From the NCBI RefSeq assembly GCF_004340205.1, contig NZ_SLWB01000013.1, positions 1-64,000 of the forward strand: 64,000 bases of DNA, written 5' to 3'. Positions 1-64,000 of the stretch are shown here, in pieces. Source of the DNA: Acetobacteroides hydrogenigenes. GTDB lineage: Bacteria; Bacteroidota; Bacteroidia; Bacteroidales; ZOR0009. The first letter of the stretch is position 1, and each line of letters starts with the position of its first letter. The notes beneath the pieces are model-generated. The model saw only the letters and a list, made by a program, of their open reading frames with translations, was not told where the DNA came from and did no database searches. The position numbers were made by a program, and so were the translations under genes.

Positions 1-32
1 TGCTTCGCCGTGAGCCTTCTTTTGGGTTGTTA

Positions 33-63
33 CAAAAGTAGAATAAACAAAAAAAACAGCAAA
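33..63 (-). promoter_or_regulatory. Bacteroidota-type promoter firing out of the left edge
   Basis: On the minus strand TTTG (60-63), a 19-nt spacer and TACTTTTG (33-40) match the Bacteroidota -33/-7 pattern TTTG-N19-TAnnTTTG. It points left, so an unseen gene divergent from the cobalamin cluster probably starts beyond the window edge. Confidence 0.5.
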
Positions 64-80
64 ATAGACTTGGAATTTAT

Positions 81-118
81 CACAGAACCTCTGTGTCTCC
101 GTGTCTCTGTGTTTAATT
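81..118 (+). repeat. Dispersed CTGTGT-rich intergenic element, copy 1
   Basis: This short run iterates CTCTGTGT/CTCCGTGT words just ahead of the first gene. Similar runs occur at 1452-1480 and, reversed, at 13306-13345, so it belongs to a dispersed intergenic family. An upstream in-frame GTG at 101 lies inside it and is therefore not a convincing start for the cobalamin gene. Confidence 0.5.
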
Positions 119-148
119 TGTATTTTTCGTGATACTAAAAATAGAACC

Positions 149-1366
149 ATGCATCTAACCATCATAGGAATATCAGACGAGAGTACGCCCATTTTTAGCA
201 GCGAGGTAAAGGAGCGGCTAGTGGGCGATGGCGTACGCTTTGCCGGAGGCGAGCGGCACCGCGAGCTGGTTGAGGCGCAGCTTCCAGCCAACGCCTCTTG
301 GACAAACATAACCGTTCCGCTGGCTCCATTCCTTCAGGAGATGAGGGAGTATGATGGCGCATGGGGGGTGTTTGCCTCTGGCGATCCTCTTTTCTTTGGC
401 ATCGGAAATACGCTGCGTAGGGAGTTTCCTGATGCAACCGTAGAGGTATTTCCAACCTTTAACTCGCTGCAGCTGCTGGCGCATAAGCTGCTGCTACCCT
501 ACGGTACAGCCTCGGTGGTAACGCTTACAGGTAGGCCGTGGCAGGCGTTGGATAAGGCTTTAGTAGATAATCAAAAGCTGATTGCCGTGCTTACCGATAA
601 GGTAAAAACGCCTAGTACCATCGCCCAGCGGATGCTTACTTTTGGGTACGCCAACTACACAATGTATTTGGGCGAAAGGCTTGGTGGTAGCGAAGAACGG
701 GTTAGAGAGCTATCGTTGGAGGAGGCTTTAACGGCTGATTTTATCCACCCCAACTGCTTGTACCTGCAGCAGAATGTCACACGCCCTATTCGTCAGGGTA
801 TTCCCGATGGCGAGTTCCAAACGCTCGAAGGTCGGCCAAAGATGATGACCAAGATGGCCGTTAGGCTGGCATCGCTGGCGGCAATGGATATCCGTAACCG
901 TAGCGTGCTTTGGGACGTTGGTGCCTGTACGGGCAGCATCTCCATCGAGGCTAAGCTGATGAACCCGCTGCTTGATGTTCATGCCTTTGAGGTGCGTGAG
1001 GAGAGCGCAGCCATTGTTGCGGCCAATGCCCGTAGGTTTGGAGCGCCGCTTACCTACCATGGCGGCGATTTTGGAGGTGCAGATATCAGCGCAATTCCAA
1101 AACCCGATGCGGTGTTCCTAGGCGGCTATGGCGGGAAGATGGAGCAGCTACTCGACAGGGTTAACACCGTACTTGCGGATGGAGGCATTATAGGCTTTAA
1201 TGCCGTAAGCGATACCAGCCTTGGGCAGTTTGCCGCTTGGGCTGCGTCGAATGGCTACCAGCAGCAACCCTCATCAACCATAAAGGTAGACGAGCACAAT
1301 GCTATAAACGTGGTGGTGGTTTCTAAGAAGTTAAACGGAAGTTATACGGAGGTAGACGGAAGTTAA
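149..1366 (+). CDS. cbiET: Precorrin-6Y C5,15-methyltransferase (decarboxylating), CbiE-CbiT fusion
   Basis: Bifunctional corrin-ring enzyme (405 aa) that methylates C5 and C15 and removes the C12 acetate carboxyl in the anaerobic B12 pathway. The N-terminal half is a CbiE-type tetrapyrrole methylase with GDP-LFFG at residues 78-84. The C-terminal half is CbiT, with the SAM motif VGACTGSISIE near 257-267 (a Cys where many relatives have Gly). The ATG at 149 is preferred over the in-frame GTG at 101, because the extra 16 residues fall in repeat sequence and the family starts with a short strand like HLTIIGI. The last codons lie in a 34-bp direct repeat (1338-1371 and 1487-1520), so the tail NGSYTEVDGS looks like a repeat-derived addition. 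Two further fused cobalamin genes follow in the same direction. Confidence 0.9.
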   Translation: MHLTIIGISDESTPIFSSEVKERLVGDGVRFAGGERHRELVEAQLPANASWTNITVPLAPFLQEMREYDGAWGVFASGDPLFFGIGNTLRREFPDATVEVFPTFNSLQLLAHKLLLPYGTASVVTLTGRPWQALDKALVDNQKLIAVLTDKVKTPSTIAQRMLTFGYANYTMYLGERLGGSEERVRELSLEEALTADFIHPNCLYLQQNVTRPIRQGIPDGEFQTLEGRPKMMTKMAVRLASLAAMDIRNRSVLWDVGACTGSISIEAKLMNPLLDVHAFEVREESAAIVAANARRFGAPLTYHGGDFGGADISAIPKPDAVFLGGYGGKMEQLLDRVNTVLADGGIIGFNAVSDTSLGQFAAWAASNGYQQQPSSTIKVDEHNAINVVVVSKKLNGSYTEVDGS

Positions 1367-1640
1367 ACGGAGATGGACAGAATATAGAGAACTTAGAGAA
1401 GTCAGAGAAGTTAAAAGAATGGCTATCGCATATCTCACATCTAAAATCTAAATTTCTGTGTACTCTGTGTCTCTGTGTTGAAACCAGAAGTTATACGGAG
1501 GTAGACGGAAGTTAAACGGAAGTTAAACGGAAGTTACAAGAAGGCAGAGAAGTAAAAGAAGGCAGAGAAGTAAAAGAAGTTAGAGAAGGCAGAGAATGAT
1601 GGCTATCTCACATCTCATATCTCATATCGCAATACTAATA
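1338..1640 (+). repeat. Intergenic low-complexity repeat block with a 34-bp direct repeat
   Basis: The spacer between cbiET and cbiGF is built from iterated words. A 34-bp segment at 1338-1371 recurs exactly at 1487-1520. Around it are 11-bp units (ACGGAAGTTAA) and 9-bp units (AGAAGGCAG/AGAAGTAAA), plus CTGTGT words and CATATCTCA words. Part of this block (1387-1483) recurs reversed at 13306-13383. I see no gene or promoter in it. Confidence 0.75.
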
Positions 1641-1651
1641 AAAAAGATAAA

Positions 1652-3439
1652 ATGAACGCAATAGTAACCTATTCGGAGGCAGGAGCCGCACTAGCACAGC
1701 AGCTGGTGGAGCAGGGCTTTGCTGCCGATTTATATACCCCTAGTACCGTAGAGGTGCATGGTGCTGCCGCATTGGCCGAGCAGCTGTTTGCCAAGTATAG
1801 CGCCATTGTCTACATCGGCTCGTTGGGGATATGCGTAAGGGCGATTGCCCCCTCGATTCGGAGTAAGAAGAGCGATCCTGCAATAGTCAACATCGACGTA
1901 AATGGGCGCTACGTGCAGCCTGTTATTTCGGGACATGTGGGTGGTGCCAACGACTTGGCGCAAGAGCTGGCCAGACTGCTAGGTGCAACGCCAATTCTCA
2001 CTACTGTGAGCGACACTACCGAGCGTTGGTCGCTCGATATGTTCCCCAAGCAGTTTGGCTGGATGTTGGAGCCTACGCGAAATCTCACGCACCTAATGGC
2101 AGCCTTCGTAAATGGTAAGCCAACCGCGCTGCTGCTCGAGGTTCGCGACGAGGGTACGCTGACGCTGGAGAATAGCCTGCCTAACAATGTCACCGTTTTT
2201 TATAATCATAGCGAAATCGAAATTGCGAAGTACGAGGTGGTGATTGCCGTTACCCCTTTCGTAAGAGATTTGGGCGAGCGGGTGCTCTGCTTTCGTCCAA
2301 AGGTTTTGCATCTGGGAACGGGCAGCCAAAAGGGTATTTCGTCGGCTCCTTACGCTCAGCAGGTGGAGCAGCTGCTGTTGGAGAATGGTCTATCGCCGCT
2401 CTCTATAGCCTCCATTGGCTCGGTGGATATCAAAAAGGAGGAGCAGGCGTTTATCGATTTTGCTGATAGCCGCCATGTTCCTTTTGCTACCTTCACGAAG
2501 GAGGTGCTAAGCGCCTACGACGTTCCCAATCCATCGGAGCGTGTGGAGAGCGAGGTGGGTTGCAGCAGCGTTTCGGAGGCGGTTGCCATGCATCTATCTA
2601 AAAACAGCCTGCTTTTTGGTAAGGTTAAGGCCGAGGTCGACGGCAAGCACTTTACGCATTCGGTAGCCATCGATAGGAGGTTTGAACGTAAGGGCTTTGT
2701 GGAGATTGTGGGGGCTGGTCCGGGCGACCCGAACCTGGTTACCGTTAGGGGAAAGGAACTGCTTCAGGTGGCCGACCTTATTCTGTATGCCGGAAGCTTG
2801 GTGCCTAAGGAGCTAACCTACTACGCTAAAAAAGGCTGCTTGGTACGCAGCTCGGCCGATATGGACCTTCAGCAGCAGGTCGATTTAATGGAGGAGTACT
2901 ACCGTAAAGGGCTGCTTATTGTCCGCCTTCATACGGGCGACCCCTGCATCTATGGTGCCATACAGGAGCAGATGAGCCTGATGGACCAACGGGGTATGAG
3001 CTACCGTATAACGCCTGGGGTGTCCTCGTTTCAGGCGGCAGCGGCTGCACTACAATCGCAGTTTACCATACCAGAGGAGGTGCAAACCATCATCCTTACC
3101 CGTGGCGAAGGGCGTACGCCTGTACCCGAGCGCGAGCAGCTGCGTAACCTCGCCCGTTCGCAGAGTACCATGTGCATCTACCTAAGCGCCTCTTTGGCGG
3201 GTAAAATAGAGCAGGAGCTGCTGGAGCATTATCCACCCGAAACACCCGTAGCCGTATGCTATAAGCTAACATGGAAGGAAGAAAAGATATACCGATGTAC
3301 GCTCTCTACGCTGGAGCAAACGGTGAAGGAGAATAATCTGAGTATGACTACCCTCATTGTTGTTGGTAAGGCTATAGACAACCGTCAGGGCGAGTCGAAG
3401 CTATACGATAGAAACTTTTCTCACGCCTTTAGAAAATGA
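1652..3439 (+). CDS. cbiGF: Cobalt-precorrin-5A hydrolase / precorrin-4 C11-methyltransferase, CbiG-CbiF (CobM) fusion
   Basis: A 595-aa fusion of two consecutive steps of anaerobic corrin synthesis: CbiF (CobM) adds the C11 methyl, and CbiG opens the delta-lactone with loss of acetaldehyde. CbiG occupies about residues 1-345, with SLGICVRAIAP at 57-67, GHVGGAN at 94-100 and the C-terminal CbiG domain from LGTGSQKG at 221. CbiF begins near 348 with GAGPGDP at 354-360 and ends with a tetrapyrrole-methylase core containing HTGDPCIYGA. The pathway order is thus carried C-terminal then N-terminal. The stop overlaps the next start (ATGA at 3436-3439), which predicts translational coupling to cbiJD. 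Confidence 0.9.
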   Translation: MNAIVTYSEAGAALAQQLVEQGFAADLYTPSTVEVHGAAALAEQLFAKYSAIVYIGSLGICVRAIAPSIRSKKSDPAIVNIDVNGRYVQPVISGHVGGANDLAQELARLLGATPILTTVSDTTERWSLDMFPKQFGWMLEPTRNLTHLMAAFVNGKPTALLLEVRDEGTLTLENSLPNNVTVFYNHSEIEIAKYEVVIAVTPFVRDLGERVLCFRPKVLHLGTGSQKGISSAPYAQQVEQLLLENGLSPLSIASIGSVDIKKEEQAFIDFADSRHVPFATFTKEVLSAYDVPNPSERVESEVGCSSVSEAVAMHLSKNSLLFGKVKAEVDGKHFTHSVAIDRRFERKGFVEIVGAGPGDPNLVTVRGKELLQVADLILYAGSLVPKELTYYAKKGCLVRSSADMDLQQQVDLMEEYYRKGLLIVRLHTGDPCIYGAIQEQMSLMDQRGMSYRITPGVSSFQAAAAALQSQFTIPEEVQTIILTRGEGRTPVPEREQLRNLARSQSTMCIYLSASLAGKIEQELLEHYPPETPVAVCYKLTWKEEKIYRCTLSTLEQTVKENNLSMTTLIVVGKAIDNRQGESKLYDRNFSHAFRK

Positions 3440-5262
3440 TACTAGTCTTTGGAGGAACGACCGAAGGGAGGATGGTTGCCCAGCTTCTCGACATTCAGCA
3501 GATGGAGTTTTACTACTCCACCAAGCTGGGTTCGCAGCAGGATGTGCCCGGAAGGCATACTGCTGGAGCAATGAATGCCCAGCAGATTGTTGAGTTTTGT
3601 ACAGCGAATGGTATCCGTCTGCTGGTTGATGCTGCGCATCCCTTTGCGGTGCAGCTGCACGAGAATATTAGCCAAGCGGCAGCTTTGCTAGGCCTCAAGG
3701 TGGTTCGTGTAGAGCGTAGGTCGCCGGAGTACACTCTAGTCAATGTACGCTTTTTCGATTCGTGGCAAGGTATGGCAGAGACTGCATTGGAGGCTGGTGT
3801 AGAACCAATCCTTGCCCTAACTGGCGTGCAGACTATCGTTCCTTTAAAAGATTTATGGAGTAGCCGCAGGTGCTACTTTCGCATTCTCAATACCGTTCAG
3901 TCGGAACAGCTGGCTCGTGCTTCGGGTATTGCCAAGAGTTGGATAATTCAGGACTCCAATCCTGAGTCGGAGGAGGCGCTGATCGAGCTGGTGCGGAAAA
4001 CAGATGCGCAGGTTATCCTTACAAAGGATAGCGGCTATAGCGGCGGTCTAGAGGCTAAAATTGCCGTATCTCAGCAGCTAGAAGTGCCGTTATGGGTATT
4101 GAAACGTCCATCATTACCAGCGTTCGACTATGTGGTGTACGAGCGTAAGGAGCTGCTGATGCTGCTGCTAAGGCTGAAGAAAGAGCTACTGGTTACCGAA
4201 GAGCTAAGGGCCGGCTTTACAACTGGCACATGTGTTTGTGCTGCCGTTAAGGCCTGCATTATTGCATTGGAAGATGGCTCATTTCCAAACGATGTTACTG
4301 TTTATTTGGCTGATGGTACACCTGCTAGGTTCGCTATTTTTCCAAATAAATTGGATGATGATGTCGCTTCTTGCTCTGTAATCAAAGATGCAGGCGACGA
4401 CCCTGATGTAACTCACGCCAAAGAGGTGGGGTGTACCATTTACCGAAGGGAGGACGTAGGTGTTGAATTTAAACGTGGTGTGGGAATCGGTTTGGTAACG
4501 CTGCCCGGATTGCAGGTTGCCGTTGGCGAACCGGCCATAAACCCAGTACCACGAACGATGATTGCACAGGTGGTGGAGGAGATGGCGCAGCACTACTCCA
4601 TTGTAGGGGGATTTATGGTAGAGCCATTTGTTCCCGAAGGCGAGGAGCTAGCAATGCGGACCTTTAATGGACGGGTGGGAGTTGAAGGAGGCATTTCGAT
4701 ACTTGGTACTACGGGACGTGTTTTCCCCTATTCGGCTGAGGCCTTTATGGGTGCTATCCACCAGCAGGTAAGAGTGGCTCGGTCGTTGCGCTGCAACGAG
4801 CTGGTGGCTACATCCGGAAAACGTAGCGAGTCCACGTTAAAGCCGTTTTGCGAAGGTATTCCTGCCAATGCCTACATCCATTTTGGAAATTTTGTTGGAG
4901 AAACTATTAAGATTGCCGACGAAGAGGGTTTTGATCGGATAACCATTGGGATAATGCTAGGGAAAGCTGTTAAGCTGGCCGAAGGACATCTCGATACGCA
5001 TAGCCGTGAGGTGCTGCTCAATACCAATTTTTTAGTCGATATTGCCAAGAATTTGGGCTACAACAACCAAACCTTGGATAAGATAGAAGAACTAAAATTG
5101 GCAAATGCCATTACAGATATCATCCCATTTAACATCAACGAGCCCTTTTACCTCAGAATAACACAACTGTGCCATGGGGTATGCCAAAATACGACTAAAA
5201 AGGGGCTTCAAATACGATTAGCGCTTATTATGGACGAGAAGCGGATAATTCTGATGGAATAA
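3436..5262 (+). CDS. cbiJD: Precorrin-6A reductase / cobalt-precorrin-5B C1-methyltransferase, CbiJ(CobK)-CbiD fusion
   Basis: A 608-aa fusion. Residues 1 to about 250 are the NADH-type precorrin-6A reductase (MILVFGGTTEGR at the start, DAAHPFA at 65-71). Residues from about 257 are CbiD, the SAM-dependent C1-methyltransferase, with its hallmark AGFTTGTCVCAA at 259-270. These two steps are consecutive (C1 methylation, then ring reduction). It overlaps cbiGF by 4 nt. With cbiET, six enzymatic activities are carried by three polypeptides. No other cob/cbi gene (e.g. cbiC, cbiH, cbiL, cbiA, cbiP) is in the window, so the rest of the pathway lies elsewhere. No cobalamin riboswitch was recognised upstream. 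Confidence 0.9.
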   Translation: MILVFGGTTEGRMVAQLLDIQQMEFYYSTKLGSQQDVPGRHTAGAMNAQQIVEFCTANGIRLLVDAAHPFAVQLHENISQAAALLGLKVVRVERRSPEYTLVNVRFFDSWQGMAETALEAGVEPILALTGVQTIVPLKDLWSSRRCYFRILNTVQSEQLARASGIAKSWIIQDSNPESEEALIELVRKTDAQVILTKDSGYSGGLEAKIAVSQQLEVPLWVLKRPSLPAFDYVVYERKELLMLLLRLKKELLVTEELRAGFTTGTCVCAAVKACIIALEDGSFPNDVTVYLADGTPARFAIFPNKLDDDVASCSVIKDAGDDPDVTHAKEVGCTIYRREDVGVEFKRGVGIGLVTLPGLQVAVGEPAINPVPRTMIAQVVEEMAQHYSIVGGFMVEPFVPEGEELAMRTFNGRVGVEGGISILGTTGRVFPYSAEAFMGAIHQQVRVARSLRCNELVATSGKRSESTLKPFCEGIPANAYIHFGNFVGETIKIADEEGFDRITIGIMLGKAVKLAEGHLDTHSREVLLNTNFLVDIAKNLGYNNQTLDKIEELKLANAITDIIPFNINEPFYLRITQLCHGVCQNTTKKGLQIRLALIMDEKRIILME

Positions 5263-5384
5263 TAACACATTTGCTTCTGCTCGTTATTGTCTTTATAATT
5301 AGTAGGGTATATAGAGCTATCCCCACCATCTCCCTAAATTTCTTAGGAATGTTGGATAAGCCATTGATTTTTTACATACATTTG

Positions 5385-5402
5385 TTTCGTATTTAGACGA
5401 AA
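5385..5402. promoter_or_regulatory. Candidate ArsR operator: TTTCGT-N6-ACGAAA with adjoining -7 box
   Basis: A perfect 6-bp inverted repeat with a 6-bp spacer ends at the first base of the regulator's start codon and directly follows a -7 box TACATTTG (5377-5384). Transcription would start inside the repeat, so a bound repressor would block initiation. ArsR-type proteins bind inverted repeats of this layout and usually autoregulate. Assignment to this ArsR is inference. Confidence 0.55.
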
Positions 5403-5722
5403 TGGTAAATGCTATGCCAATAAAAGAGAAGTACTACACTGAGCAACAAGAAAAATTAGCAAGATACGGGAAAGCCCTATCGCACCCTGTACGCATTTTT
5501 GTACTAGACTATCTGGCAAACAACCTGCATAGGTGCTGCTACAGCGGCGATATGGCCGAGGAGCTGCCAATAGCCCGCTCGACGCTTTCGGAGCACCTAA
5601 AGGAGCTAAAAAATGCTGGGCTCATCCAAGGGGAGATCAATCCGCCCTACATAAAGTACTGCATCAATCGCGAGAGTTGGGAGGAGGCCAAGCAGCTGCT
5701 GGCCGAATTCTTTAAACGATAA
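5402..5722 (+). CDS. arsR: ArsR-family winged-helix metalloid/metal-responsive repressor
   Basis: A 106-aa winged helix-turn-helix protein with the ArsR hallmarks KALSHPVRIFVLDYL and a recognition helix in ARSTLSEHLKELKNAGLI. The adjacent pair CC in HRCCYSGDM sits where classical ArsR has its CVC metalloid ligands, which suggests thiol-based sensing of a trivalent metalloid. An alternative start at 5414 (MPIKEK) is possible, because the promoter and inverted repeat abut 5402. It heads a six-gene same-strand operon, and by family behaviour it would repress it until ligand binds. Confidence 0.85.
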   Translation: MVNAMPIKEKYYTEQQEKLARYGKALSHPVRIFVLDYLANNLHRCCYSGDMAEELPIARSTLSEHLKELKNAGLIQGEINPPYIKYCINRESWEEAKQLLAEFFKR

Positions 5723-5770
5723 AACGTAAACCAACAAGATCGGACTTTAACCGATTAAAAAAACAAGCGT

Positions 5771-6007
5771 ATGGATATTAAGATTCTGGGCACCGGATGC
5801 CCTAAGTGCAAGACACTTGAAAAGATCGCCCGTGAGGTGGTAGAGGAAAACGGCTATGAAGCAACCGTTACCAAAGTTACCGACATCGTTGAGATTATGA
5901 AGTATGGGGTAATGACCACCCCAGCCCTTGTGGTAAACGAGAAGGTTGAAATTAAGGGGCGCATACCATCGCACGATGAGGTAAAGGAGGTTTTAAAAAA
6001 GTACTAA
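5771..6007 (+). CDS. Small thioredoxin-like redox protein (TM0996/MTH895 type, CPKC)
   Basis: A 78-aa stand-alone thioredoxin-fold protein with an active-site CPKC at residues 10-13 and the cis-Pro segment MTTPALVVN. Small proteins of this kind commonly sit next to ArsR regulators and metalloid permeases, where they are thought to act as cytosolic thiol reductants or carriers. It starts 48 nt after arsR and is followed after 19 nt by another thioredoxin-fold gene. The exact substrate cannot be read from sequence. Confidence 0.8.
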   Translation: MDIKILGTGCPKCKTLEKIAREVVEENGYEATVTKVTDIVEIMKYGVMTTPALVVNEKVEIKGRIPSHDEVKEVLKKY

Positions 6008-6026
6008 ATCTAAAATAGACACGAAG

Positions 6027-6461
6027 ATGAAGCAAATTTTACTGCTGAGCATTACCCTGATGTTCGCTTTTGGCGGAATTACCGCTGAGGCAAAGAATCC
6101 TAAAAAAGCAACCACACCAACCAAGGTTGTTGCTGCCGAAAAGAAGGTAGAGGTCTACTACTTCCACTTCACCCGTCGCTGCAAAACCTGTATGGCCGTG
6201 GAGGCTAATGCTCAAAAGGCTGTTGAAACGCTATACGCTGATAAGGTGAAGCGAGGACTCTACACCTTTAAGGGACTGAACCTAGATGATGCCAGCACCG
6301 ATGCCATCGCCAAGAAGCTGGGCGTAGGCGGGCAAGCGCTGCTCGTTGTATCAGGAAAGAACAAGGTAGACATTACCAGCAAGGGCTTTATGAACGCCAA
6401 CGACCTCGAAAAGATGAAGGAAGAGGTTAAGAAGGCGGTTGATAATGTAACAAAGGGCTAG
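6027..6461 (+). CDS. Exported thioredoxin-like protein, resembling ArsF of aromatic-arsenical loci
   Basis: A 144-aa protein with a cleavable signal peptide (about residues 1-22, ending AEA), a Lys-rich linker, then a thioredoxin-like core whose active-site motif is RRCKTC (Cys52 and Cys55). Its neighbours and layout match the group annotated as nitrophenyl-compound nitroreductase subunit ArsF-like; that name comes from memory and is not demonstrated here. It is 5 nt ahead of the ArsG/CcdA-like membrane protein, so the two may form an envelope redox pair. A generic periplasmic thiol-disulfide protein is the alternative. Confidence 0.6.
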   Translation: MKQILLLSITLMFAFGGITAEAKNPKKATTPTKVVAAEKKVEVYYFHFTRRCKTCMAVEANAQKAVETLYADKVKRGLYTFKGLNLDDASTDAIAKKLGVGGQALLVVSGKNKVDITSKGFMNANDLEKMKEEVKKAVDNVTKG

Positions 6462-6466
6462 CAAAG

Positions 6467-7168
6467 ATGGAGTTTCTACAAGGCATACTCGATAGTACGC
6501 AGTACTCCTTTGTAACGGCATTGATACTAGGGCTGATGACCGCCATCAGCCCCTGCCCCTTGGCTACGAACATATCGGCCATAGGGTTCATCAGCCGCGA
6601 TATCGAAGACCGTAAGCGCGTGTTCCTAAACGGCGTTGTATATACGCTGGGGCGAGCTTTAAGCTATACCGGATTGGCAGTGGTTCTTTACTTTGGTGCA
6701 AGCCAAATGAACGTTTCCATGATTTTCCAAGGCTGGGGCGAGAAGCTGCTTGGGCCAGTCCTGATCATCATAGGGCTGTTTATGCTCGATGTTATCAAGC
6801 TGAGGTTGCCCGGTTTCTCGAGCCTTACCGAGCGATTGGGAGAAAAGGGAAAAGGAAGCTACCTGGGAACCCTACTGCTGGGAATGGTGTTTGCCCTAGC
6901 ATTTTGCCCATATAGCGGCGTGCTCTACTTTGCCATGCTGATACCGATGACGGTTTCGAGCGCAAGTGGGCTGTACCTGCCCGTCGTATTTGCCATCGCA
7001 ACGGGGCTTCCGGTAATTGTTTTTGCCTGGTTGTTGGCGTTTGCTGTTGGAAACGTAGGGAGCCTGTACAACCACATTAAAACCTTCGAGATATGGTTTA
7101 GACGGGTAGTTTCGGTGCTGTTTATACTTGTTGGCATCTACTACATCGTTGAAGCGTTCGTTTCGTAA
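6467..7168 (+). CDS. CcdA/DsbD-like membrane protein, ArsG-type arsenical efflux or thiol transporter
   Basis: A 233-aa polytopic membrane protein with about six hydrophobic segments and two intramembrane Cys-Pro motifs, SPCPLA (Cys30) and AFCPYSG (Cys147), which is the CcdA arrangement for moving electrons across the membrane. In arsenic loci a homologous group is called ArsG and linked to efflux of trivalent aromatic arsenicals. The upstream exported CxxC protein is a plausible partner. From sequence alone, electron transfer to that partner and metalloid export are both possible. Confidence 0.65.
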   Translation: MEFLQGILDSTQYSFVTALILGLMTAISPCPLATNISAIGFISRDIEDRKRVFLNGVVYTLGRALSYTGLAVVLYFGASQMNVSMIFQGWGEKLLGPVLIIIGLFMLDVIKLRLPGFSSLTERLGEKGKGSYLGTLLLGMVFALAFCPYSGVLYFAMLIPMTVSSASGLYLPVVFAIATGLPVIVFAWLLAFAVGNVGSLYNHIKTFEIWFRRVVSVLFILVGIYYIVEAFVS

Positions 7169-7222
7169 AAAAAATTTAGAAATGCATTTCGGGTTTGCTC
7201 GAAATACAAGGAGTGAATATTT

Positions 7223-8242
7223 ATGAGCTGGAATAAAAAAATAGTTATCCCAGTGGCATTGCTGCCCGTATGGTACTTAGTTTACCATAACCTGCAGCGC
7301 ATGGCCGACTGGGTTATTGACTCCCTGCTGGGAATGGAAAAGGGAGCACACCTGACCGAATCCCTGCGCTTTTTCATATTTGAGGTTCCCAAGGTGCTGA
7401 TGCTGCTTACGCTGATCATCTTTTTTGTTGGGATAGTAAGAACCTACTTTTCGCCCGAGCGCACCCGTAAGATGCTGGAAGGCAAATCGACCTTTACAGG
7501 AAATGTAATGGCCTCCCTCCTCGGAATTGTAACCCCTTTCTGCTCCTGCTCGGCCATACCGCTGTTTTTGGGCTTTGTAGAGTCGGGCGTACCGCTTGGG
7601 GTAACCTTCTCGTTCCTGATTGCGGCTCCTATGATAAACGAGGTGGCCGTAGTGCTACTCTTTGGGATGTTTGGCTGGAAGGTGGCGCTAATCTACGTGC
7701 TGACGGGGCTAACCATAGCCATTACTGCCGGATGGATTATCGGGAAGCTGAAGCTGGAAGGCTGGGTTCAGGAGTGGGTGTACCAAACCAAGCTGGGCAA
7801 TGGAGGCGAAGGCATCGAAAAGCACGGCCTATCGGAGCGCATCCGCTTTGGCTACGAGGCTGTTAAGGGAATTGTAGGTAAGGTTTGGATTTACGTTGTG
7901 CTGGGTATAGCGGTTGGCGCCGGAGCGCACGGGTATGTACCTGAGGATTTTATGGCCTCGTTGATGGGCAAATCGACCTGGTATAGCGTACCGCTATCCG
8001 TCCTTATCGGGGTCCCATTATACTCGAATGCGGCTGGGATTATCCCTATTGTATCGGTGCTTATAGAGAAGGGAGCCTCGTTGGGTACCGCGCTAGCGTT
8101 TATGATGGCGGTTATCGGGCTTTCGCTTCCCGAGGCCATCATCCTGAAAAAGGTGCTGAAGCTGCCGCTGATTCTGACCTTTATCGGTATAGTTGCCTTT
8201 GGTATTCTAATCGTTGGATACCTGTTTAACTTTATTTTTTAG
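7223..8242 (+). CDS. arsP: ArsP-type permease (DUF318 family)
   Basis: A 339-aa membrane protein with about eight hydrophobic stretches. It carries the family signature TPFCSCSAIPLF at residues 104-115 (Cys107 and Cys109 as CSC), followed by VPLGVTFSFLIAAPMINE. ArsP members export trivalent methylated or aromatic arsenicals, and the paired Cys are expected to bind the metalloid. A rare good Shine-Dalgarno AAGGAG (7209-7214) precedes the ATG. The 54-nt gap from the previous gene holds a small hairpin (ATTTCG...CGAAAT, 7186-7205). Other DUF318 members are linked to divalent metals, so the substrate is inferred from context. Confidence 0.75.
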   Translation: MSWNKKIVIPVALLPVWYLVYHNLQRMADWVIDSLLGMEKGAHLTESLRFFIFEVPKVLMLLTLIIFFVGIVRTYFSPERTRKMLEGKSTFTGNVMASLLGIVTPFCSCSAIPLFLGFVESGVPLGVTFSFLIAAPMINEVAVVLLFGMFGWKVALIYVLTGLTIAITAGWIIGKLKLEGWVQEWVYQTKLGNGGEGIEKHGLSERIRFGYEAVKGIVGKVWIYVVLGIAVGAGAHGYVPEDFMASLMGKSTWYSVPLSVLIGVPLYSNAAGIIPIVSVLIEKGASLGTALAFMMAVIGLSLPEAIILKKVLKLPLILTFIGIVAFGILIVGYLFNFIF

Positions 8243-8248
8243 ATTCAG

Positions 8249-8626
8249 ATGGAAGCAGATCAAATAAAAGGAGCATGCCTTTGCGGTATCGGCGAATACA
8301 TCGTTATCACCTGTTCCGGGGCATGCGATTTGGGATTAATTGCCGATACGGTAGCCCGTAAGCTACGCGATAACAAGGTTCGCAAAATGAACTGTCTTGC
8401 AGCCGTAGGAGCCGATGTAAAGCCAACTATCGAAGCGTTTAAGGCAGCAAACCTGCTTCTGTTGGATGGATGTCCAGTTGACTGCGGCAAAAAGATATTG
8501 GAGAAAGCGGGTATCAGCAGCTTTAAGTACGTCCGCCTAACCGATTTAGGCTACGAAAAGGGTAAAACACCTGTAACCGAAGAGGTAATAAACGCCGTTT
8601 ACGAGAAGGTAGAAACCATCTACTAG
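8249..8626 (+). CDS. Putative zinc-binding DGC-domain protein
   Basis: A 125-aa cytosolic protein rich in conserved Cys: C10, C12, C22, C26, C49, and the family motif DGCPVDC at residues 73-79. Proteins with this DGC domain are predicted to bind zinc or another thiophilic metal; their biochemical role is not established. It lies 6 nt after arsP and closes the operon, which ends at the terminator at 8767. Context suggests metalloid binding or delivery to the permease (inference). Confidence 0.75.
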   Translation: MEADQIKGACLCGIGEYIVITCSGACDLGLIADTVARKLRDNKVRKMNCLAAVGADVKPTIEAFKAANLLLLDGCPVDCGKKILEKAGISSFKYVRLTDLGYEKGKTPVTEEVINAVYEKVETIY

Positions 8627-8766
8627 ACTCATCAAGCCGTAAATGAAATCGATGCACCTAATTTGCTACCTGAAAGTTTGAAGCAACCGGGTTTTATTGA
8701 AATGGTCAAAAATACGCAGCAGACTTTGCCCCCCCATCGAAAAGCAAACCAACAGAACTATACACC

Positions 8767-8803
8767 AGCGCAGCCACCACCACGGCTGCGCTTTGTTTTT
8801 TTG
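8767..8803 (+). terminator. Rho-independent terminator of the ars-like operon
   Basis: A 9-bp perfect stem AGCGCAGCC/GGCTGCGCT with an 8-nt loop is followed by a T tract. The right arm, T tract and about 20 bp beyond recur reversed at 44166-44207 after another gene, so this terminator is part of a dispersed cassette. Confidence 0.8.
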
Positions 8804-8909
8804 CTACTTTGGGTTGCAGTTGGTTGGAGACGCTATATGGCAAAAGCCTTGCGCGTTTAGTAGATTACAGCGAGGAAAGAGCAACAGGGTACGTTCCAAA
8901 AAGCCTGTC

Positions 8910-8932
8910 ATCCCGGGCGGTAGTTCCGGGAT
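8910..8932. repeat. Short GC-rich inverted repeat ATCCCGG/CCGGGAT
   Basis: Seven-base arms with a 9-nt loop sit inside a phrase starting GTCATCCCGG and ending GGGATCTCCTGAG. The style matches small intergenic palindromes scattered in many bacterial chromosomes. No T tract follows, so it is not a standard terminator. Confidence 0.45.
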
Positions 8933-8970
8933 CTCCTGAGGAATAGAAGTAATACTATTCTTGAGCTGTT

Positions 8971-9424
8971 AAGTCAACTTTTTTGCCTGCGCCTAACGGA
9001 TTCGGCCTTCCAAGTCAACTTTTTTGTGCAGCGCTGAACGGATTAAAGTCGTCAAGTCGACTTTTTCGGTGCAAAACATTTTTTTCAGACCTCCAACTCA
9101 ACTTATTTGCCACAAAATTTTTTTTTCAGCCTTCCAAGTTGACTTTTTTGGTCCAAAAATTATTTTTCGAGTCCCCAAGTCGACTTTTTTTGCTCAAAAT
9201 ATTTTTTTCAGGCTTCCAACTCGACTTTTTGGGCGTAAAATAAATTTTTCAGGCTACCAAGTCGACTTTTTGGGCGTAAAATAAATTTTTCAGGCTACCA
9301 AGTCGACTTTTTTGTGCTTTACAAAGTTGCACGGAGTTTCCAAGTCAACATTTTTTGTCTTCGCAGAACGGATTCATATCGTCAAGTCGACTTTTTTCGG
9401 CAATCGCCAAGCCAATCATAGCGG
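8971..9424. repeat. Tandem repeat, 11 degenerate units of 41-42 bp
   Basis: The anchor AAGTCGACTTTTT or AAGTCAACTTTTTT recurs at 8971, 9012, 9054, 9095, 9136, 9177, 9218, 9259, 9300, 9342 and 9384, so spacing is 41 or 42 bp throughout. Central units share a T-rich tail (ATTTTTTTCAGGC) and outer ones share GAACGGATT, giving two sub-families. Two adjacent units (from 9218 and 9259) share a nearly identical tail. The anchor contains the palindrome GTCGAC. Frames stay open here by composition, not as genes. Confidence 0.9.
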
Positions 9425-9823
9425 GAACGATGCTCTTAGCGTAGAAGTCATGTATCGAAGGGTTAGGTTACCGCAAAATTGCGTGGAGGTAATACGTATC
9501 AGGCGCCATGCTAATGTATCTCTCCTACTCCATCAACCAAACTTGGTGCTACTTATCGCAGACGCAATTCAATTTAATACGCAAATCCGCTTTCTTTAAA
9601 GGTAAAGGAGTTGGCTAAAAGAAAGTCGCCGAAGTGGCTGGTTTCGATTTTTGGAGTTAATCCAAATCAACAAGTCAGCTGTTTAATATCAAATCGCACG
9701 CTGGTTACTATCTACCTAAAACGCTTCATTAAGACGCTTATAAGGAATAGTTTTGTGATGTGATTTTTTGTAGGCTAACGAACAAAATTTCTGGTGTATG
9801 GTGCTAGTAAATATCGGCCATAT

Positions 9824-9842
9824 ATCCTATTAAAATTAGGAT
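9824..9842. promoter_or_regulatory. Small inverted repeat ATCCTA-N7-TAGGAT
   Basis: Six-base perfect arms lie about 100 bp before the CoA-disulfide reductase start and close to a larger inverted repeat. It may be a regulatory site; the evidence is the symmetry and position only. Confidence 0.3.
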
Positions 9843-9855
9843 TTAGGCTAACCAT

Positions 9856-9888
9856 ATTGTTAGAATGGTAACGAACGATTCTAACAAT
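9856..9888. promoter_or_regulatory. Large inverted repeat ATTGTTAGAAT-N11-ATTCTAACAAT
   Basis: Perfect 11-bp arms with centres 22 bp apart (two helical turns) lie 52 bp upstream of the CoA-disulfide reductase gene. No T tract follows, so an operator for a dimeric regulator, or a 5' UTR hairpin, is more likely than a terminator. No TAnnTTTG box is evident between it and the gene. Confidence 0.5.
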
Positions 9889-9940
9889 CGAAATAGATTA
9901 AGCCCATAGCCACTTTAAAGCAGAAAATAAGAACATCAAT

Positions 9941-11944
9941 ATGAAAGAGGAAAAAGTAGTGATTATTGGAGGAGTTGCTTCGGGAGCTACAGCAGCAGCA
10001 AAGGTGCGCCGTATTTCGCCAAATGCTAAAATTGTAATGCTGGAGGCAGGACCTGATATCTCGTTTGCCAATTGCGGATTGCCCTACTACATCAGCGGAG
10101 ACATCAAAAGCCGTTCGAAGCTAATTCTCCAAAGCCCTGAGAGTTTTAACGAGCAGTATAATGTAGAGGTGCATACGCATACGCTTGTTGCTACCATCGA
10201 CAAGGAGGCTCATGTTGTTAAAACTGTTGATAGCCGTAGCGGAGAGCAAAGAACTTTTGAGTATACCAAGCTCATTTTAGCACAAGGTGGTCGACCAATT
10301 AAGCCAGAACTACCGGGTGCCGATCAGGACCATGTTTTTACCTTATGGACGCTCGAGGATATGGACAAAATTTCCAACTTCCTTGAAGATCATAAGCCCC
10401 AAACAGCCGTTGTAGTTGGAGGTGGATTCATTGGACTTGAAATGGTGGAGGCCCTAGTTAAACGTGGTTTAACCGTAAATGTGGTAGAGATGATGCCGCA
10501 TGTAATGGCAATAATGGAGGCCGAAACGGCAGGCTTTATCGAAAACGAAATGCTGTCGTACGGTGTTGGCATTAATACGGGTGCTAGCGTAGTTGAGATT
10601 GGATCCAAAACGGTAGGACTCGACAATGGCAAGGTGCTTAATGCCGATATGGTTATTCTTTCAATAGGAGTTCGTCCTACACTTCAGCTTGCTAAGGATG
10701 CAGGACTTAAAGTTGGAGAAGCAGGTGGTTTGCTAGTAAACGAACAGCTGCAAACTTCCGATCCAGACATTTATGCTGCAGGCGACATGGTGGAGATTGA
10801 GCATCGCGTTTTGGGTAAAAAAGTACGCATACCTTTAGCCGGACCAGCAAATCGCCAAGGACGAATTGCAGCCGAAAATGCACTGGGGGGAGCTCATTCC
10901 TACAAAGGCTCAATTGGAACATCGGTGGTGCGTGTTTTCGAAGCTGTTGCCGGAACAACAGGCTTGTCGTTAAAGCAGGCCCGTGCCGCAGGTATCGATG
11001 CAGATGCTGTTGTAGTGCACAAGGAGCACCATACATCGTACTATCCAGGTTCCGAAACGGTATCTACCATGCTGGTATACGATAGAAAATCGGGGGTTGT
11101 ACTAGGAGGACAAGCAGCCGGTTATAAGGGTGCCGATAAACGTTTGGATGTTATTGCTACTGCCACTGCCGCTAAGCTTACCGTAAGCGATTTAGCTGAT
11201 ATCGATTTTGCCTATTCGCCTCCAATTGGTACGGCAAACGACGCTATTAATATGGCGGCCTATACGGCAGAGAATAGGATGTCGGGTTTTAGCCCATCGG
11301 TAACAGCATCGGAGTTAGATGAATACTTTGCAGGAAAGAATCCTGTTATTATAGATGTACGCGACTTCTTTGCCTTTGAGAAAAGCCATGTTGAAGGTGC
11401 GCTAAACATACCTCTAGAGATTCTTCCTCAGCAGCTCGCATCTATTCCTGCCAATCGCCCTATTGCCGTATACGACGAGACCGGCAAAAAAGGTCATCAA
11501 GCGCTACGAACGCTAGTGGGAGCAGGATTTAGGAATGTAACCAACCTGTCGGGAGGGCACACCTCGCTTCAACGCCATGCAAGGGCTATTGGGTTTAAGA
11601 CCATCAAAGTAGGACTTCTACCTATTCAACCGAAATCGGTAGAGGAGGAAGCGGAAGCGGTTGAGAAAAAGGTAGAGGTGAAGGCTATCGACTCCAATAC
11701 TCCCATTGTAGTTGATGTTCGTACGCCACAAGAATTCGCACACGGAGCCTACCCTAAGGCGATTAACATTCCTCTGGATGAGTTGCAAATGCGAGTTGAC
11801 GAGCTGGGAAACCCTTCAAGATCTATTACGCTTTACTGCGCATCTGGTGCACGTTCGGCCTACGGACAGCGAATTCTACAGCAGCTAGGCTTCACCAATG
11901 TAAGTAACGGAGGTGGAATTATGCAGATGATGCTTCGAAGGTAA
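9941..11944 (+). CDS. CoA-disulfide reductase-type FAD/NAD(P) oxidoreductase with two C-terminal rhodanese domains
   Basis: A 667-aa protein. Residues 1 to about 440 are a pyridine nucleotide-disulfide reductase of the CoADR/NADH-oxidase group: FAD motif GGVASG at 10-15, the single active Cys in SFANCGLPYYISG (Cys45), and a second nucleotide motif GGGFIGLEM. A rhodanese domain follows (about 455-545), whose usual catalytic-Cys loop reads YDETGKKG, so it lacks the Cys. A linker of acidic and basic residues (about 560-580) leads to a second rhodanese (about 585-667) with an intact loop YCASGARS (Cys633). CoADR-rhodanese enzymes normally have one rhodanese and act on CoA or glutathione persulfides and polysulfide. 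Here one domain is degenerate and one looks active. Confidence 0.9.
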   Translation: MKEEKVVIIGGVASGATAAAKVRRISPNAKIVMLEAGPDISFANCGLPYYISGDIKSRSKLILQSPESFNEQYNVEVHTHTLVATIDKEAHVVKTVDSRSGEQRTFEYTKLILAQGGRPIKPELPGADQDHVFTLWTLEDMDKISNFLEDHKPQTAVVVGGGFIGLEMVEALVKRGLTVNVVEMMPHVMAIMEAETAGFIENEMLSYGVGINTGASVVEIGSKTVGLDNGKVLNADMVILSIGVRPTLQLAKDAGLKVGEAGGLLVNEQLQTSDPDIYAAGDMVEIEHRVLGKKVRIPLAGPANRQGRIAAENALGGAHSYKGSIGTSVVRVFEAVAGTTGLSLKQARAAGIDADAVVVHKEHHTSYYPGSETVSTMLVYDRKSGVVLGGQAAGYKGADKRLDVIATATAAKLTVSDLADIDFAYSPPIGTANDAINMAAYTAENRMSGFSPSVTASELDEYFAGKNPVIIDVRDFFAFEKSHVEGALNIPLEILPQQLASIPANRPIAVYDETGKKGHQALRTLVGAGFRNVTNLSGGHTSLQRHARAIGFKTIKVGLLPIQPKSVEEEAEAVEKKVEVKAIDSNTPIVVDVRTPQEFAHGAYPKAINIPLDELQMRVDELGNPSRSITLYCASGARSAYGQRILQQLGFTNVSNGGGIMQMMLRR

Positions 11945-11985
11945 GCGTGGAGCCGTCATAAAGCAACCTATAACGGATATCTTAA

Positions 11986-12020
11986 TAAGGCTGGAGTTTA
12001 TTGCTTCCAGCCTTACTTTT
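11986..12020 (+). terminator. Terminator between convergent genes
   Basis: TAAGGCTGGA pairs with TCCAGCCTTA around a loop of about 10 nt, followed by CTTTT. It ends the CoA-disulfide reductase transcript; the weak A-rich side gives little support for use on the other strand. Confidence 0.6.
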
Positions 12021-12037
12021 GGGGAATAGATCAGGAC

Positions 12038-13198
12038 TTAGATTTGTACATCGTACCAGCCATCGTCAGCGCTGTTGTTCTGCTGCCTTTCGTTATAGGC
12101 AGCAACAAACTCCATGATGGAGTGCTTGGCATCCGGTCGTCTAAATGCCGATGTGGCAGCCATAAGCCAACTGTTGTAGTCCTTCAGCTCCCGCTTGTCC
12201 CTTAATATGCGACTTTGGGCAATGTTTAGGGGCATACTCGAGTAAACTGCAACAGCGCCATACTTGGGCGAATGCAGCAGCTCCACCTTCTCCTTCTCAA
12301 GATCTTCAGCCTGCTGCTTTAGAACATCGAGGTACACCTGCAGCTTTTCGTCGGTAAACTGCTGAAGATTTTCAGTGGTTTTATAGATCCACTCTATCTC
12401 TAGTGCAAGGAGCGTTTGCAGATCTTGCTGCTCATAAGCCGCAATTACCCTTTTCATCACCTCCTCTTTCTCTATTCTTGCTACATCATCCATCTCGCCA
12501 TCGGGGTGCACAACCTTAGCAAGTGAAATATAGATGGTGCGAATGCTGCGCTGCTTCAGCTCTTCTTCCGCCTTTTTAGCCATCTCTTTCTGGCGCTGCC
12601 TCTTACTTCTCTGATGGCACTCCTGCCAGAAATGCTGCCTTTCCTGCTCTATTTGAACTTTCATGCGCTGCTTAAACTGGGCAAACCCTTCGGTGGAATC
12701 CTCGATATCCTCCACATCGATATATACGTCGTAGCGGTCACGCATCATATCGGCAAACATCTCCTTAGCCCTATGCAGCTGCTGGTTAAACTTAGCACGG
12801 CAGCTATTTTCTGCCCATCTATCGTAGAATTCCTCAAGTTCGGCATTAATATCGATATCGCCGAAGGCCTCCTCGCAAAGCGAGACAATAGCCTCACCGA
12901 TGGCGTTGTAGTGCCTGCTCGAAAAGCTGATTCGCTCAGTAGCACGGGCTAGCACTTTTGCCAGCTTTATGCGCGATTCAGCAATTCGGGGGTATTGAGG
13001 CGCAATCTTATCCCCATACAACTCCATAAGGATGTCAAGTTTCGACGAATCCTCCCTAATATCCTGCTTTAGCGATTCTATACGCTGGGTGAGCCGATTG
13101 AAAGCCTGCTGCTTTTTTGATAGCACCTTTTGCTCCTTTGGTACAATCTGCAGTTCATATTTGGAACGGATCTTGTCTTTGCAGTATTTTGATGGCAT
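12038..13198 (-). CDS. Coiled-coil protein with a C-terminal J-domain-like HPD segment
   Basis: A 386-aa soluble protein rich in Glu, Lys, Gln and Arg, with long helical and coiled-coil stretches. Near residues 220-275 is TIYISLAKVVHPDGEMDDVARIEKEEVMKRVIAAYE in sequence order (HPD at 231-233), i.e. helix II, HPD loop and helix III of a J domain. That predicts recruitment of DnaK. The usual DnaJ G/F and zinc regions are absent, so it would be a specialised co-chaperone of unknown client. It is monocistronic, with a -7 box TAGTTTTG at 13266-13273 on the minus strand. Confidence 0.6.
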   Translation of the reverse strand: MPSKYCKDKIRSKYELQIVPKEQKVLSKKQQAFNRLTQRIESLKQDIREDSSKLDILMELYGDKIAPQYPRIAESRIKLAKVLARATERISFSSRHYNAIGEAIVSLCEEAFGDIDINAELEEFYDRWAENSCRAKFNQQLHRAKEMFADMMRDRYDVYIDVEDIEDSTEGFAQFKQRMKVQIEQERQHFWQECHQRSKRQRQKEMAKKAEEELKQRSIRTIYISLAKVVHPDGEMDDVARIEKEEVMKRVIAAYEQQDLQTLLALEIEWIYKTTENLQQFTDEKLQVYLDVLKQQAEDLEKEKVELLHSPKYGAVAVYSSMPLNIAQSRILRDKRELKDYNSWLMAATSAFRRPDAKHSIMEFVAAYNERQQNNSADDGWYDVQI

Positions 13199-13265
13199 TG
13201 AATGAATTCTATAGTAATTGGGGACAAGCGCTTTATTGATTGATACCCCTCGTAAAAGCGGGTGA

Positions 13266-13273
13266 CAAAACTA
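13266..13273 (-). promoter_or_regulatory. -7 box TAGTTTTG for the J-domain-like gene
   Basis: Matches TAnnTTTG on the minus strand about 70 bp before the gene, with a TTTG 22 bp further upstream (13296-13299). Confidence 0.4.
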
Positions 13274-13305
13274 GCAATTTTCGTGATGCGATTTACAAAC
13301 AGTCT

Positions 13306-13383
13306 ATTTCAACACAGAGATACAAAGGCACAGAGGTTCACAAAGCATTTCTTTAACTTCTTTGACTTCCTCTAACTTTTGAA
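13306..13383 (-). repeat. Dispersed two-module intergenic element, reversed copy
   Basis: Read on the minus strand it holds an AGTTAGAGGAAGTCAAAG-type module followed by a CTCTGTG-type module ending GTGTTGAAA. The same two modules in the same order occur at 1387-1483, and the second alone at 81-118. The rest of the cinA upstream region shows no clear promoter. Confidence 0.6.
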
Positions 13384-13484
13384 ATAGCTACATTTATTTC
13401 TTTATTCCGTTAAATTCACCTAAAGCAAAGCCTATAAAGGGAACTATTCGGTAAGTTTAACCATCATTTTAAAGTAAGTATCCG

Positions 13485-14729
13485 ATGAAGGTAGAAGTAA
13501 TAACCATAGGAGACGAACTGCTAATTGGGCAGGTTGTTGATACTAACTCGGCATGGATTGGCTCTAAGCTAAACGAAAACGGAATCCATCTATCAAAGAT
13601 AACCTCAATTGGCGATAGTAAGGAGCAAATATATAAGGCATTAGACGATGCCTTTGCAAGTGCAGATGCAATACTTATGACGGGCGGATTAGGCCCTACC
13701 AAAGACGATATCACCAAGAAAACTTTAGCAGAATATTTCCAGTGCGGCTTTAAAACCGATCAGCAGACGCTAGATCGAGTAAAAGAGCTGCTTCAACGAA
13801 GAGGAATATCCGTTACCGATATCAACTACATGCAAGCCGAAGTTCCCGAAGTTTGCGAGGTTATACAGAACTACAACGGAACAGCCCCCTGTATGGTCTT
13901 TAGAAAGGAGAGGAAACTACTCGTATCAATGCCCGGTGTACCTTTCGAAATGAAGGGGCTTATGGAAGATGCCGTTCTTAACCTACTAATAAAGGAAAGT
14001 GGCACGCAAGCCATTGTTCATAAAACAATTATGACTACAGGTGTTCCTGAGTCGGTTTTGGCTAAACGAATAGAAGAGTGGGAGATAGGTCTGCCGCAAT
14101 ATATGAAGTTAGCTTACCTTCCTAGCCTTTATGGTGTTCGGTTACGTATTACTGCAAGTGAAAATCGCAAAAAAGACCTAACTGATGCCGTTGAAGAACA
14201 GGTTAATAAGCTTAAACCTATTCTTAAGGAAGACATTTTTAGCTACCAGGATGAAACACTTGAAGAAGTTGTTGGACGTATGCTGAAAAGTAGAAATTTA
14301 ACTGTAGCAACCGCCGAATCATGCACAGGAGGAACCGTAGCATCGACCATAGTTTCTGTACCCGGCGCATCTCTCTACTTTAAAGGTGGAGTAGTCGCCT
14401 ACGATGATGAGGTAAAAAAAGACCTGCTAAAGGTTAATCCCTGCACACTTTTTACCGATGGAGCCGTAAGCAAAGCGGTTATAGAACAGATGGCCGAAGG
14501 TGCAAGAGCGCTTCTTAAAACCGATTTTGCCATTGCAACATCGGGCATCGCCGGTCCCGATGGAGGAACAGAATCAAAGCCAGTTGGCACAACTTGGATT
14601 GCCGTAGCAACACCAAGAAGCACGATATCTGAAGTTTACAACTTTGGAGACAACCGTGAAAGAACAATGATTCGGGCTACCACAGCGGCCTTGAACATGC
14701 TAAGAATTCAGATTTTAAGGGCCGACTAA
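13485..14729 (+). CDS. cinA: CinA family protein, competence/damage-inducible protein A with nicotinamide-nucleotide amidase domain
   Basis: A 414-aa protein with the N-terminal MoCF/COG1058 domain (GDELLIGQVVDTNS at 8-21, MTGGLGPTKDD near 65-75) and a C-terminal nicotinamide mononucleotide deamidase domain (VATAESCTGG near 275-284, SGIAGPDGG near 357-365). The family salvages NMN and hydrolyses ADP-ribose; a competence role is historical. It precedes the ribosomal protein genes but is separated by about 97 nt that likely hold their promoter. Confidence 0.92.
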   Translation: MKVEVITIGDELLIGQVVDTNSAWIGSKLNENGIHLSKITSIGDSKEQIYKALDDAFASADAILMTGGLGPTKDDITKKTLAEYFQCGFKTDQQTLDRVKELLQRRGISVTDINYMQAEVPEVCEVIQNYNGTAPCMVFRKERKLLVSMPGVPFEMKGLMEDAVLNLLIKESGTQAIVHKTIMTTGVPESVLAKRIEEWEIGLPQYMKLAYLPSLYGVRLRITASENRKKDLTDAVEEQVNKLKPILKEDIFSYQDETLEEVVGRMLKSRNLTVATAESCTGGTVASTIVSVPGASLYFKGGVVAYDDEVKKDLLKVNPCTLFTDGAVSKAVIEQMAEGARALLKTDFAIATSGIAGPDGGTESKPVGTTWIAVATPRSTISEVYNFGDNRERTMIRATTAALNMLRIQILRAD

Positions 14730-14826
14730 AAACTCAAAAAAAGATGGCTAAAAGTTTGAATAATTGAAATAAAATCGCGTAATTTGCACCCTGTTTGAAG
14801 AGAAAGAAAAGAAAAACGGTATAACA

Positions 14827-15069
14827 ATGTCAAAAGTTTGTCAAATCACCGGAAGAAAAGTTCAAGTTGGTAACAATGTTTCTCACTCTAAGAGAAGAAC
14901 TAAAAGAACTTTCGAACCTAATTTGAAGACCAAAAGATTCTTCCTAGTTGAAGAAAACAGATGGGTAACCTTGAAGGTTTCTGCTCAAGGTATTCGCACT
15001 ATTAACAAGAATGGCCTTAAGAACGCTTTGGATAAAGCTCAGGCTGCAGGTTTAATCGGCATTTATTAA
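14827..15069 (+). CDS. rpmB: 50S ribosomal protein L28
   Basis: An 80-aa basic protein with the L28 signature SKVCQITGRKVQVGNNVSHS and NLKTKRF. It leads a compact string rpmB, rpmG, DUF4295, ftsY typical of Bacteroidota. A TAATTTGC element about 50 bp upstream (14779-14786) is a near match to the -7 box. Confidence 0.96.
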   Translation: MSKVCQITGRKVQVGNNVSHSKRRTKRTFEPNLKTKRFFLVEENRWVTLKVSAQGIRTINKNGLKNALDKAQAAGLIGIY

Positions 15070-15085
15070 TTAGGAGATTCAAGAA

Positions 15086-15268
15086 ATGGCTAAAAAAGGT
15101 AATCGAGTTCAAGTAATTCTTGAGTGCACCGAGCATAAGGAAAGTGGTATGCCAGGAACTTCTCGCTACGTGACTACAAAGAACAAAAAAAACACACCAG
15201 CACGTATCGAAAGAAGAAAGTACAACCCAATTTTGAAAAGAGTAACTCTCCACAGAGAAATTAAATAG
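15086..15268 (+). CDS. rpmG: 50S ribosomal protein L33
   Basis: A 60-aa basic protein ([18 protein letters not shown], then RIERRKYNP) starting 16 nt after rpmB. A single Cys14 remains and no second CxxC pair is seen, so it is the zinc-free type that does not depend on zinc supply. Confidence 0.95.
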
Positions 15269-15278
15269 TTTTTGAACC

Positions 15279-15437
15279 ATGGCAAAGAAAGTAGTTGCAA
15301 CTCTGAAAAAAGAAGGAGGCGGTAAGGAACTTACCAAGTGTATCAAGATGGTTAAGTCTGAGAAGACAGGAGCCTATACTTTTAAGGAAGAAATGGTTCC
15401 AACCGGAGACGTTAAGGAATTCTTTACAAAAAAGTAA
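15279..15437 (+). CDS. DUF4295 small protein
   Basis: A 52-aa Lys-rich protein (MAKKVVATLKKEGGGKEL..., ending KEFFTKK) with an ATG 10 nt after the rpmG stop. It matches the short DUF4295 family that follows rpmG in Bacteroidota, probably a lineage-specific ribosome-associated protein; the function is not established. It is too short for usual ORF cut-offs and easily missed. A terminator follows. Confidence 0.85.
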   Translation: MAKKVVATLKKEGGGKELTKCIKMVKSEKTGAYTFKEEMVPTGDVKEFFTKK

Positions 15438-15461
15438 TTTCGATAATATTTCACTGTTTAG

Positions 15462-15494
15462 AAAAAGCTTCTTGAATAAAGAAGCTTTTTTTAT
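15462..15494 (+). terminator. Terminator after the rpmB-rpmG-DUF4295 string
   Basis: AAAGCTTCTT pairs with AAGAAGCTTT around GAATAA, followed by a T tract. It lies between DUF4295 and ftsY. The overlapping TATATTTG (15493-15500) could be the -7 box of ftsY. Confidence 0.8.
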
Positions 15495-15522
15495 ATTTGG
15501 CTTCGTTTTAAAACCTTCAATA

Positions 15523-16476
15523 ATGGGATTATTTGACTTCTTCTCGAAAGGGAAAAAAGAACAGCTAGACAAGGGCCTCGAAAAAACTAAAGAAAGTGTT
15601 CTATCCAAGCTCTCGCGCGCTATTGCTGGTAAATCACGAGTAGATGATGATGTTCTAGACAACCTAGAAGAAGCGCTAATAATGTCGGATGTGGGAGTAG
15701 AAACGACGGTTAAAATTATAGAACGCATACAAGATCGTGTTGCTCGCAACAAGTACATGGGAACCGAAGAGTTAAATGCTATCCTAAAAGATGAAATTGT
15801 TAATCTTTTGGAAGAGAATAACTCTGTATATAACAATAAGGTAACCTACGGCGACGAAAAAAAGCCTTACGTCATTATGGTTGTTGGCGTTAATGGCGTA
15901 GGCAAAACTACAACCATTGGTAAGCTTGCTGCTCAACTAACCAACAACGGCAAGAAGGTCTACCTAGGAGCAGCCGACACATTCCGTGCCGCTGCAATCG
16001 AACAACTTACAGTTTGGGCAGAACGCTCCAAGTCAACAATCATCAAGCAGCAAATGGGCTCCGACCCTGCATCTGTTGCATTCGATACGCTTTCGTCCGC
16101 AAAAAAGAATGATGCCGATGTGGTTATCATCGATACCGCAGGGCGTCTTCATAATAAGATAAACCTGATGAACGAGCTTTCGAAGATCAAGAACGTAATG
16201 CAAAAGGTTATTCCTGATGCACCCCACGAAGTTCTTTTGGTTCTCGATGGTTCAACAGGTCAGAATGCCTTCGAACAGGCAAAGCAGTTTACCAAAGCAA
16301 CTGATGTTACCGCATTGGCGCTTACTAAGTTAGATGGCACAGCAAAGGGGGGCGTTGTTCTTGGCATCTCCGATCAGTTTAAAATCCCCGTAAAGTTTAT
16401 TGGTGTTGGCGAAGGTATCGATGATTTGCAGCTTTTCGATCGAAAAACATTCGTTGAATCTTTGTTCAATATTTAG
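15523..16476 (+). CDS. ftsY: Signal recognition particle receptor FtsY
   Basis: A 317-aa SRP GTPase that docks the ribosome-SRP complex at the membrane. It has a short N-terminal NG-type helix region without the long acidic A domain of E. coli. G motifs: VGVNGVGKTTTIGKLA, DTAGRLHN and TKLDGTAKGG. The ATG at 15523 (MGLFDFFSKGKK) is chosen because the upstream in-frame extension to 15472 runs through the terminator hairpin. rimO follows after 27 nt. Confidence 0.95.
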   Translation: MGLFDFFSKGKKEQLDKGLEKTKESVLSKLSRAIAGKSRVDDDVLDNLEEALIMSDVGVETTVKIIERIQDRVARNKYMGTEELNAILKDEIVNLLEENNSVYNNKVTYGDEKKPYVIMVVGVNGVGKTTTIGKLAAQLTNNGKKVYLGAADTFRAAAIEQLTVWAERSKSTIIKQQMGSDPASVAFDTLSSAKKNDADVVIIDTAGRLHNKINLMNELSKIKNVMQKVIPDAPHEVLLVLDGSTGQNAFEQAKQFTKATDVTALALTKLDGTAKGGVVLGISDQFKIPVKFIGVGEGIDDLQLFDRKTFVESLFNI

Positions 16477-16503
16477 CCTATATCGCTACCCCATATTTTG
16501 TAA

Positions 16504-17799
16504 ATGGATAAAAAGAAAATAAACATAGTAACGCTAGGTTGTTCGAAGAATCTTGTTGATTCGGAGCGACTTTACAAGCAGTTAGAGGCTAATGGCTATA
16601 GCGTAGTACACGACTCGAACGATACCAGCGCAAAAGTGGTGGTTATCAATACCTGCGGATTCATTGGCGATGCTAAGGAGGAGTCAATTGATACTATTCT
16701 CTCGTTTGCTCATGCAAAAGAAAAAGGTAAAATTCGGCACCTTTTTGTAATGGGCTGCCTTTCGGAGCGTTACAAAAAGGATCTACAACTAGAGATTCCT
16801 GAAGTTGATGAATTTTTTGGGGTAAACAATCTGGAAGATATTATAAAGGCTATTGGAGGCGATTTAAAAACGGATCTTTTGGGAGAGCGTACGCTAACCA
16901 CTCCCACGCACTATGCCTATCTGAAAATATCGGAAGGATGCAATTGGGGATGTTCATACTGCGCAATTCCGTTAATTAGAGGCAAACACGTTTCTGTTCC
17001 AATAGAAAGCCTGATTACTGAAGCAAAAAGTCTTGCTGCAAAAGGAGTAAGGGAACTTCTTATAATTGCTCAAGATACAACTTATTACGGCTTAGATATC
17101 TATGGGAAAAGAATGCTTGGCGAGTTGCTCAATAAACTTTCGGAGATAGAAGGAATCGAGTGGATCCGCTTACATTATGCCTATCCAACGTTCTTCCCCA
17201 GTGATGTAATTGACGTTATTCGTGATAATCCAAAAGTATGTAAGTACTTAGACATTCCATTCCAGCACATTAGCGATAAGGTGCTAAAAAAAATGCGCCG
17301 TGGAATCAATAAAGAGGAAACATACGCATTGATTAATAAGCTTAAGACTGAGATTCCCGATATCGCCCTAAGAACTACTCTACTTGTTGGGCACCCTGGC
17401 GAAACTGAAGCTGAATTCCTGCAGCTTGTTGAGTTTGTAAAAGATGTAAAATTCGATAGGCTAGGGGTATTTCCATACTCTGAGGAGGAAAATACCTATG
17501 CAGCAATCAACTTCGACGATGCTGTAAGCGAGGAAACAAAGCAGGAGAGGGTAGAGGCGATCATGCAACTACAGTCGGAAATTGCACTAACAAAAAATAA
17601 GGACCGTGTTGGCAAAAAAATGAGGGTGCTCATAGACCGCTTTGAGGGTGATTTCTATATTGCTCGTTCGCAGTACGATTCACCAGAAGTCGATCAGGAA
17701 GTACTTATTGACGCTGATAGAGATGCAATAATTGGTAAATTCTACGATGTTAAAATTACCGATGCCGAAGAGTTCGATCTTTTTGCTAAGTTTATATAA
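16504..17799 (+). CDS. rimO: Ribosomal protein S12 methylthiotransferase RimO
   Basis: A 431-aa radical-SAM enzyme adding a methylthio group to an Asp of S12. The N-terminal UPF0004 domain has the RimO-specific TLGCSKNLVDSE; the radical-SAM cluster is CNWGCSYC. A TRAM domain at the C-terminus (KDRVGKKMRVLIDRFEG onward) supports RimO. It ends at a strong bidirectional terminator. Confidence 0.95.
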   Translation: MDKKKINIVTLGCSKNLVDSERLYKQLEANGYSVVHDSNDTSAKVVVINTCGFIGDAKEESIDTILSFAHAKEKGKIRHLFVMGCLSERYKKDLQLEIPEVDEFFGVNNLEDIIKAIGGDLKTDLLGERTLTTPTHYAYLKISEGCNWGCSYCAIPLIRGKHVSVPIESLITEAKSLAAKGVRELLIIAQDTTYYGLDIYGKRMLGELLNKLSEIEGIEWIRLHYAYPTFFPSDVIDVIRDNPKVCKYLDIPFQHISDKVLKKMRRGINKEETYALINKLKTEIPDIALRTTLLVGHPGETEAEFLQLVEFVKDVKFDRLGVFPYSEEENTYAAINFDDAVSEETKQERVEAIMQLQSEIALTKNKDRVGKKMRVLIDRFEGDFYIARSQYDSPEVDQEVLIDADRDAIIGKFYDVKITDAEEFDLFAKFI

Positions 17800-17803
17800 A
17801 AAA

Positions 17804-17828
17804 AGAGCGGTTCTAGAACCGCTCTTTT
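17804..17828. terminator. Bidirectional terminator between rimO and tpx
   Basis: A perfect palindrome AGAGCGGTTC/GAACCGCTCT flanked by A and T runs serves both convergent genes. Confidence 0.9.
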
Positions 17829-17853
17829 TATTTCATTTTTTATCTATTTCCGC

Positions 17854-18369
17854 TTACACTAATTGCTTGGCAACTTCAAGAGCTGCAGTGTAGTTTGGTT
17901 CTGTTGTTACTTCAGGAACATACTCAACATACTTAACAATGTTGTTCTTGTCAAGAACAACTACACCTCTAGCAAGTAATCTTAACTCCTCAATAAGAAA
18001 ACCATACTTAGTTCCAAAGTCCACATCTTTATGATCGGATACGGTAATTGCCTTGTCGATTCCCTCTGCACCACAAAAACGCTTTTGAGCAAATGGAAGG
18101 TCGTTCGATATATTCACAATCACTATATCATTACTAAGGCTTGCAGCCTCCTTGTTAAAGGTACGTGTTTGAGTTGCACAGATACCCGTATCTATAGATG
18201 GGAAAACAGAAATAACTTTTACCTTTCCATAAAAGTCCTTCAAACCAATAGGTTTTAAATCTGCTCCAACAGCAGTAAAATCGGGAGCATTCTGACCTAC
18301 AGCAACTTCATTTCCCAAAAGTGTTATAAAGTTTCCGGCAAATTTTACTTTCGTGTTGTTCTTATTCAT
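17854..18369 (-). CDS. tpx: Thiol peroxidase (Tpx, atypical 2-Cys peroxiredoxin)
   Basis: A 171-aa peroxiredoxin reducing H2O2 and alkyl peroxides at the expense of thioredoxin. The peroxidatic Cys64 lies in SIDTGICATQ and the resolving Cys99 in QKRFCGAEG, the Tpx arrangement. It lies 30 nt downstream of clpC on the same strand and may be co-transcribed. Confidence 0.95.
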   Translation of the reverse strand: MNKNNTKVKFAGNFITLLGNEVAVGQNAPDFTAVGADLKPIGLKDFYGKVKVISVFPSIDTGICATQTRTFNKEAASLSNDIVIVNISNDLPFAQKRFCGAEGIDKAITVSDHKDVDFGTKYGFLIEELRLLARGVVVLDKNNIVKYVEYVPEVTTEPNYTAALEVAKQLV

Positions 18370-18399
18370 CGTTTTCGAGTTTTAAAAATGATTTACACC

Positions 18400-20937
18400 C
18401 TAAACCTCTACATTATCCTTTTGTTCAATCTTATTTGAAGAATTATCCTTCTTTGCTGAAATTTTTTTAATAACCACATCGGTTTTATCCTTATTGAGAT
18501 TTACAGATAGTGTATCCCCATGTTTTAAATCCGATCTGATAATAACCTCAGCCATTGGATCTTCAAGGTATTTTTGGATGGCCCTCTTAAGCGGACGTGC
18601 TCCAAACTGAACATCAAACCCTTTTTCCGCAATAAAGTCCTTTGCTGCCGGTGAGATATGGATCTTATAACCAAGTTGGAAAACTCTGGAAAATAAACCC
18701 TTAAGTTCGATGTCGATTATCTTGAAGATATCCTTTTTAGTTAAAGCATTAAATAGAATAATGTCGTCAATTCTATTCAAGAATTCTGGGGCAAAAGCCT
18801 TCTTCAATGCTTTCTGAATAATACTTTTCGAAGTTTCGTTAAACTGCTCTACACGAGCATTAGTAGAGAATCCGACTCCTTGTCCAAAATCTTTAAGTTC
18901 ACGACTTCCTATATTAGAAGTCATTATGATAATGGTATTCTTGAAATCGATCTTACGTCCTAGCGAATCCGTCAATAACCCTTCGTCAAGAACCTGCAGT
19001 AATAGATGGAATACATCGGGGTGTGCTTTTTCTATCTCATCGAGTAGAACAACAGAATAAGGTTTCCGGCGAACCTTTTCAGTAAGTTGACCACCTTCTT
19101 CGTATCCAACATATCCGGGAGGAGCTCCAACCAAGCGGCTAACAGAGAACTTCTCCATGTATTCGCTCATATCTACACGAATTAGGTTGTCGGTAGAATC
19201 GAACAGATACTTGGCAAGAACTTTTGCGAGCTGTGTTTTACCAACACCGGTTGGACCTAAGAATACAAACGTTCCTATTGGCTTGTTTGGATCTTTAAGG
19301 CCAGCGCGGTTACGTTGTATTGACTTAACAATCTTAGCTATAGCTTCATCTTGACCAATAACGCTACCTTTTAGTTCATCTGCCATCTTGAGCAATCGAG
19401 AACCTTCACCTTGGGCTATGCGCTGAACAGGAACACCTGTCATAAGAGCCACAACCTCAGCAACCTTTTCTTCATCAACAACTTGTTTGTTGTTTGAAAG
19501 ATCTCGTTCCCATTGTTGTTGCTCCATTTCGAGCATTTCCATTAGTTTTTTCTCCTTATCTCGGAAATTTGCTGCTATTTCGAACTGTAGGTTTTTTACA
19601 GCGGCAAGTTTCTCTGCTCTAGCATCTTCAATTTGCTTTTCGACAAGAGAGATCTGTTCTGGAACCTTAATGTTGGAGATATGCACCCTTGAACCAGCTT
19701 CGTCTAATGCATCAATAGCTTTATCGGGGAGGCATCTATCTGTTACGTATCTCATTGTGAGTTTTACGCAAGCATCGATAGCTTCGGGTGTATATATAAC
19801 ATTATGATAGTCCTCGTACTTGCCTTTTATCTTATTTAGTATTTCGACAGTTTCCTCTGGTGTAGTTGGTTCAACCATAACTTTTTGGAAACGACGTTCG
19901 AGAGCCCCATCTTTTTCAATATACTCACGGTACTCATCGAGCGTAGTTGCACCAATGCACTGTATTTCACCACGAGCAAGGGCAGGTTTAAGCATATTTG
20001 CTGCATCTAACGAGCCTGTTGCACCTCCAGCACCTACGATCGTATGAATTTCATCAATAAACAAAATGATGTTAGTAACCTGAGACAGCTCATTAAGAAT
20101 TGCTTTCATGCGCTCCTCAAATTGCCCTCTATACTTTGTTCCTGCCACAATAGAGGCCAGATCAAGCGTAATTACTCGTTTACCAAAGAGTACGCGCGAA
20201 ACCTGACGCTTTACAATTCGAAGGGCTAGTCCTTCGGCAATGGCCGATTTGCCAACTCCTGGCTCGCCAATAAGTATTGGGTTATTCTTTTTACGTCGAC
20301 TTAGAATTTGTGCGATACGCTCAATCTCTTTTTCACGACCGACTATTGGATCTAGCTTATTTTCTTCAGCAGCACGAGTTAGATCAATTCCAAAGTTATC
20401 CAAAACGGGAGTATTGGAATTCGATTTTTGCCCTGGCGTTGATTTCGAAGAGAAGATGTCTTTCTCGTCGTCGTCATCATTAAAGTCGCTTTGAGCCTTT
20501 ATTGTTTTAGACTCCAGGTGATGCTTTACCTTAACATAATCAACGTTCTGATCGAAGAGCGAAATGCTTCCGTAATTAGAACCATCGCGCATAAGGGCTA
20601 GTAGTAGATGTCCTGTTCCTATAACATCATTTTTCAATGCTTTAGCTTCCAAATGAACTAGCTTTAAAACACGTTCAGCCGATTTTAGCAGGTTTACGTT
20701 TTCTATATCGGTTATAGGTAAAGTCGCATCCTTACGGACCTTAGTTTCTATCGAGTTTTTGAGTGTGTCCACATCAACCTCCAAATCTTTGAGAATTTCC
20801 ATTGCCACCCCTGTTCCTTCTCTAATTATTCCCAACAACAAGTGTTCTGCTCCAATCGATTGATTACCAAGTCGTATGGCTTCCTCTTTGCTGTAAGAAA
20901 TTACGTTTTTAATTTTATCGCTGAATTTTGAATCCAT
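18400..20937 (-). CDS. clpC: ATP-dependent Clp protease ATP-binding subunit ClpC
   Basis: An 845-aa Hsp100 unfoldase. It has an N domain with two Clp-N repeats (1-145), an acidic linker (DDDDEKD) and AAA1 with [14 protein letters not shown] middle coiled-coil/UVR segment follows, then AAA2 with [12 protein letters not shown]. The C-terminus is charged and ends [10 protein letters not shown]. It would feed ClpP. AGGAGGT lies immediately against the ATG on the minus strand, too close for an optimal Shine-Dalgarno. No CIRCE element was seen upstream. Confidence 0.95.
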
Positions 20938-21121
20938 ACCTCCTAAAATTTTGATACTAAATTATCCATCAGTTTCTTAATTACAAGTGTGCTGATGATA
21001 AACTTATTTGTAAGATAAGTCTTTTTTTGTAATTTTATACATAACGAATAAATTTAATAATTGTTTAAAATCATTTGCCAAACGCAATGATTTTAACGGC
21101 TAATTGAGTAACTTAGCGCTC

Positions 21122-21129
21122 TAAATTTG
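21122..21129 (+). promoter_or_regulatory. -7 box TAAATTTG for gyrA
   Basis: TAAATTTG lies 24 bp before the gyrA ATG. The nearest upstream TTG (21104-21106) is at 15 bp, shorter than usual, so the -33 part is uncertain. Confidence 0.5.
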
Positions 21130-21153
21130 CCAATATTAGAGAGATAATATAAT

Positions 21154-23667
21154 ATGAGTCAAGGAGAAAAGATCATTAAAATCAACATTGAAGAGGAGAT
21201 GAAAACCGCTTACATCGACTATTCAATGTCGGTTATTGTGGCTCGTGCACTCCCAGATGTTCGAGATGGACTAAAGCCTGTACATAGACGTGTGCTTTTC
21301 GGGATGAATGAATTAGGAGTTTACTCTAATCGCCCGTATAAGAAATCCGCAAGAATTGTAGGTGAAGTCCTTGGTAAATTTCACCCTCACGGAGACACCT
21401 CTGTGTATGATGCAATGGTTCGTATGGCTCAGGAATGGTCTATGCGATACCCTCTTGTAGAAGGACAGGGTAACTTTGGTTCGGTTGATGGCGATAGCCC
21501 TGCTGCAATGCGTTATACAGAAGCACGTCTTAAAAAATTGGCAGAGGAAGCACTTGCAGACCTAGAGAAAAATACAGTAGACTTTAAGCCTAACTTCGAC
21601 GATACGCTTGAGGAACCAGTTGTTCTTCCTTCTAAAATCCCTATGCTTCTATTAAATGGATCATCGGGTATTGCTGTAGGTATGGCTACCAACATGGCTC
21701 CCCATAACCTTTCCGAAATTGTAGATGCAACATGCGCCTATATCGATAATAACGATATAACCATTGAAGAGTTAATGGTATACATAAAAGCACCTGACTT
21801 TCCAACAGGAGGTATCATTTATGGTTATCAAGGGGTTAGAGATGCATTTGAAACAGGGAAAGGTAAGGTTGTAATTCGTTCAAAGACAGAAATCGAGGTA
21901 ACGGAATCTGGTCGTGAAAAGATCATTGTTAGTGAAATCCCTTACATGGTCAATAAGGCTGAAATGATAAAAAAGATTGCAGACCTTATTAATGATAAAA
22001 AAATAGAAGGAATTTCGTACATCAATGATGAGTCGGATCGTAATGGAATGCGCGTTGTAATTATCCTAAAGAAGGATGCCGTTGCAAACGTGGTGCTTAA
22101 CAACCTTTATAAGCATTCTCAATTACAATCTTCATTCCCAATAAACAACATTGCGCTAGTCGATGGTCGTCCACGAACGTTAAACCTCAAACAACTTATA
22201 AAATACTTCGTACGTCATCGTCACGAAGTAATTATACGTCGTACACAATTCGAACTAGAGCAAGCAGAGAAACGTGCTCATATCCTTGAAGGGTTGCTGA
22301 AAGCACTTGATCACCTTGACGAGGTTATCTCCATTATCCGCAACTCAAAAACGCCAGATGAAGCACAGAACACGCTTATCGAAAGGCTTGATTTAACCGA
22401 GATTCAGGCTCGAGCCATAATTGATATGCGCTTACGCAGCCTAACAGGTCTTGAGAGAGAAAAACTACAAAGCGAATACGACGAACTTCTTAAGCTTATT
22501 AACCATCTCCGTGCCATCCTTGCAGATCCAGCACTTCAAATGCAAGTTATAAAGGATGAACTTTTAGAAATTAAGGAAAAGTACGGCGATGGGCGAAGAA
22601 CCACGATCGTTCATAATGCTGAGGAGTTTAACCCAGAAGACTTCTATGCTGATGAAGATGTGGTAATTACCATATCTCATTTAGGTTATATTAAACGTAC
22701 CCCTCTAAGCGAATACAGAACACAGTCGAGAGGCGGAGTTGGCTCCAAGGGTAGTACAACTCGCGACGAAGATTTTATTGAGCATATTTACGTAACTAGT
22801 ATGCACAATACCATGCTGTTCTTTACTGAAAATGGCAGGTGCTACTGGTTGAAAGTTTACGATATTCCAGAAGGTACAAAAGCATCAAAAGGAAGAGCAA
22901 TTCAAAATGTGCTAAACATTGAGCCAAACGATAAGGTAAAAGCTTACATGAATGTAAAAAGGCTCACTGAAAAAGAGTACATCGAGAACAACTTCATTGT
23001 GCTGTGCACCAAAAAAGGAATTATTAAGAAAACGAAGCTCGAAGCATACTCTCGTCCTCGTACAAACGGAGTAAATGCAATAACCATTAAAGATGGCGAT
23101 CAACTACTTGAGGCTTTACTAACAAGCGGAAGTAACGAGATCTTAATAGCCTCGAAAGAAGGGAAGGCGCTTCGTTTTAATGAAGATAAGATACGAGCAA
23201 TAGGTCGTACAGGTGCCGGTGTTAAAGCAATTACAATGTCCGACACCGATGAAGTTGTTGGTATGGTTTGCGTTGATAATCAAGAGTTAGAAAACATTCT
23301 TGTTGTATCGGAGAATGGATATGGAAAGCGCTCATTGTTAGATGAATATCGGATTACAAACCGAGGAGGGAAGGGCGTTCGTACCATGAATATCACCGAA
23401 AAAACAGGCATGCTTATTGCAATAAAAAATGTTACCGATCAGAACGATTTGATGATCATCAATAAGTCTGGTCTAACAATTCGACTTGCAATTTCTGATA
23501 TTCGCATTACTGGAAGGGCAACTCAGGGAGTAAAGCTCATAAACCTAAGAAGTAACGATTCAATAGCATCTGTAGCAAGCGTTCCTAAATCGGAAGACAA
23601 AGATGAGGAATTGCTGAAATCTACTGATGTGGCTGAAAACACGGAGATCAGTGAAGAACTAGAATAG
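21154..23667 (+). CDS. gyrA: DNA gyrase subunit A
   Basis: An 837-aa breakage-reunion subunit of gyrase. Quinolone-region [17 protein letters not shown] near 78-94; catalytic Tyr in [10 protein letters not shown] near residue 121. The C-terminal beta-pinwheel carries a GyrA-box-like [10 protein letters not shown], which argues for GyrA rather than ParC. The Asp/Glu-rich tail ([10 protein letters not shown]...EELE) is typical. It is divergent from clpC. Confidence 0.96.
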
Positions 23668-23695
23668 TAAACACAAATTTAATACTTTGTTACCC

Positions 23696-24991
23696 ATGAA
23701 AAAGTTCACATTTGCAATTGCATTTGCATTTGCATTTAATTTGGGCTTTGCTCAAAAGGATTATAATCCTGAAAATATTAAAGCAAAAGTCGAAAAGAGC
23801 AATTCTGAAATTGCTGATGCGAAGGCAGGCGCAAGCTATAAGACTTGGTTAAAGAGAGCCCAACTTTTTGGAGAAATCTCTGAAGCTCCACTAGCAGGCG
23901 CATATCCTGGAATGTCTGATAAGGAGGTTGAACTACTAATAGGCAAGCCATCTAGCACTTCGGATGTAGAGGTTAATGGAAGAACATTAACGAAAATGGA
24001 ATTTGCTTATATCGACCTTTTCTTTGAAGGAGGAAAACTTCTTTACTGGAACATTAAGGATTCAGGAGTACAAAAGCCATTAGTAACAGGATTCGAAGCT
24101 ATTGAGAAAGCAGTTAGCCTTGATCCAAAATCTGCAAAAAAGGCTAAAGATATTTACATTACTTACAAGAACTACTTCTTTAAGAATGGGAATAACGCAT
24201 ACAATGCTTCAAATAAAGCAGAAGCCGCTGAAAACTATGGATTTGCATACCAGTGTTCTGCAAACCAAGCCGTTAATGCACCTGACACAACTGCAGCATA
24301 CTATGCCGCTTATGCATATCTCGAATCAGGCAACTTCAATCAAGCAATTAAGTTTGGCCAAGCATGCCTTGACAACAAGAGCTTCCAAAATGGAGAAGTT
24401 TACAAAATTCTTGGAGAAGCTTATAACGGAGCAAAAGAACCTACAAAGGCAAAAGAAGTGCTAATTAAGGGCCTTGAACTATATCCTGCCAATACTTCTA
24501 TCATTTTTGCCATTATCAATCTTTATATAAGCCAAAATGAGGATCCTAAGAACATAGTTCCATACTTGGATAAGGCTATCAGCTTAGACCCAAAGAATCC
24601 ATCTCTATATTTTGTAAAAGGCACCTTCTACGATAAGTTCAAAGAGACTGATAATGCAATAGCGGCTTATAACAAGGCTATTGAGGTGAATCCTAAATAT
24701 TTCGAAGCTTGGAGCAACCTTGGGATTGTTTATTATAACGTTGGAGCAGAATATGTTGGTCAATCAAATAAAGTTGACATGAATAACCAGGCAGAATACG
24801 ACAGACTGGTTAAACTTGCAGATGACCAATTCAGAATTGCTCTTGAAAAATTCAGCCAAGCCTACAGCATCAATCCAAAAGATAAGAGCACTGTAGAAGC
24901 AATGAAAAATATCTACTTCCGCTTTAGAAATGAAAATCCAGAGATGAAGAAGAAGTATGATGAGTTTAACGAATTACTTCAAGCTCTATAG
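23696..24991 (+). CDS. Exported TPR-repeat protein with a SmpA/BamE-like segment
   Basis: A 431-aa protein with a signal peptide (MKKFTFAIAFAFAFNLGFAQ). Residues about 60-110 contain YPGMSDKEVELLIGKPSS..., resembling the SmpA/OmlA motif of outer-membrane assembly lipoproteins. At least four TPR units follow (e.g. AAYNKAIEVNPKYFEAWSNL). It probably acts as an envelope scaffold; no partner can be named. The ATG at 23696 is used; a TTG at 23687 lies in an ATACTTTG promoter-like word. It ends at a bidirectional terminator. Confidence 0.75.
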   Translation: MKKFTFAIAFAFAFNLGFAQKDYNPENIKAKVEKSNSEIADAKAGASYKTWLKRAQLFGEISEAPLAGAYPGMSDKEVELLIGKPSSTSDVEVNGRTLTKMEFAYIDLFFEGGKLLYWNIKDSGVQKPLVTGFEAIEKAVSLDPKSAKKAKDIYITYKNYFFKNGNNAYNASNKAEAAENYGFAYQCSANQAVNAPDTTAAYYAAYAYLESGNFNQAIKFGQACLDNKSFQNGEVYKILGEAYNGAKEPTKAKEVLIKGLELYPANTSIIFAIINLYISQNEDPKNIVPYLDKAISLDPKNPSLYFVKGTFYDKFKETDNAIAAYNKAIEVNPKYFEAWSNLGIVYYNVGAEYVGQSNKVDMNNQAEYDRLVKLADDQFRIALEKFSQAYSINPKDKSTVEAMKNIYFRFRNENPEMKKKYDEFNELLQAL

Positions 24992-25000
24992 TAGAAATAA

Positions 25001-25028
25001 ATAAGGGGCATATAAGCCCCTTATTTTA
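25001..25028. terminator. Bidirectional terminator between TPR gene and thioredoxin gene
   Basis: ATAAGGGGC pairs perfectly with GCCCCTTAT around a 6-nt loop, with A/T-rich flanks on both sides. Confidence 0.85.
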
Positions 25029-25079
25029 TACTTATCTTATTTATCATAATATACATTATAAGACAAATACATTGAGATA

Positions 25080-25568
25080 TTATTTTTCACCAGAAATAGC
25101 CTTGGGTGTCCACAATTTTATAAAGCGCATCAGCTTTTCCTTGCTGTAGGATTTCCCATCTTCGAGATATCCTGAGTCCTGAATATGAATAACCTTACCA
25201 TCAGCATTAAGCACTACAAATACAGGAAAACCAAAACGGGTTGGATTCTGTAGTTGCTCTATTGCCTCTTCGTTTTTATTTTCTTTGCTGTAGTTCACAA
25301 GAACAAAAACATAGTTGCTTTTAAGTGCTTGGCTTATTTCAGGATCAGCATCCATGAACTTATGCACCCTAATACACCAAGGACACCAATTTCCTCCAAT
25401 CTGAATCATTACATTTTTACCTTCAGCCTTAGATTTCTTTACAGCTAGATCAATGTCGTTTTTTGCGTTAAGCGCTGGATTATAAATCTTTTCAGGGCTC
25501 TTACTTTCCTGCGCAGAAAGATTTTGGACGCACAATGCTATGAAAATCAGAAAAAATACCTTTTTCAT
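25080..25568 (-). CDS. Exported thioredoxin-fold protein (DUF255/DsbD-gamma-like, CPWC)
   Basis: A 162-aa protein with a signal peptide (ends LSAQ at 20) and active-site WCPWC (Cys62 and Cys65), followed by cis-Pro in RFGFPVFVVL. The pattern fits a periplasmic thiol-disulfide protein that reduces or oxidises envelope proteins. It is monocistronic and convergent with the TPR gene. Confidence 0.8.
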   Translation of the reverse strand: MKKVFFLIFIALCVQNLSAQESKSPEKIYNPALNAKNDIDLAVKKSKAEGKNVMIQIGGNWCPWCIRVHKFMDADPEISQALKSNYVFVLVNYSKENKNEEAIEQLQNPTRFGFPVFVVLNADGKVIHIQDSGYLEDGKSYSKEKLMRFIKLWTPKAISGEK

Positions 25569-25654
25569 ATATTCCTAAAATTTGGTTCGCTCAAAGATGC
25601 GAATGGATATAGAAAATTCTATCAAACTTTGAAATTTTTTTTTCTGTTTTGGTA

Positions 25655-25686
25655 TTGATTCAATATTATTTTTTGATGTATTATTG
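25655..25686 (+). promoter_or_regulatory. Promoter for the small acidic protein gene
   Basis: TTG (25655-25657), a 21-bp spacer and TATTATTG (25679-25686), one mismatch from TAnnTTTG. An in-frame TTG inside this box is not a start. Confidence 0.4.
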
Positions 25687-25716
25687 CAGTTGAATTCAAG
25701 GACAACAGATCATTGT

Positions 25717-26043
25717 ATGGAAAGAAAGACTGCTAATAAAAAAAGAGTGGTAACTAGCTACAAGAATTTATCGCCAGAAATTCTTGAGGAAGTTAAGAAG
25801 AAGTACCCCAATGGCTGGGGAGATTATGTAATTAAGGTTGAAAAGCCAACGGGTGACTTTTTTTATGCGATAACACTGGATACGCCAGAAACAAGCTACC
25901 TTATAAAGGTTGACGTTAAGATAGATAATCGCATAAAGGGTGAAGATGAAGATAAGGACATTTTCGGAAGTGAAGATTCAGATTCAGACTCCGATGAATT
26001 CCCTGATTCTGCCGATGATTCATACGATGAAAATGATGATTAA
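25717..26043 (+). CDS. Small acidic-tailed protein, function unknown
   Basis: A 108-aa protein. A basic N-terminus (MERKTANKKRVVTSYKN) leads to a compact domain with YPNGWGDYVIKVEKPTGDFFYAITLDTPETS in order. It ends in a long Asp/Ser/Glu tail (SEDSDSDSDEFPDS...DD). Similar small proteins are common in Bacteroidota but I do not know a function. The ATG at 25717 is chosen because the upstream TTG (25684) is inside the promoter-like box. It is followed at once by a bidirectional terminator shared with selD. Confidence 0.75.
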   Translation: MERKTANKKRVVTSYKNLSPEILEEVKKKYPNGWGDYVIKVEKPTGDFFYAITLDTPETSYLIKVDVKIDNRIKGEDEDKDIFGSEDSDSDSDEFPDSADDSYDENDD

Positions 26044-26045
26044 AT

Positions 26046-26075
26046 AAAAAGAGCGAGAATTTCTCGCTCTTTTTA
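26046..26075. terminator. Bidirectional terminator between the acidic protein gene and selD
   Basis: AGAGCGAGA pairs with TCTCGCTCT, flanked by A and T runs; its right arm overlaps the selD stop region. Confidence 0.88.
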
Positions 26076-27101
26076 TTTAACATAAACAATCTTCTCTTCT
26101 TTGGGCCTAACTTCCCCCACAATCCAGCCTTCTAAGCTGCTGCTTTTAAACTTTTCAATGGCCTGTTCTGCAAAATCACCATCCACACCAAAGAGCAATC
26201 CACCTGATGTTTGCGCATCGAAAATAAGCATCTTTTCCTCATACGAGAGGTTGTCTGCAAATTCGATATTATCACCCAAGAATTCCCTATTTCTAAAGGA
26301 TGCTCCAGGAATGCAGCCCATTTCGTAAATCTGCTTTACTCCGCTAAAATAGGGTAGCCGATTTTGGTAGATTTCGATACTTACATTACTTGCCTTTGCC
26401 ATCCTAAACGTATGCCCCCCTAATCCAAATCCTGTAATATCGGTTCCTCCAGTGGGATTGAATTGCATCAAAACATCCATCGAACGTGCATTTAAGGTAG
26501 ACATCGATACCAATATCTCATCCACTTGCTCTTTAGATGCCAAACCTACTCTTTGCGCAGCCTGAATGGCACCCGTTCCGAGTGGCTTTGTGAGGATCAG
26601 CTTTTGCCCAGCCTTTAGCCCAGAATTCGTAATTATTTTTTTCGGATTTACACGGCCAACTACGGCCATGCCATACTTAGGAACAGCATCATCAATGGTA
26701 TGACCTCCAAGGATTGCTACGCTTGCTTCTAGAGCGATTTCGTTCCCTCCCCGAATAATTTCAGACAATCCTTCGACTGGTAGCGAAGATGGGTACATGT
26801 TTATGTTAAGCGCCATAAAGGGAGTTCCTCCCATAGCATAAACATCGCTTAGAGAATTTGCGGCAGCTATCCTTCCAAAGGTAAACGGATCGGAACAAAT
26901 TGGAGGAAAAAAGTCCGTTGTAAATATTAGAGCTAGGTCGTCCGACACTTTATAGACACCAGCATCATCATGCAGCGAATTGTCTACTATTATATTAGGA
27001 TCCTTAAACATGGGGAAACTAGCAAGCAACTTATCCAACTCTTTAGCCGATAGTTTTGCCGAACATCCTCCATACTCAAAAGTTGTTAGAAGATCTATCA
27101 T
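26073..27101 (-). CDS. selD: Selenide, water dikinase (selenophosphate synthetase)
   Basis: A 342-aa enzyme making selenophosphate from selenide and ATP. The catalytic pair is Cys13 and Lys16 in YGGCSAK, so the Cys form is used rather than selenocysteine. Other hallmarks: FTTDFFPPI, FGRIAAANSLSDVYAMGG and GGHTIDD. It is last in a four-gene minus-strand operon (yedF, cysteine desulfurase-like, DUF3343, selD). No selA, selB or selenocysteine tRNA is in the window, so the use of selenophosphate (Sec, selenouridine, or a Mo-hydroxylase cofactor) is not settled here. Confidence 0.95.
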   Translation of the reverse strand: MIDLLTTFEYGGCSAKLSAKELDKLLASFPMFKDPNIIVDNSLHDDAGVYKVSDDLALIFTTDFFPPICSDPFTFGRIAAANSLSDVYAMGGTPFMALNINMYPSSLPVEGLSEIIRGGNEIALEASVAILGGHTIDDAVPKYGMAVVGRVNPKKIITNSGLKAGQKLILTKPLGTGAIQAAQRVGLASKEQVDEILVSMSTLNARSMDVLMQFNPTGGTDITGFGLGGHTFRMAKASNVSIEIYQNRLPYFSGVKQIYEMGCIPGASFRNREFLGDNIEFADNLSYEEKMLIFDAQTSGGLLFGVDGDFAEQAIEKFKSSSLEGWIVGEVRPKEEKIVYVK

Positions 27102-27106
27102 TTTAT

Positions 27107-27316
27107 CTACTGTTCAATTAGCTGAAATAAAATTTCTTTTTCACGTAGTAAATCACATCCCTTATTTGAGTCTTCAATACTCATTTGAATACACATTCCA
27201 CACTCACTCGAAATGTTTGTAGGGACAGGTCGAATTACAACGCTTACCCCTGCAGCAACCAGCAACTTTTCTGCTTCTATAACAGCTCTAACGTTTTTAA
27301 AAAGAAGTATTGGCAT
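27107..27316 (-). CDS. DUF3343 protein of the selenium cluster
   Basis: A 69-aa protein starting MPILLFKNVRAVIEAEKLL. It has Cys in SECGMCIQM and a second Cys in NKGCDLL. The family is widely found with yedF and selD and is described as putative Se/S-related; no biochemical role is established. The start at 27316 is preferred over an upstream in-frame codon because it places the ATG 1 nt after the stop of the preceding gene. selD follows after 5 nt. Confidence 0.8.
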   Translation of the reverse strand: MPILLFKNVRAVIEAEKLLVAAGVSVVIRPVPTNISSECGMCIQMSIEDSNKGCDLLREKEILFQLIEQ

Positions 27317-27317
27317 G

Positions 27318-28430
27318 CTAGCAGATTTCCTCCAATATGCTACAGAGGTTTTCAAAATCCTCTGGGGTGTGAAATGGAGATACCGAAAATCTTACAGATC
27401 CAGCTGGAAAAGTGCCCAATGCTTTATGTGCAAATGGGGCACAATGTAAACCACTTCGAACCTGAATATTGTAAGTACTATCTAAGATATATGCAAAATC
27501 GTCGTTGCTCTTAACCTTATGCTCTAATGAAAAAAGTTCAGACTGATTTTCAAAATCTTGAGCACAATAAACCTCGTAATTACTTAGCAGCTTAATTCTA
27601 TTTAGAAGAAGCCTAAAATCATCCTTTGAATGTGCAGGAATAACATTAGCGCTTAATGCTCCGTAAAGCCCGAAAATGCCCAAAGAGTTTGGGGTTCCAG
27701 CTTCAAATTTATCCGGATTGCAGGACGGCATAAATTCAGACTCAGAGTTGCTACCTGTTCCTCCATGCTTGTAAGGGCTAAGAGTTGAAGGATCACATGC
27801 AAAAAACGCTCCTACTCCTGTTGGTCCTAAAAGTCCTTTATGAGCCGTAAAAAAGAGGTAATCTACACCCCAGTTATCAGCTTTAATGCAAACTTTACCT
27901 GCCGATTGAGAGGCGTCCAAAAGAAGAGGAATATCCCCAATGGCTTTCTTTACTTTGTTGATATCCTGAATGATTCCATTTACATTGCTGACATGGTTAA
28001 CAATAACCATATCAACAGAAAAATCAACCATGGATTTCAGTCCATCAACATCTATTAAGCCATCGTTAAAATGGGGTATAATGTCATATTCAAGACCAAT
28101 AGCCTCCTTTAAGTAGTGCAGCGGGCGCGTAACCGCATTATGGCTCATAGAATCAACCAAAACACGCTTATGCTTAAATTGGAACCCTTTTAAAATTGTA
28201 TTTGCCCCTTCGGTTGCTGAACTGCAAAACACCAGATTTTCAGGTTTGCCGATTCCCATCATAGATGAGAGTAAATCGCGGGTATTCTCTACTACTTGAG
28301 CAACTTCAAAGCTTTTATGATGCCCCGACCTCCCATAAGTTCCTCCTGTGCTAAGGTACCTGGTAATCCATTCGCCAACTTCTTTCGGCTTTGGGAAACT
28401 CGTAGATGAATTGTCGAAGTATCCATTCAT
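27318..28430 (-). CDS. Cysteine desulfurase-like class V aminotransferase (selenium cluster type)
   Basis: A 370-aa PLP enzyme. Schiff-base Lys198 is in FTAHKGLLGPTG, and the catalytic Cys329 in VRSGLHCAP. Length and neighbours fit the family placed beside YedF and SelD, which may release sulfur or selenium from Cys or selenocysteine and pass it on. It starts 2 nt after yedF ends and is 1 nt before DUF3343, so the operon is tight. Confidence 0.88.
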   Translation of the reverse strand: MNGYFDNSSTSFPKPKEVGEWITRYLSTGGTYGRSGHHKSFEVAQVVENTRDLLSSMMGIGKPENLVFCSSATEGANTILKGFQFKHKRVLVDSMSHNAVTRPLHYLKEAIGLEYDIIPHFNDGLIDVDGLKSMVDFSVDMVIVNHVSNVNGIIQDINKVKKAIGDIPLLLDASQSAGKVCIKADNWGVDYLFFTAHKGLLGPTGVGAFFACDPSTLSPYKHGGTGSNSESEFMPSCNPDKFEAGTPNSLGIFGLYGALSANVIPAHSKDDFRLLLNRIKLLSNYEVYCAQDFENQSELFSLEHKVKSNDDFAYILDSTYNIQVRSGLHCAPFAHKALGTFPAGSVRFSVSPFHTPEDFENLCSILEEIC

Positions 28431-28432
28431 TG

Positions 28433-29032
28433 CTATGGCTTTACTATTTTTAATGAAGAGCTTAGCCTGTTAAGAATGTAGTACATGTTCGATATTTCGC
28501 CTACTGCAAGCGTTTCTTTTATGCCATAAAAATCGACACAGGTGCCGCAAAGGGTAACCTTAACGCCTTTACCGTTCAGCTTCTTAAGGTATTCGCAGAA
28601 TGCTGAATCACTTGAAGCCAACTTAACACCTCCGTTGTAGCAGATAAGCTCAACCGGCAATGAATCGTTCTCGGAAAGTGCGGTAAGAAATCCTTTTAAA
28701 AGAATAGTTCCCAGCTCGCTACTCCCCTGCCCCATTTCCGTTCCATCAAGAACTACAATATAACCTTGGTCGCTTGAGGTTGAACAGTATGGCTCGGGCT
28801 CTTTGAGTGGCGTAATGGTTGATTTGCTTCCTGTTGTTATCGTGCTCAGCGTACCATTCTTAACCACCGAAAATTCAACACCATTATCGGTAAGGTAGGA
28901 TTCAAGGTTAGAGCAAGATATTTCGTTGTCAATCGTAATTACAAGAACTTCGTTAGGATGCTCAACCAAAGCCTTTTTTGTGCTTATCAGGGGAAGCGGA
29001 CACTTTTGTCCTATACAGTTTACTTCAACCAT
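28433..29032 (-). CDS. yedF: Sulfurtransferase-like selenium metabolism protein YedF
   Basis: A 199-aa two-domain protein: an N-terminal TusA-like domain with CIGQKCPLP (Cys6 and Cys11), and a C-terminal DsrE-like domain with LCGTCVDFYG. It is the first gene of the selenium cluster. The start is put at ATG 29032, because the ORF extension begins in a -7 box TATCTTTG (29042-29049). The TusA-like Cys suggests carrying a persulfide or selenosulfide group. Confidence 0.88.
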   Translation of the reverse strand: MVEVNCIGQKCPLPLISTKKALVEHPNEVLVITIDNEISCSNLESYLTDNGVEFSVVKNGTLSTITTGSKSTITPLKEPEPYCSTSSDQGYIVVLDGTEMGQGSSELGTILLKGFLTALSENDSLPVELICYNGGVKLASSDSAFCEYLKKLNGKGVKVTLCGTCVDFYGIKETLAVGEISNMYYILNRLSSSLKIVKP

Positions 29033-29041
29033 TTTTATTTG

Positions 29042-29049
29042 CAAAGATA
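29042..29049 (-). promoter_or_regulatory. -7 box TATCTTTG of the yedF-csd-DUF3343-selD operon
   Basis: An exact TAnnTTTG on the minus strand, 9 nt before the chosen yedF ATG, which implies a very short or nearly leaderless 5' end. No clear TTG lies at the expected distance upstream. Confidence 0.5.
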
Positions 29050-29087
29050 GCAGAAAAGCCCTATTGTTACTCCCCTTTAATGCTAGG

Positions 29088-30383
29088 CTAAAGGTTCTGA
29101 AGCGAATCGAGCTGATTGGTAAACGACCACAACTTTACATTTGGCCAGGTTTGAACCTTGCTGATGGAACGATGCACCACAGCATCAATAATGTGCGGAA
29201 GCTTGTTGCCCGCCCTAGTGCTTGTATTCGAAAGGAAGACCCACGAGAGGCCATTCTTTTCCTTTACAACCATTGCGGATGTTCCAGAGAGCGAACCGCT
29301 TCTCCAGTATCGTCCGTTATTATCGGAACCAATCCATCCCAAGGGCTGCACGTAGGTTTGGCGCGTAGTCATCTCGCTAATCAGATCTTTGGGGATGATG
29401 TTATGCTTTTCGTAGCCGGCAACACCTATAAGCAGCTTGGCAATATCGACAGATGAGGCAACCCAACCGCCTGCAGGACCAAGCATTCTAAGGTCGTTTC
29501 CACCAGCATTACGGGGCACCATTTGACCCGAACCATCCCATGCTGGAACGATGCCATTTCCTCTTAGATCGTAGTACGACACCTCGTTGGGATGCTTATC
29601 TTCGGGATAGTTATTCGATAAAAAGGCCGTGCTGATGCCTAGGGGCATAAATACCTTTCTTTTTATGTAGGTTTCATAGTCCATTTTGGAAACCTTCCTG
29701 ATTACTTCACCGAGCAGAACGTATCCAAAATTAGAGTAGGAACTCCTTAATCCCGGCTCAAAATCGAGGTTATTCCGAAATACGTAGCTTACAATATCGG
29801 GAAAGGATAGCGGCAGTGGTTTTGAAATTGTTCTAGACACTAGTTCCTTACAAAACATTGGATCGGGTCTTCGACCGCTCCATCCGCCGCTATGGTTGAG
29901 CAGCATCTTTACGGTGATCTTTTCGTAACGAGGATCTCTATAGGAAGAGTACACCGGATCGTTAAGGATGCCTTCGGGGCCAAAGACCTTCTGGTCGAGG
30001 GAGAGAACCCCAGCCTTAACCAGCTGCATGATGCCGGTTGCGGTAATGAGCTTGGATACAGAGGCAATTCGAAAAAGGTGGTAGGGCTCTACCGGCTCCT
30101 TGCTCGAAACATTTGCATAGCCATATCCTTTTGCATAAACTATTGCTCCATCCTTAACCACAGCCAACGAAGCACCTTTAATCTTCGATTTGGTTATAAA
30201 AGTCTTGATATTTTTATCTACAGCAGCAACCTCAGCCAACGCTGCCGCTTCTGCAGTAGCGGATTCGCCTGCTGCCGAAGACCCTTTTACAGGTGTTGTA
30301 GCCTTTGCAATTGTACTTTCTGAACCAGCTAGAAAAAATACCCCAACAGCAATACAGTATAAAACCAGTCTTCCCCTCTTCAT
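29088..30383 (-). CDS. Exported serine hydrolase of the beta-lactamase/esterase (class C-like) family
   Basis: A 431-aa protein with a signal peptide (about 1-27), an Ala-rich stretch (GSSAAGESATAEAAALAE), then a penicillin-binding-protein-like domain. Ser108 and Lys111 are in IASVSKL, and the second motif is YSN in SSYSNFGYVLLGE. Members are peptidases, esterases or amidases of the envelope. It could act on peptidoglycan or on small peptides; the third motif is not clear. The start is ATG 30383 rather than 30398, from the signal-peptide fit. Confidence 0.8.
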   Translation of the reverse strand: MKRGRLVLYCIAVGVFFLAGSESTIAKATTPVKGSSAAGESATAEAAALAEVAAVDKNIKTFITKSKIKGASLAVVKDGAIVYAKGYGYANVSSKEPVEPYHLFRIASVSKLITATGIMQLVKAGVLSLDQKVFGPEGILNDPVYSSYRDPRYEKITVKMLLNHSGGWSGRRPDPMFCKELVSRTISKPLPLSFPDIVSYVFRNNLDFEPGLRSSYSNFGYVLLGEVIRKVSKMDYETYIKRKVFMPLGISTAFLSNNYPEDKHPNEVSYYDLRGNGIVPAWDGSGQMVPRNAGGNDLRMLGPAGGWVASSVDIAKLLIGVAGYEKHNIIPKDLISEMTTRQTYVQPLGWIGSDNNGRYWRSGSLSGTSAMVVKEKNGLSWVFLSNTSTRAGNKLPHIIDAVVHRSISKVQTWPNVKLWSFTNQLDSLQNL

Positions 30384-31047
30384 GACAATCCCTCTCAATA
30401 AGCCGTCGCAAAATATAAAACGAAACTTACAAACCGAATTTTATTTAAGCAAAAACCGTTTTTTTAACAAAATGCCTCCTTTCGCCCACCATTCAGGGTG
30501 ATCAAGCAGCAGAACAGGACGGGTGTTCCTTACCTTTTACCGAACTGGCGGCACCAGAACAGCGTCTAGTGATGGTACCAGTCAAAAAGATATCAGCTTC
30601 GAAGAAATATGACTAGGATTTGAAGTGAAAAATCTCAGGCGGGTTGCCCTAAAGCTCGGACTAGTAGCAGTAGAGCTGAGGCTGGTTGCTCTAGAGTTCG
30701 GACTGGAAGCGTTAGAACTCAGGTTGGAAGCAATAGAGTTCGGACTGGAAGCAATAGTACTCAGTCTGGAAGCGTTAGAGCTCAGACTGGTAGCTCTAGA
30801 ACTCGGACTGGTTGCTCTAGCACTCATTCTGGTTGATCTAGAACTCAGACTGGAAGCAATAGTACTCAGACTGGAAGCCCTAGAGCTGAGACTGGAAGCA
30901 ATAGTACTCAGTCTGGTTGCTCTAGAGCTCGGACTGGACGCATTAGCACTCAGTCTGGTTGCTCTAGAGCTGAGTCTGGAAGCCCTAGAGCTCAGGCTGG
31001 ATACGGCAGCACACAAAATAGCGCCTGCCGCTCGCAGCATCAATAGC
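30384..31047. other. Gene-poor gap holding the 21-bp array
   Basis: Besides the array, the 250 bp at 30384-30639 show no gene and no clear promoter; the segment near 30480-30600 has normal base composition. The array abuts the threonine aldolase stop. Confidence 0.6.
30640..30996. repeat. Tandem array: 17 units of exactly 21 bp
   Basis: The unit CTGGAAGCAATAGTACTCAG (plus one base) and its relative CTGGTTGCTCTAGAGCTCGG (plus one base) repeat without a single indel from 30640 to 30996. Copies differ by several substitutions each. Both strands stay open across it: plus reads heptads of type LEALELR, minus reads SLSSRAS. A GTG-started plus frame (30625-31056) and an ATG-started minus frame (30582-31043) result. 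I treat it as a non-coding array, since neither frame has a promoter, a ribosome site or a known family. Confidence 0.92.
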
Positions 31048-32073
31048 CTATTTTAGCGCCGTGGCCAGAACATCAACAAACCGGTCGATATCTTCGGTAG
31101 TTGTATCCCAAGAGGTCATCCAGCGCGCCTCGTTTTTCTCCTCATCCCACAGGTAGAAGAACGACTCCTCTAAAAGGGTCTCCCTTATATCCTTGGGAAA
31201 TACGGCGAAGACGGCGTTGGCATCAACGGGTTGGGTGATGGTAACCTGACGGAATGCGGTAAGCCGCTGCTTCAGGTAGGCGGCCATCTGGTTGGCGTGG
31301 GCGGCTGTGCCGATGCAGTGGTTGTTGGTAAGGTAGGCGATGAACTGCGCGCTGATGAACCGCATCTTGGAGGCGAGCTGCATCGACTGCTTGCGCAGGT
31401 ACTTAAAATCGTTGGCCAAATCGGTATTGTTGAAGATAACTGCCTCGCCAAGCATCATCCCGTTCTTGGTTCCGCCAAACGAGATGACATCAACCCCTAG
31501 GTCGGTTGTAAAATCACGGAATGGCAGCTGTAGAGCAGCGGCAGCATTCGAAAGTCGTGCACCATCAACATGAAGGAACATACCGTTGCTGTGGGCAAAA
31601 TCGGCAATCGCCTTAATCTCCTTAACGGAATAAACGGTACCCAATTCGGTTGTCTGCGAGATGCTTACCAGCCTAGGCTGCACGTTGTGCTCGAAGCCTA
31701 CGTTTTGCAGGTACCTCTTTGCCTTATCAACATCGAGCTTACCATCGGACGTAGGGACGGTTAGCAGCTTAAATCCGCCGAAATGCTCGGGAGCGCCGCA
31801 CTCGTCGGTGTTGATGTGGGCGAGATCGGTACAGAGCACCGCCTCGTAGGAACGAAGAGCCGACGAGATGCTTAGCACGTTGGCGGCGGTTCCTAGGAAG
31901 ACAAAGAAAACTTCCACGTGGTCGCCAAAGTGTTGCTTAAACAGCAGCTCGGCCTTATGCGTGTACTCGTCGTGGCCATACGAGGATACATGCCCGTGGT
32001 TGGCGCTGGCTATCGCCTCCAGGATAATTGGGTGGATTCCGGAATAGTTATCGCTTGCTAGTGACTTCTTCAT
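31048..32073 (-). CDS. ltaE: Low-specificity L-threonine aldolase
   Basis: A 341-aa PLP enzyme splitting L-threonine and allo-threonine into glycine and acetaldehyde. The PLP Lys lies in ISFGGTKNGMM; HVDGARLSNAA and FVFLGTAANVL are family motifs. Its third positions are richer in G/C than nearby clpC or gyrA. A terminator for the upstream prfC gene precedes it on the minus strand, so it is probably transcribed separately. Confidence 0.88.
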   Translation of the reverse strand: MKKSLASDNYSGIHPIILEAIASANHGHVSSYGHDEYTHKAELLFKQHFGDHVEVFFVFLGTAANVLSISSALRSYEAVLCTDLAHINTDECGAPEHFGGFKLLTVPTSDGKLDVDKAKRYLQNVGFEHNVQPRLVSISQTTELGTVYSVKEIKAIADFAHSNGMFLHVDGARLSNAAAALQLPFRDFTTDLGVDVISFGGTKNGMMLGEAVIFNNTDLANDFKYLRKQSMQLASKMRFISAQFIAYLTNNHCIGTAAHANQMAAYLKQRLTAFRQVTITQPVDANAVFAVFPKDIRETLLEESFFYLWDEEKNEARWMTSWDTTTEDIDRFVDVLATALK

Positions 32074-32084
32074 GGTTGTAAAAT

Positions 32085-32122
32085 AAAAAAAACGGATACG
32101 CTAAGATAGCCATCCGTTTTCT
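32085..32122 (-). terminator. Terminator of prfC
   Basis: Read on the minus strand, AAAACGGAT and ATCCGTTTT form a stem around a 14-nt loop, followed by a long T run. It lies between prfC and the aldolase gene. Confidence 0.8.
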
Positions 32123-32158
32123 GTTTTTTCTATGATGATTCCTTTTTCTCGATCGGAA

Positions 32159-33739
32159 TTAAAACTCCGAGGTGAAGTGGAACTTGATGTCGGTAAACTT
32201 CTCCTGCGCGAGCTGCAGCGAGTAGGGCGAGTCGGCCAGGAACACGTTTCTGCCGTGCTTGTCGAGCGCCACGTGCGTGTACTTGCGGCGCATGAAGTCG
32301 TCGAGCTGCTCCTTGTTGTCGCTCTCAATCCAGCACGCCTTGTACAGCGATATGGGCTCGTAGCGGCACTTGGCGGTGTACTCGTGCTCCAGACGGTACT
32401 GGATTACGTCGAACTGTAGCGCGCCCACGCAGCCGATAATCTTACGGCCATTCATTTTTAGGGTGAAGAGCTGGGCAACCCCCTCGTCCATGAGCTGGTC
32501 TACACCCTTTGCCAGCTGCTTAAACTTAAGCGGATCGGCATTTTCGATGTACTGGAAGAGCTCTGGCGAGAAGCTGGGGATTCCTTTAAAGTTGATTTTC
32601 TCGCCTTCGGTAAAGGTATCGCCAATTTTAAAGTTACCCGTATCGTGCAAGCCAACAATATCTCCAGGGTAGGCAAAATCTACCACCTCCTTCTTAGATG
32701 CCATAAAGGCATTAGGGCTGGAGAATCGTAACGATTTTCCGCTGCCTACGTGGAAGTATGGCTTGTTACGCTCAAATGTTCCCGAACATATCTTCAAGAA
32801 GGCAATTCTGTTACGGTGGTTAGGATCCATGTTGGCGTGGATCTTAAAGATGAAGCCGGTAAGCTTCTCCTCAAAAGGGTCGATCTCGCGGGCATCGGTA
32901 ACCGTTTTCTGAGGGTAAGGTGCGATGTCGCAGAAGCAGTTGAGCAGCTCCTTAACGCCAAAGTTGTTGAGCGCCGAGCCAAAGAATACGGGCGCCAGCT
33001 CGCCTCGACGGTACGTGTCGATGTCGAATTCGGGGTAAATGCCCTCTACCAGCTCTACGTCTTCGCGCAGCTTTTCGGCGTAGTCGCCAACGTACGTGTC
33101 CAGCTCTGGGGATGATATGTCGTCGATCTTAACAACGTCGTCGGTTACAACGGTCTTATCCTCCGAAAAGAAGAGGTTAAGATTGCGCTCGTACATGTTG
33201 TACACGCCCTTAAAGGATGGTCCCATGCTGATAGGCCAGCTTAGCGGGCGCGTTTTGATCTTTAGCTCCTCCTCAATTTCGTCGAGCAGCTCGAAAGGGT
33301 CTTTACCAATACGGTCGAGCTTGTTGATGAACACGATAACCGGCGTATTGCGCATACGGCAAACGTTCATCAGCTTACGGGTTTGCGCCTCGACCCCCTT
33401 TGCGCAGTCGATTACAATAATTACGCTGTCTACTGCGGTAAGCGTTCTAAAGGTATCCTCTTGAAAGTCTTCGTGACCAGGAGTATCTAGGATGTTAACC
33501 TTAATATCGTTGTACTCGAAGCCCATAACCGAAGTTGCCACAGAGATACCGCGCTGACGCTCGATCTCCATGAAGTCGGATGTGGCTCCCTTCTTAATCT
33601 TGTTCGATTTAACGGCACCAGCAACGTGAATTGCACCGCCAAAAAGCAGCAGCTTTTCTGTAAGGGTGGTTTTACCGGCATCCGGGTGGCTAATAATTGC
33701 GAATGTTCTTCGACGCTTAATCTCTTGTTCTAAGCTCAT
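32159..33739 (-). CDS. prfC: Peptide chain release factor 3
   Basis: A 526-aa translational GTPase that removes RF1/RF2 from terminated ribosomes. G1 [15 protein letters not shown] near 17-31, switch [10 protein letters not shown] and G4 NKLDR are intact. Length is close to the E. coli protein (529). A -7 box TAATTTTG lies at 33762-33769 on the minus strand. Confidence 0.96.
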
Positions 33740-33761
33740 TGTAACCTTTAAATTTGGATGG

Positions 33762-33769
33762 CAAAATTA
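33762..33769 (-). promoter_or_regulatory. -7 box TAATTTTG for prfC
   Basis: An exact TAnnTTTG on the minus strand, 22 nt upstream of the prfC start. The -33 part is not clear. Confidence 0.4.
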
Positions 33770-33801
33770 GCAGAGTTTGCCGATATTACCGCCATTAAAT
33801 G

Positions 33802-33834
33802 AAAAAGGCCGGTAATATTTTCCGACCTTTTCTC
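33802..33834 (-). terminator. Terminator of pyrD
   Basis: On the minus strand AAAAGGTCGG pairs with CCGGCCTTTT (one G-T pair) and continues into a T run, between pyrD and prfC. Confidence 0.75.
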
Positions 33835-33849
33835 ACTCGTTGCGCGTAT

Positions 33850-34887
33850 TTAAAATTCTTTAATAATCGCCTTGTGGATATCCTTCACCAGCTGCGGGCC
33901 GCTATAAATAAAGCCCGTGTAAACCTGAATTAGGTACGCACCCGCACGAAGCATGTTCAGAGCATCGTCTACTGTCATGATACCGCCAACTCCAATTATC
34001 GGCATCTGGCCGTTTGTTTTCATGCTAATGTAGCGAACAACCTCAATTGATCTTGATGTCAGCGGCTTACCGCTTAGCCCGCCGTTGCCAATTACATCCA
34101 GCTTATCCTGCCTTTCCGACAATCCATCACGCCCAGTCGTTGTGTTAACGGCAACAATTCCATCCAAAGAAAACTGGTTGATTATGTTAAGCGAATCGTC
34201 GATCTGTTCGAAGCTTAAATCGGGAGAAATCTTTAGGAGAATTGGTCGGTACACCTTCTGCTTTTTTCTATAATCGACTAAGCGGTTTACGATATCACCG
34301 AGCGAATCGGAATTTTGCAGCTTAGTAAGGTTGGCTATGTTTGGGCAGCTAACGTTTACCACAAAGTAATCGACATGGTCGTATAGTGCCGCAAAGCTCT
34401 TTTCGTAGTCTTCAGCTGCATTTTCGTTTGTTGTTGCAGTATTCTTTCCAATATTACCGCCAATTACCAGACCTTTACGGTAGGATTTCTGTAAGTTCTT
34501 TGCAATAGCATCAGCACCTATATTGTTGAATCCCATTCTATTGATAATGGCATTATCCTTTACCAAGCGGAATAATCGGGGTTTAGGATTGCCGGGCTGA
34601 GCCTTAGGGGTTGCAGTTCCTACTTCAATAAATCCAAAGCCCATGGCGTCGAATACATCGTACCCTGTGGCATTTTTATCTAAACCGGCAGCTAATCCTA
34701 CAGGAGTAGGAAACTTAATACCCCATAAAGTCCGCTCCAATTTTGGATTTCTAACCTTAAACAGGCTGCTTAGAATGGCTTGAAATCCAGGAATATGACG
34801 CCATATTTTAATGTTAGAAAAGATGATGTTATGGGCGGTTTCCGGAGAGAATCGGAATAGAATAGGTCGAAATATACTGCGATACAT
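33850..34887 (-). CDS. pyrD: Dihydroorotate dehydrogenase (class 2 architecture)
   Basis: A 345-aa flavoenzyme oxidising dihydroorotate in pyrimidine synthesis. The N-terminal helical extension (MYRSIFRPILFRFSPETAHN) is the membrane-associated class 2 feature that passes electrons to quinone. The catalytic-base motif reads NVSCPNI, so Cys stands where E. coli class 2 has Ser (NISSPNT), as in class 1 enzymes. The start at 34887 fits a -7 box TATCTTTG at 34903-34910; the longer ORF would begin inside it. Confidence 0.9.
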   Translation of the reverse strand: MYRSIFRPILFRFSPETAHNIIFSNIKIWRHIPGFQAILSSLFKVRNPKLERTLWGIKFPTPVGLAAGLDKNATGYDVFDAMGFGFIEVGTATPKAQPGNPKPRLFRLVKDNAIINRMGFNNIGADAIAKNLQKSYRKGLVIGGNIGKNTATTNENAAEDYEKSFAALYDHVDYFVVNVSCPNIANLTKLQNSDSLGDIVNRLVDYRKKQKVYRPILLKISPDLSFEQIDDSLNIINQFSLDGIVAVNTTTGRDGLSERQDKLDVIGNGGLSGKPLTSRSIEVVRYISMKTNGQMPIIGVGGIMTVDDALNMLRAGAYLIQVYTGFIYSGPQLVKDIHKAIIKEF

Positions 34888-34902
34888 GGTTGTAATTTTA
34901 TG

Positions 34903-34910
34903 CAAAGATA
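34903..34910 (-). promoter_or_regulatory. -7 box TATCTTTG for pyrD
   Basis: An exact TAnnTTTG on the minus strand, 15 nt before the chosen ATG. It lies just past the end of the upstream regulator gene. Confidence 0.5.
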
Positions 34911-34914
34911 GCAA

Positions 34915-35388
34915 TTACTCTTTTGATGGAGTGTAGCTTCTAAAGGTTCTATCCTTATAAAATACTACAATACGTTCCACTTCCTTGTCGAACGCCTTTA
35001 TATCAATAGGATACGAGGATTCTACCTCGGTGTTTTGAGTAGGAGACTCTTTTGATACAACTTCTTCGGCAGCAGAAATATCTGCCACACTTTCTTGTTT
35101 TACGATCTCTTGATTCGATTCCTGTTCGGGGACAAGTTGCTTTACTACAGGCACATCAAATAGAGAAGCCTGTACCATTTGCTTGTACATTTCGCCCTTG
35201 CCAAGTATCAACCAGTCAGGGTTAACCCTAGGAAATCGTTGCAGCACCTTTGCTATAAAGTCGAAGCTGGGCTTGTTTCGACCGGAAACTATATGTGAAA
35301 TGCTCGAGCGCTGAACCCCGATAATATCGGCAAATTTTGCAGGAGTAAGCTGTTCTGCCAGTAAAAGCTTGTCTAAACGATCGTTCAT
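34915..35388 (-). CDS. XRE-family helix-turn-helix regulator
   Basis: A 157-aa protein. The N-terminal HTH covers residues 1-65 (LLLAEQLTPAKFADIIGVQ, then RSSISHIVSGRNKPSFDFI). A Glu/Val-rich linker follows, and the C-terminus is conserved in style (VERIVVFYKDRTFRSYTPSKE). The linker suggests a flexible tether to a small effector or multimerisation motif. The upstream region carries four phased boxes of type TTACAnnTGTAA, the first of which contains the -7 box TACATTTG, so autoregulation is likely. pyrD follows downstream. Confidence 0.82.
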   Translation of the reverse strand: MNDRLDKLLLAEQLTPAKFADIIGVQRSSISHIVSGRNKPSFDFIAKVLQRFPRVNPDWLILGKGEMYKQMVQASLFDVPVVKQLVPEQESNQEIVKQESVADISAAEEVVSKESPTQNTEVESSYPIDIKAFDKEVERIVVFYKDRTFRSYTPSKE

Positions 35389-35406
35389 ACCTGTAAACGT
35401 TAGATG

Positions 35407-35485
35407 TTACAAATGTAATAAAATATATTTTACATGTGTAATTATCGTGTGTTTACATATGTTTTCTTGTTGTTTACATTTATAG
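35407..35485. promoter_or_regulatory. Array of TTACAnnTGTAA boxes over the XRE gene promoter
   Basis: TTACAAATGTAA (35407-35418) and TTACATGTGTAA (35430-35441) are perfect; TTACATATGTTT (35453-35464) and TTACATTTATAG (35474-35485) are partial. Spacing is 23, 23 and 21 bp, i.e. close to two helical turns. The first box contains TACATTTG on the minus strand, the -7 box of the regulator gene. It looks like a multi-site operator. Confidence 0.65.
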
Positions 35486-36167
35486 AACATCGTTTGATGA
35501 CAATCGGTGTTTATTGAACAATTCTAGGCTCGTTACATCTAGGAAATGCTGTATGTGAAAACAAGGTCACTAGAAACCTCTAAAGCCTGTTACATCAGTA
35601 GTATTTAGGTCTAAAAATAGAAAGTTAAACGCATTATTAGGCTTGAAGATGAATGAATGTGGTTGTTTATGGCGAACAATCACTAAAGACCTTATAGAGC
35701 CATTAAATACGGTTATAATAAGCTCTTTGGATTAGGGAGAACAGTACCTAATTATATATAGCCATAGTCAATAGTAAAGTATAAGTTTAATAAAATAGTG
35801 TAATATACTGGTATTAATTGATATATACTGTACAATATACACGATTTGTAGCTTTATTGAAGGAAGACTGCCAAAATGCTTAACTCTATTAGTTAATTAA
35901 TGCATGTATAGTTCTACTAAACAGATATATAAATTGCAAAATACGGAGTGTTTACATTTGAATTACTACTTAATTTTAGAGGGTTTGCAAATGTAAATGC
36001 CCGGAGAAATTAATCACAAGCGAAGTATACACATGTAACTTACAAAAAGGTAAACTCTTTGTTTTTGGTTACATGTGTAATTTCACGTAATTATTACAAT
36101 TGTAGAATTAAATTAAGTTGAATGATTGTAGTAAAAAGAAAACAATCGGACAATCTTACTATAAATA

Positions 36168-36242
36168 ATGACTATGGAGAGGAAAATTTTGTCAACCCCT
36201 CCTATCAATACTAACTATTCGGCTTATCTAGCTGATATATAA
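36168..36242 (+). CDS. Possible 24-aa small ORF
   Basis: ATG to TAA encodes a 24-residue peptide (MTMERKILSTPPINT...YLADI) just downstream of the second box cluster and followed by a 9-bp hairpin. No homologue is known to me, and the promoter is only a near match (TACAATTG at 36095). It is recorded as a candidate because of its placement opposite the XRE regulator. Confidence 0.2.
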   Translation: MTMERKILSTPPINTNYSAYLADI

Positions 36243-36248
36243 AACAAA

Positions 36249-36280
36249 GCAAGCGCTTAACATAATAGTCGAGCGCTTGC
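36249..36280 (-). terminator. Hairpin downstream of RNase P RNA
   Basis: GCAAGCGCT pairs with AGCGCTTGC around a 14-nt loop; on the minus strand TTTGTTTTA follows. It may be a second terminator for the RNase P transcript. Confidence 0.45.
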
Positions 36281-36297
36281 TGCTGTAAAACAAAAAA

Positions 36298-36640
36298 GGA
36301 TTGGCGATAAGCCGGGTTCTGTTCCTCTTGCGAGGCTCTGCCATTTATCTCGACTGACAGTCACCTGTCAGCTCTAGCGACCTACCCCCCGACTTGAGCG
36401 AGCAACCCTAAGCGTCGGTATACATGGTCTTGCAGCTCACCAGGCGTACGGCTAACCATGTTGCCATGGCTACCGGTGGGCTCTTACCCCACCTTTTCAC
36501 CCTTACCCTGCAAGCAGGGCGGTTATTCTCTGTTACACTACTATACCCTTGCGAGTATCTTCCCGTTAGGAAGCGTGATGCTCTATGCTGCCCAGACTTT
36601 CCTCCAGCAGTCTTGCTGCTAGCGGCAGATTGCCAATCCT
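36298..36640 (-). ncRNA. rnpB: RNase P RNA (bacterial type A)
   Basis: On the minus strand the 5' end GGATTGGC pairs with the 3' end GCCAATCC (helix P1). The conserved GGAGGAAAGTCTGGGC follows near the 5' end, and CCCGGCTTATCGCC is near the 3' end. CAGAACCCGGC and the loop regions match RNase P hallmarks. Length is about 343 nt. A T run (36292-36297) follows. A TAATTTTG -7 box lies at 36666-36673 inside the end of the upstream gene. It is the catalytic RNA that trims tRNA 5' ends. Confidence 0.95.
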
Positions 36641-36659
36641 TTTATATCGTAAAAATATC

Positions 36660-37742
36660 CTATTTCAAAATTACCATGGTAGCTCCGTAGCCGTAATCCT
36701 TAAACGAGGCATCCTGAAACCTTAGCTTAGGATACTTACGTTCCAACGTTTTGCGGATTTCGTGCTTTAGCTTACCATTACCAACGCCGTGTATGAATAC
36801 TACTCGCTTGGTTTTTGATATAATAGCACCTTCAAGAACGGTAGTAAAGCGAGCCATTTGCATCTCAAGTATCTCACCATTAGATAATCCTGCCGAATTT
36901 TCGGTAAGCGCCTCTATATGTAGGTCTATCTCCTCTTGTTCTGGGGTTGATTTCAAATTCAAAACCGGACGAACATCTTTTTTCTCCTTCAGAGCGCTTT
37001 CAATATCCTTTGGAGAGATTGTTAGCACTGGTTCAGAAGACTTTGCGCTTGTTGATACTGTGAAAACTACCGCCTCCTCGTCGAAGTAATCGTTTGCCTT
37101 AAAGCTATTAGCCTTTACAAATTTGAGAGGATTAAGCTCTAAGTTTACCTGATCGGGTATCACCGGAATAAAATCCCTATTCTTAAAGTAGATAAGGCTA
37201 ACGTTAAACACCTGAAGCTTCGAAAAGTCTTCGCGATTCAAGGTGCAAATGCGCTCCTTGCTATCAGGTTCCATTAAGCCGGAACCGATTGGCTTTAGCA
37301 GCTCCTTATCCGTCCACTTACCTATAGAATAAGCAATTCGGTAGTCACCATCGTTAATGATATAGATATCCAAATCGGCAGTCGATGCGTTCTGCTTATT
37401 AAACGGAACAAAGCCCAAAAGAACGTTGTAGTTGTTGGTTGTTGGATCGATAGCCTCCTCTTGCCTACGCTCAGGAACGTAGAAATCAGGAAACTCATCT
37501 TCATCCTCTTCCTCATCCTTTTTCGGTTCGTTTACCACAGACGAAGGCCTATGAGCGTAGCTTTCTGAGGTGAAAATGTTGTCGTTCTTATCGTTAATTA
37601 CCACAATCTCGTTAATCGAAACAGGGATTTCGAACCCATCCTCATCCTGTACTGCAACGATATTCTTGTTCATAAAGCGAACGACAATACCACCGCCTAC
37701 CGAGTTCAAAAAGCGCACCTTATCGCCTATCTTGCAGTTCAT
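36660..37742 (-). CDS. DUF2027/Smr-domain protein (MutS2 C-terminal-like)
   Basis: A 360-aa protein. The N-terminal small beta domain (KIGDKVRFLNSVGGGIVVRF) is followed by a linker with an acidic run (DEEEDEDEF). A middle DUF2027 domain comes next, and the C-terminal Smr domain has DLHIEAL and IHGVGNGKLKHEIR. The Smr core is a nuclease-like fold in MutS2; the HGxGxG loop is conserved. The function in Bacteroidota is not established. It is divergent from queA. Confidence 0.85.
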   Translation of the reverse strand: MNCKIGDKVRFLNSVGGGIVVRFMNKNIVAVQDEDGFEIPVSINEIVVINDKNDNIFTSESYAHRPSSVVNEPKKDEEEDEDEFPDFYVPERRQEEAIDPTTNNYNVLLGFVPFNKQNASTADLDIYIINDGDYRIAYSIGKWTDKELLKPIGSGLMEPDSKERICTLNREDFSKLQVFNVSLIYFKNRDFIPVIPDQVNLELNPLKFVKANSFKANDYFDEEAVVFTVSTSAKSSEPVLTISPKDIESALKEKKDVRPVLNLKSTPEQEEIDLHIEALTENSAGLSNGEILEMQMARFTTVLEGAIISKTKRVVFIHGVGNGKLKHEIRKTLERKYPKLRFQDASFKDYGYGATMVILK

Positions 37743-37777
37743 CTTTTTTAAATGATAAATGAAACCTAAATGGAGAA

Positions 37778-37794
37778 CAAAAGTAGTATTTTTG
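37778..37794. promoter_or_regulatory. Back-to-back -7 boxes of the DUF2027/Smr and queA promoters
   Basis: On the minus strand TACTTTTG lies at 37778-37785; on the plus strand TATTTTTG lies at 37787-37794. They are 1 bp apart, so the two divergent promoters must overlap and cannot both be fully occupied by RNA polymerase. No good TTG is found at the -33 position of either. Confidence 0.5.
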
Positions 37795-37822
37795 CGGGGT
37801 TTCCGCTACATAAATATTTATA

Positions 37823-39040
37823 ATGATGACTCCCCATGCCCAGCATATCGCAATAGGCGACTTTAACTACGACCTTCCGGATGAGCGAATAGCCAAGTAC
37901 CCGCTTGAAGAGCGCGACCTTTCTAAGCTGCTTTTCTTCAATGGAAATAACATTGATGATAAACAGTTTAAAGAGTTACCAACGCTGCTTCAAGATAGCG
38001 ATTTGCTCGTGTTCAACAATACGAAAGTGATACAGGCGCGAATGGAGTTCTTCCGTTCTACAGGTGCCCGAGTGGAGATATTTTGCCTAGAGCCAGCCGA
38101 CTCTTCGGACTATGAGTCTGTTTTTCAAGCAAAAGGAAGCATTACATGGAAGTGTATTGTAGGGAATCTGAAGAAATGGAAAGAGAGCACGCTTGAAAAA
38201 AAGCTCGATTTGAAGGGAACAGCAGTTACCCTTACAGCACAAAAGCTAGAAAAGCCAAACGATAACGTATTGATTATGTTCAGCTGGGATGGCGATTTTA
38301 CCTTCAGCGAGATACTTGAGGCAAGCGGAACAATTCCAATTCCACCATATCTCAACAGAGATACTGAAGACATCGATCTAAATCGCTACCAAACAGTGTA
38401 CTCAAAGCATAAAGGATCGGTTGCAGCACCAACCGCAGGGCTACACTTTACCCCTAGCATCATCGAAACGCTAAAAAGCAACGGTGTTGACACTGCTGAG
38501 GTTACGCTACACGTTGGCGCAGGCACCTTTAAGCCCGTTAAAACGGAGGATGTTGCCGACCACGAGATGCATACCGAGCATTTTTCCGTAACGCTAGAAT
38601 CGCTAAAGAAGCTTAGGAAGCATCTTGGAAACGTGATTTCGGTAGGTACTACCAGCATGCGAACGCTCGAAAGCCTTTACTGGTATGGCGTTCGTGCAAT
38701 CAGAAGCGGCAACCCTAACTTCGAAAAGCCCATTGAGCAATGGGAACCCTACCAGCATACTGAGGTGCACTCGGCAGAAGAATCGATGAATGCGCTTATC
38801 TCCTATCTGGAAAGAACGGAAAAGAACGAGCTACATGCTGCTACACAAATTATAATTGTAAGCGGCTACAAGGTTCGAATGATCAAAGGATTGGTTACCA
38901 ACTTCCACCAGCCACAAAGTACGCTACTGCTGCTGGTATCTGCACTGGTTGGCGAAAGATGGAAAGATATATACAACCATGCACTTGCAAACAACTACCG
39001 CTTCCTGAGCTACGGCGACAGCTCGTTGTTGATGCGTTAA
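37823..39040 (+). CDS. queA: S-adenosylmethionine:tRNA ribosyltransferase-isomerase QueA
   Basis: A 405-aa enzyme that builds epoxyqueuosine on tRNA. Motifs: FNYDLPDERIAKYPLEERD at 12-30, SDLLVFNNTKVIQAR near 60, KGSVAAPTAGLHFT near 200, and the GTTSMRTLES block. Length is larger than the E. coli protein (356), with a small insert typical of Bacteroidota. It is divergent from the DUF2027/Smr gene. Confidence 0.95.
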   Translation: MMTPHAQHIAIGDFNYDLPDERIAKYPLEERDLSKLLFFNGNNIDDKQFKELPTLLQDSDLLVFNNTKVIQARMEFFRSTGARVEIFCLEPADSSDYESVFQAKGSITWKCIVGNLKKWKESTLEKKLDLKGTAVTLTAQKLEKPNDNVLIMFSWDGDFTFSEILEASGTIPIPPYLNRDTEDIDLNRYQTVYSKHKGSVAAPTAGLHFTPSIIETLKSNGVDTAEVTLHVGAGTFKPVKTEDVADHEMHTEHFSVTLESLKKLRKHLGNVISVGTTSMRTLESLYWYGVRAIRSGNPNFEKPIEQWEPYQHTEVHSAEESMNALISYLERTEKNELHAATQIIIVSGYKVRMIKGLVTNFHQPQSTLLLLVSALVGERWKDIYNHALANNYRFLSYGDSSLLMR

Positions 39041-39084
39041 TATGATAAGCTAATCACCAATATAACTAATAAACCAGCTTAGCT

Positions 39085-40323
39085 ATGAAATTCAAACATT
39101 TTCTCATAATTGGGATTTGCCTTTCTGGGATAAGCCTAAAAGCACAGATTAATCCCGCACTAAACGGGAATTGGCTCGGTGCAATCGTGCTCGATCCTAC
39201 TGAGAAAGGAATGGACGTTCCCTTTAACATGAGTATATCGAGCATTAAGGGTAAGCCTTCTACTATTAACATTCGATCGGCAGCAGACAAGATTGTTGTA
39301 AAAGAGATTGAGCGACAGGGAGACTCCATCTTCTTTAAGATGCCCGTGTTTGTGAGCGAGGTTACCTTTAAGGTCAAAGGAGACAGCCTTGTGGGGCGCT
39401 ACTACCCCAAGGGAAAAGGCAAAGGTGTATCGTACAAGTTCTATGCACTTAAGAACGTTACCGATCGCTTCCCCTGGTTTAAGGAAACCCCAAAAGTAAA
39501 CGTAACCGGAAGATGGAAGTACATCGTTAATCCAAACACGTCTAATGCCGACTCTCTTGTTGCCGAATTTAAGCAGCAGGGAGCAAAGTTTACCGGATCG
39601 ATACTGGACCCAACTGGAGATATGCGCTTTTTGGAAGGTAAAATTGCAGGAAACAAGTTCTACATGTCAGGATTTGACGGTGGTAGAGCCTCAATATTTA
39701 CTGCAGAAGTAACTACCGATGGTCGCATTATCAACGGAAGAATGATGACCAGCCCAGCTTATAAGCCAACATGGATTGCAATAAAGGACGAGAATGCAAA
39801 AATTGCCGAGAGTAAAGATCTTATCAAGGTAAAGAGCGGTATTAAGAACTTCAAATTCTCTGTAAAGGACCTAAACGGTAAAACCTTCACCTCCGATGAC
39901 CCAAGCCTAAAAGGTAAGGTTCTCGTGGTGCAAGCATCAGGATCGTGGTGCCCCAACTGTTTGGACGAAACTAAGCTCTACCAGTCGCTCTACGAAAAGT
40001 ACCACAACAAAGGGCTGGAGATTGTATCGCTAATGTTTGAGGAGAACGACCTCGAGAGCTCGAAGTACCGCATCCAACGATTCGTGAGCCAAACCGGAGC
40101 CAAGTACAACTTCTACTACGCTGGACCACGCAGCAAGAAGAACAAGGAAGAGGTGCTCTATCCATTCGAGGGTGTAGTTGCATTCCCAACCACCGTTTTC
40201 ATCGATAAGAAGGGTGAAATCAGAACCGTTCATACCGGATTCTCGGGTCCAGGAACCGGCAGCCACTACACCGAGCTGGTGAAGGAGGTGACAGCAATCA
40301 TAGAGGAGCTAATCAAAGAATAG
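39085..40323 (+). CDS. TlpA-like exported thioredoxin-domain protein
   Basis: A 412-aa protein with a signal peptide (cleavage after about 20, KAQ). A long N-terminal half (30-245) consists of beta-rich repeats (NGNWLGAIVLD..., then TGRWKYIVNP). The C-terminal TlpA/ResA-type thioredoxin domain (255-412) has GSWCPNCLDE (Cys289 and Cys292) and the cis-Pro at FPTTVF. It probably reduces or oxidises envelope thiols. The terminator at 40410 closes it. Confidence 0.85.
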   Translation: MKFKHFLIIGICLSGISLKAQINPALNGNWLGAIVLDPTEKGMDVPFNMSISSIKGKPSTINIRSAADKIVVKEIERQGDSIFFKMPVFVSEVTFKVKGDSLVGRYYPKGKGKGVSYKFYALKNVTDRFPWFKETPKVNVTGRWKYIVNPNTSNADSLVAEFKQQGAKFTGSILDPTGDMRFLEGKIAGNKFYMSGFDGGRASIFTAEVTTDGRIINGRMMTSPAYKPTWIAIKDENAKIAESKDLIKVKSGIKNFKFSVKDLNGKTFTSDDPSLKGKVLVVQASGSWCPNCLDETKLYQSLYEKYHNKGLEIVSLMFEENDLESSKYRIQRFVSQTGAKYNFYYAGPRSKKNKEEVLYPFEGVVAFPTTVFIDKKGEIRTVHTGFSGPGTGSHYTELVKEVTAIIEELIKE

Positions 40324-40409
40324 CACTGACAGCAGCCTATACCGATATAAGGTAAGAATGCTGCAATATAGCGAGCTCTCCGAAAGATAATCTAATGCAC
40401 ATCGCAAAT

Positions 40410-40442
40410 AAGCGCCATCTTTTTAGGTGGCGCTTGTCATTT
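40410..40442 (+). terminator. Terminator after the TlpA-like gene
   Basis: AAGCGCCA pairs with TGGCGCTT around a 10-nt loop, followed by a weak T-rich tail. The remaining bases between this gene and the cold-shock gene hold no other feature except its promoter. Confidence 0.65.
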
Positions 40443-40552
40443 TGCGAGCAATAACAGCCGCTTTCCCGAAGTAAAATCATCCGTTAAGCAACATAATACC
40501 AAGAAAAAAGCGCACCAATAAAAAATCATCACAATTAACCCATTATTTTGAG

Positions 40553-40560
40553 TATCTTTG
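40553..40560 (+). promoter_or_regulatory. -7 box TATCTTTG for the cold-shock gene
   Basis: An exact TAnnTTTG, 79 bp before the cold-shock ATG. It leaves a 5' leader of about 70 nt which contains the small upstream ORF 40566-40637. Confidence 0.5.
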
Positions 40561-40565
40561 GAAAA

Positions 40566-40637
40566 ATGTCTATGAACAAGAATATTAACTTTAAATTCAT
40601 AGCGGAAGTAGTATTGAAAACCAAAAAACATCTGTAA
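40566..40637 (+). CDS. Possible 23-aa leader ORF abutting the cold-shock gene
   Basis: ATG to TAA (MSMNKNINFKF...KTKKHL, 23 aa). The stop at 40635-40637 is 1 nt before the cold-shock ATG (40639), which would allow coupled re-initiation. It could also be an untranslated leader. Confidence 0.3.
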   Translation: MSMNKNINFKFIAEVVLKTKKHL

Positions 40638-40638
40638 A

Positions 40639-41088
40639 ATGGCAAGACCAGCGGGTTCTTGGAACAAGAAAGAAGTCCAAAAGAAGAAAGATCAAAAACG
40701 TAAGGAAAAGGAGCAGAAAAAGCTCGAGCGTAAGGAAAGCGGCAGGAGCAGCCTCGACGACATGATTGCCTACGTTGACGAAAACGGCATGATTACCTCT
40801 ACGCCTCCCGATCCTACAACCAAGGCTGAAATTGACCTTGACGACATTCAAATATCCGTTCCTAAGGATTCGGAAGTCGAGCCCGTTTCGACGACCCGAA
40901 CTGGAATTGTAACGTTCTTCAACGAGTCTAAGGGCTTTGGCTTTATCAAGGATCTTAAGACACAGGAGAGCATCTTTGTTCACGTTAATGGGCTTATTGA
41001 TGAGGTGAAGGAGAACAACAGGGTTACCTTCGAAGTTGAAAAAGGTTTAAAGGGACCGATGGCCGTAAAGGTTAAGCTGGATAAGTAG
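40639..41088 (+). CDS. Cold-shock domain protein with charged N-terminal region
   Basis: A 149-aa protein. The basic N-terminus (MARPAGSWNKKEVQKKKDQK) runs to about residue 35, followed by a linker and a C-terminal cold-shock domain (about 88-149) with the RNP motifs SKGFGFIKD and SIFVHVNGL. It binds single-stranded RNA/DNA. The long Lys/Glu N-terminal helix is typical of Bacteroidota versions. Confidence 0.88.
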   Translation: MARPAGSWNKKEVQKKKDQKRKEKEQKKLERKESGRSSLDDMIAYVDENGMITSTPPDPTTKAEIDLDDIQISVPKDSEVEPVSTTRTGIVTFFNESKGFGFIKDLKTQESIFVHVNGLIDEVKENNRVTFEVEKGLKGPMAVKVKLDK

Positions 41089-41122
41089 AAATCGATTTTA
41101 GATTCTAGATATTAGATTTTAA

Positions 41123-41155
41123 AAGCTCAGCAGGTATTCCTGCTGGGCTTTTTTC
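41123..41155 (+). terminator. Terminator of the cold-shock gene
   Basis: AGCTCAGCAGG pairs with CCTGCTGGGCT (one mismatch or G-T pair) around TATT, followed by TTTTTT. It is preceded by TAGATTCTAGATATTAGATT, a low-complexity word. Confidence 0.85.
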
Positions 41156-41166
41156 GTTTACCATAC

Positions 41167-41188
41167 GAGCCGCGATTAATCGCGGCTC
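41167..41188. repeat. Perfect 22-bp palindrome GAGCCGCGATT/AATCGCGGCTC
   Basis: A short intergenic palindrome of a type often seen dispersed in chromosomes. A second, related one is at 43455-43475 (GAGACGCAT-GCA-ATGCGTCTC). Both are preceded by ACGA/GTAG-like words and followed by TAC. Confidence 0.6.
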
Positions 41189-41222
41189 TACATCACGATT
41201 CTAGCCATATGTAAAAAGAGCG

Positions 41223-41230
41223 TATATTTG
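41223..41230 (+). promoter_or_regulatory. -7 box TATATTTG for ygiQ
   Basis: An exact TAnnTTTG 26 bp before the ygiQ ATG. No TTG at the expected distance upstream. Confidence 0.45.
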
Positions 41231-41256
41231 CAGCTTAACTAGAATGACTTTACGTA

Positions 41257-43155
41257 ATGTCGCACATACGAAATAGCGAGGGACTGAAGATTACCGACTG
41301 GCTGCCCACCTCGAAAAAGGAGATGGAGAAGCGCGGATGGGACGAGGTGGACGTGGTGCTCTTTAGCGCCGATGCCTACATCGATCACCCCTCGTTTGGC
41401 GCTGCGGTAATTGGGCGTATCCTAGAGGACGAGGGCTTCCGCGTGGCCATTGTGCCCCAGCCCAACTGGCAGGACGACCTCCGCGACTTCAAGAAATTTG
41501 GGCGACCACGGCTGTTCTTCGCTATCAGCGGCGGATGCATGGACAGCATGGTGAACCACTACACCGCCAACCGACGCCTGCGCAGCGACGACGCCTACAC
41601 CGCCGGAGGAAAGGCCGGACAGCGTCCCGACTACGCCACCTACGTATACAGCAACATCTGCAAGCAGCTATACCCCGACGTTCCGGTGGTAATCGGCGGC
41701 ATAGAGGCGTCGTTGCGCCGCCTTACGCACTACGACTACTGGCAGGATAAGCTCAAACCATCGATACTGGCCGAATCGAAGGCCGACCTGCTGGTGTACG
41801 GCATGGGCGAAAAGCCCATTGTGGAAATTGCCCGAAGGCTTAACGATGGTTACACCGTTGACACGCTTACAGACATCCCCCAAACGGCGTTTACAGCTGA
41901 AAACGACATCGACCTAAGCCATTTAAACCCACTTATCCGTTTAAATTCATTTGAAGAGTGCGTTGAAGACAAGGTTAAGTTCGCGCTTAACTTCAAGCAT
42001 ATAGAGGAGGAATCGAACAAGTACGCGGCGGCCTATCTGGCTGAGGCTTTCGAGGATAGAGTTGTGGTGGTAAACCCGCCATACCCCTACCTAACGGAGG
42101 AGGAAATCGACCACAGCTTCGACCTGCCGTACACCCGCTTGCCCCACCCGCGTTACAACGGTAAAGGGGCCATCCCGGCGTACGATATGATCAAGTTTTC
42201 GGTAAACGCCCACCGCGGCTGCTTTGGCGGTTGCTCGTTCTGCACCATTTCGGCGCATCAGGGCAAGTTCATCTCGTCGCGCAGCGAGGAATCGATCCTT
42301 AAGGAGATCGAGGAGATCACCCATCACCCCGAATTTAAGGGCTACATATCGGACCTGGGCGGGCCATCGGCCAACATGTACAAGATGGAGGGCCGCGTGA
42401 AGGAGATGTGCCAGAAGTGCCGCAGGGCCTCGTGCATCTTCCCGAACGTATGCCAGAACCTGGACAACAACCACGCCCGACTGCTGGAACTGTACCGCAA
42501 GGCAAGAGCCATCAAGGGCATCAAAAAGATATTTATCGGTAGCGGCATCCGCTACGACCTGTTTATGGGCGGGCTCTACAAGACGAGCGCGGCCAACCTG
42601 TCGTACCTGGAGGAGGTAATGCTGCACCACGTGTCGGGCCGATTGAAGGTTGCCCCCGAGCACACCTCGGACGAGGTGCTAAAAATGATGCGAAAGCCCT
42701 CGTTTAAGCTCTTCGAGCAGCTAAAGGTGGACTTCGATGCCATCAACCAAAAACATGGGCTTAAAGAGCAGCTAATCCCCTACTTCATATCGAGCCACCC
42801 CGCCTGCCACGACAGCGACATGAAGGACCTGGTGGAGCGAACCAAGCGCCTCGACTTTAGGCTGGAGCAGGTACAGGACTTTACGCCTACGCCCATGACG
42901 CTATCGTCGACCATCTACTACGCTGGGATTGACCCCTACACCATGCAGGCGGTGTACACGGCCACCTCGCGCGAGGAGAAGCTGCGCCAGCGCGACGCCT
43001 TCTTCTGGTACAAGGGCGGCGGCAAGCCTGCCGATGCCCGCAGCGCCGGAGGCCCTAAGGCGAACAGCTTTAAGGGCAAGGAGGCGTTCCGCAGCAAGAG
43101 CGAGCGCGTACGCTTTAGCGGGCAGAAGCGAAAGGGCAAGGGAAAGGAGAAATAG
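41257..43155 (+). CDS. ygiQ: YgiQ family radical SAM protein
   Basis: A 632-aa protein. The N-terminal domain resembles cobalamin-binding radical-SAM proteins (LPTSKKEMEKRGWDEVDVVL). The radical-SAM cluster is in HRGCFGGCSFCTI, near residues 321-333, and the C-terminal YgiQ domain has the motif SSTIYYAGIDP. The substrate of the family is not known. The tail is basic (SFKGKEAFRSKSERVRFSG...). Codon third positions are strongly G/C rich compared with flanking genes. Confidence 0.9.
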   Translation: MSHIRNSEGLKITDWLPTSKKEMEKRGWDEVDVVLFSADAYIDHPSFGAAVIGRILEDEGFRVAIVPQPNWQDDLRDFKKFGRPRLFFAISGGCMDSMVNHYTANRRLRSDDAYTAGGKAGQRPDYATYVYSNICKQLYPDVPVVIGGIEASLRRLTHYDYWQDKLKPSILAESKADLLVYGMGEKPIVEIARRLNDGYTVDTLTDIPQTAFTAENDIDLSHLNPLIRLNSFEECVEDKVKFALNFKHIEEESNKYAAAYLAEAFEDRVVVVNPPYPYLTEEEIDHSFDLPYTRLPHPRYNGKGAIPAYDMIKFSVNAHRGCFGGCSFCTISAHQGKFISSRSEESILKEIEEITHHPEFKGYISDLGGPSANMYKMEGRVKEMCQKCRRASCIFPNVCQNLDNNHARLLELYRKARAIKGIKKIFIGSGIRYDLFMGGLYKTSAANLSYLEEVMLHHVSGRLKVAPEHTSDEVLKMMRKPSFKLFEQLKVDFDAINQKHGLKEQLIPYFISSHPACHDSDMKDLVERTKRLDFRLEQVQDFTPTPMTLSSTIYYAGIDPYTMQAVYTATSREEKLRQRDAFFWYKGGGKPADARSAGGPKANSFKGKEAFRSKSERVRFSGQKRKGKGKEK

Positions 43156-43234
43156 CCACACGCATAGCACCGCAAAGGCTCAATCGGACTCGGTTGGGCC
43201 TTTGCTGCGTTTGGGAGATTGGGCAACGACCGCT

Positions 43235-43400
43235 GATAAATTGCCATACACTGCTGAAGAATTGCTATACACCGCTGGGAAATCGCTATACACCGCTGAT
43301 GTATGCCATACACCGCTGGGAAATTGTTATACACCGCTGATGTATGCCGTACACCGCTGGGAAATCGTGATACACTACTGAAGAATCGTGATACACCGCT
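43235..43400. repeat. Tandem array: 8 units of 20-21 bp
   Basis: Unit of type GAAGAATTGCTATACACCGCT. Unit lengths read 21, 21, 21, 20, 21, 20, 21, 21, all ending in ACACCGCT or close variants. Because of the 20-mers no reading frame is kept, so the array is not coding. Confidence 0.9.
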
Positions 43401-43454
43401 GATGTGCGGCTTTCGGCTGCTGGAGGCGGGGGGATACTCCTTTTACACGGTAGG

Positions 43455-43475
43455 GAGACGCATGCAATGCGTCTC
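43455..43475. repeat. Palindrome GAGACGCAT-GCA-ATGCGTCTC
   Basis: Nine-bp perfect arms with a 3-nt centre in the gap after ygiQ; related in layout to the 22-bp palindrome at 41167. Confidence 0.55.
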
Positions 43476-43556
43476 TACGCACAACGCTTATTTGGGCAGC
43501 TGTAGGGGCTCGATGTGCGCGCCTCCCTACTTGCGGCTGGCTGCTGCTTAACCAAG

Positions 43557-44069
43557 TTACCTTTTATTTTTCGCCTCATTAGCCTTTTCTTCTGCAATTC
43601 TCTCAGAAACACCTTCAGGAAATTTTATTGCCATCCATAAGCTAAAGATGAATAGAACAAAACCTCCTATTGCAAAGCCAATATCCACAGGACTGTATCT
43701 TGTGTATGGCTTTAATATTAGGTTATTAACAACTACTTGAGCTAATATGCCATCTTCCTCATAAAGCCAAACTTCTGCTGTATCACCTTTCTTTACATGA
43801 GCCAAAATCGAATTGATATCTTTTGTATACCAACTTCCAAAAGGTTTATTGGAACTATTCAAAAATATCAAAACCCCTTCATTAAAGTCGCTTGAATCCT
43901 TGGTGTAAACCCAACCCTTTTTTATACCCACAACTTTACCACTGTAATGCTCCAGCTTTTCCAGAGGTGGCATTTTCATCATTTGATGAATAGCGAAGAT
44001 GCTAATAAATAATGAGGTCACAATCACAGATCGTGTCCCCCGCTGAACGGAATCACCAAGAAAACCCAT
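43557..44069 (-). CDS. DUF3592-like membrane protein
   Basis: A 170-aa protein with a hydrophobic segment near residues 14-30 and a second at about 130-150, and a beta-rich external domain between them (KVVGIKKGWVYTKDSSDF..., then GDTAEVWLYEE). This two-TM layout resembles DUF3592 proteins; the function is unknown. It is AT-rich, unlike its two neighbours. Confidence 0.55.
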   Translation of the reverse strand: MGFLGDSVQRGTRSVIVTSLFISIFAIHQMMKMPPLEKLEHYSGKVVGIKKGWVYTKDSSDFNEGVLIFLNSSNKPFGSWYTKDINSILAHVKKGDTAEVWLYEEDGILAQVVVNNLILKPYTRYSPVDIGFAIGGFVLFIFSLWMAIKFPEGVSERIAEEKANEAKNKR

Positions 44070-44165
44070 AGCCGTTGAATTTTAAATTACCAATTAGTTC
44101 ATCTATTTATTTTGGCATTAGTGTATTGTTTTATCCTCTCACTAGCCTAAGCGCCTGCCTTCGCC

Positions 44166-44213
44166 GAACCGCAACCAAAAGTAGCAAAAAAATAAAGCGC
44201 AGCCGTGGGGTTT
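44166..44213 (-). terminator. Terminator of the SBF-type transporter gene (dispersed cassette)
   Basis: On the minus strand AGCGCA pairs with TGCGCT, followed by a T run and GCTACTTTTGGTTGCGGTT. About 42 bp of this is nearly the same as at 8780-8823 on the plus strand. Confidence 0.7.
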
Positions 44214-44216
44214 GCG

Positions 44217-45158
44217 CTACTGCCCCTGGCGCTTCCTGTATAGCTGGTAGGAGTTGAAGAGGTTGTGCCAAACGCTGTAGAAACCGCCGGCGATGGCCGT
44301 AACGGGGCTCAGGAAGGTGGCGCCAAGCCAGATGGAGAAGACGGTGTTCTTTTGGCCGAGGCTCTGTCCGCCGCCGATGCGGTCGTGGTAGCGGGCGCCA
44401 ATTGTTTTGCCAACGGCAAACTGAACGATGCAGCAGAGGAGCGAAACGCCGGCGATGCCGAGCTCGTAGCCAAGGCTCACGTGGCTGTGCACGATGCTGC
44501 GCACGGTAACGGCAATGGCGATAACCAGCGCCACGGCCCACAGGTAGAAGGCCACCCCGGCGCACTCCACCAGCCTACGGTGCCACTTGGGGAGGTACAC
44601 CCGCACGGCCCAGGCCGCCAGGAAGGGGAAGATGAGCAGCGGGAACACCTTGTGCAGGATGAGCAGGAAGGATGGCCAGAAGTCCAGCGACGCGCTGGTG
44701 CCCACCAGCGAGAGCACCAGCGGTATGCAGATGGCCGAGGCGATGTTGATGAGGATGGTGTAGCTGACCAGCGCTTGAGTGTCGCCGCCCAGCTTGCCGG
44801 TAACCACGGCGGCGGCGGTGGCCGTAGGCGTAATCATGCAGATCATGGCCGCCTCGACAATCACGCGGTAGGGCGAATGGGGAAAGAGGTAGAGCAGCAG
44901 GCCGAGAAGGCAAAACGTGCCGACTTGGACCAGCAGCAGCCAGAGGTGCAGCGGGCGCAGGCGCAGCTCGTGCGGGTTAACCTTGCAGAACGAGAGGAAG
45001 AGCATGGCAAAGATGAGCAGCGGCTGAAGAAAGCCGATGAGCTCGTTAACGAATGGCTTTGCGGGTGCCAGTATGGGGATGCTCACGAATGCGAAGTAGC
45101 CCAGTATCCCGGCGAGCATCGCAATGGGGAGCGTCCAGTTTTTGAAGAATTGTACCAT
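44217..45158 (-). CDS. SBF-like (bile acid:sodium symporter superfamily) transporter
   Basis: A 313-aa membrane protein with about nine hydrophobic segments. Family-like motifs include TPTATAAAVVTGKLGGD in a half-helix region and GQSLGQKNTVFSIWLG near the C-terminus. The substrate is not readable. The gene is high in G+C and its antisense strand is open over 432 codons, a composition effect. A terminator of the dispersed type follows its stop. Confidence 0.75.
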   Translation of the reverse strand: MVQFFKNWTLPIAMLAGILGYFAFVSIPILAPAKPFVNELIGFLQPLLIFAMLFLSFCKVNPHELRLRPLHLWLLLVQVGTFCLLGLLLYLFPHSPYRVIVEAAMICMITPTATAAAVVTGKLGGDTQALVSYTILINIASAICIPLVLSLVGTSASLDFWPSFLLILHKVFPLLIFPFLAAWAVRVYLPKWHRRLVECAGVAFYLWAVALVIAIAVTVRSIVHSHVSLGYELGIAGVSLLCCIVQFAVGKTIGARYHDRIGGGQSLGQKNTVFSIWLGATFLSPVTAIAGGFYSVWHNLFNSYQLYRKRQGQ

Positions 45159-45274
45159 GGCTTTGGCGGTTTCGGGCGCAAAGGTAAGGGCGACCGCCCT
45201 AGAGTATCCTCCGATGCTGCTAAATTATCTGAAAGGGGTTGGGGTTTAGCGGATGATTCGCCGATAAGGACCAT

Positions 45275-45312
45275 AAAAAAAGCAGCTCTGTCGTCGCGAC
45301 TTGCTGCCTTTT
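45275..45312 (-). terminator. Possible terminator of the paralogue pair
   Basis: On the minus strand GCAGC (followed by CGCG in the loop) pairs with GCTGC, and TTTTTTT follows. The stem is short, so confidence is limited. Confidence 0.4.
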
Positions 45313-45365
45313 TCACACTTTTAAAACCTTTACTTACAACTAAGAACTTTTACATCTTTCTGAAG

Positions 45366-46082
45366 CTAGCTGGTTGGCTTCTCCTTTTTAGGAGGCTCCT
45401 TGTAGCCCACCTGCTTAAGCGCGCGGATGAAGGAAAACTTTTCGGCATCGAGCTTGTCGGTAAGCATCGATGCGGCCAGCTTGGCAATGATGATCCCTTC
45501 GTCGTAGAGATCGTTAAGCTTATCGTTAAGGGCAGCCGAAACCACCTTTTGGTTGGATTTTAGCACCTCCTGCTCCGAATTCAGGTTGTAGAAATCGTCG
45601 GCCAGCAGCTTTAGGTCGGCGATGGATTGAGGGTTCATGCCGGAATCCACAAACTCCTTCTCCATTTCTGGGGTGAGGTTTTTGCGGAACGTGGTAAGCA
45701 TCTCAATTATCTGATCCTGGCCAGCAACGCTAATATGCTTAACGAGGGTTAGCCCAAGAGATACGAGGTAGCGCTGGCACTTGGCTTTGTCCTTACGGAA
45801 GTCGAGCTCTACCTGCATCTTAATCTGCTGAAGTAGCGTTTTGGCCGAGGCTTCTTTAGCAAGAACCACCTCCGTCTTTTCCTTGATGGCAGTAGCGGCA
45901 TCGTAGCCAAAGTCGTTCTTTAGGATGGCGTTGATGGTAGCAATCATCCCTTGGAAGTATGCGTCGTCCCACTTTGGACGAATCTGCTTAAGCTTATCGG
46001 CCACCGAGATGGCATTTTCTAGGATTATCCGTAGGGCAAGCAACATCTGAATTGCCGTCCCCCTGTACTTACGATTGCTCAT
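45366..46082 (-). CDS. Unknown helical protein, paralogue 2 of a tandem pair
   Basis: A 238-aa protein without signal peptide or membrane segment, predicted all-helical. It shares with the preceding gene the N-terminal block RKY-GT-IQMLLALRIILENAI (about residues 4-25), RPKWD near 35, and LTPEMEKEFVDSGMNPQSIADL near 145. It ends in a short Lys/Pro tail (EPPKKEKPTS). I do not recognise the family. It is 27 nt after its paralogue, so the two are co-transcribed. Confidence 0.7.
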   Translation of the reverse strand: MSNRKYRGTAIQMLLALRIILENAISVADKLKQIRPKWDDAYFQGMIATINAILKNDFGYDAATAIKEKTEVVLAKEASAKTLLQQIKMQVELDFRKDKAKCQRYLVSLGLTLVKHISVAGQDQIIEMLTTFRKNLTPEMEKEFVDSGMNPQSIADLKLLADDFYNLNSEQEVLKSNQKVVSAALNDKLNDLYDEGIIIAKLAASMLTDKLDAEKFSFIRALKQVGYKEPPKKEKPTS

Positions 46083-46109
46083 AATAAAAATGGTTATGTA
46101 GTTTGTAGA

Positions 46110-46856
46110 TTAGTACCTTCTCCGGCGCTTGCGGCGGGTGGTGGTTGTCGATCGGGTACGGGGGGCTGGCTCCACGTAGCCCACCTCTTCGAGGGCCCGC
46201 TGGTAGGAGAGCGTCCCGGTTTGGGCCACCTCGGGCAGCAGCACCGTGGTGATGGTGACGATGTCCATCACCTCGTCGTAGAGGTTAATAAGCCGATTGA
46301 TATCGTCGTAGGAGAGCTGAACGGTAGCGCGGGCAAACGAGTCGATCTCGACGTTGAGCATTTCGCATTCGGCGGCCAGCTGAAGGATATCGGCGATGAG
46401 CTTGGGGTTCATGCCGGCATCGACGAGCTGCTGCTCGATCTCGGGGGTCATACTCTTGCTGAAGACTTGCAGAATGGACAGGAGCTGGCTCTGCGAGGCA
46501 AGCCCGAGGCTCTTGGTCTTGTAGAAGCCCAACGTTTCGATGAGCGACTTCCTGGTAACGTAGTCGTTCTTGAAGTCGAGCTCGATTTGGATTTGGATTT
46601 GCTGAAGAAGAATTCGGGCGGCGGCCTCTACCCGATCGGCGATCTCGGCGCGATCCTTAAGCGAGATGGTAAAGTTGATGCCGAATTCGTTGTAGAGGAT
46701 GGAGTTTACCTTACTTAGGTAGGATTTCAGGAAAGCCTCGTCCCATTTGGGCCGTACTTCTTTAATCCGTTCTGCTATACCGATGGCATTTTCTAGAATA
46801 ATTCTTAATGCAAGAAGCATCTGTATGGGCGTACCCTTATACTTTCGAGTGCTCAT
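46110..46856 (-). CDS. Unknown helical protein, paralogue 1 of a tandem pair
   Basis: A 248-aa protein closely matching the following gene at the N-terminus and at MTPEIEQQLVDAGMNPKLIADI. It ends in a strongly basic tail (TTTTRRKRRRRY), unlike its partner, which suggests nucleic-acid or membrane-surface contact. No known motif was found. The two proteins probably form a heteromer or redundant set (inference). Confidence 0.7.
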   Translation of the reverse strand: MSTRKYKGTPIQMLLALRIILENAIGIAERIKEVRPKWDEAFLKSYLSKVNSILYNEFGINFTISLKDRAEIADRVEAAARILLQQIQIQIELDFKNDYVTRKSLIETLGFYKTKSLGLASQSQLLSILQVFSKSMTPEIEQQLVDAGMNPKLIADILQLAAECEMLNVEIDSFARATVQLSYDDINRLINLYDEVMDIVTITTVLLPEVAQTGTLSYQRALEEVGYVEPAPRTRSTTTTRRKRRRRY

Positions 46857-47286
46857 ATATATAAATATTAGGTTAATAACACAACCATAAAAATAGCAGA
46901 TTATTCCTAACGTTATTCTTTCAAGCGTAAAATAAATTAATTTTAATTAAATGGATGCGAGAATTAATGCTGTTTTTATCGCTTATTGCAGCCGTTTCGG
47001 CCCAATAAATTGCTGTTTTAAGGGATAAAAAGAGGTGATAGAACTCCATTCGGTAACCAGTTATTGGCAAAATCCGACCAGTTATTGGCAAAAATCAACC
47101 AGTCATTCATTTTTGCGAATTTTCATCGAATACATTACTTAAATATTTACTAGCTTTGTTAGCCTTTGCTACGGCTACATGAATATGCTGCTTTAAACTA
47201 CTGAATACTAGAATTAAAATAAGGATCTAAAATAAACTTTTTCAGGAATAAGTCCGTTTAACCCTATGCCAATATAACCAACAGCC
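46857..47286. other. 430-bp gap with a short 21-bp repeat
   Basis: It holds 2.5-3 units of a 21-bp repeat (47056-47118) and a -7-like TAGCTTTG (47151-47158). Otherwise AT-rich with no gene. Confidence 0.6.
47056..47118. repeat. Short tandem repeat of 21 bp (about 3 units)
   Basis: ACCAGTTATTGGCAAAATCCG is followed by ACCAGTTATTGGCAAAAATCA and a diverged ACCAGTCATTC unit, each 21 bp. Confidence 0.8.
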
Positions 47287-47643
47287 ATGACCACTACAAA
47301 TGTTTACCCTTATCTACTAACAATGCTTTTGGAAGAATCCAAGAAGCTGCTGCTAATAGATATCAGATCGACACAGGAATACGACGCAGGCCATATAAAA
47401 AATGCCTGTAATGTTAGCGTATGTAAGAAAACGGATGTGATGAAGCTCGAGAAGTATATCGCCAACAACCAAGATTCTATAATATACTGCAATTCGGGGC
47501 TAAAAAGTATGTACGTTTCGAGACTGCTCAACAAAGAAGGAATCTGTAGCCATGTACTAATCGGAGGATTTGAAAACTTTGTCGCATCGATAAAAGAGGT
47601 AAAAGGGCTGGTAACCCGCGAAAATCGAGTTTACCTCGATTAG
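47287..47643 (+). CDS. Single-domain rhodanese-like protein
   Basis: A 118-aa stand-alone rhodanese fold (LLIDIRSTQEYDAGHI, active Cys in IIYCNSGLKSMYVS). It may act in sulfur transfer or cyanide/thiosulfate chemistry; the substrate is unknown. It is monocistronic and ends at a terminator. Confidence 0.88.
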   Translation: MTTTNVYPYLLTMLLEESKKLLLIDIRSTQEYDAGHIKNACNVSVCKKTDVMKLEKYIANNQDSIIYCNSGLKSMYVSRLLNKEGICSHVLIGGFENFVASIKEVKGLVTRENRVYLD

Positions 47644-47662
47644 ACGCAAAACCAACTAAAAG

Positions 47663-47695
47663 AAAAGCGGAGCTCCAAAGCCCCGCTTTTTTATT
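47663..47695. terminator. Terminator between rhodanese and dehydrogenase genes
   Basis: AAAGCGG-GCT and GC-CCGCTTT form an imperfect stem followed by TTTTTTATTTT. It may serve both convergent genes. Confidence 0.65.
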
Positions 47696-47710
47696 TTCCC
47701 ATACAAAATC

Positions 47711-48580
47711 TTAGTTCTCCCTTTTTGCAAGAAACTCTATAATGGCAGCAGAGTCTAAATCTCCAAAACCAGAAGTGCTTGCGCTCTTGTAGTTATTCTC
47801 AATTTGCAAGCCAGCATTGGTAGATAACCCCTGCTCTTTTGCCAACCTAAGATCTTTGGCTAGATGCTTGAGCGCAAAAGCGGCAGTGAAATCGTTGTTA
47901 ACCAAGTTAGCGGTCTTTATCTTGCTGATGCCACATCCCATGGCACCCTCGTTAAGAATGGTCATCATATCGGCCGTAGAAATGCCCTTTTGGTTGGCAA
48001 AGATCACCATCTCGGCCATCCCCTCGAAGTAGAAGGCCAACATTAGGTTGATGGCCAGCTTAGCGCTATTCCCTGCACCATTGGAGCCGAGGTGTATAGC
48101 CATTTTGCCCAAGCAATCGAAAATGGGTTTTGCTAGCTCGTACTGAGGTTTCTCGCCACCTACCAGAATCACCAGCTGCCCATCTTGGGCAGGCTTTACG
48201 CTACCCGAAACTGGAGCATCGAGATACGCCAAGCCCACCTCGGAGGCTTTACCCGCTAGATATTTGGTGGTATCGGGAGAAACGGTGCTCATATCAATGG
48301 CAAGCTTCCCGTTTAAATTGCAGCAACTTAAAATACCCCCATCTCCTTCAAAAATCGACTTAACAGCAATATCGTCGGAAACCATGGTTATGATAACATC
48401 AGAGCCGTTCACCAGCTCGTGAATCGTTGCAGCATGCTTTGCCCCCATCGCCTGCAAGGGTTGTTCTTTACCTTCAGTACGATTGTAAACGGTAACATCG
48501 AATCCTGCTTTAAGCAGATTTAAGGCCATGGGTGTTCCCATATTGCCTAAGCCTATCCATCCTATACGTTGTTTTTTCAT
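47711..48580 (-). CDS. NAD(P)-dependent beta-hydroxyacid dehydrogenase family protein
   Basis: A 289-aa Rossmann enzyme: GLGNMGTPMALNLLKAGFDV at 11-30, DAPVSGSVKPAQDG near 121, catalytic Lys in AGNSAKLAINLML near 173. The family includes 3-hydroxyisobutyrate dehydrogenase and succinic/glyoxylic semialdehyde reductases; the substrate cannot be told here. A -7 box TACCTTTG (48604-48611) lies upstream on the minus strand. Confidence 0.88.
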   Translation of the reverse strand: MKKQRIGWIGLGNMGTPMALNLLKAGFDVTVYNRTEGKEQPLQAMGAKHAATIHELVNGSDVIITMVSDDIAVKSIFEGDGGILSCCNLNGKLAIDMSTVSPDTTKYLAGKASEVGLAYLDAPVSGSVKPAQDGQLVILVGGEKPQYELAKPIFDCLGKMAIHLGSNGAGNSAKLAINLMLAFYFEGMAEMVIFANQKGISTADMMTILNEGAMGCGISKIKTANLVNNDFTAAFALKHLAKDLRLAKEQGLSTNAGLQIENNYKSASTSGFGDLDSAAIIEFLAKREN

Positions 48581-48603
48581 CGGTTAGCTAGATTTTATAG
48601 AGC

Positions 48604-48611
48604 CAAAGGTA
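48604..48611 (-). promoter_or_regulatory. -7 box TACCTTTG for the dehydrogenase gene
   Basis: An exact TAnnTTTG on the minus strand, 23 nt before the start. Confidence 0.4.
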
Positions 48612-48714
48612 GAGAGTTTGAGGTAAAGATGTTCTGAAGAAGCGTAGGAATTGCACCTAAAACTTGACATATAGCCGCTCACCATATCGCCTACTTCGCT
48701 TTATAAATAAAAAG

Positions 48715-48722
48715 TATATTTG
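48715..48722 (+). promoter_or_regulatory. -7 box TATATTTG for the DUF1456 gene
   Basis: An exact TAnnTTTG, 17 bp before the ATG. Confidence 0.5.
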
Positions 48723-48739
48723 CAGAAAATTAGAGAACA

Positions 48740-49093
48740 ATGGATAATAACGACATACTAAAGAAGCTTCGAGTGGCGCTCAAGCTCCGTGACGACGAGA
48801 TTGTTGAAATACTGAAGCTGGTGGATTTTCGTATAACCACCACCGAACTGGGGGCTTTCTTCCGCAAGTCCGACCACCCCAACTACAAGGAATGCGGCGA
48901 TCAAGTGCTACGAAACTTCCTGAATGGGCTAATCATCCACCTAAGGGGACCTATGGAGAAAAAGGAGCCGAAAGAAGATGCCCCTAAGCCAGCAGACAGC
49001 ACAGCGTCGAAGTCAAAAGCAAAGCGTATTCCGCCAAAGAGTAATCTTAAGCGAACCTATAAGCCAATAAACAAAAAAGGTTCTGACAATTAG
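48740..49093 (+). CDS. DUF1456 protein with a single repeat (YehS C-terminal-like)
   Basis: A 117-aa protein. Residues 1-70 match one DUF1456 repeat (DILKKLRVALKLRDDEIVEI, then DHPNYKECGDQVLRNFLNGL). E. coli YehS carries two such repeats, and this protein resembles the second one. The remaining 45 residues are a basic, disordered tail (KSKAKRIPPKSNLKRTYKPINKKG). Function is unknown. The stop lies inside a terminator hairpin. Confidence 0.78.
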   Translation: MDNNDILKKLRVALKLRDDEIVEILKLVDFRITTTELGAFFRKSDHPNYKECGDQVLRNFLNGLIIHLRGPMEKKEPKEDAPKPADSTASKSKAKRIPPKSNLKRTYKPINKKGSDN

Positions 49094-49107
49094 TCAGAAC
49101 CTTTTTT
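49073..49107. terminator. Bidirectional terminator overlapping the DUF1456 stop and next gene's end
   Basis: AAAAAAGGTTCTGAC pairs with GTCAGAACCTTTTTT around AATTA. It covers the last codons of DUF1456 and ends at the stop of the minus-strand gene. Confidence 0.9.
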
Positions 49108-49387
49108 ATTCGGTTTCTTCGGGTTTGTGGTAAACCATCCTATCACCATCCAGTAAAGGATACTTTATCCAAAGCGTATGACGAATTGGTTTTCCATTAA
49201 CCGAAATAGTCATTCTTGGTACCCTTTTCACATGCAGCAAGCCAAGTAGGTCGCTTATTTTTATCACCTCGCGATCTATTTCGATCGATTTTTCGTTTAC
49301 AAATACTTCCACTGTTCCTCTTTTTTGGGTATTGCCACTCTCATAATAGTGCCGAACAAAGGTAGCAGAAATCTTTAAGCCAAGCAT
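49106..49387 (-). CDS. Small beta-grasp-like protein, function unknown
   Basis: A 93-aa protein. Its middle and C-terminal part (VEVFVNEKSIEI, then TISVNGKPIRHTLW, then LLDGDRMVYHKP) looks like the ThiS/MoaD beta-grasp pattern of a short strand, helix and VNG turn. It lacks the C-terminal Gly-Gly needed for thiocarboxylation and ends EETE. So it may be a fold relative without carrier function, or an RNA-binding S4-type piece. Identity is uncertain. Confidence 0.45.
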   Translation of the reverse strand: MLGLKISATFVRHYYESGNTQKRGTVEVFVNEKSIEIDREVIKISDLLGLLHVKRVPRMTISVNGKPIRHTLWIKYPLLDGDRMVYHKPEETE

Positions 49388-49464
49388 AAGAACTGCTTTT
49401 CTTCTTGTTAGACTTACTTTTAGAAGTAAAAAAATAACATATCCGCAAAATATGATGTTGTACT

Positions 49465-50493
49465 ATGAGACAGGTTTGTTTAGTATCATTTAATGGCAAT
49501 AATACTCTGGTAATGTACGAGTTTAAAGACAATTTCCACAACAAGCTCACCCCTCTGATTTTTGATAAATCAACACACGAACGTGTAAATAATATTCTTA
49601 AGGGATTTCGACATACTCCCAAACATATTGACACCAATCACCTTATGAATAGCAACGAATCGGCATACGATTCGTTTAGCAAAGTATCCCCACTAAATAA
49701 TCTCATCTATTCAAAGAGTAAGGCTATCAGTAGCAATAGGGACGCTATAAAAGAACTTTTTACTAATGAAGAAAAAATCAGGCTCATCGAAATAGGAAAT
49801 AGTAGCAGTTTAAAAGTCAAATCGCTGATAGGAATACTACAAGCTAGCAATATCCAGTTTGAAATTTTACCTATTTCGAACTCAAAAACCTATCTTGAAT
49901 ACTACCTTACCATGCTCTGGCAGCAGTTTCCTTCTATTAATATATTCCCTTTGGCCGGGAATTACATTGATATACTTACTGATTTAGCAAGCGATAACAC
50001 GTCCAAGCTTGTGGTGTTAAGCAACCCCACAGCCAAACAGAACCGTGAAGAAACAGCATTTCAGGTTGAACAGATTAGCAAGAGGTTATCTGCCGGAGAC
50101 TGGATTCAGATCGATTTTGAGCTTAAAAGCGATCCCCGACATCTCTCGAACGAGAGAACCAGCTGTGCATGCAAGGATGCGCTTATAAACGAATTAAACG
50201 AGATATTACTCGGAAATTTTGATGCAAATTGCTTTATCTACTACTCGAACTATTGTCCACAAACAGGCAAATTGCAAACTTGTTTAGTAAGCACTAAGCC
50301 TCAAAAGGTCTATTTGGCAATTATCAACGAAACCATCAGCTTTAAAATGTGGGAATGCATTTCAATTGATTCAATTCAGAAGTACGACGCTGAAGAAATT
50401 ACCAATTTTGCACTTAATGCTGGATTTATTCCACGGCTAACCCTATACGATTACAATCGGCAAAACTGCTGTGCTTTCTGGCAGAAAGTCTAA
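49465..50493 (+). CDS. EgtD-like SAM methyltransferase family protein, degenerate motif
   Basis: A 342-aa protein whose outline resembles the histidine-specific methyltransferase family (EgtD; PF10017). It has a GxG-position motif in LIEIGNSSSLK at 107-117, the following IGILQASNIQFEILPIS, and LAGNYIDILTDL. Then come LSAGDWIQIDFELKSDPR and, near the C-terminus, a SIDSIQKYDAEEITNFALNAGF-like block, in order. The SAM loop has Asn/Ser in place of the usual Gly, so activity is not assured. There is no ergothioneine partner gene in sight. Confidence 0.5.
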   Translation: MRQVCLVSFNGNNTLVMYEFKDNFHNKLTPLIFDKSTHERVNNILKGFRHTPKHIDTNHLMNSNESAYDSFSKVSPLNNLIYSKSKAISSNRDAIKELFTNEEKIRLIEIGNSSSLKVKSLIGILQASNIQFEILPISNSKTYLEYYLTMLWQQFPSINIFPLAGNYIDILTDLASDNTSKLVVLSNPTAKQNREETAFQVEQISKRLSAGDWIQIDFELKSDPRHLSNERTSCACKDALINELNEILLGNFDANCFIYYSNYCPQTGKLQTCLVSTKPQKVYLAIINETISFKMWECISIDSIQKYDAEEITNFALNAGFIPRLTLYDYNRQNCCAFWQKV

Positions 50494-50584
50494 ATAGTGG
50501 CAGAGAAGGTAATCTAATAACATATGTTAATGGTTTAATTTCCATTCTTATAAGTTAATGCTAGTTTCATTTGCTTATTAGCGT

Positions 50585-50592
50585 TACCTTTG
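50585..50592 (+). promoter_or_regulatory. -7 box TACCTTTG for the DEAD-box gene
   Basis: An exact TAnnTTTG. An in-frame TTG at 50590 is inside it, so the true start is further right. Confidence 0.5.
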
Positions 50593-50616
50593 CCCCCCAA
50601 ACAAGAACTTACCAAA

Positions 50617-51969
50617 GTGACATTCGACGAGTTTAACCTAAATGCTCCGTTAAGAAATGCCCTAGAGGAGCTCGGATACATTTATCCAACCCCCATTCAG
50701 CAAAGCACATTCCCCGTCGCGATGTCGGGGCGCGATGTAATAGGCATTGCCCAAACAGGAACTGGAAAGACATTTGCCTACTTGATTCCTATCCTACGCC
50801 AGCTAAGCTACTCCGATCAGAAGCAGCCTCGAGTAATCATTATTGTTCCAACCCGAGAGCTAGTTCTTCAAGTTATAAAGGAAATTGAATCGCTAACCCC
50901 TTACATGACCGTTAGAATTGCAGGCGTGTACGGAGGTGCCAATATTAACACTCAAAGGCAGATTATTCACGACGGCTTGGACATCCTTGTTGCAACTCCT
51001 GGTCGCCTATACGATCTAGCGCTTACCGGGGTACTTCGCTTCAAGTCCGTTCAAAAGTTGGTAATCGATGAGGTTGATGAGATGCTAAACATGGGCTTCA
51101 GACCGCAGCTAATGAGCATTTTGGATTTGCTCCCCGAAAAGCGACAAAACCTAATGTTCTCGGCTACGCTAACTGCCGATGTAGAGGCGCTTATCGATTT
51201 ATACTTCGATAAACCAGAACGCATTGAGGAAGCACCTCATGGAACGCCACTAGATAGTATCGATCAGCGCACCTACTTTGTTCCCAACTACAACACCAAG
51301 GTGAATATGTTGGAGTACCTTCTTGTCAACGAAGAGGATATGAGCCGGGTGCTAATCTTTGTACGGAACAAGCGTATTGCAGACAAGCTCCACGAGCGCC
51401 TCAGCGAAAAGCATCCAGGAAAAATCGGCGTTATCCACTCCAACAAGGCACCCAATACCCGCGTAAATGCTCTGAATCGTTTTCAAAATGGCGAGTCGAG
51501 GGCGCTAATTGCCACAGATATTATCTCTAGGGGATTGGATATATCGGACGTTTCTCATGTCATCAACTTTGATACACCAATGGAGGCGCCAGATTACATA
51601 CACCGTATTGGTAGAACCGGACGTGCCGACAAAACGGGTATTGCCATCAACCTGGTTGTAAAAGACGACGAGGAACTACTAATGGCCGTTGAACGCTTAA
51701 TGAAGAAGCCTATCCCTCAAATTCCACTACCAGAAGATCTCAAAATATCAACAGTACTTACCGAAGACGAAAAACAAGCACCTTTATACGACAAAAACTA
51801 CCTAAAAGCACCATCAATAAAGAATTCCAAGGGGAATTTCCACGAAAAAAAGGAGAAGAACAAGAAGGTAAACCTTGGAGGTCCTAGTAAACGGAATGAC
51901 AAAAAGAAAGCCAAGTTTAGTAACAAAAAAACGACACAAGGCCCTAAGACTGGAAAAATGTACTTCTAG
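50617..51969 (+). CDS. DEAD-box RNA helicase
   Basis: A 450-aa helicase with start GTG 50617 (TFDEFNLNAPLRNAL). Motifs: Q (PTPIQ), I (AQTGTGKT), Ia (PTRELVLQ), II (DEVD in VIDEVDEML), III (SAT), V (ATDIISRGLD), VI (HRIGRTGR). Motif II reads DEVD rather than DEAD. The C-terminal tail is basic and lysine rich (KKEKNKKVNLGG...GKMYF), as in RhlE-type members acting in ribosome assembly or RNA decay. It ends at a bidirectional terminator. Confidence 0.9.
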   Translation: MTFDEFNLNAPLRNALEELGYIYPTPIQQSTFPVAMSGRDVIGIAQTGTGKTFAYLIPILRQLSYSDQKQPRVIIIVPTRELVLQVIKEIESLTPYMTVRIAGVYGGANINTQRQIIHDGLDILVATPGRLYDLALTGVLRFKSVQKLVIDEVDEMLNMGFRPQLMSILDLLPEKRQNLMFSATLTADVEALIDLYFDKPERIEEAPHGTPLDSIDQRTYFVPNYNTKVNMLEYLLVNEEDMSRVLIFVRNKRIADKLHERLSEKHPGKIGVIHSNKAPNTRVNALNRFQNGESRALIATDIISRGLDISDVSHVINFDTPMEAPDYIHRIGRTGRADKTGIAINLVVKDDEELLMAVERLMKKPIPQIPLPEDLKISTVLTEDEKQAPLYDKNYLKAPSIKNSKGNFHEKKEKNKKVNLGGPSKRNDKKKAKFSNKKTTQGPKTGKMYF

Positions 51970-51984
51970 CCTACTTTATAAAAT

Positions 51985-52018
51985 AAAAGGGTGTTTCTTC
52001 ATAGAAACACCCTTTTTA
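51985..52018. terminator. Bidirectional terminator between DEAD-box and OMP genes
   Basis: AAAAGGGTGTTTC pairs perfectly with GAAACACCCTTTT around TTCATA. Confidence 0.9.
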
Positions 52019-52038
52019 TTTTGCTTTGCCAATATAGT

Positions 52039-52674
52039 CTAGAACAGCTTCAATCCAAGAGTAAAAATGAACTGCTGAGGACGGCTTCCAAAGTTCACTT
52101 TGCTTCCTGATGCTGTATTATAAGCAGATCCAAGTTTGCTGATGCTAGTTTCGTATCGAGCATCCAACGAGATCTTTGAAATATCAAGACCAACACCAGC
52201 CTGAAGTCCCCAATTAGCCTTATCCATATCCTGATCCAATCCACTAACATTGTCAACTATGTTAGTGTTGCTCAGAATGATAGTTGCAACAGGCCCTGCA
52301 TTTACTCGAAGTGGACCAAATTTAGTTCCAAAAAGGATTGGGATATTCAACGTATTAAGTTTGTTAACTTCCTTGCTAACAGTAGTTGTTCCTATTTCTT
52401 GCAATGTTATCTCAGTACTCGATTGTGCGTAGTACAATTCAGGTTGAACAAAGAATCCTAGAATAGAAACACGAGCATATGCCCCTGCCAAGAATCCAAC
52501 TTTTGCCTTGTTGTTGATTATATCGTAGCCTTTACCTTCATCATTGGTCAATGAAACATTCTTAAAAACATCTGTTGTGGTATTGACACCTGCCTTCAAC
52601 CCAAACGTCACCAACTGAGCATTAACAACTCCTGTAAAACCCAACAGAACTACAATTAAAAAAAACTTCCTCAT
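52039..52674 (-). CDS. Outer-membrane beta-barrel (porin-family) protein
   Basis: A 211-aa protein with a signal peptide (MRKFFLIVVLLGFTGVVNAQ). The mature part has alternating beta strands (FGLKAGVNTTT, YARVSILGFFVQPELYY, WGLQAGVGLDIS) and ends FTLGLKLF, with the aromatic/hydrophobic C-terminal strand of outer-membrane barrels. The layout is the PF13568-type. An ATG at 52683 (MNTMRK) is possible. The ligand is unknown. Confidence 0.8.
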   Translation of the reverse strand: MRKFFLIVVLLGFTGVVNAQLVTFGLKAGVNTTTDVFKNVSLTNDEGKGYDIINNKAKVGFLAGAYARVSILGFFVQPELYYAQSSTEITLQEIGTTTVSKEVNKLNTLNIPILFGTKFGPLRVNAGPVATIILSNTNIVDNVSGLDQDMDKANWGLQAGVGLDISKISLDARYETSISKLGSAYNTASGSKVNFGSRPQQFIFTLGLKLF

Positions 52675-52705
52675 AGTATTCAAAAAATTAATTGGTAAAA
52701 CTTAG

Positions 52706-54175
52706 CTATAGTAATGGGCTAAACAACCGCGCTACCGATTCTTTTAGCCCATTAATAAAGGGACGTCGCTCCCATGTGTGAAGCGTAATCAGCTTGCAAT
52801 CTAACAAATCTTTATGGAATTGGCTTTCCAACTCCTTTGCAAAACCATTATCATATATAAAAGCAGACACTTCGAAGTTATCCTCAAACGAGCGTATATC
52901 CATGTTGGCAGTACCTATACTGGCAAAGTAGCTGTCAACCATAATGATTTTCGAATGGTTGAAGCCTTTTTCATACAAATAGAACTTGACCCCTGCCTCT
53001 AGCATTTCTGTTAAATACGAAAGGGTACTCCAGTAAACAATCGTAGAATCAGACTTATGCGGAATCATAATTCGAACATCAACACCGCTTAATGCTGCGG
53101 TCTTTATTGCCGTTAAAATGCTCTCGTTGGGCATGAAATACGGTGTTGAAATATAAATATGTTCTTTAGCCTTAGTTATGGCAGAAAAGTATGCCTGCAT
53201 AATACTAGCCCAATCAGAATCTGGGCCTGCACTGCATATCTGGACTGGCGTATTTCCTGTTTTATCTAATGGAGGCAAATACTTTTCTACATTTTGAAAC
53301 GTTTTTCCACTTACAAAATACCAATCCATTTGAAAAACAACGCCCAATAAATGTACTGCATCACCTTTTATCATTAGGTGAGTGTCTCTCCAAAAGCCCA
53401 AATTAGGATCACCCTCAATGTACCTATCGGCAACATTTATTCCTCCCACAAAACCAATTCTACCATCTACCACTACAATTTTACGATGGTTCCTGAAATT
53501 CACCTTACGAGTAAACCAAGGAAAGCTAACCTTCATAAAAGGGTAAACCTCGATGCCAGCATCTCGCATCTTCTGAACAAACGAACTTTTTAAAGACCAA
53601 CTACCTACATCATCATATATCAAGCGAACCTCTACGCCATTTTGAGCCTTCTCTATGAGTATTTCTTGAATTTGTGTTCCTATTTTGTCATCAGAAAAAA
53701 TGTAGTATTCGAGATGAATAAAGCTTTCCGCCTTAGATATTTCATCTATTATGGCAGCAAAAGTTTCAGACCCATTATTAAGTAAAGCCACACAATTATT
53801 CTCTGTATAAAGCGATTTACTATTGTTCAATAGCAAGCTGATTATAGGACGAAACTGCTCCTTTATATCGTTGCCTAGCTTACGTTTTGAATAGCTGGCA
53901 AGTTGTTCCTGTAGCACGACATCAAGGATAGCTAAGTCCTTTAATCCTTTACGATTAAACAGTTTTTGCTTCCGAAAATTTTGCCCAAACACAAAATATA
54001 TGAATATTCCTACAAGAGGGAGTAGAATTATCACTAAAACCCAAGATATTGTCCTTACTGGATCCCTCTTCTCATGAATAATGAGGGAAACAACGAAAAA
54101 CACGGTAAATAAATATAAGCCCTGTAATAAGTAGCTAAGCTTTATTTGAAGTATGTAGTGAAAAATATTCTCCAT
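52706..54175 (-). CDS. cls: Cardiolipin synthase (PLD superfamily)
   Basis: A 489-aa enzyme making cardiolipin from two phosphatidylglycerols. Two N-terminal membrane segments (about 12-32 and 45-63) are followed by two HKD motifs: H230, K232, D237 (NHRKIVVVDGR) and H407, K409, D414 (NHSKIIMVDS). Each is followed by the conserved Gly/Ser-type loop (FVGG, SIGTANMD). The start is ATG 54175 (MENIFHYIL) rather than the longer ORF start, because it places the membrane segment normally. Confidence 0.93.
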   Translation of the reverse strand: MENIFHYILQIKLSYLLQGLYLFTVFFVVSLIIHEKRDPVRTISWVLVIILLPLVGIFIYFVFGQNFRKQKLFNRKGLKDLAILDVVLQEQLASYSKRKLGNDIKEQFRPIISLLLNNSKSLYTENNCVALLNNGSETFAAIIDEISKAESFIHLEYYIFSDDKIGTQIQEILIEKAQNGVEVRLIYDDVGSWSLKSSFVQKMRDAGIEVYPFMKVSFPWFTRKVNFRNHRKIVVVDGRIGFVGGINVADRYIEGDPNLGFWRDTHLMIKGDAVHLLGVVFQMDWYFVSGKTFQNVEKYLPPLDKTGNTPVQICSAGPDSDWASIMQAYFSAITKAKEHIYISTPYFMPNESILTAIKTAALSGVDVRIMIPHKSDSTIVYWSTLSYLTEMLEAGVKFYLYEKGFNHSKIIMVDSYFASIGTANMDIRSFEDNFEVSAFIYDNGFAKELESQFHKDLLDCKLITLHTWERRPFINGLKESVARLFSPLL

Positions 54176-54397
54176 TGCTAATGTTTCCGATTTTAAAAGT
54201 AGCCAATTTCGGGATAAGCTCACACTGTTAAGCGCAAAATTTAATGAGATTAGCCAATTTATACGAAAAAGACAGCATTCTGATATAAAAAGTCGTTACA
54301 CTAAAAGATGTATTTAATTATAAAACAGCAACTACAACAAAAACAAAGGGATATCAATTCAGTTTGATACCCCCAACGGTTTATGTTATAGCACGAC

Positions 54398-55222
54398 CTA
54401 CCTTTTTAAAGGAGAATTTGGTTCTTTTGCCATCTCGTTAAAGGCCAACTTATCCAAAAGAGCAGGAGCAATCTTGCTTAGAAAAACAGTTACCTTCCCC
54501 ACAAGGGTCATTACCAATGTGCGCTTTTTACGCTCAATACCGTTGGCAATCCTTAGGGCAACCTCTTCAGAAGACATCATCTTTGCTTCTTCACGAGGCG
54601 TTTCCCCTTGTTTTTGACCATCTTGATTCAACGCATTTAGTCGGACATTTGAGGCTGTAAACCCTGGTGCAACCACCATTACATGCAGCCCCTGCTTTAA
54701 GGTTTCAACACGCAATGTTTCCAAAAAACCGTTCATAGCAAATTTTGATGAAGAATAACCCGTGCGCCCAGGCAATCCCATAAAACCAGCGATTGAGCTA
54801 ACCCCCACTATACTACCCTTAGACTGCAGCAAATGAGGAAGAGCATACTTAGTACAATAAACAGTTCCCCAAAAGTTTACGTCCATTAACTTGCGAATTA
54901 CATTCAGGTCGAGATCCTCGAAAATTGCACGCATAGAGATGCCCGCATTGTTAATCAGAATATCGATGCTGCCATAGGAAGAAAGAGCAAATTCCACAAA
55001 ATTCTGACATGATTCCTGATTAGCAACATCGAGATGACAGGCTACAGCAACTCCCCCATCCTTGGAGATCAAATCGACAATAGCAGCCAGTTCTTCAGTA
55101 TTACGAGCTCCCAGCACAACTTTAGCACCACGTCTGGCAAATTCGAACGCACAAGCCTTACCAATTCCAGAAGATGCACCCGTTATGAGTACAACTTTCC
55201 CCAAAAAATGATTTTTACCCAT
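54398..55222 (-). CDS. Short-chain dehydrogenase/reductase
   Basis: A 274-aa SDR. Cofactor motif TGASSGIGKA near 15-24, NNAGIS, catalytic Ser in VSSIAGF, and YSSSKFA (Tyr and Lys). The C-terminus has a basic stretch (GIERKKRTLVMTLVGK) and a hydrophobic end, possibly for membrane contact. The start at 55222 or 55240 is chosen over the longer ORF (to 55357), since that extension runs into the tRNA promoter. The substrate is not known. Confidence 0.85.
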   Translation of the reverse strand: MGKNHFLGKVVLITGASSGIGKACAFEFARRGAKVVLGARNTEELAAIVDLISKDGGVAVACHLDVANQESCQNFVEFALSSYGSIDILINNAGISMRAIFEDLDLNVIRKLMDVNFWGTVYCTKYALPHLLQSKGSIVGVSSIAGFMGLPGRTGYSSSKFAMNGFLETLRVETLKQGLHVMVVAPGFTASNVRLNALNQDGQKQGETPREEAKMMSSEEVALRIANGIERKKRTLVMTLVGKVTVFLSKIAPALLDKLAFNEMAKEPNSPLKR

Positions 55223-55319
55223 TGTTATCTTATTTCTCATAGCCAGCCAAATAGGGTATAATTGCCCGATTTTACTGGATTGCAAAGGTTCAAAAGTAAC
55301 GAAAAAACCAATATTGGGG

Positions 55320-55349
55320 TTGTTCAAATCAAAAAAAGGCGTACCTTTG
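55320..55349 (+). promoter_or_regulatory. Promoter of the tRNA-Lys cluster
   Basis: TTG (55320-55322), a 19-bp spacer, TACCTTTG (55342-55349); the first tRNA begins at 55367. It matches the Bacteroidota consensus well. Confidence 0.75.
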
Positions 55350-55366
55350 CACCGCATTTGAACAGA

Positions 55367-55439
55367 GATTCAGTAGCTCAGCAGGTAGAGCACATCCCTT
55401 TTAAGGATGGGGTCCTGGGTTCGAGCCCCAGCTGGATCA
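55367..55439 (+). tRNA. tRNA-Lys (anticodon TTT), copy 1
   Basis: The cloverleaf folds fully: acceptor GATTCAG/CTGGATC (one T-G pair), D arm GCTC/GAGC, anticodon stem CATCC/GGATG with loop CTTTTAA (anticodon TTT), T arm CTGGG/CCCAG with TTCGAGC. CCA is not encoded. Confidence 0.97.
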
Positions 55440-55461
55440 CAAGGTTAAAAGCATTTTCGGA

Positions 55462-55534
55462 GATTCAGTAGCTCAGCAGGTAGAGCACATCCCTTTTAAG
55501 GATGGGGTCCTGGGTTCGAGCCCCAGCTGGATCA
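55462..55534 (+). tRNA. tRNA-Lys (anticodon TTT), copy 2
   Basis: Identical to copy 1. The spacers after copies 1 and 2 are themselves nearly alike (AAGGTTAAAAGCATT..TTCGGA), so the unit duplicated in tandem. Confidence 0.97.
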
Positions 55535-55558
55535 CTAAGGTTAAAAGCATTATTCGGA

Positions 55559-55631
55559 GATTCAGTAGCTCAGCTGGTAGAGCACATCCCTTTTAAGGAT
55601 GGGGTCCTGGGTTCGAGCCCCAGCTGGATCA
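55559..55631 (+). tRNA. tRNA-Lys (anticodon TTT), copy 3
   Basis: Identical to the others except one D-loop base (AGCTGGTA instead of AGCAGGTA). It is followed by a terminator. Confidence 0.97.
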
Positions 55632-55632
55632 C

Positions 55633-55663
55633 AAGCCCATCAGTTTTGGTGGGCTTTTTTATT
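55633..55663 (+). terminator. Terminator of the tRNA cluster
   Basis: AAGCCCAT pairs with GTGGGCTT (final T-G pair) around CAGTTTTG, followed by TTTTTATTTT. Confidence 0.8.
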
Positions 55664-55691
55664 TTCATCACCTTAAAAATAGCTATCCTAC

Positions 55692-55721
55692 TTGAGATGC
55701 ATTAATAATCTTCTACATTTG
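55692..55721 (+). promoter_or_regulatory. Promoter of the small TPR gene
   Basis: TTG (55692-55694), a 19-bp spacer, TACATTTG (55714-55721); the ATG is 20 bp downstream. Confidence 0.7.
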
Positions 55722-55741
55722 CCGAAGTTAATTCCCAGCAT

Positions 55742-56050
55742 ATGAACAGAGTTAGTCAAGCCATAGAGTTGTTCGATCAGCACAGGTACAGCGAAGCTTT
55801 ATCAGAAATAGAAGCAGCAAAAAAAGAGGGTGTTGTGTCATTTGATTTATACCTCTATCAAGGACGAATTCTGCAGAAGATGAGTCAATATGGACCAGCA
55901 ATCAACTCCTACACGCGCGCGATGGAGATCGACCCAAACGATTCTCGTCCCGAGAACGAGATCCAGCTTATAAAAAACATACTCTCCATTACTAACAACT
56001 TTTACTACGAGAACCCTTACACCGATATGGAATTAATTGACAAGCTATAA
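55742..56050 (+). CDS. Small TPR-type protein
   Basis: A 102-aa cytosolic protein with two TPR-like units (AIELFDQHRYSEALSEIEAA and AINSYTRAMEIDPND), ending in a short Glu/Tyr-rich tail (FYYENPYTDMELIDKL). It has its own promoter. Such proteins are protein-protein adapters; no partner is seen. Confidence 0.72.
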   Translation: MNRVSQAIELFDQHRYSEALSEIEAAKKEGVVSFDLYLYQGRILQKMSQYGPAINSYTRAMEIDPNDSRPENEIQLIKNILSITNNFYYENPYTDMELIDKL

Positions 56051-56127
56051 GTCTAATTCAGAGTCTGAACTTCAGTCCTATGAATGACTCTAGTATTTCC
56101 TTTAGCAAAATTTATGAAGAGAAAAGG

Positions 56128-56158
56128 TTGCACATTCAGCAAATCATTTCTATACTTG
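56128..56158 (+). promoter_or_regulatory. Promoter of the trp operon
   Basis: TTG (56128-56130), a 20-bp spacer, TATACTTG (56151-56158), one mismatch to TAnnTTTG. Transcription would start near 56164, about 20 nt before the leader peptide ATG. Confidence 0.6.
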
Positions 56159-56183
56159 CAAGCACGAAAAAACAAAAATTAAG

Positions 56184-56246
56184 ATGAATCGCAGTTTACA
56201 ACTTTCTCAAGCATGGTGGTGGCGCAACAAAAATTTGTTGTGTTAA
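56184..56246 (+). CDS. trpL: trp operon leader peptide with three consecutive Trp codons
   Basis: A 20-codon ORF (MNRSLQLSQAWWWRNKNLLC) whose codons 11-13 are TGG TGG TGG (56214-56222). It sits between the promoter and a Rho-independent terminator 110 nt before trpE. Trp is a rare residue, so three in a row in a 20-residue peptide just ahead of Trp-biosynthesis genes is the signature of ribosome-mediated attenuation. There is no Shine-Dalgarno; the upstream sequence is A-rich, as usual in this phylum. Confidence 0.88.
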   Translation: MNRSLQLSQAWWWRNKNLLC

Positions 56247-56274
56247 GCCGTTATGCCTAGTTGAGAAATTGTAA
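56196..56274 (+). promoter_or_regulatory. trp leader pause/protector stem (segments 1 and 2) and antiterminator strand
   Basis: Segment 1 (56196-56210, inside the leader ORF) pairs with segment 2 (56261-56274) in a 14-bp stem with one bulged base, extended by GCAT/ATGC (56211-56214 with 56253-56256). In its loop, CAACAAA (56225-56231) pairs with TTTGTTG (56234-56240). The strand TTGTGTTAAGC (56238-56248), which spans the leader stop codon, pairs perfectly over 11 bp with GCTTAACACAA (56297-56307) in the terminator. That is an antiterminator. A ribosome stalled at the Trp codons would open both stems and free it; a ribosome at the stop codon would cover it. Confidence 0.75.
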
Positions 56275-56286
56275 GACCAAAATATT

Positions 56287-56322
56287 AAAGGGGCTCGCTT
56301 AACACAAGCGAGCCCCTTTTGC
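56287..56322 (+). terminator. trp operon attenuator terminator
   Basis: GGGGCTCGCTT pairs perfectly with AAGCGAGCCCC around AACAC, extended by A-T pairs and followed by TTTT. It lies 29 nt before trpE. Confidence 0.9.
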
Positions 56323-56350
56323 ATTATTCAACTCCGAACTTTATCCGCAT

Positions 56351-57772
56351 ATGAAAACAAAATACAGCCTTAAGAAGAAAGTTATAAAGCTTCCTGCAGA
56401 CACCATCACCCCTGTTGGTGTTTACCTTAAGATGCGCGACATGTACCCTGGCGCTTTGCTGCTCGAGTGTACAGACTACAGCTCGCAGCAAAACGCCTTT
56501 TCGCATATCTGCCTAAATCCGATACTAGGAATAGAGGTAAGTGAAGCAGATGTTTCAACCTACTATCCCAATGGAGAAAAGGCGCTAATAGCAACTGCAA
56601 ACCTTGTAGAACAGATAAACGCTTTTATCAGCAGTATCGAGGTTGTGAACTTTCAAGAAAATGACTTCGGTGTTGATGGACTTTTCGGCTTTACCTCATT
56701 CGATAGCGCTGTTATTTTCGATAAATACCCAGATGATATTGTAGAGAAGGTTTCACAGAACCGTGAAATACCATTCCTCCGCTACGATCTATTCAAGGTG
56801 GTAATTTCGTTTAACCACTTCAACGAAACGCTTGCAATCACCGAGTTTTACAATGAGGATTCGCCGCTATTGCTAACCGAAAGCATTCAGGCGCAACTAA
56901 ACAACCGCAACTTTGGCTCGTATCCCTTTAGCACAGAAGGAAGCGAGAAAAATCCTCTAAAGGATAGCGATTTCAAAGCAATGGTTGCAAAAGCCAAAGA
57001 GCACTGCCAGCGTGGCGATGTTTTTCAGCTGGTAGTTTCGAAACCATACCATCAGAAGTTTAAAGGCGACGAATTTAACGTTTACCGTGCACTTCGTTCG
57101 GTAAACCCATCTCCATACCTATTCTACTTCGACTATATTGGCTATAAGATATTTGGTTCATCGCCAGAGGCGCAGCTGAAGGTTGGCGAGGGTAAGGCAA
57201 CCATCAACCCCATTGCTGGCACAGTAAAACGTACCGGAGATGCGCTAACCGACTTTAAGCTTGCCAACGAACTTATCAACAATCCAAAGGAGAACTCAGA
57301 GCACGTAATGCTGGTAGATTTAGCCCGCAACGACCTGAGCCGCAGCTGCGACAACGTGAAGGTTGAAATCTACAAGGAAATTCAAACGTTCTCGCACGTA
57401 ATCCACCTAGTATCGACCGTTACAGGCGATATTCGCAAAGGCTCCACTCCTTTTACGCTTTTTGCAGACACTTTTCCTGCCGGAACGCTAAGCGGTGCTC
57501 CAAAGCACAAGGCAATTGAACTGATTGTTGATATGGAGCCAACACAGCGCGGTTACTACGGCGGTGGAATTGGTTACATTGGACTAGATGGATCGCTAAA
57601 CCACGCCATTACCATTCGCTCGTTTTTTAGCAAGCATGGCGTGCTAACCTACCAAGCCGGCGCAGGCGTGGTAATTGACTCTACCGAAAAAGGAGAGCTA
57701 CAAGAGGTAAATAACAAGCTTAACGCCCTTCGTTCGGCACTTGAACTAGTATCTAACTACATAAACAAATAG
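56351..57772 (+). CDS. trpE: Anthranilate synthase component I
   Basis: A 473-aa enzyme converting chorismate to anthranilate with TrpG. The N-terminal Trp-binding motif reads LLLECTDY, so Cys40 stands where the LLES Ser of enteric TrpE is needed for feedback inhibition. The catalytic half has the typical GDVFQLVVS, PSPYLFYF, PIAGTVKRTG, LVDLARND, GTLSGAPK and GGIGY. The first gene of the operon, under leader-peptide control; trpG starts 2 nt after its stop. Confidence 0.95.
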   Translation: MKTKYSLKKKVIKLPADTITPVGVYLKMRDMYPGALLLECTDYSSQQNAFSHICLNPILGIEVSEADVSTYYPNGEKALIATANLVEQINAFISSIEVVNFQENDFGVDGLFGFTSFDSAVIFDKYPDDIVEKVSQNREIPFLRYDLFKVVISFNHFNETLAITEFYNEDSPLLLTESIQAQLNNRNFGSYPFSTEGSEKNPLKDSDFKAMVAKAKEHCQRGDVFQLVVSKPYHQKFKGDEFNVYRALRSVNPSPYLFYFDYIGYKIFGSSPEAQLKVGEGKATINPIAGTVKRTGDALTDFKLANELINNPKENSEHVMLVDLARNDLSRSCDNVKVEIYKEIQTFSHVIHLVSTVTGDIRKGSTPFTLFADTFPAGTLSGAPKHKAIELIVDMEPTQRGYYGGGIGYIGLDGSLNHAITIRSFFSKHGVLTYQAGAGVVIDSTEKGELQEVNNKLNALRSALELVSNYINK

Positions 57773-57774
57773 TA

Positions 57775-58350
57775 ATGGCAAATATTCTTGTATTCGACAA
57801 CTACGATTCTTTTACCTACAATTTGGTTCACTACGTACGCAAAGTCGGTGGTCATAATGTTGATGTTTTTAGAAACGATGAAATTGCTTTGGATGATGTT
57901 GAAAAATACGATGGTATCATTCTGTCTCCAGGACCGGGAATTCCAGAAGAAGCAGGCTTACTGCTTCCGCTAATAAAAAGATACTACAGCACAAAAAGAA
58001 TATTTGGTGTTTGTCTTGGTCAGCAGGCAATAGCAGAAGCATTCGGAGGAACGCTCATCAACCTCGAAACTGTTTTCCACGGAGTTGCATCAACCATTAA
58101 TGTAAGCATGCCTAATCATTATATATTTAACGGATTACCTCAAAGAGTTGAAGTAGGAAGATACCACTCTTGGGTGGTATCGAAGGAGACGCTTCCAACC
58201 TGTCTGACCATCGAAGCGGAAGATGAAAATGGCGAGATCATGGCGCTTAGTCACAAAGAATTTGATGTTTGTGGAGTACAGTTTCACCCCGAATCGGTGC
58301 TAACGCCTCAAGGATTCGAGATGATAAAAAATTGGTTAGATAGATTTTAG
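57775..58350 (+). CDS. trpG: Anthranilate synthase component II (glutamine amidotransferase)
   Basis: A 191-aa class I amidotransferase. Triad: Cys80 in GVCLGQQAIA, with His and Glu in FHPESVLTP near 170; oxyanion motif PGPG. Supplies ammonia to TrpE. Confidence 0.96.
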   Translation: MANILVFDNYDSFTYNLVHYVRKVGGHNVDVFRNDEIALDDVEKYDGIILSPGPGIPEEAGLLLPLIKRYYSTKRIFGVCLGQQAIAEAFGGTLINLETVFHGVASTINVSMPNHYIFNGLPQRVEVGRYHSWVVSKETLPTCLTIEAEDENGEIMALSHKEFDVCGVQFHPESVLTPQGFEMIKNWLDRF

Positions 58351-58389
58351 ATCATTCAAAACACCAATCAATCACAAATCGAAAACTCA

Positions 58390-59382
58390 ATGAAAAGACT
58401 ACTTACAAAACTCATAGAGCACCAAAAGTTAACCTTCAAAGAATCGAAGGAGCTTATGCTCAAGATTGCCCATAACGAAGCCAATGAGGCACAGATGGCG
58501 GCAGTGCTTACCGCATACGTAATGCGAAACATTACGATAGAGGAGCTACAAGGCTTTAGAAGCGCCCTAATGGAGCTGGCTTTACGAGTTAACCTAAACG
58601 ATGGCAACGTAATAGACCTTTGCGGAACAGGTGGCGATGGCAAGAATACCTTTAACATATCTACCCTTTCGTCTTTTGTGGTTGCAGCTGCTGGCGTACC
58701 CGTGGCAAAGCATGGAAACTATGGGGTATCCTCCATTAGCGGTTCGTCGAATGTAATGGAGCAACTTGGCTACAAATTCTCTAACGACGAAGCAAAACTA
58801 AAGAATGAGATAGAAAATGCCGGGGTTTGCTTTATGCATGCGCCTCTTTTTCATCCGGCACTAAAGGCTATTGGTCCAACTCGTAGACAACTGGGCATTA
58901 AAACCTTCTTCAACCTGTTAGGTCCGCTAGTTAATCCTGCTGCCCCACAGTACCAGCTTAGCGGTGTATACAACGCCGAGGTTGGAAGAATATACTCGTA
59001 CTTTCTTCAATCACAATGCAAGCAGTTTGCCGTAGTGTACTCGCTGGATGGTTACGATGAAGTGTCGTTAACATCGCCAATTAAGCACTTTAGCCAGCAA
59101 GGCGAAACGCTTATCAACTTCGAAGATTTTGGCTTTAGCACCCTATCGGCTAACGATATTACAGGAGGAGCGACCATCGAGGAATCTGCAAAGATATTTA
59201 TGGATGTCCTTAGCGGTAAGGGAAGCAAGGCTCAAAATGATGTGATAGTAGCCAATTCCGCAATAGCAATTAGCTGCTATAACTCTAACAAAAGTCTCTT
59301 GGAAAGCGTTGAAGTTGCTAGAGAGGTTCTTGTTTCGGGTAAGGCATTAAGTACATTCAATAAATTGATTAGCATTCAGTAA
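58390..59382 (+). CDS. trpD: Anthranilate phosphoribosyltransferase
   Basis: A 330-aa enzyme transferring a phosphoribosyl group from PRPP. Motifs: CGTGGDGKNTFNIST near 78-92, KHGNYGVSS and GPTRRQLGIKTFFNLLGPLVNP. It is not fused to TrpG. A gap of 39 nt precedes it. Confidence 0.95.
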   Translation: MKRLLTKLIEHQKLTFKESKELMLKIAHNEANEAQMAAVLTAYVMRNITIEELQGFRSALMELALRVNLNDGNVIDLCGTGGDGKNTFNISTLSSFVVAAAGVPVAKHGNYGVSSISGSSNVMEQLGYKFSNDEAKLKNEIENAGVCFMHAPLFHPALKAIGPTRRQLGIKTFFNLLGPLVNPAAPQYQLSGVYNAEVGRIYSYFLQSQCKQFAVVYSLDGYDEVSLTSPIKHFSQQGETLINFEDFGFSTLSANDITGGATIEESAKIFMDVLSGKGSKAQNDVIVANSAIAISCYNSNKSLLESVEVAREVLVSGKALSTFNKLISIQ

Positions 59383-59383
59383 C

Positions 59384-60205
59384 ATGAGCATACTTAAAGA
59401 AATAGTAGCCAACAAGCAGCATGAGGTATCCCAGCGCAAGCGCGCTGTATCTCTGCTCGAATTGGAGTCGATGCCCAACTTTACGAAAGAGTGCCTATCG
59501 TTTAAGGAGCACCTTTTGAATCCTGAGAAGTTGGGGATAATTGCCGAGTTTAAGCGCAAATCTCCCTCCAAAGGAATTATTAATGCTAATGCTGATGTAA
59601 AGGATGTTACGGCTGGATATCAGGCAGGAGGCGCGAGCACACTTTCTGTTTTAACCGAAATAGACTACTTCAATGGCTCTGATATTGACTTGGCTGAAGC
59701 GAAAAGCGTTACCTCAGTTCCTATTATCCGAAAAGACTTTGTTGTAGATATCTTTCAAATTGCTGAATCGAAGGCTCTTGGTGCTGATGCTATTCTTTTA
59801 ATTGCTGAGGTTCTTGAAAAGGAGCAGATGAGCGAATACCTCGCCTACGCTCACGAAATTGGGCTTCAGGCGCTCATTGAGGTACATGGCGAGTCTGACC
59901 TCGAGAAGCTACCATCGGCGGCACAGATTATTGGCATTAACAACCGTAATCTCAACACGTTCGATGTTAACCTAAGCCATTCTGCCAACATGCTAAACCT
60001 ACTGCCAAAGAATGTGGTGAAGGTTGCAGAAAGCGGAATTGCATCAGTGGAAGATTATTTGCCCCTCAAACAAATAGGTTTTGACGCATTTCTTATTGGC
60101 GAATTCTTTATGCGCAACCACAATCCAGGCGAAGCCTGCCTTAACTTCACAAACGCCATAAGAGGCGCAATTACGGCAGCAAAAGGCAAACCTTCGGGAT
60201 TGTAG
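59384..60205 (+). CDS. trpC: Indole-3-glycerol phosphate synthase
   Basis: A 273-aa TIM-barrel enzyme. Motifs: IAEFKRKSPSKG near 56-67, VLTEIDYFNGS, IIRKDFVVD and INNRNLNTF. It starts 1 nt after trpD. Confidence 0.95.
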   Translation: MSILKEIVANKQHEVSQRKRAVSLLELESMPNFTKECLSFKEHLLNPEKLGIIAEFKRKSPSKGIINANADVKDVTAGYQAGGASTLSVLTEIDYFNGSDIDLAEAKSVTSVPIIRKDFVVDIFQIAESKALGADAILLIAEVLEKEQMSEYLAYAHEIGLQALIEVHGESDLEKLPSAAQIIGINNRNLNTFDVNLSHSANMLNLLPKNVVKVAESGIASVEDYLPLKQIGFDAFLIGEFFMRNHNPGEACLNFTNAIRGAITAAKGKPSGL

Positions 60206-60229
60206 CATTTCAGCAAGAAAAGTAGAAAT

Positions 60230-62065
60230 ATGGGCACGAAAAGGATATATACTGCGAATTTTCAACTTAAGGTTTGCGGCATAACGCAAGCAGAGAATGC
60301 TATTGAGGTTGCCAAGCTTAACCCAACGATGATGGGCTTTATCCTTTACCCTAAATCGAAAAGATGTGTGAGCCTTGAGCAAGCAAACAGCATTGCTGAT
60401 TTGCTTCCTAAGCATATAAAGAAGGTTGCGGTAGTAGTAAATGAGCCGTTAGAAAAGGTAATACAACTAGCTGAAAGCACATTGTTTGACTTCATTCAGC
60501 TACACGGGAACGAGAGCCCTGAATATTGCCAAACTGTGAGCAAGCACATACACGTTATTAAGGCTTTTGGTATAGAAAAACAGCTGCCTGACAATCTCGA
60601 AGAGTATGCCAATTGCTGCACCTACTTTCTCTTCGACACCAAGACAGAGAATTTTGGAGGAGCAGGAAAACAGTTTGATCATAAAATACTTGATAGCTAC
60701 CATTTGAACGTGCCATTTCTCCTTAGCGGTGGCATCGATTTAGATAGTATTGATAGAATACTTACCTACAGCAACAAGCAGCTTGCAGGTATAGATGTAA
60801 ATAGCAGGTACGAGGATGAACCTGGAATAAAAAACATAGAGAAGTTGAGCAACTTAATAAAAAGACTACGACCAATGATAAAGAAGGTAAGCAAAGAGGG
60901 TTACTACGGTAACTATGGAGGTGCATACATCCCTGAGATGCTGCAAAAGAATGTTTCGGAACTAGCAGAGAACTACCAACGAATAATAGATGACCCTTCG
61001 TTTATCGAAGATTTCCAATCGCTTTTAAAGGATTACGTTGGAAGACCAACTCCGCTATTCCATGCAAAGAAGCTTTCGGCAAAGTACGGCTACAAAATCT
61101 ACCTAAAGCGCGAGGATTTATGCCATACTGGATCACATAAGCTCAACAACGTAATTGGGCAGGCGCTGCTCGCCAAGCGTTTGGGAAAGAAGAAGATTAT
61201 TGCCGAAACAGGTGCAGGTCAGCACGGGGTGGCATCGGCAACCGTGGCAGCGCTACTCGGCATGGAGTGTACCGTTTTCATGGGTGAAGTAGACATACAG
61301 CGACAGTATCCTAACGTTATGCGCATGAAGATGCTAGGTGCAACGGTAATACCAGCAACTTCGGGCACGAAAACCCTTAAGGATGCCTGCAACGAGGCTA
61401 TCCGTTACTGGATATCGCACACCGAGGATACCCACTACCTAATTGGATCTGCAATCGGACCACATCCCTATCCCGATATGGTTGCACAGTTCCAGTCTGT
61501 TATTAGCGAGGAGATCGCGAAGCAGCTGCAAGAAAAGGAAGGCAGAAGCTATCCTGATGCCGTAATTGCATGCGTTGGAGGTGGAAGCAATGCAGTTGGC
61601 GCCTTCTACCACTTTATCGATGACGAAAGGGTTGAGCTATACGGTGCCGAAGCTGGTGGCTGTGGCGCCGATACCGACGAGACTGCCGCTACGCTAACCA
61701 TCGGCACCGATGGAATTATCCACGGAACAAGAACCATCCTTATGCAAACCGAGGATGGACAGGTATGCGATGCTCACTCTATTTCGGCAGGGCTGGATTA
61801 CCCCGGCGTAGGTCCGCTGCATGCGCACCTGCATAGCATTAAACGTGGCACCTACCTTCCTATTACCGATCAGGAGGCGCTAGATGCGGCATTCGAGCTT
61901 ACCCGCGAGGAAGGAATTATCCCCGCACTAGAATCTTCGCATGCGCTTGCCCTTCTTCCTAAGCTAAAGATGAAGCCAACCGACATTGTGGTGGTTAACC
62001 TTTCGGGAAGAGGCGACAAGGATATGCAAACGTACATCGACCTGATGAATTCGGGAAAGAAATAG
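60230..62065 (+). CDS. trpFB: Phosphoribosylanthranilate isomerase / tryptophan synthase beta fusion
   Basis: A 611-aa fusion. Residues 1 to about 215 are TrpF (Cys16 in LKVCGIT, general-acid Asp136 in LFDTKTENFGG, LLSGGID near 164). Residues from about 219 are TrpB (GYYGNYGGAYIPEM; PLP Lys304 in HTGSHKLNN; GGGSNAVG). Codon 216 is ATG (60875), followed by IKKVSKEGYYG, i.e. where a separate TrpB would start. TrpF and TrpB do not act consecutively, with TrpC between. The order C-F-B-A is kept. Confidence 0.92.
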   Translation: MGTKRIYTANFQLKVCGITQAENAIEVAKLNPTMMGFILYPKSKRCVSLEQANSIADLLPKHIKKVAVVVNEPLEKVIQLAESTLFDFIQLHGNESPEYCQTVSKHIHVIKAFGIEKQLPDNLEEYANCCTYFLFDTKTENFGGAGKQFDHKILDSYHLNVPFLLSGGIDLDSIDRILTYSNKQLAGIDVNSRYEDEPGIKNIEKLSNLIKRLRPMIKKVSKEGYYGNYGGAYIPEMLQKNVSELAENYQRIIDDPSFIEDFQSLLKDYVGRPTPLFHAKKLSAKYGYKIYLKREDLCHTGSHKLNNVIGQALLAKRLGKKKIIAETGAGQHGVASATVAALLGMECTVFMGEVDIQRQYPNVMRMKMLGATVIPATSGTKTLKDACNEAIRYWISHTEDTHYLIGSAIGPHPYPDMVAQFQSVISEEIAKQLQEKEGRSYPDAVIACVGGGSNAVGAFYHFIDDERVELYGAEAGGCGADTDETAATLTIGTDGIIHGTRTILMQTEDGQVCDAHSISAGLDYPGVGPLHAHLHSIKRGTYLPITDQEALDAAFELTREEGIIPALESSHALALLPKLKMKPTDIVVVNLSGRGDKDMQTYIDLMNSGKK

Positions 62066-62078
62066 GATTGTACATCAA

Positions 62079-62181
62079 GGGTATCACGACACACTACACA
62101 CGTATCACGAAAACCGAACAAAACGACTCAATAGGTTATCTAAAAATTGGCGTAAGCCTCGTGATACTTGATACGTGATAC
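62079..62181 (+). repeat. Nested inverted/direct repeats between trpFB and trpA
   Basis: GTATCACG occurs twice 21 bp apart (about 62080 and 62101) and its inverse CGTGATAC twice (about 62159 and 62173), so the ends GGTATCACG/CGTGATACC can fold into a long hairpin in the trp mRNA. No T tract follows, so it is not a terminator. Confidence 0.7.
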
Positions 62182-62199
62182 CATAAAAAGGAAGTCAAC

Positions 62200-62979
62200 A
62201 TGAATAGAATACAGAGCCTATTTGCCAATAAAAAGAGAGGAATCCTGTCGGTTTACTTTACGGCAGGATACCCCAACCTTAACGATACAGTTCCAACCCT
62301 CGAAGCCTTCGAAAAGCATGGGGTTGACATGGTGGAGCTGGGCATACCCTACTCCGATCCTTTAGCTGATGGTCCCACCATTCAGGAGTCGTCGACCATT
62401 GCAATTCGTAACGGGATGCGTATTGAGGTGCTACTAAGCCAGCTTAAGGAAGTTCGCCAAAAGGTGAGCATCCCCATTGTGCTGATGAGCTACTTCAACC
62501 CAACCTACCTTTACGGATTCGAGCGCTTCTGCAAGCAAGCATCGGAGGCGGGTGTCGATGGGCTTATTATCCCCGATTTGCCCGCTTACGAGTACGAAAC
62601 TACCTACAAGCCGATTGTTGAGCGATACAACCTATCGTTTAACATGCTCATCACCTCCGATACGCCCGACGAGCGAATCAGAAAGATCGATGAGCTTACC
62701 AACGGCTTCATCTACATGGTTAGCTCGGCGGCAACTACCGGTGGCACATCGAGCATGTCCGACGCCCAGATGGACTACTTTAAGCGAGTATCGGAAATGA
62801 AGATGAACAACCCCTTAATGGTTGGATTTGGGGTGCACAACCAGCAGACATTCGCCGAGGCAACCACCTACTGCAACGGAGCCATAATTGGCAGCGCCTT
62901 TATCCGTGCGCAGAAAAACGGCGAAGATGTTGATACAACCGTAAAAAAGTTTGTTTCATCAATTACAGGCAATCAATAA
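62200..62979 (+). CDS. trpA: Tryptophan synthase alpha subunit
   Basis: A 259-aa TIM-barrel enzyme. VYFTAGYPNLNDT, catalytic Glu in ELGIPYSDPLADGP, the Asp in IPDLP, and VSSAATTGG. Cleaves indoleglycerol phosphate and channels indole to TrpB. Separated from trpFB by a 134-bp repeat-bearing gap. Confidence 0.95.
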   Translation: MNRIQSLFANKKRGILSVYFTAGYPNLNDTVPTLEAFEKHGVDMVELGIPYSDPLADGPTIQESSTIAIRNGMRIEVLLSQLKEVRQKVSIPIVLMSYFNPTYLYGFERFCKQASEAGVDGLIIPDLPAYEYETTYKPIVERYNLSFNMLITSDTPDERIRKIDELTNGFIYMVSSAATTGGTSSMSDAQMDYFKRVSEMKMNNPLMVGFGVHNQQTFAEATTYCNGAIIGSAFIRAQKNGEDVDTTVKKFVSSITGNQ

Positions 62980-63016
62980 TACCGGGAAGTTTGAAGATTT
63001 ATTTCTTGAAGCCCTC

Positions 63017-63033
63017 TACTTTTGTTAAATTTG
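63017..63033 (+). promoter_or_regulatory. Overlapping -7 boxes TACTTTTG and TAAATTTG before trpS
   Basis: Two exact TAnnTTTG matches (63017-63024 and 63026-63033) lie 33-50 bp before trpS, so it may have its own promoter as well as read-through from the trp operon. Confidence 0.45.
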
Positions 63034-63065
63034 AGCCTTTCATTGAAAAATAATAGCGACCAGCA

Positions 63066-64000
63066 ATGGAGAATAACGATAAAATGGAGTACGGCACCTA
63101 CGAAGCGGCCGTTGAAAAAAGCAACAAGCTCGAAAAGGACATCATTGCAAATCCTTTAAACTACCGAGTTCTAACAGGCGATAGGCCCACAGGAAAGCTG
63201 CACATAGGCCACCTATTTGGCTCTTTACAGAACCGTGTTCGGCTACAGGGGCTTGGCGTTCCTACGTTTATTGTAATTGCCGACTACCAGGTGCTCACCG
63301 ACCGTAACACCTTCGAGCAAATTTCGCAGAACGTAAAGGAGCTAACCATCGACTACCTGGCAGCAGGGCTCGACCCTGAAAAGGGACGTACCGTGATATT
63401 CCCACACAGCCACGTGCCCGAGCTCAACCAGCTGCTCCTGCCCTTCCTTACGCTGGTATCGAACGCCGAGCTTAACCGCAACCCTACCGTTAAGGAGGAG
63501 ATTCAGGCATCGGGACAGAAGAGCATTAACGCAGGAATGTACACCTACCCTGTTCACCAGGCGGCAGATATCCTGTTCTGCAAGGGAAATGTTGTTCCGG
63601 TAGGAAAAGACCAGCTGCCCCACCTGGAGCTTACCCGTACCATTGCCCGTCGCTTCAACGAGCGCTTTGCCGGTGGTCAGATTATCTTCCCCGAGCCACA
63701 GCCGCTGCTGAGCAAGGCTACCATGATCCTTGGTCTCGACGGTTCTCAAAAGATGAGCAAGAGCCGCAACAACGCCATCATGCTTTCGGCAACCGAGGAT
63801 GAAACCGCACAGCTCATCAAGCGTGCAAAAACCGACTCCGAGCGCCTGATAACCTTCGAGCCTGAGCGCCGTCCGGAAGTGGCAAACCTGCTTAACCTTA
63901 TCTCCCTATCTACCGGAGAAGCGCCAGAGGCAATTGCAGCGCGCATTGGCGAAGGCGGTGGCGGTATGCTTAAGAAGATGCTTACCGAAAGCTTGAACGA
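63066..64000 (+). CDS. trpS: Tryptophanyl-tRNA synthetase (partial, runs off the window)
   Basis: The first 311 codons of a class I synthetase. HIGH motif in GKLHIGHLFGSL near residue 50, and KMSKS in GSQKMSKSRN near 230. It lies 86 nt after trpA and is the only Trp-charging gene in the window, so it links supply (trp operon) and use. It is truncated by the window end, not by a stop. Confidence 0.96.
   Translation, partial: MENNDKMEYGTYEAAVEKSNKLEKDIIANPLNYRVLTGDRPTGKLHIGHLFGSLQNRVRLQGLGVPTFIVIADYQVLTDRNTFEQISQNVKELTIDYLAAGLDPEKGRTVIFPHSHVPELNQLLLPFLTLVSNAELNRNPTVKEEIQASGQKSINAGMYTYPVHQAADILFCKGNVVPVGKDQLPHLELTRTIARRFNERFAGGQIIFPEPQPLLSKATMILGLDGSQKMSKSRNNAIMLSATEDETAQLIKRAKTDSERLITFEPERRPEVANLLNLISLSTGEAPEAIAARIGEGGGGMLKKMLTESLN

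Follow-up and report, generated by a model that had tools for sequence, protein, structure and literature searches.

A predicted leader-peptide attenuator ahead of the trp operon of Acetobacteroides hydrogenigenes, with a candidate antiterminator centred on the terminator loop

Candidate attenuators in Bacteroidetes/Chlorobi are reportedly mentioned in the abstract of a 2004 study by Vitreschak. The closest described system is the Rfam family RF01692, “Bacteroid-trp” or “Bacteroidete tryptophan peptide leader RNA” (Weinberg et al., 2010; PMC2864571), and that article gives Bacteroid-trp in Table 1 as a Bacteroidetes motif with a “y” for cis-regulatory. Bacteroid-trp is also described in PMC6414381, in which a structural similarity is noted and psychrophilum is mentioned. 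Indications that leader-peptide attenuation operates ahead of amino-acid operons in F. psychrophilum are given in PMC9723704, which names 5′ elements at pheA and hisG. Hence, the case for novelty made in an earlier note on this DNA, namely that most trp operons of Bacteroidota are not described in this way, does not stand in view of RF01692 and of these passages of PMC2864571 and PMC6414381. Two other systems were used for comparison, i.e., the Trp_leader family RF00513, which is of the E. coli trpL type, and the actinobacterial trp attenuators of PMC1262725.

The window, i.e., the whole analyzed stretch of 64,000 nucleotides, carries on its + strand the trp genes in the order trpE-G-D-C-FB-A: trpE at 56351-57772 (Pfam PF00425 and PF04715), trpG at 57775-58350 (PF00117), trpD at 58390-59382 (PF00591 and PF02885), trpC at 59384-60205 (PF00218), a trpF-trpB fusion in one ORF of 611 aa at 60230-62065 (PF00697 at 14-211 and PF00291 at 271-593) and trpA at 62200-62979 (PF00290). 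Upstream of trpE, a promoter-like pair of Bacteroidota type, according to the consensus that we take to apply here, consists of TTG at 56128-56130 and TATACTTG at 56151-56158 on the + strand, with 20 nt between them. It is followed on the same strand by a leader ORF of 20 codons, MNRSLQLSQAWWWRNKNLLC, at 56184-56246, which ends with a TAA stop at 56244-56246 and contains TGG TGG TGG at 56214-56222, three Trp codons presumed to be the sensor. No other complete ORF in the 64-kb window has WWW behind an ATG. A short ORF with tandem Trp codons is therefore found ahead of the trp operon, as in a ribosome-mediated trp attenuator, and both the promoter-like pair and the ORF are present where the earlier note had placed them. 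In the same region, three tandem tRNA-Lys (TTT) genes with equal scores were observed at 55367-55632, and the congeneric locus L002 likewise has three tRNA matches there.

The putative antiterminator strand (strand 2), TTGTGTTAAGC at 56238-56248 (+), overlaps the leader stop codon and is the perfect 11-bp complement of 56297-56307 (+), with a duplex energy of –13.6 kcal/mol. Its target begins 4 nt below the loop in the terminator 5′ arm, runs through all 5 nt of the loop and ends 2 nt into the 3′ arm. The earlier note had identified this pair correctly; what is unusual about it, namely that it is centred on the terminator loop, had gone unremarked. Without a ribosome, strand 2 is predicted to be masked in a long 1:2 hairpin at 56196-56274 (+; –33.0 kcal/mol), of which the apical 5′ strand is 56220-56230. 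Such masking had been proposed before and is retained, whereas the 14-bp stem and the 7-bp hairpin to which it had been attributed are replaced by this one long hairpin.

Like Bacteroid-trp RF01692, the window combines a UGG-rich WWW leader with a terminator before trp genes. Unlike the loop pairing of the window, the RF01692 model stops at the terminator 5′ arm (GGCUUGUC), before the loop, so that the loop and the antiterminator pairing are absent from it. The extent of the model was seen against L037, L045, L067 and L080, and a model built anew might detect such leaders more widely in the phylum. At E values up to 10, no RF01692 match was obtained in the window (gathering cut-off, 49 bits), and the only match in the window’s own genome lies elsewhere, at 26.2 bits. 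L018 and L019, from the window’s order, gave 41.7 and 39.8 bits, below the same cut-off of 49. At threshold, RF01692 matched on the WWW leaders of 11 of 20 named loci, presumably all of flavobacterial genera as judged by title, and missed the other nine, including one flavobacterial locus, L075. The Trp_leader family RF00513 resembles the window in its tandem-Trp leader peptide, mutually exclusive hairpins and terminator; it scored 21.6 bits against 56212-56321 in a 241-base search (E 0.028, cut-off 41) and was unlisted for the window in a 2501-base search. Its matches at L005 (28.9 bits, on the leader) and L006 (27.4 bits, on the other strand and elsewhere) are weak, do not reach that cut-off and carried no weight. 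In the scan described below, the best helix of E. coli trpL (n = 1), CGGGC:GCCCG, lies wholly in the 5′ arm, whereas the window helix spans the whole loop. The actinobacterial attenuators share double or triple UGG codons, an antiterminator and a terminator, but PMC1262725 presents conserved complementary triples, gGCC-rGCy-GGCC, where the Bacteroidota loci have loop-specific complementarity. In the literature searched, whose coverage was partial, no leader-peptide attenuator was found to be described with antitermination centred on the loop. The window attenuator is a divergent representative of a known kind, whose candidate loop-capturing antiterminator is possibly undescribed.

The terminator is an intrinsic hairpin at 56287-56319 (+; –24.6 kcal/mol) with a stem of 14 contiguous bp, 56287-56300 with 56306-56319, made of an 11-bp core and three A-U pairs, and with the 5-nt loop AACAC at 56301-56305. 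The earlier note had recognized this hairpin, although as an 11-bp terminator at 56287-56322, an extent corrected here. The U-tract TTTTGCATTAT at 56317-56327 (+), at and after the hairpin foot, is short. An intrinsic terminator is thus located between the leader and trpE, as in a ribosome-mediated trp attenuator, albeit with a short U-tract. The fold of 56160-56330 had a z-score of –7.1 and was equalled by none of 200 shuffles. Because of the short U-tract (CCCCTTTTGCATTATT), the consensus terminator scan listed no + strand terminator at the hairpin, and the window (L001) was missed for the same reason by the detector of leaders with terminators. Longer T-runs than in the window are present in its two congeners, L002 and L003. 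The short + strand U-tract, the listing of the hairpin on the – strand only and the end of the upstream TPR-protein ORF at 56050 would also suit a terminator of that gene, or a minus-strand element, with a trp operon that is not attenuated. This reading is very unlikely: the promoter-like element and the Trp leader lie between the TPR gene and the hairpin, and the same arrangement heads trp genes, before trpE or trpB, in relatives.

A ribosome-mediated transcription attenuator of the trp operon is very probably the best explanation of the locus; translation of the leader, stalling, timing and termination in the cell are its inferred parts. When charged tRNA-Trp is plentiful, the leader ribosome would reach the stop codon at 56244-56246 and cover strand 2, leading to the formation of the terminator at 56287-56319. 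Without a ribosome, the 56196-56274 hairpin would sequester strand 2, and the terminator would form too. Instead, when Trp-tRNA is scarce, the ribosome would stall at 56214-56222 and cover the 5′ side of the 56196-56274 hairpin, which would leave strand 2 free to pair with the loop and the apical arm (56297-56307) as these emerge. The terminator would then come too late, and RNA polymerase would read into trpE. This attenuation logic, already outlined in the earlier note, is supported by conservation, by compensatory changes and by the predicted folding of three states.

The folding of the states was simulated with the window RNA taken as free from 12 nt past the first base of the A-site codon. 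In the stalled state, the antiterminator was the minimum-energy fold for RNA 3′ ends from 56300 to 56315, and the full terminator won at equilibrium from 3′ end 56317. Since the terminator wins at equilibrium even with a stalled ribosome, the switch must be kinetic. Neither without a ribosome nor with a ribosome at the stop codon did the antiterminator ever occur in the predicted folds of the window. The computational folding that the earlier note had recommended therefore gives the antiterminator in the stalled state only, and structure prediction yields an alternative structure that is freed by the stall and blocked at the stop codon, as in an attenuator. Judging from the coordinates, the loop helix would be expected to block the terminator: its 11 bp could coexist with the lower 10 bp of the hairpin only if the helix were spanned by no more than 2 nt (56308-56309), a sterically implausible arrangement.

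The same states were folded for the 128 distinct loci described below, where at least five pairs between leader and terminator were counted as pairing. When 6 nt of the 3′ arm had emerged, pairing was predicted in 105 of the 128 loci in the stalled state, in 18 without a ribosome and in 12 with a ribosome at the stop codon, while 314 of 640 permuted terminators paired in the stalled state. The corresponding numbers were 123, 61 and 22 of 128 (permuted, 479 of 640) with 4 nt out, and 30, 3 and 0 of 128 (permuted, 80 of 640) with 8 nt out. Taken on its own, the stalled-state test is weak, because permuted terminators often pair too.

Conservation was assessed in 185 loci encoding a full-length TrpE relative. 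They comprise 28 loci from 60 genomes of the window’s genus and order (L029 and L030, 30-33% identical and likely paralogues, being excluded), 80 named loci and 77 further loci of the window’s order. The named loci are the best 80 of 592 confirmed stretches and hence no sample of the whole phylum. The further loci, a part of the matches obtained, consist of 17 from one search (30 minus 13 repeats of genomes already sampled) and 60 fetched regions. A clustered-Trp leader followed by a terminator was found at 132 of the 185 trpE loci, i.e., 128 distinct loci and four exact duplicates (L064, L120, L126 and L197). The 128 include the window, added manually after the detector had missed it. Three of 131 detector hits (L014, L020 and L164) lie inside trpB; they were dropped before the pairing counts and placed with the leaderless loci. 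Named carriers include Flavobacterium, Tenacibaculum, Chitinophaga, Sphingobacterium, Dyadobacter, Algoriphagus and Draconibacterium. In dinucleotide-shuffled upstream regions, a WW leader with a terminator was obtained in 0 of 640, by a U-tract rule that the window itself would fail. At 47 of the 53 leaderless loci, a TrpB C-terminal motif is present within 400 nt upstream, so that trpE is not the first gene there. Among the seven trpB-first loci with 1500-nt flanks, five have a WW(W) leader and a terminator ahead of trpB, and none was found before trpB in L020 and L139. With either trpE or trpB as the first gene, the element thus mostly heads the operon. Six trpE loci have neither a leader nor an adjacent TrpB motif (L028, L042, L141, L153, L159 and L190).

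Within the 128 distinct leaders, WWW occurs in 112, WW in 127 and an ATG start in 127. The terminator loop lies at a tightly distributed distance from the first Trp codon, with a median of 80 nt (IQR 76-85). The peptide outside the Trp run varies widely among loci while the Trp codons are kept. Of 125 loci, 75 have a TAnnTTTG or TAnnCTTG element no more than 75 nt ahead of the leader start, against a mean of 10.0 and a maximum of 22 in mononucleotide shuffles. A known leader RNA, whose model is narrow, is thereby seen in numerous additional lineages of a major phylum. These data also bear on whether tryptophan supply might be sensed by an RNA that binds a ligand or tRNA (T-box, TRAP-type or Trp riboswitch) instead of by translation. 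Such elements reportedly control trp genes in other bacteria, but here the Trp-codon ORF is the constant part across loci, and an Rfam search at E up to 10 listed no T-box or riboswitch family in the window stretch; sensing of that type is scarcely credible.

The site bound by strand 2 was studied with a scan that started 18 nt past the first Trp codon and covered at most 70 nt, the best uninterrupted helix with the terminator being scored. The 128 loci were complemented with a redundancy-reduced set of 29 representatives (<60% identity). Cognate leaders had a mean stacking of –12.94, as compared with –10.08 for permuted ones, and 0 of 2000 permutations were as good; in the representatives, the values were –12.35 and –9.64, with 0 of 5000 permutations as good. 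The complementarity was located by z-scores (n = 128 and n = 29, respectively). They were –9.3 and –5.5 for the 5′ arm plus the loop, –9.0 and –2.6 for the loop plus the 3′ arm, +1.5 and +0.5 for the 3′ arm, and +0.8 and 0.0 for a control stretch ahead of the leader. The best helix touched the loop in 109 of 128 loci (57% when permuted) and included at least three loop bases in 86 (38% when permuted). Among the 29 representatives, it touched the loop in 23, held at least three loop bases in 17 and missed the loop in 6; besides, it overlapped the leader stop codon in 12 and, in 27, lay where a ribosome at that codon would cover it. A further helix with the base of the 5′ arm, suggested by duplex prediction, was rejected as not cognate-specific in the permutation test.

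It could be argued that the antiterminator is an ordinary one directed at the 5′ arm, as in E. coli trpL, and that the complementarity to the loop arises simply because the best helix was selected. Best helices purely in the 5′ arm occur in L009, L015, L050, L088 and L181, and also in L044; loci of Chitinophagaceae and Sphingobacterium look more 5′-arm-directed. The apical 5′ arm itself reaches z-scores of –3.6 (n = 128) and –2.0 (n = 29), and in the window, 4 of the 11 pairs fall in the 5′ arm, with 5 in the loop and 2 in the 3′ arm. The lower 5′ arm, however, has z-scores of +1.1 (n = 128) and –0.2 (n = 29), as against –16.0 and –8.5 for the loop ±3 nt, and an ordinary 5′-arm antiterminator is for this reason considered rather unlikely. 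Capture centred on the loop, and not pairing to the 5′ arm, is the specific mechanistic claim made here, and we are less sure of it than of the rest of the explanation. As a kind, the attenuator is ordinary and well conserved; the proposed loop-capture geometry of the antiterminator, which is testable and has statistical support, deserves to be examined at the bench.

Compensatory changes were sought in ten loci with a GTGTTAAGC-type motif and a matching terminator. As these loci are related and were picked by hand, the counts that follow do not represent independent events. Pairs 1-7 between strand 2 and the terminator are standard in all ten loci, and pairs 8, 9, 10 and 11 in 8, 7, 7 and 7 of them, some of pairs 8-11 being lost in four (L031, L032, L144 and L184). 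Both sides have changed at pair 6 (L184), pair 9 (L004) and pair 11 (L004 and L006), and wobble changes occur at pairs 4, 5, 6 and 11. The comparison of upstream regions of relatives proposed in the earlier note thus returned a leader ORF with its Trp codons kept (in the 132 of 185 loci above) as well as compensatory changes in the pair. An eleventh locus, L135, was left out of the ten: it has GTGTTAAGC, but its terminator, GCTTACC, breaks the sixth pair. Reading by eye, its loop matches another stretch instead (ATCCG with CGGAT).

With respect to the leader codons, the motif of the ten chosen loci is found in each of the three frames, which places the constraint on the RNA and not on the peptide. 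This finding weighs on a further possibility, that the leader peptide acts in trans or has a function of its own and that the terminator is incidental. A precedent is provided by peTrpL of Sinorhizobium, which acts in trans according to PMC7298713. In the present loci, the wide variation of the peptides outside the Trp run, together with selection on the RNA at strand 2 as indicated by its three different frames, makes a trans-acting peptide highly improbable in place of an attenuator that operates in cis.

Besides the trp leader, other amino-acid leaders were observed in the window’s genome (G000). Upstream of hisG (86084-86548 on contig C13, beyond the window), L202 has an HHHHH leader (MKLFNLHHHHHAACHRVWV from the nearest ATG) and then a terminator, and it is a probable His attenuator. 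Its predicted antiterminator helix lies mostly in the 5′ arm (six of eight pairs), with two pairs in the loop. Upstream of a PF00800 match at 147340 on contig C4, i.e., a prephenate dehydratase gene, L204 has two tandem Phe/Tyr-rich leader frames, the second read by eye, each with a terminator; both predicted phe attenuators have their best antiterminator helix in the 5′ arm. Beside these predicted 5′-arm his and phe attenuators, we lean slightly toward the view that most Bacteroidota have a trp attenuator that works by loop capture, in which the strand released by the stall would be under selection to pair with the apical loop on its exit from the polymerase and nucleation of the terminator would be blocked, with a topology unlike the 5′-arm sequestration of E. 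coli trpL. Finally, an Ile/Leu/Val-rich leader, MNIHHIILPILVVRVIKPMIV, and a terminator were observed at L203, upstream of a PF00920 match at 16490 on contig C23 (ilvD), where the predicted complement of 11 bp involves the apical arm plus the loop, with 6 and 5 of the 11 pairs, respectively.
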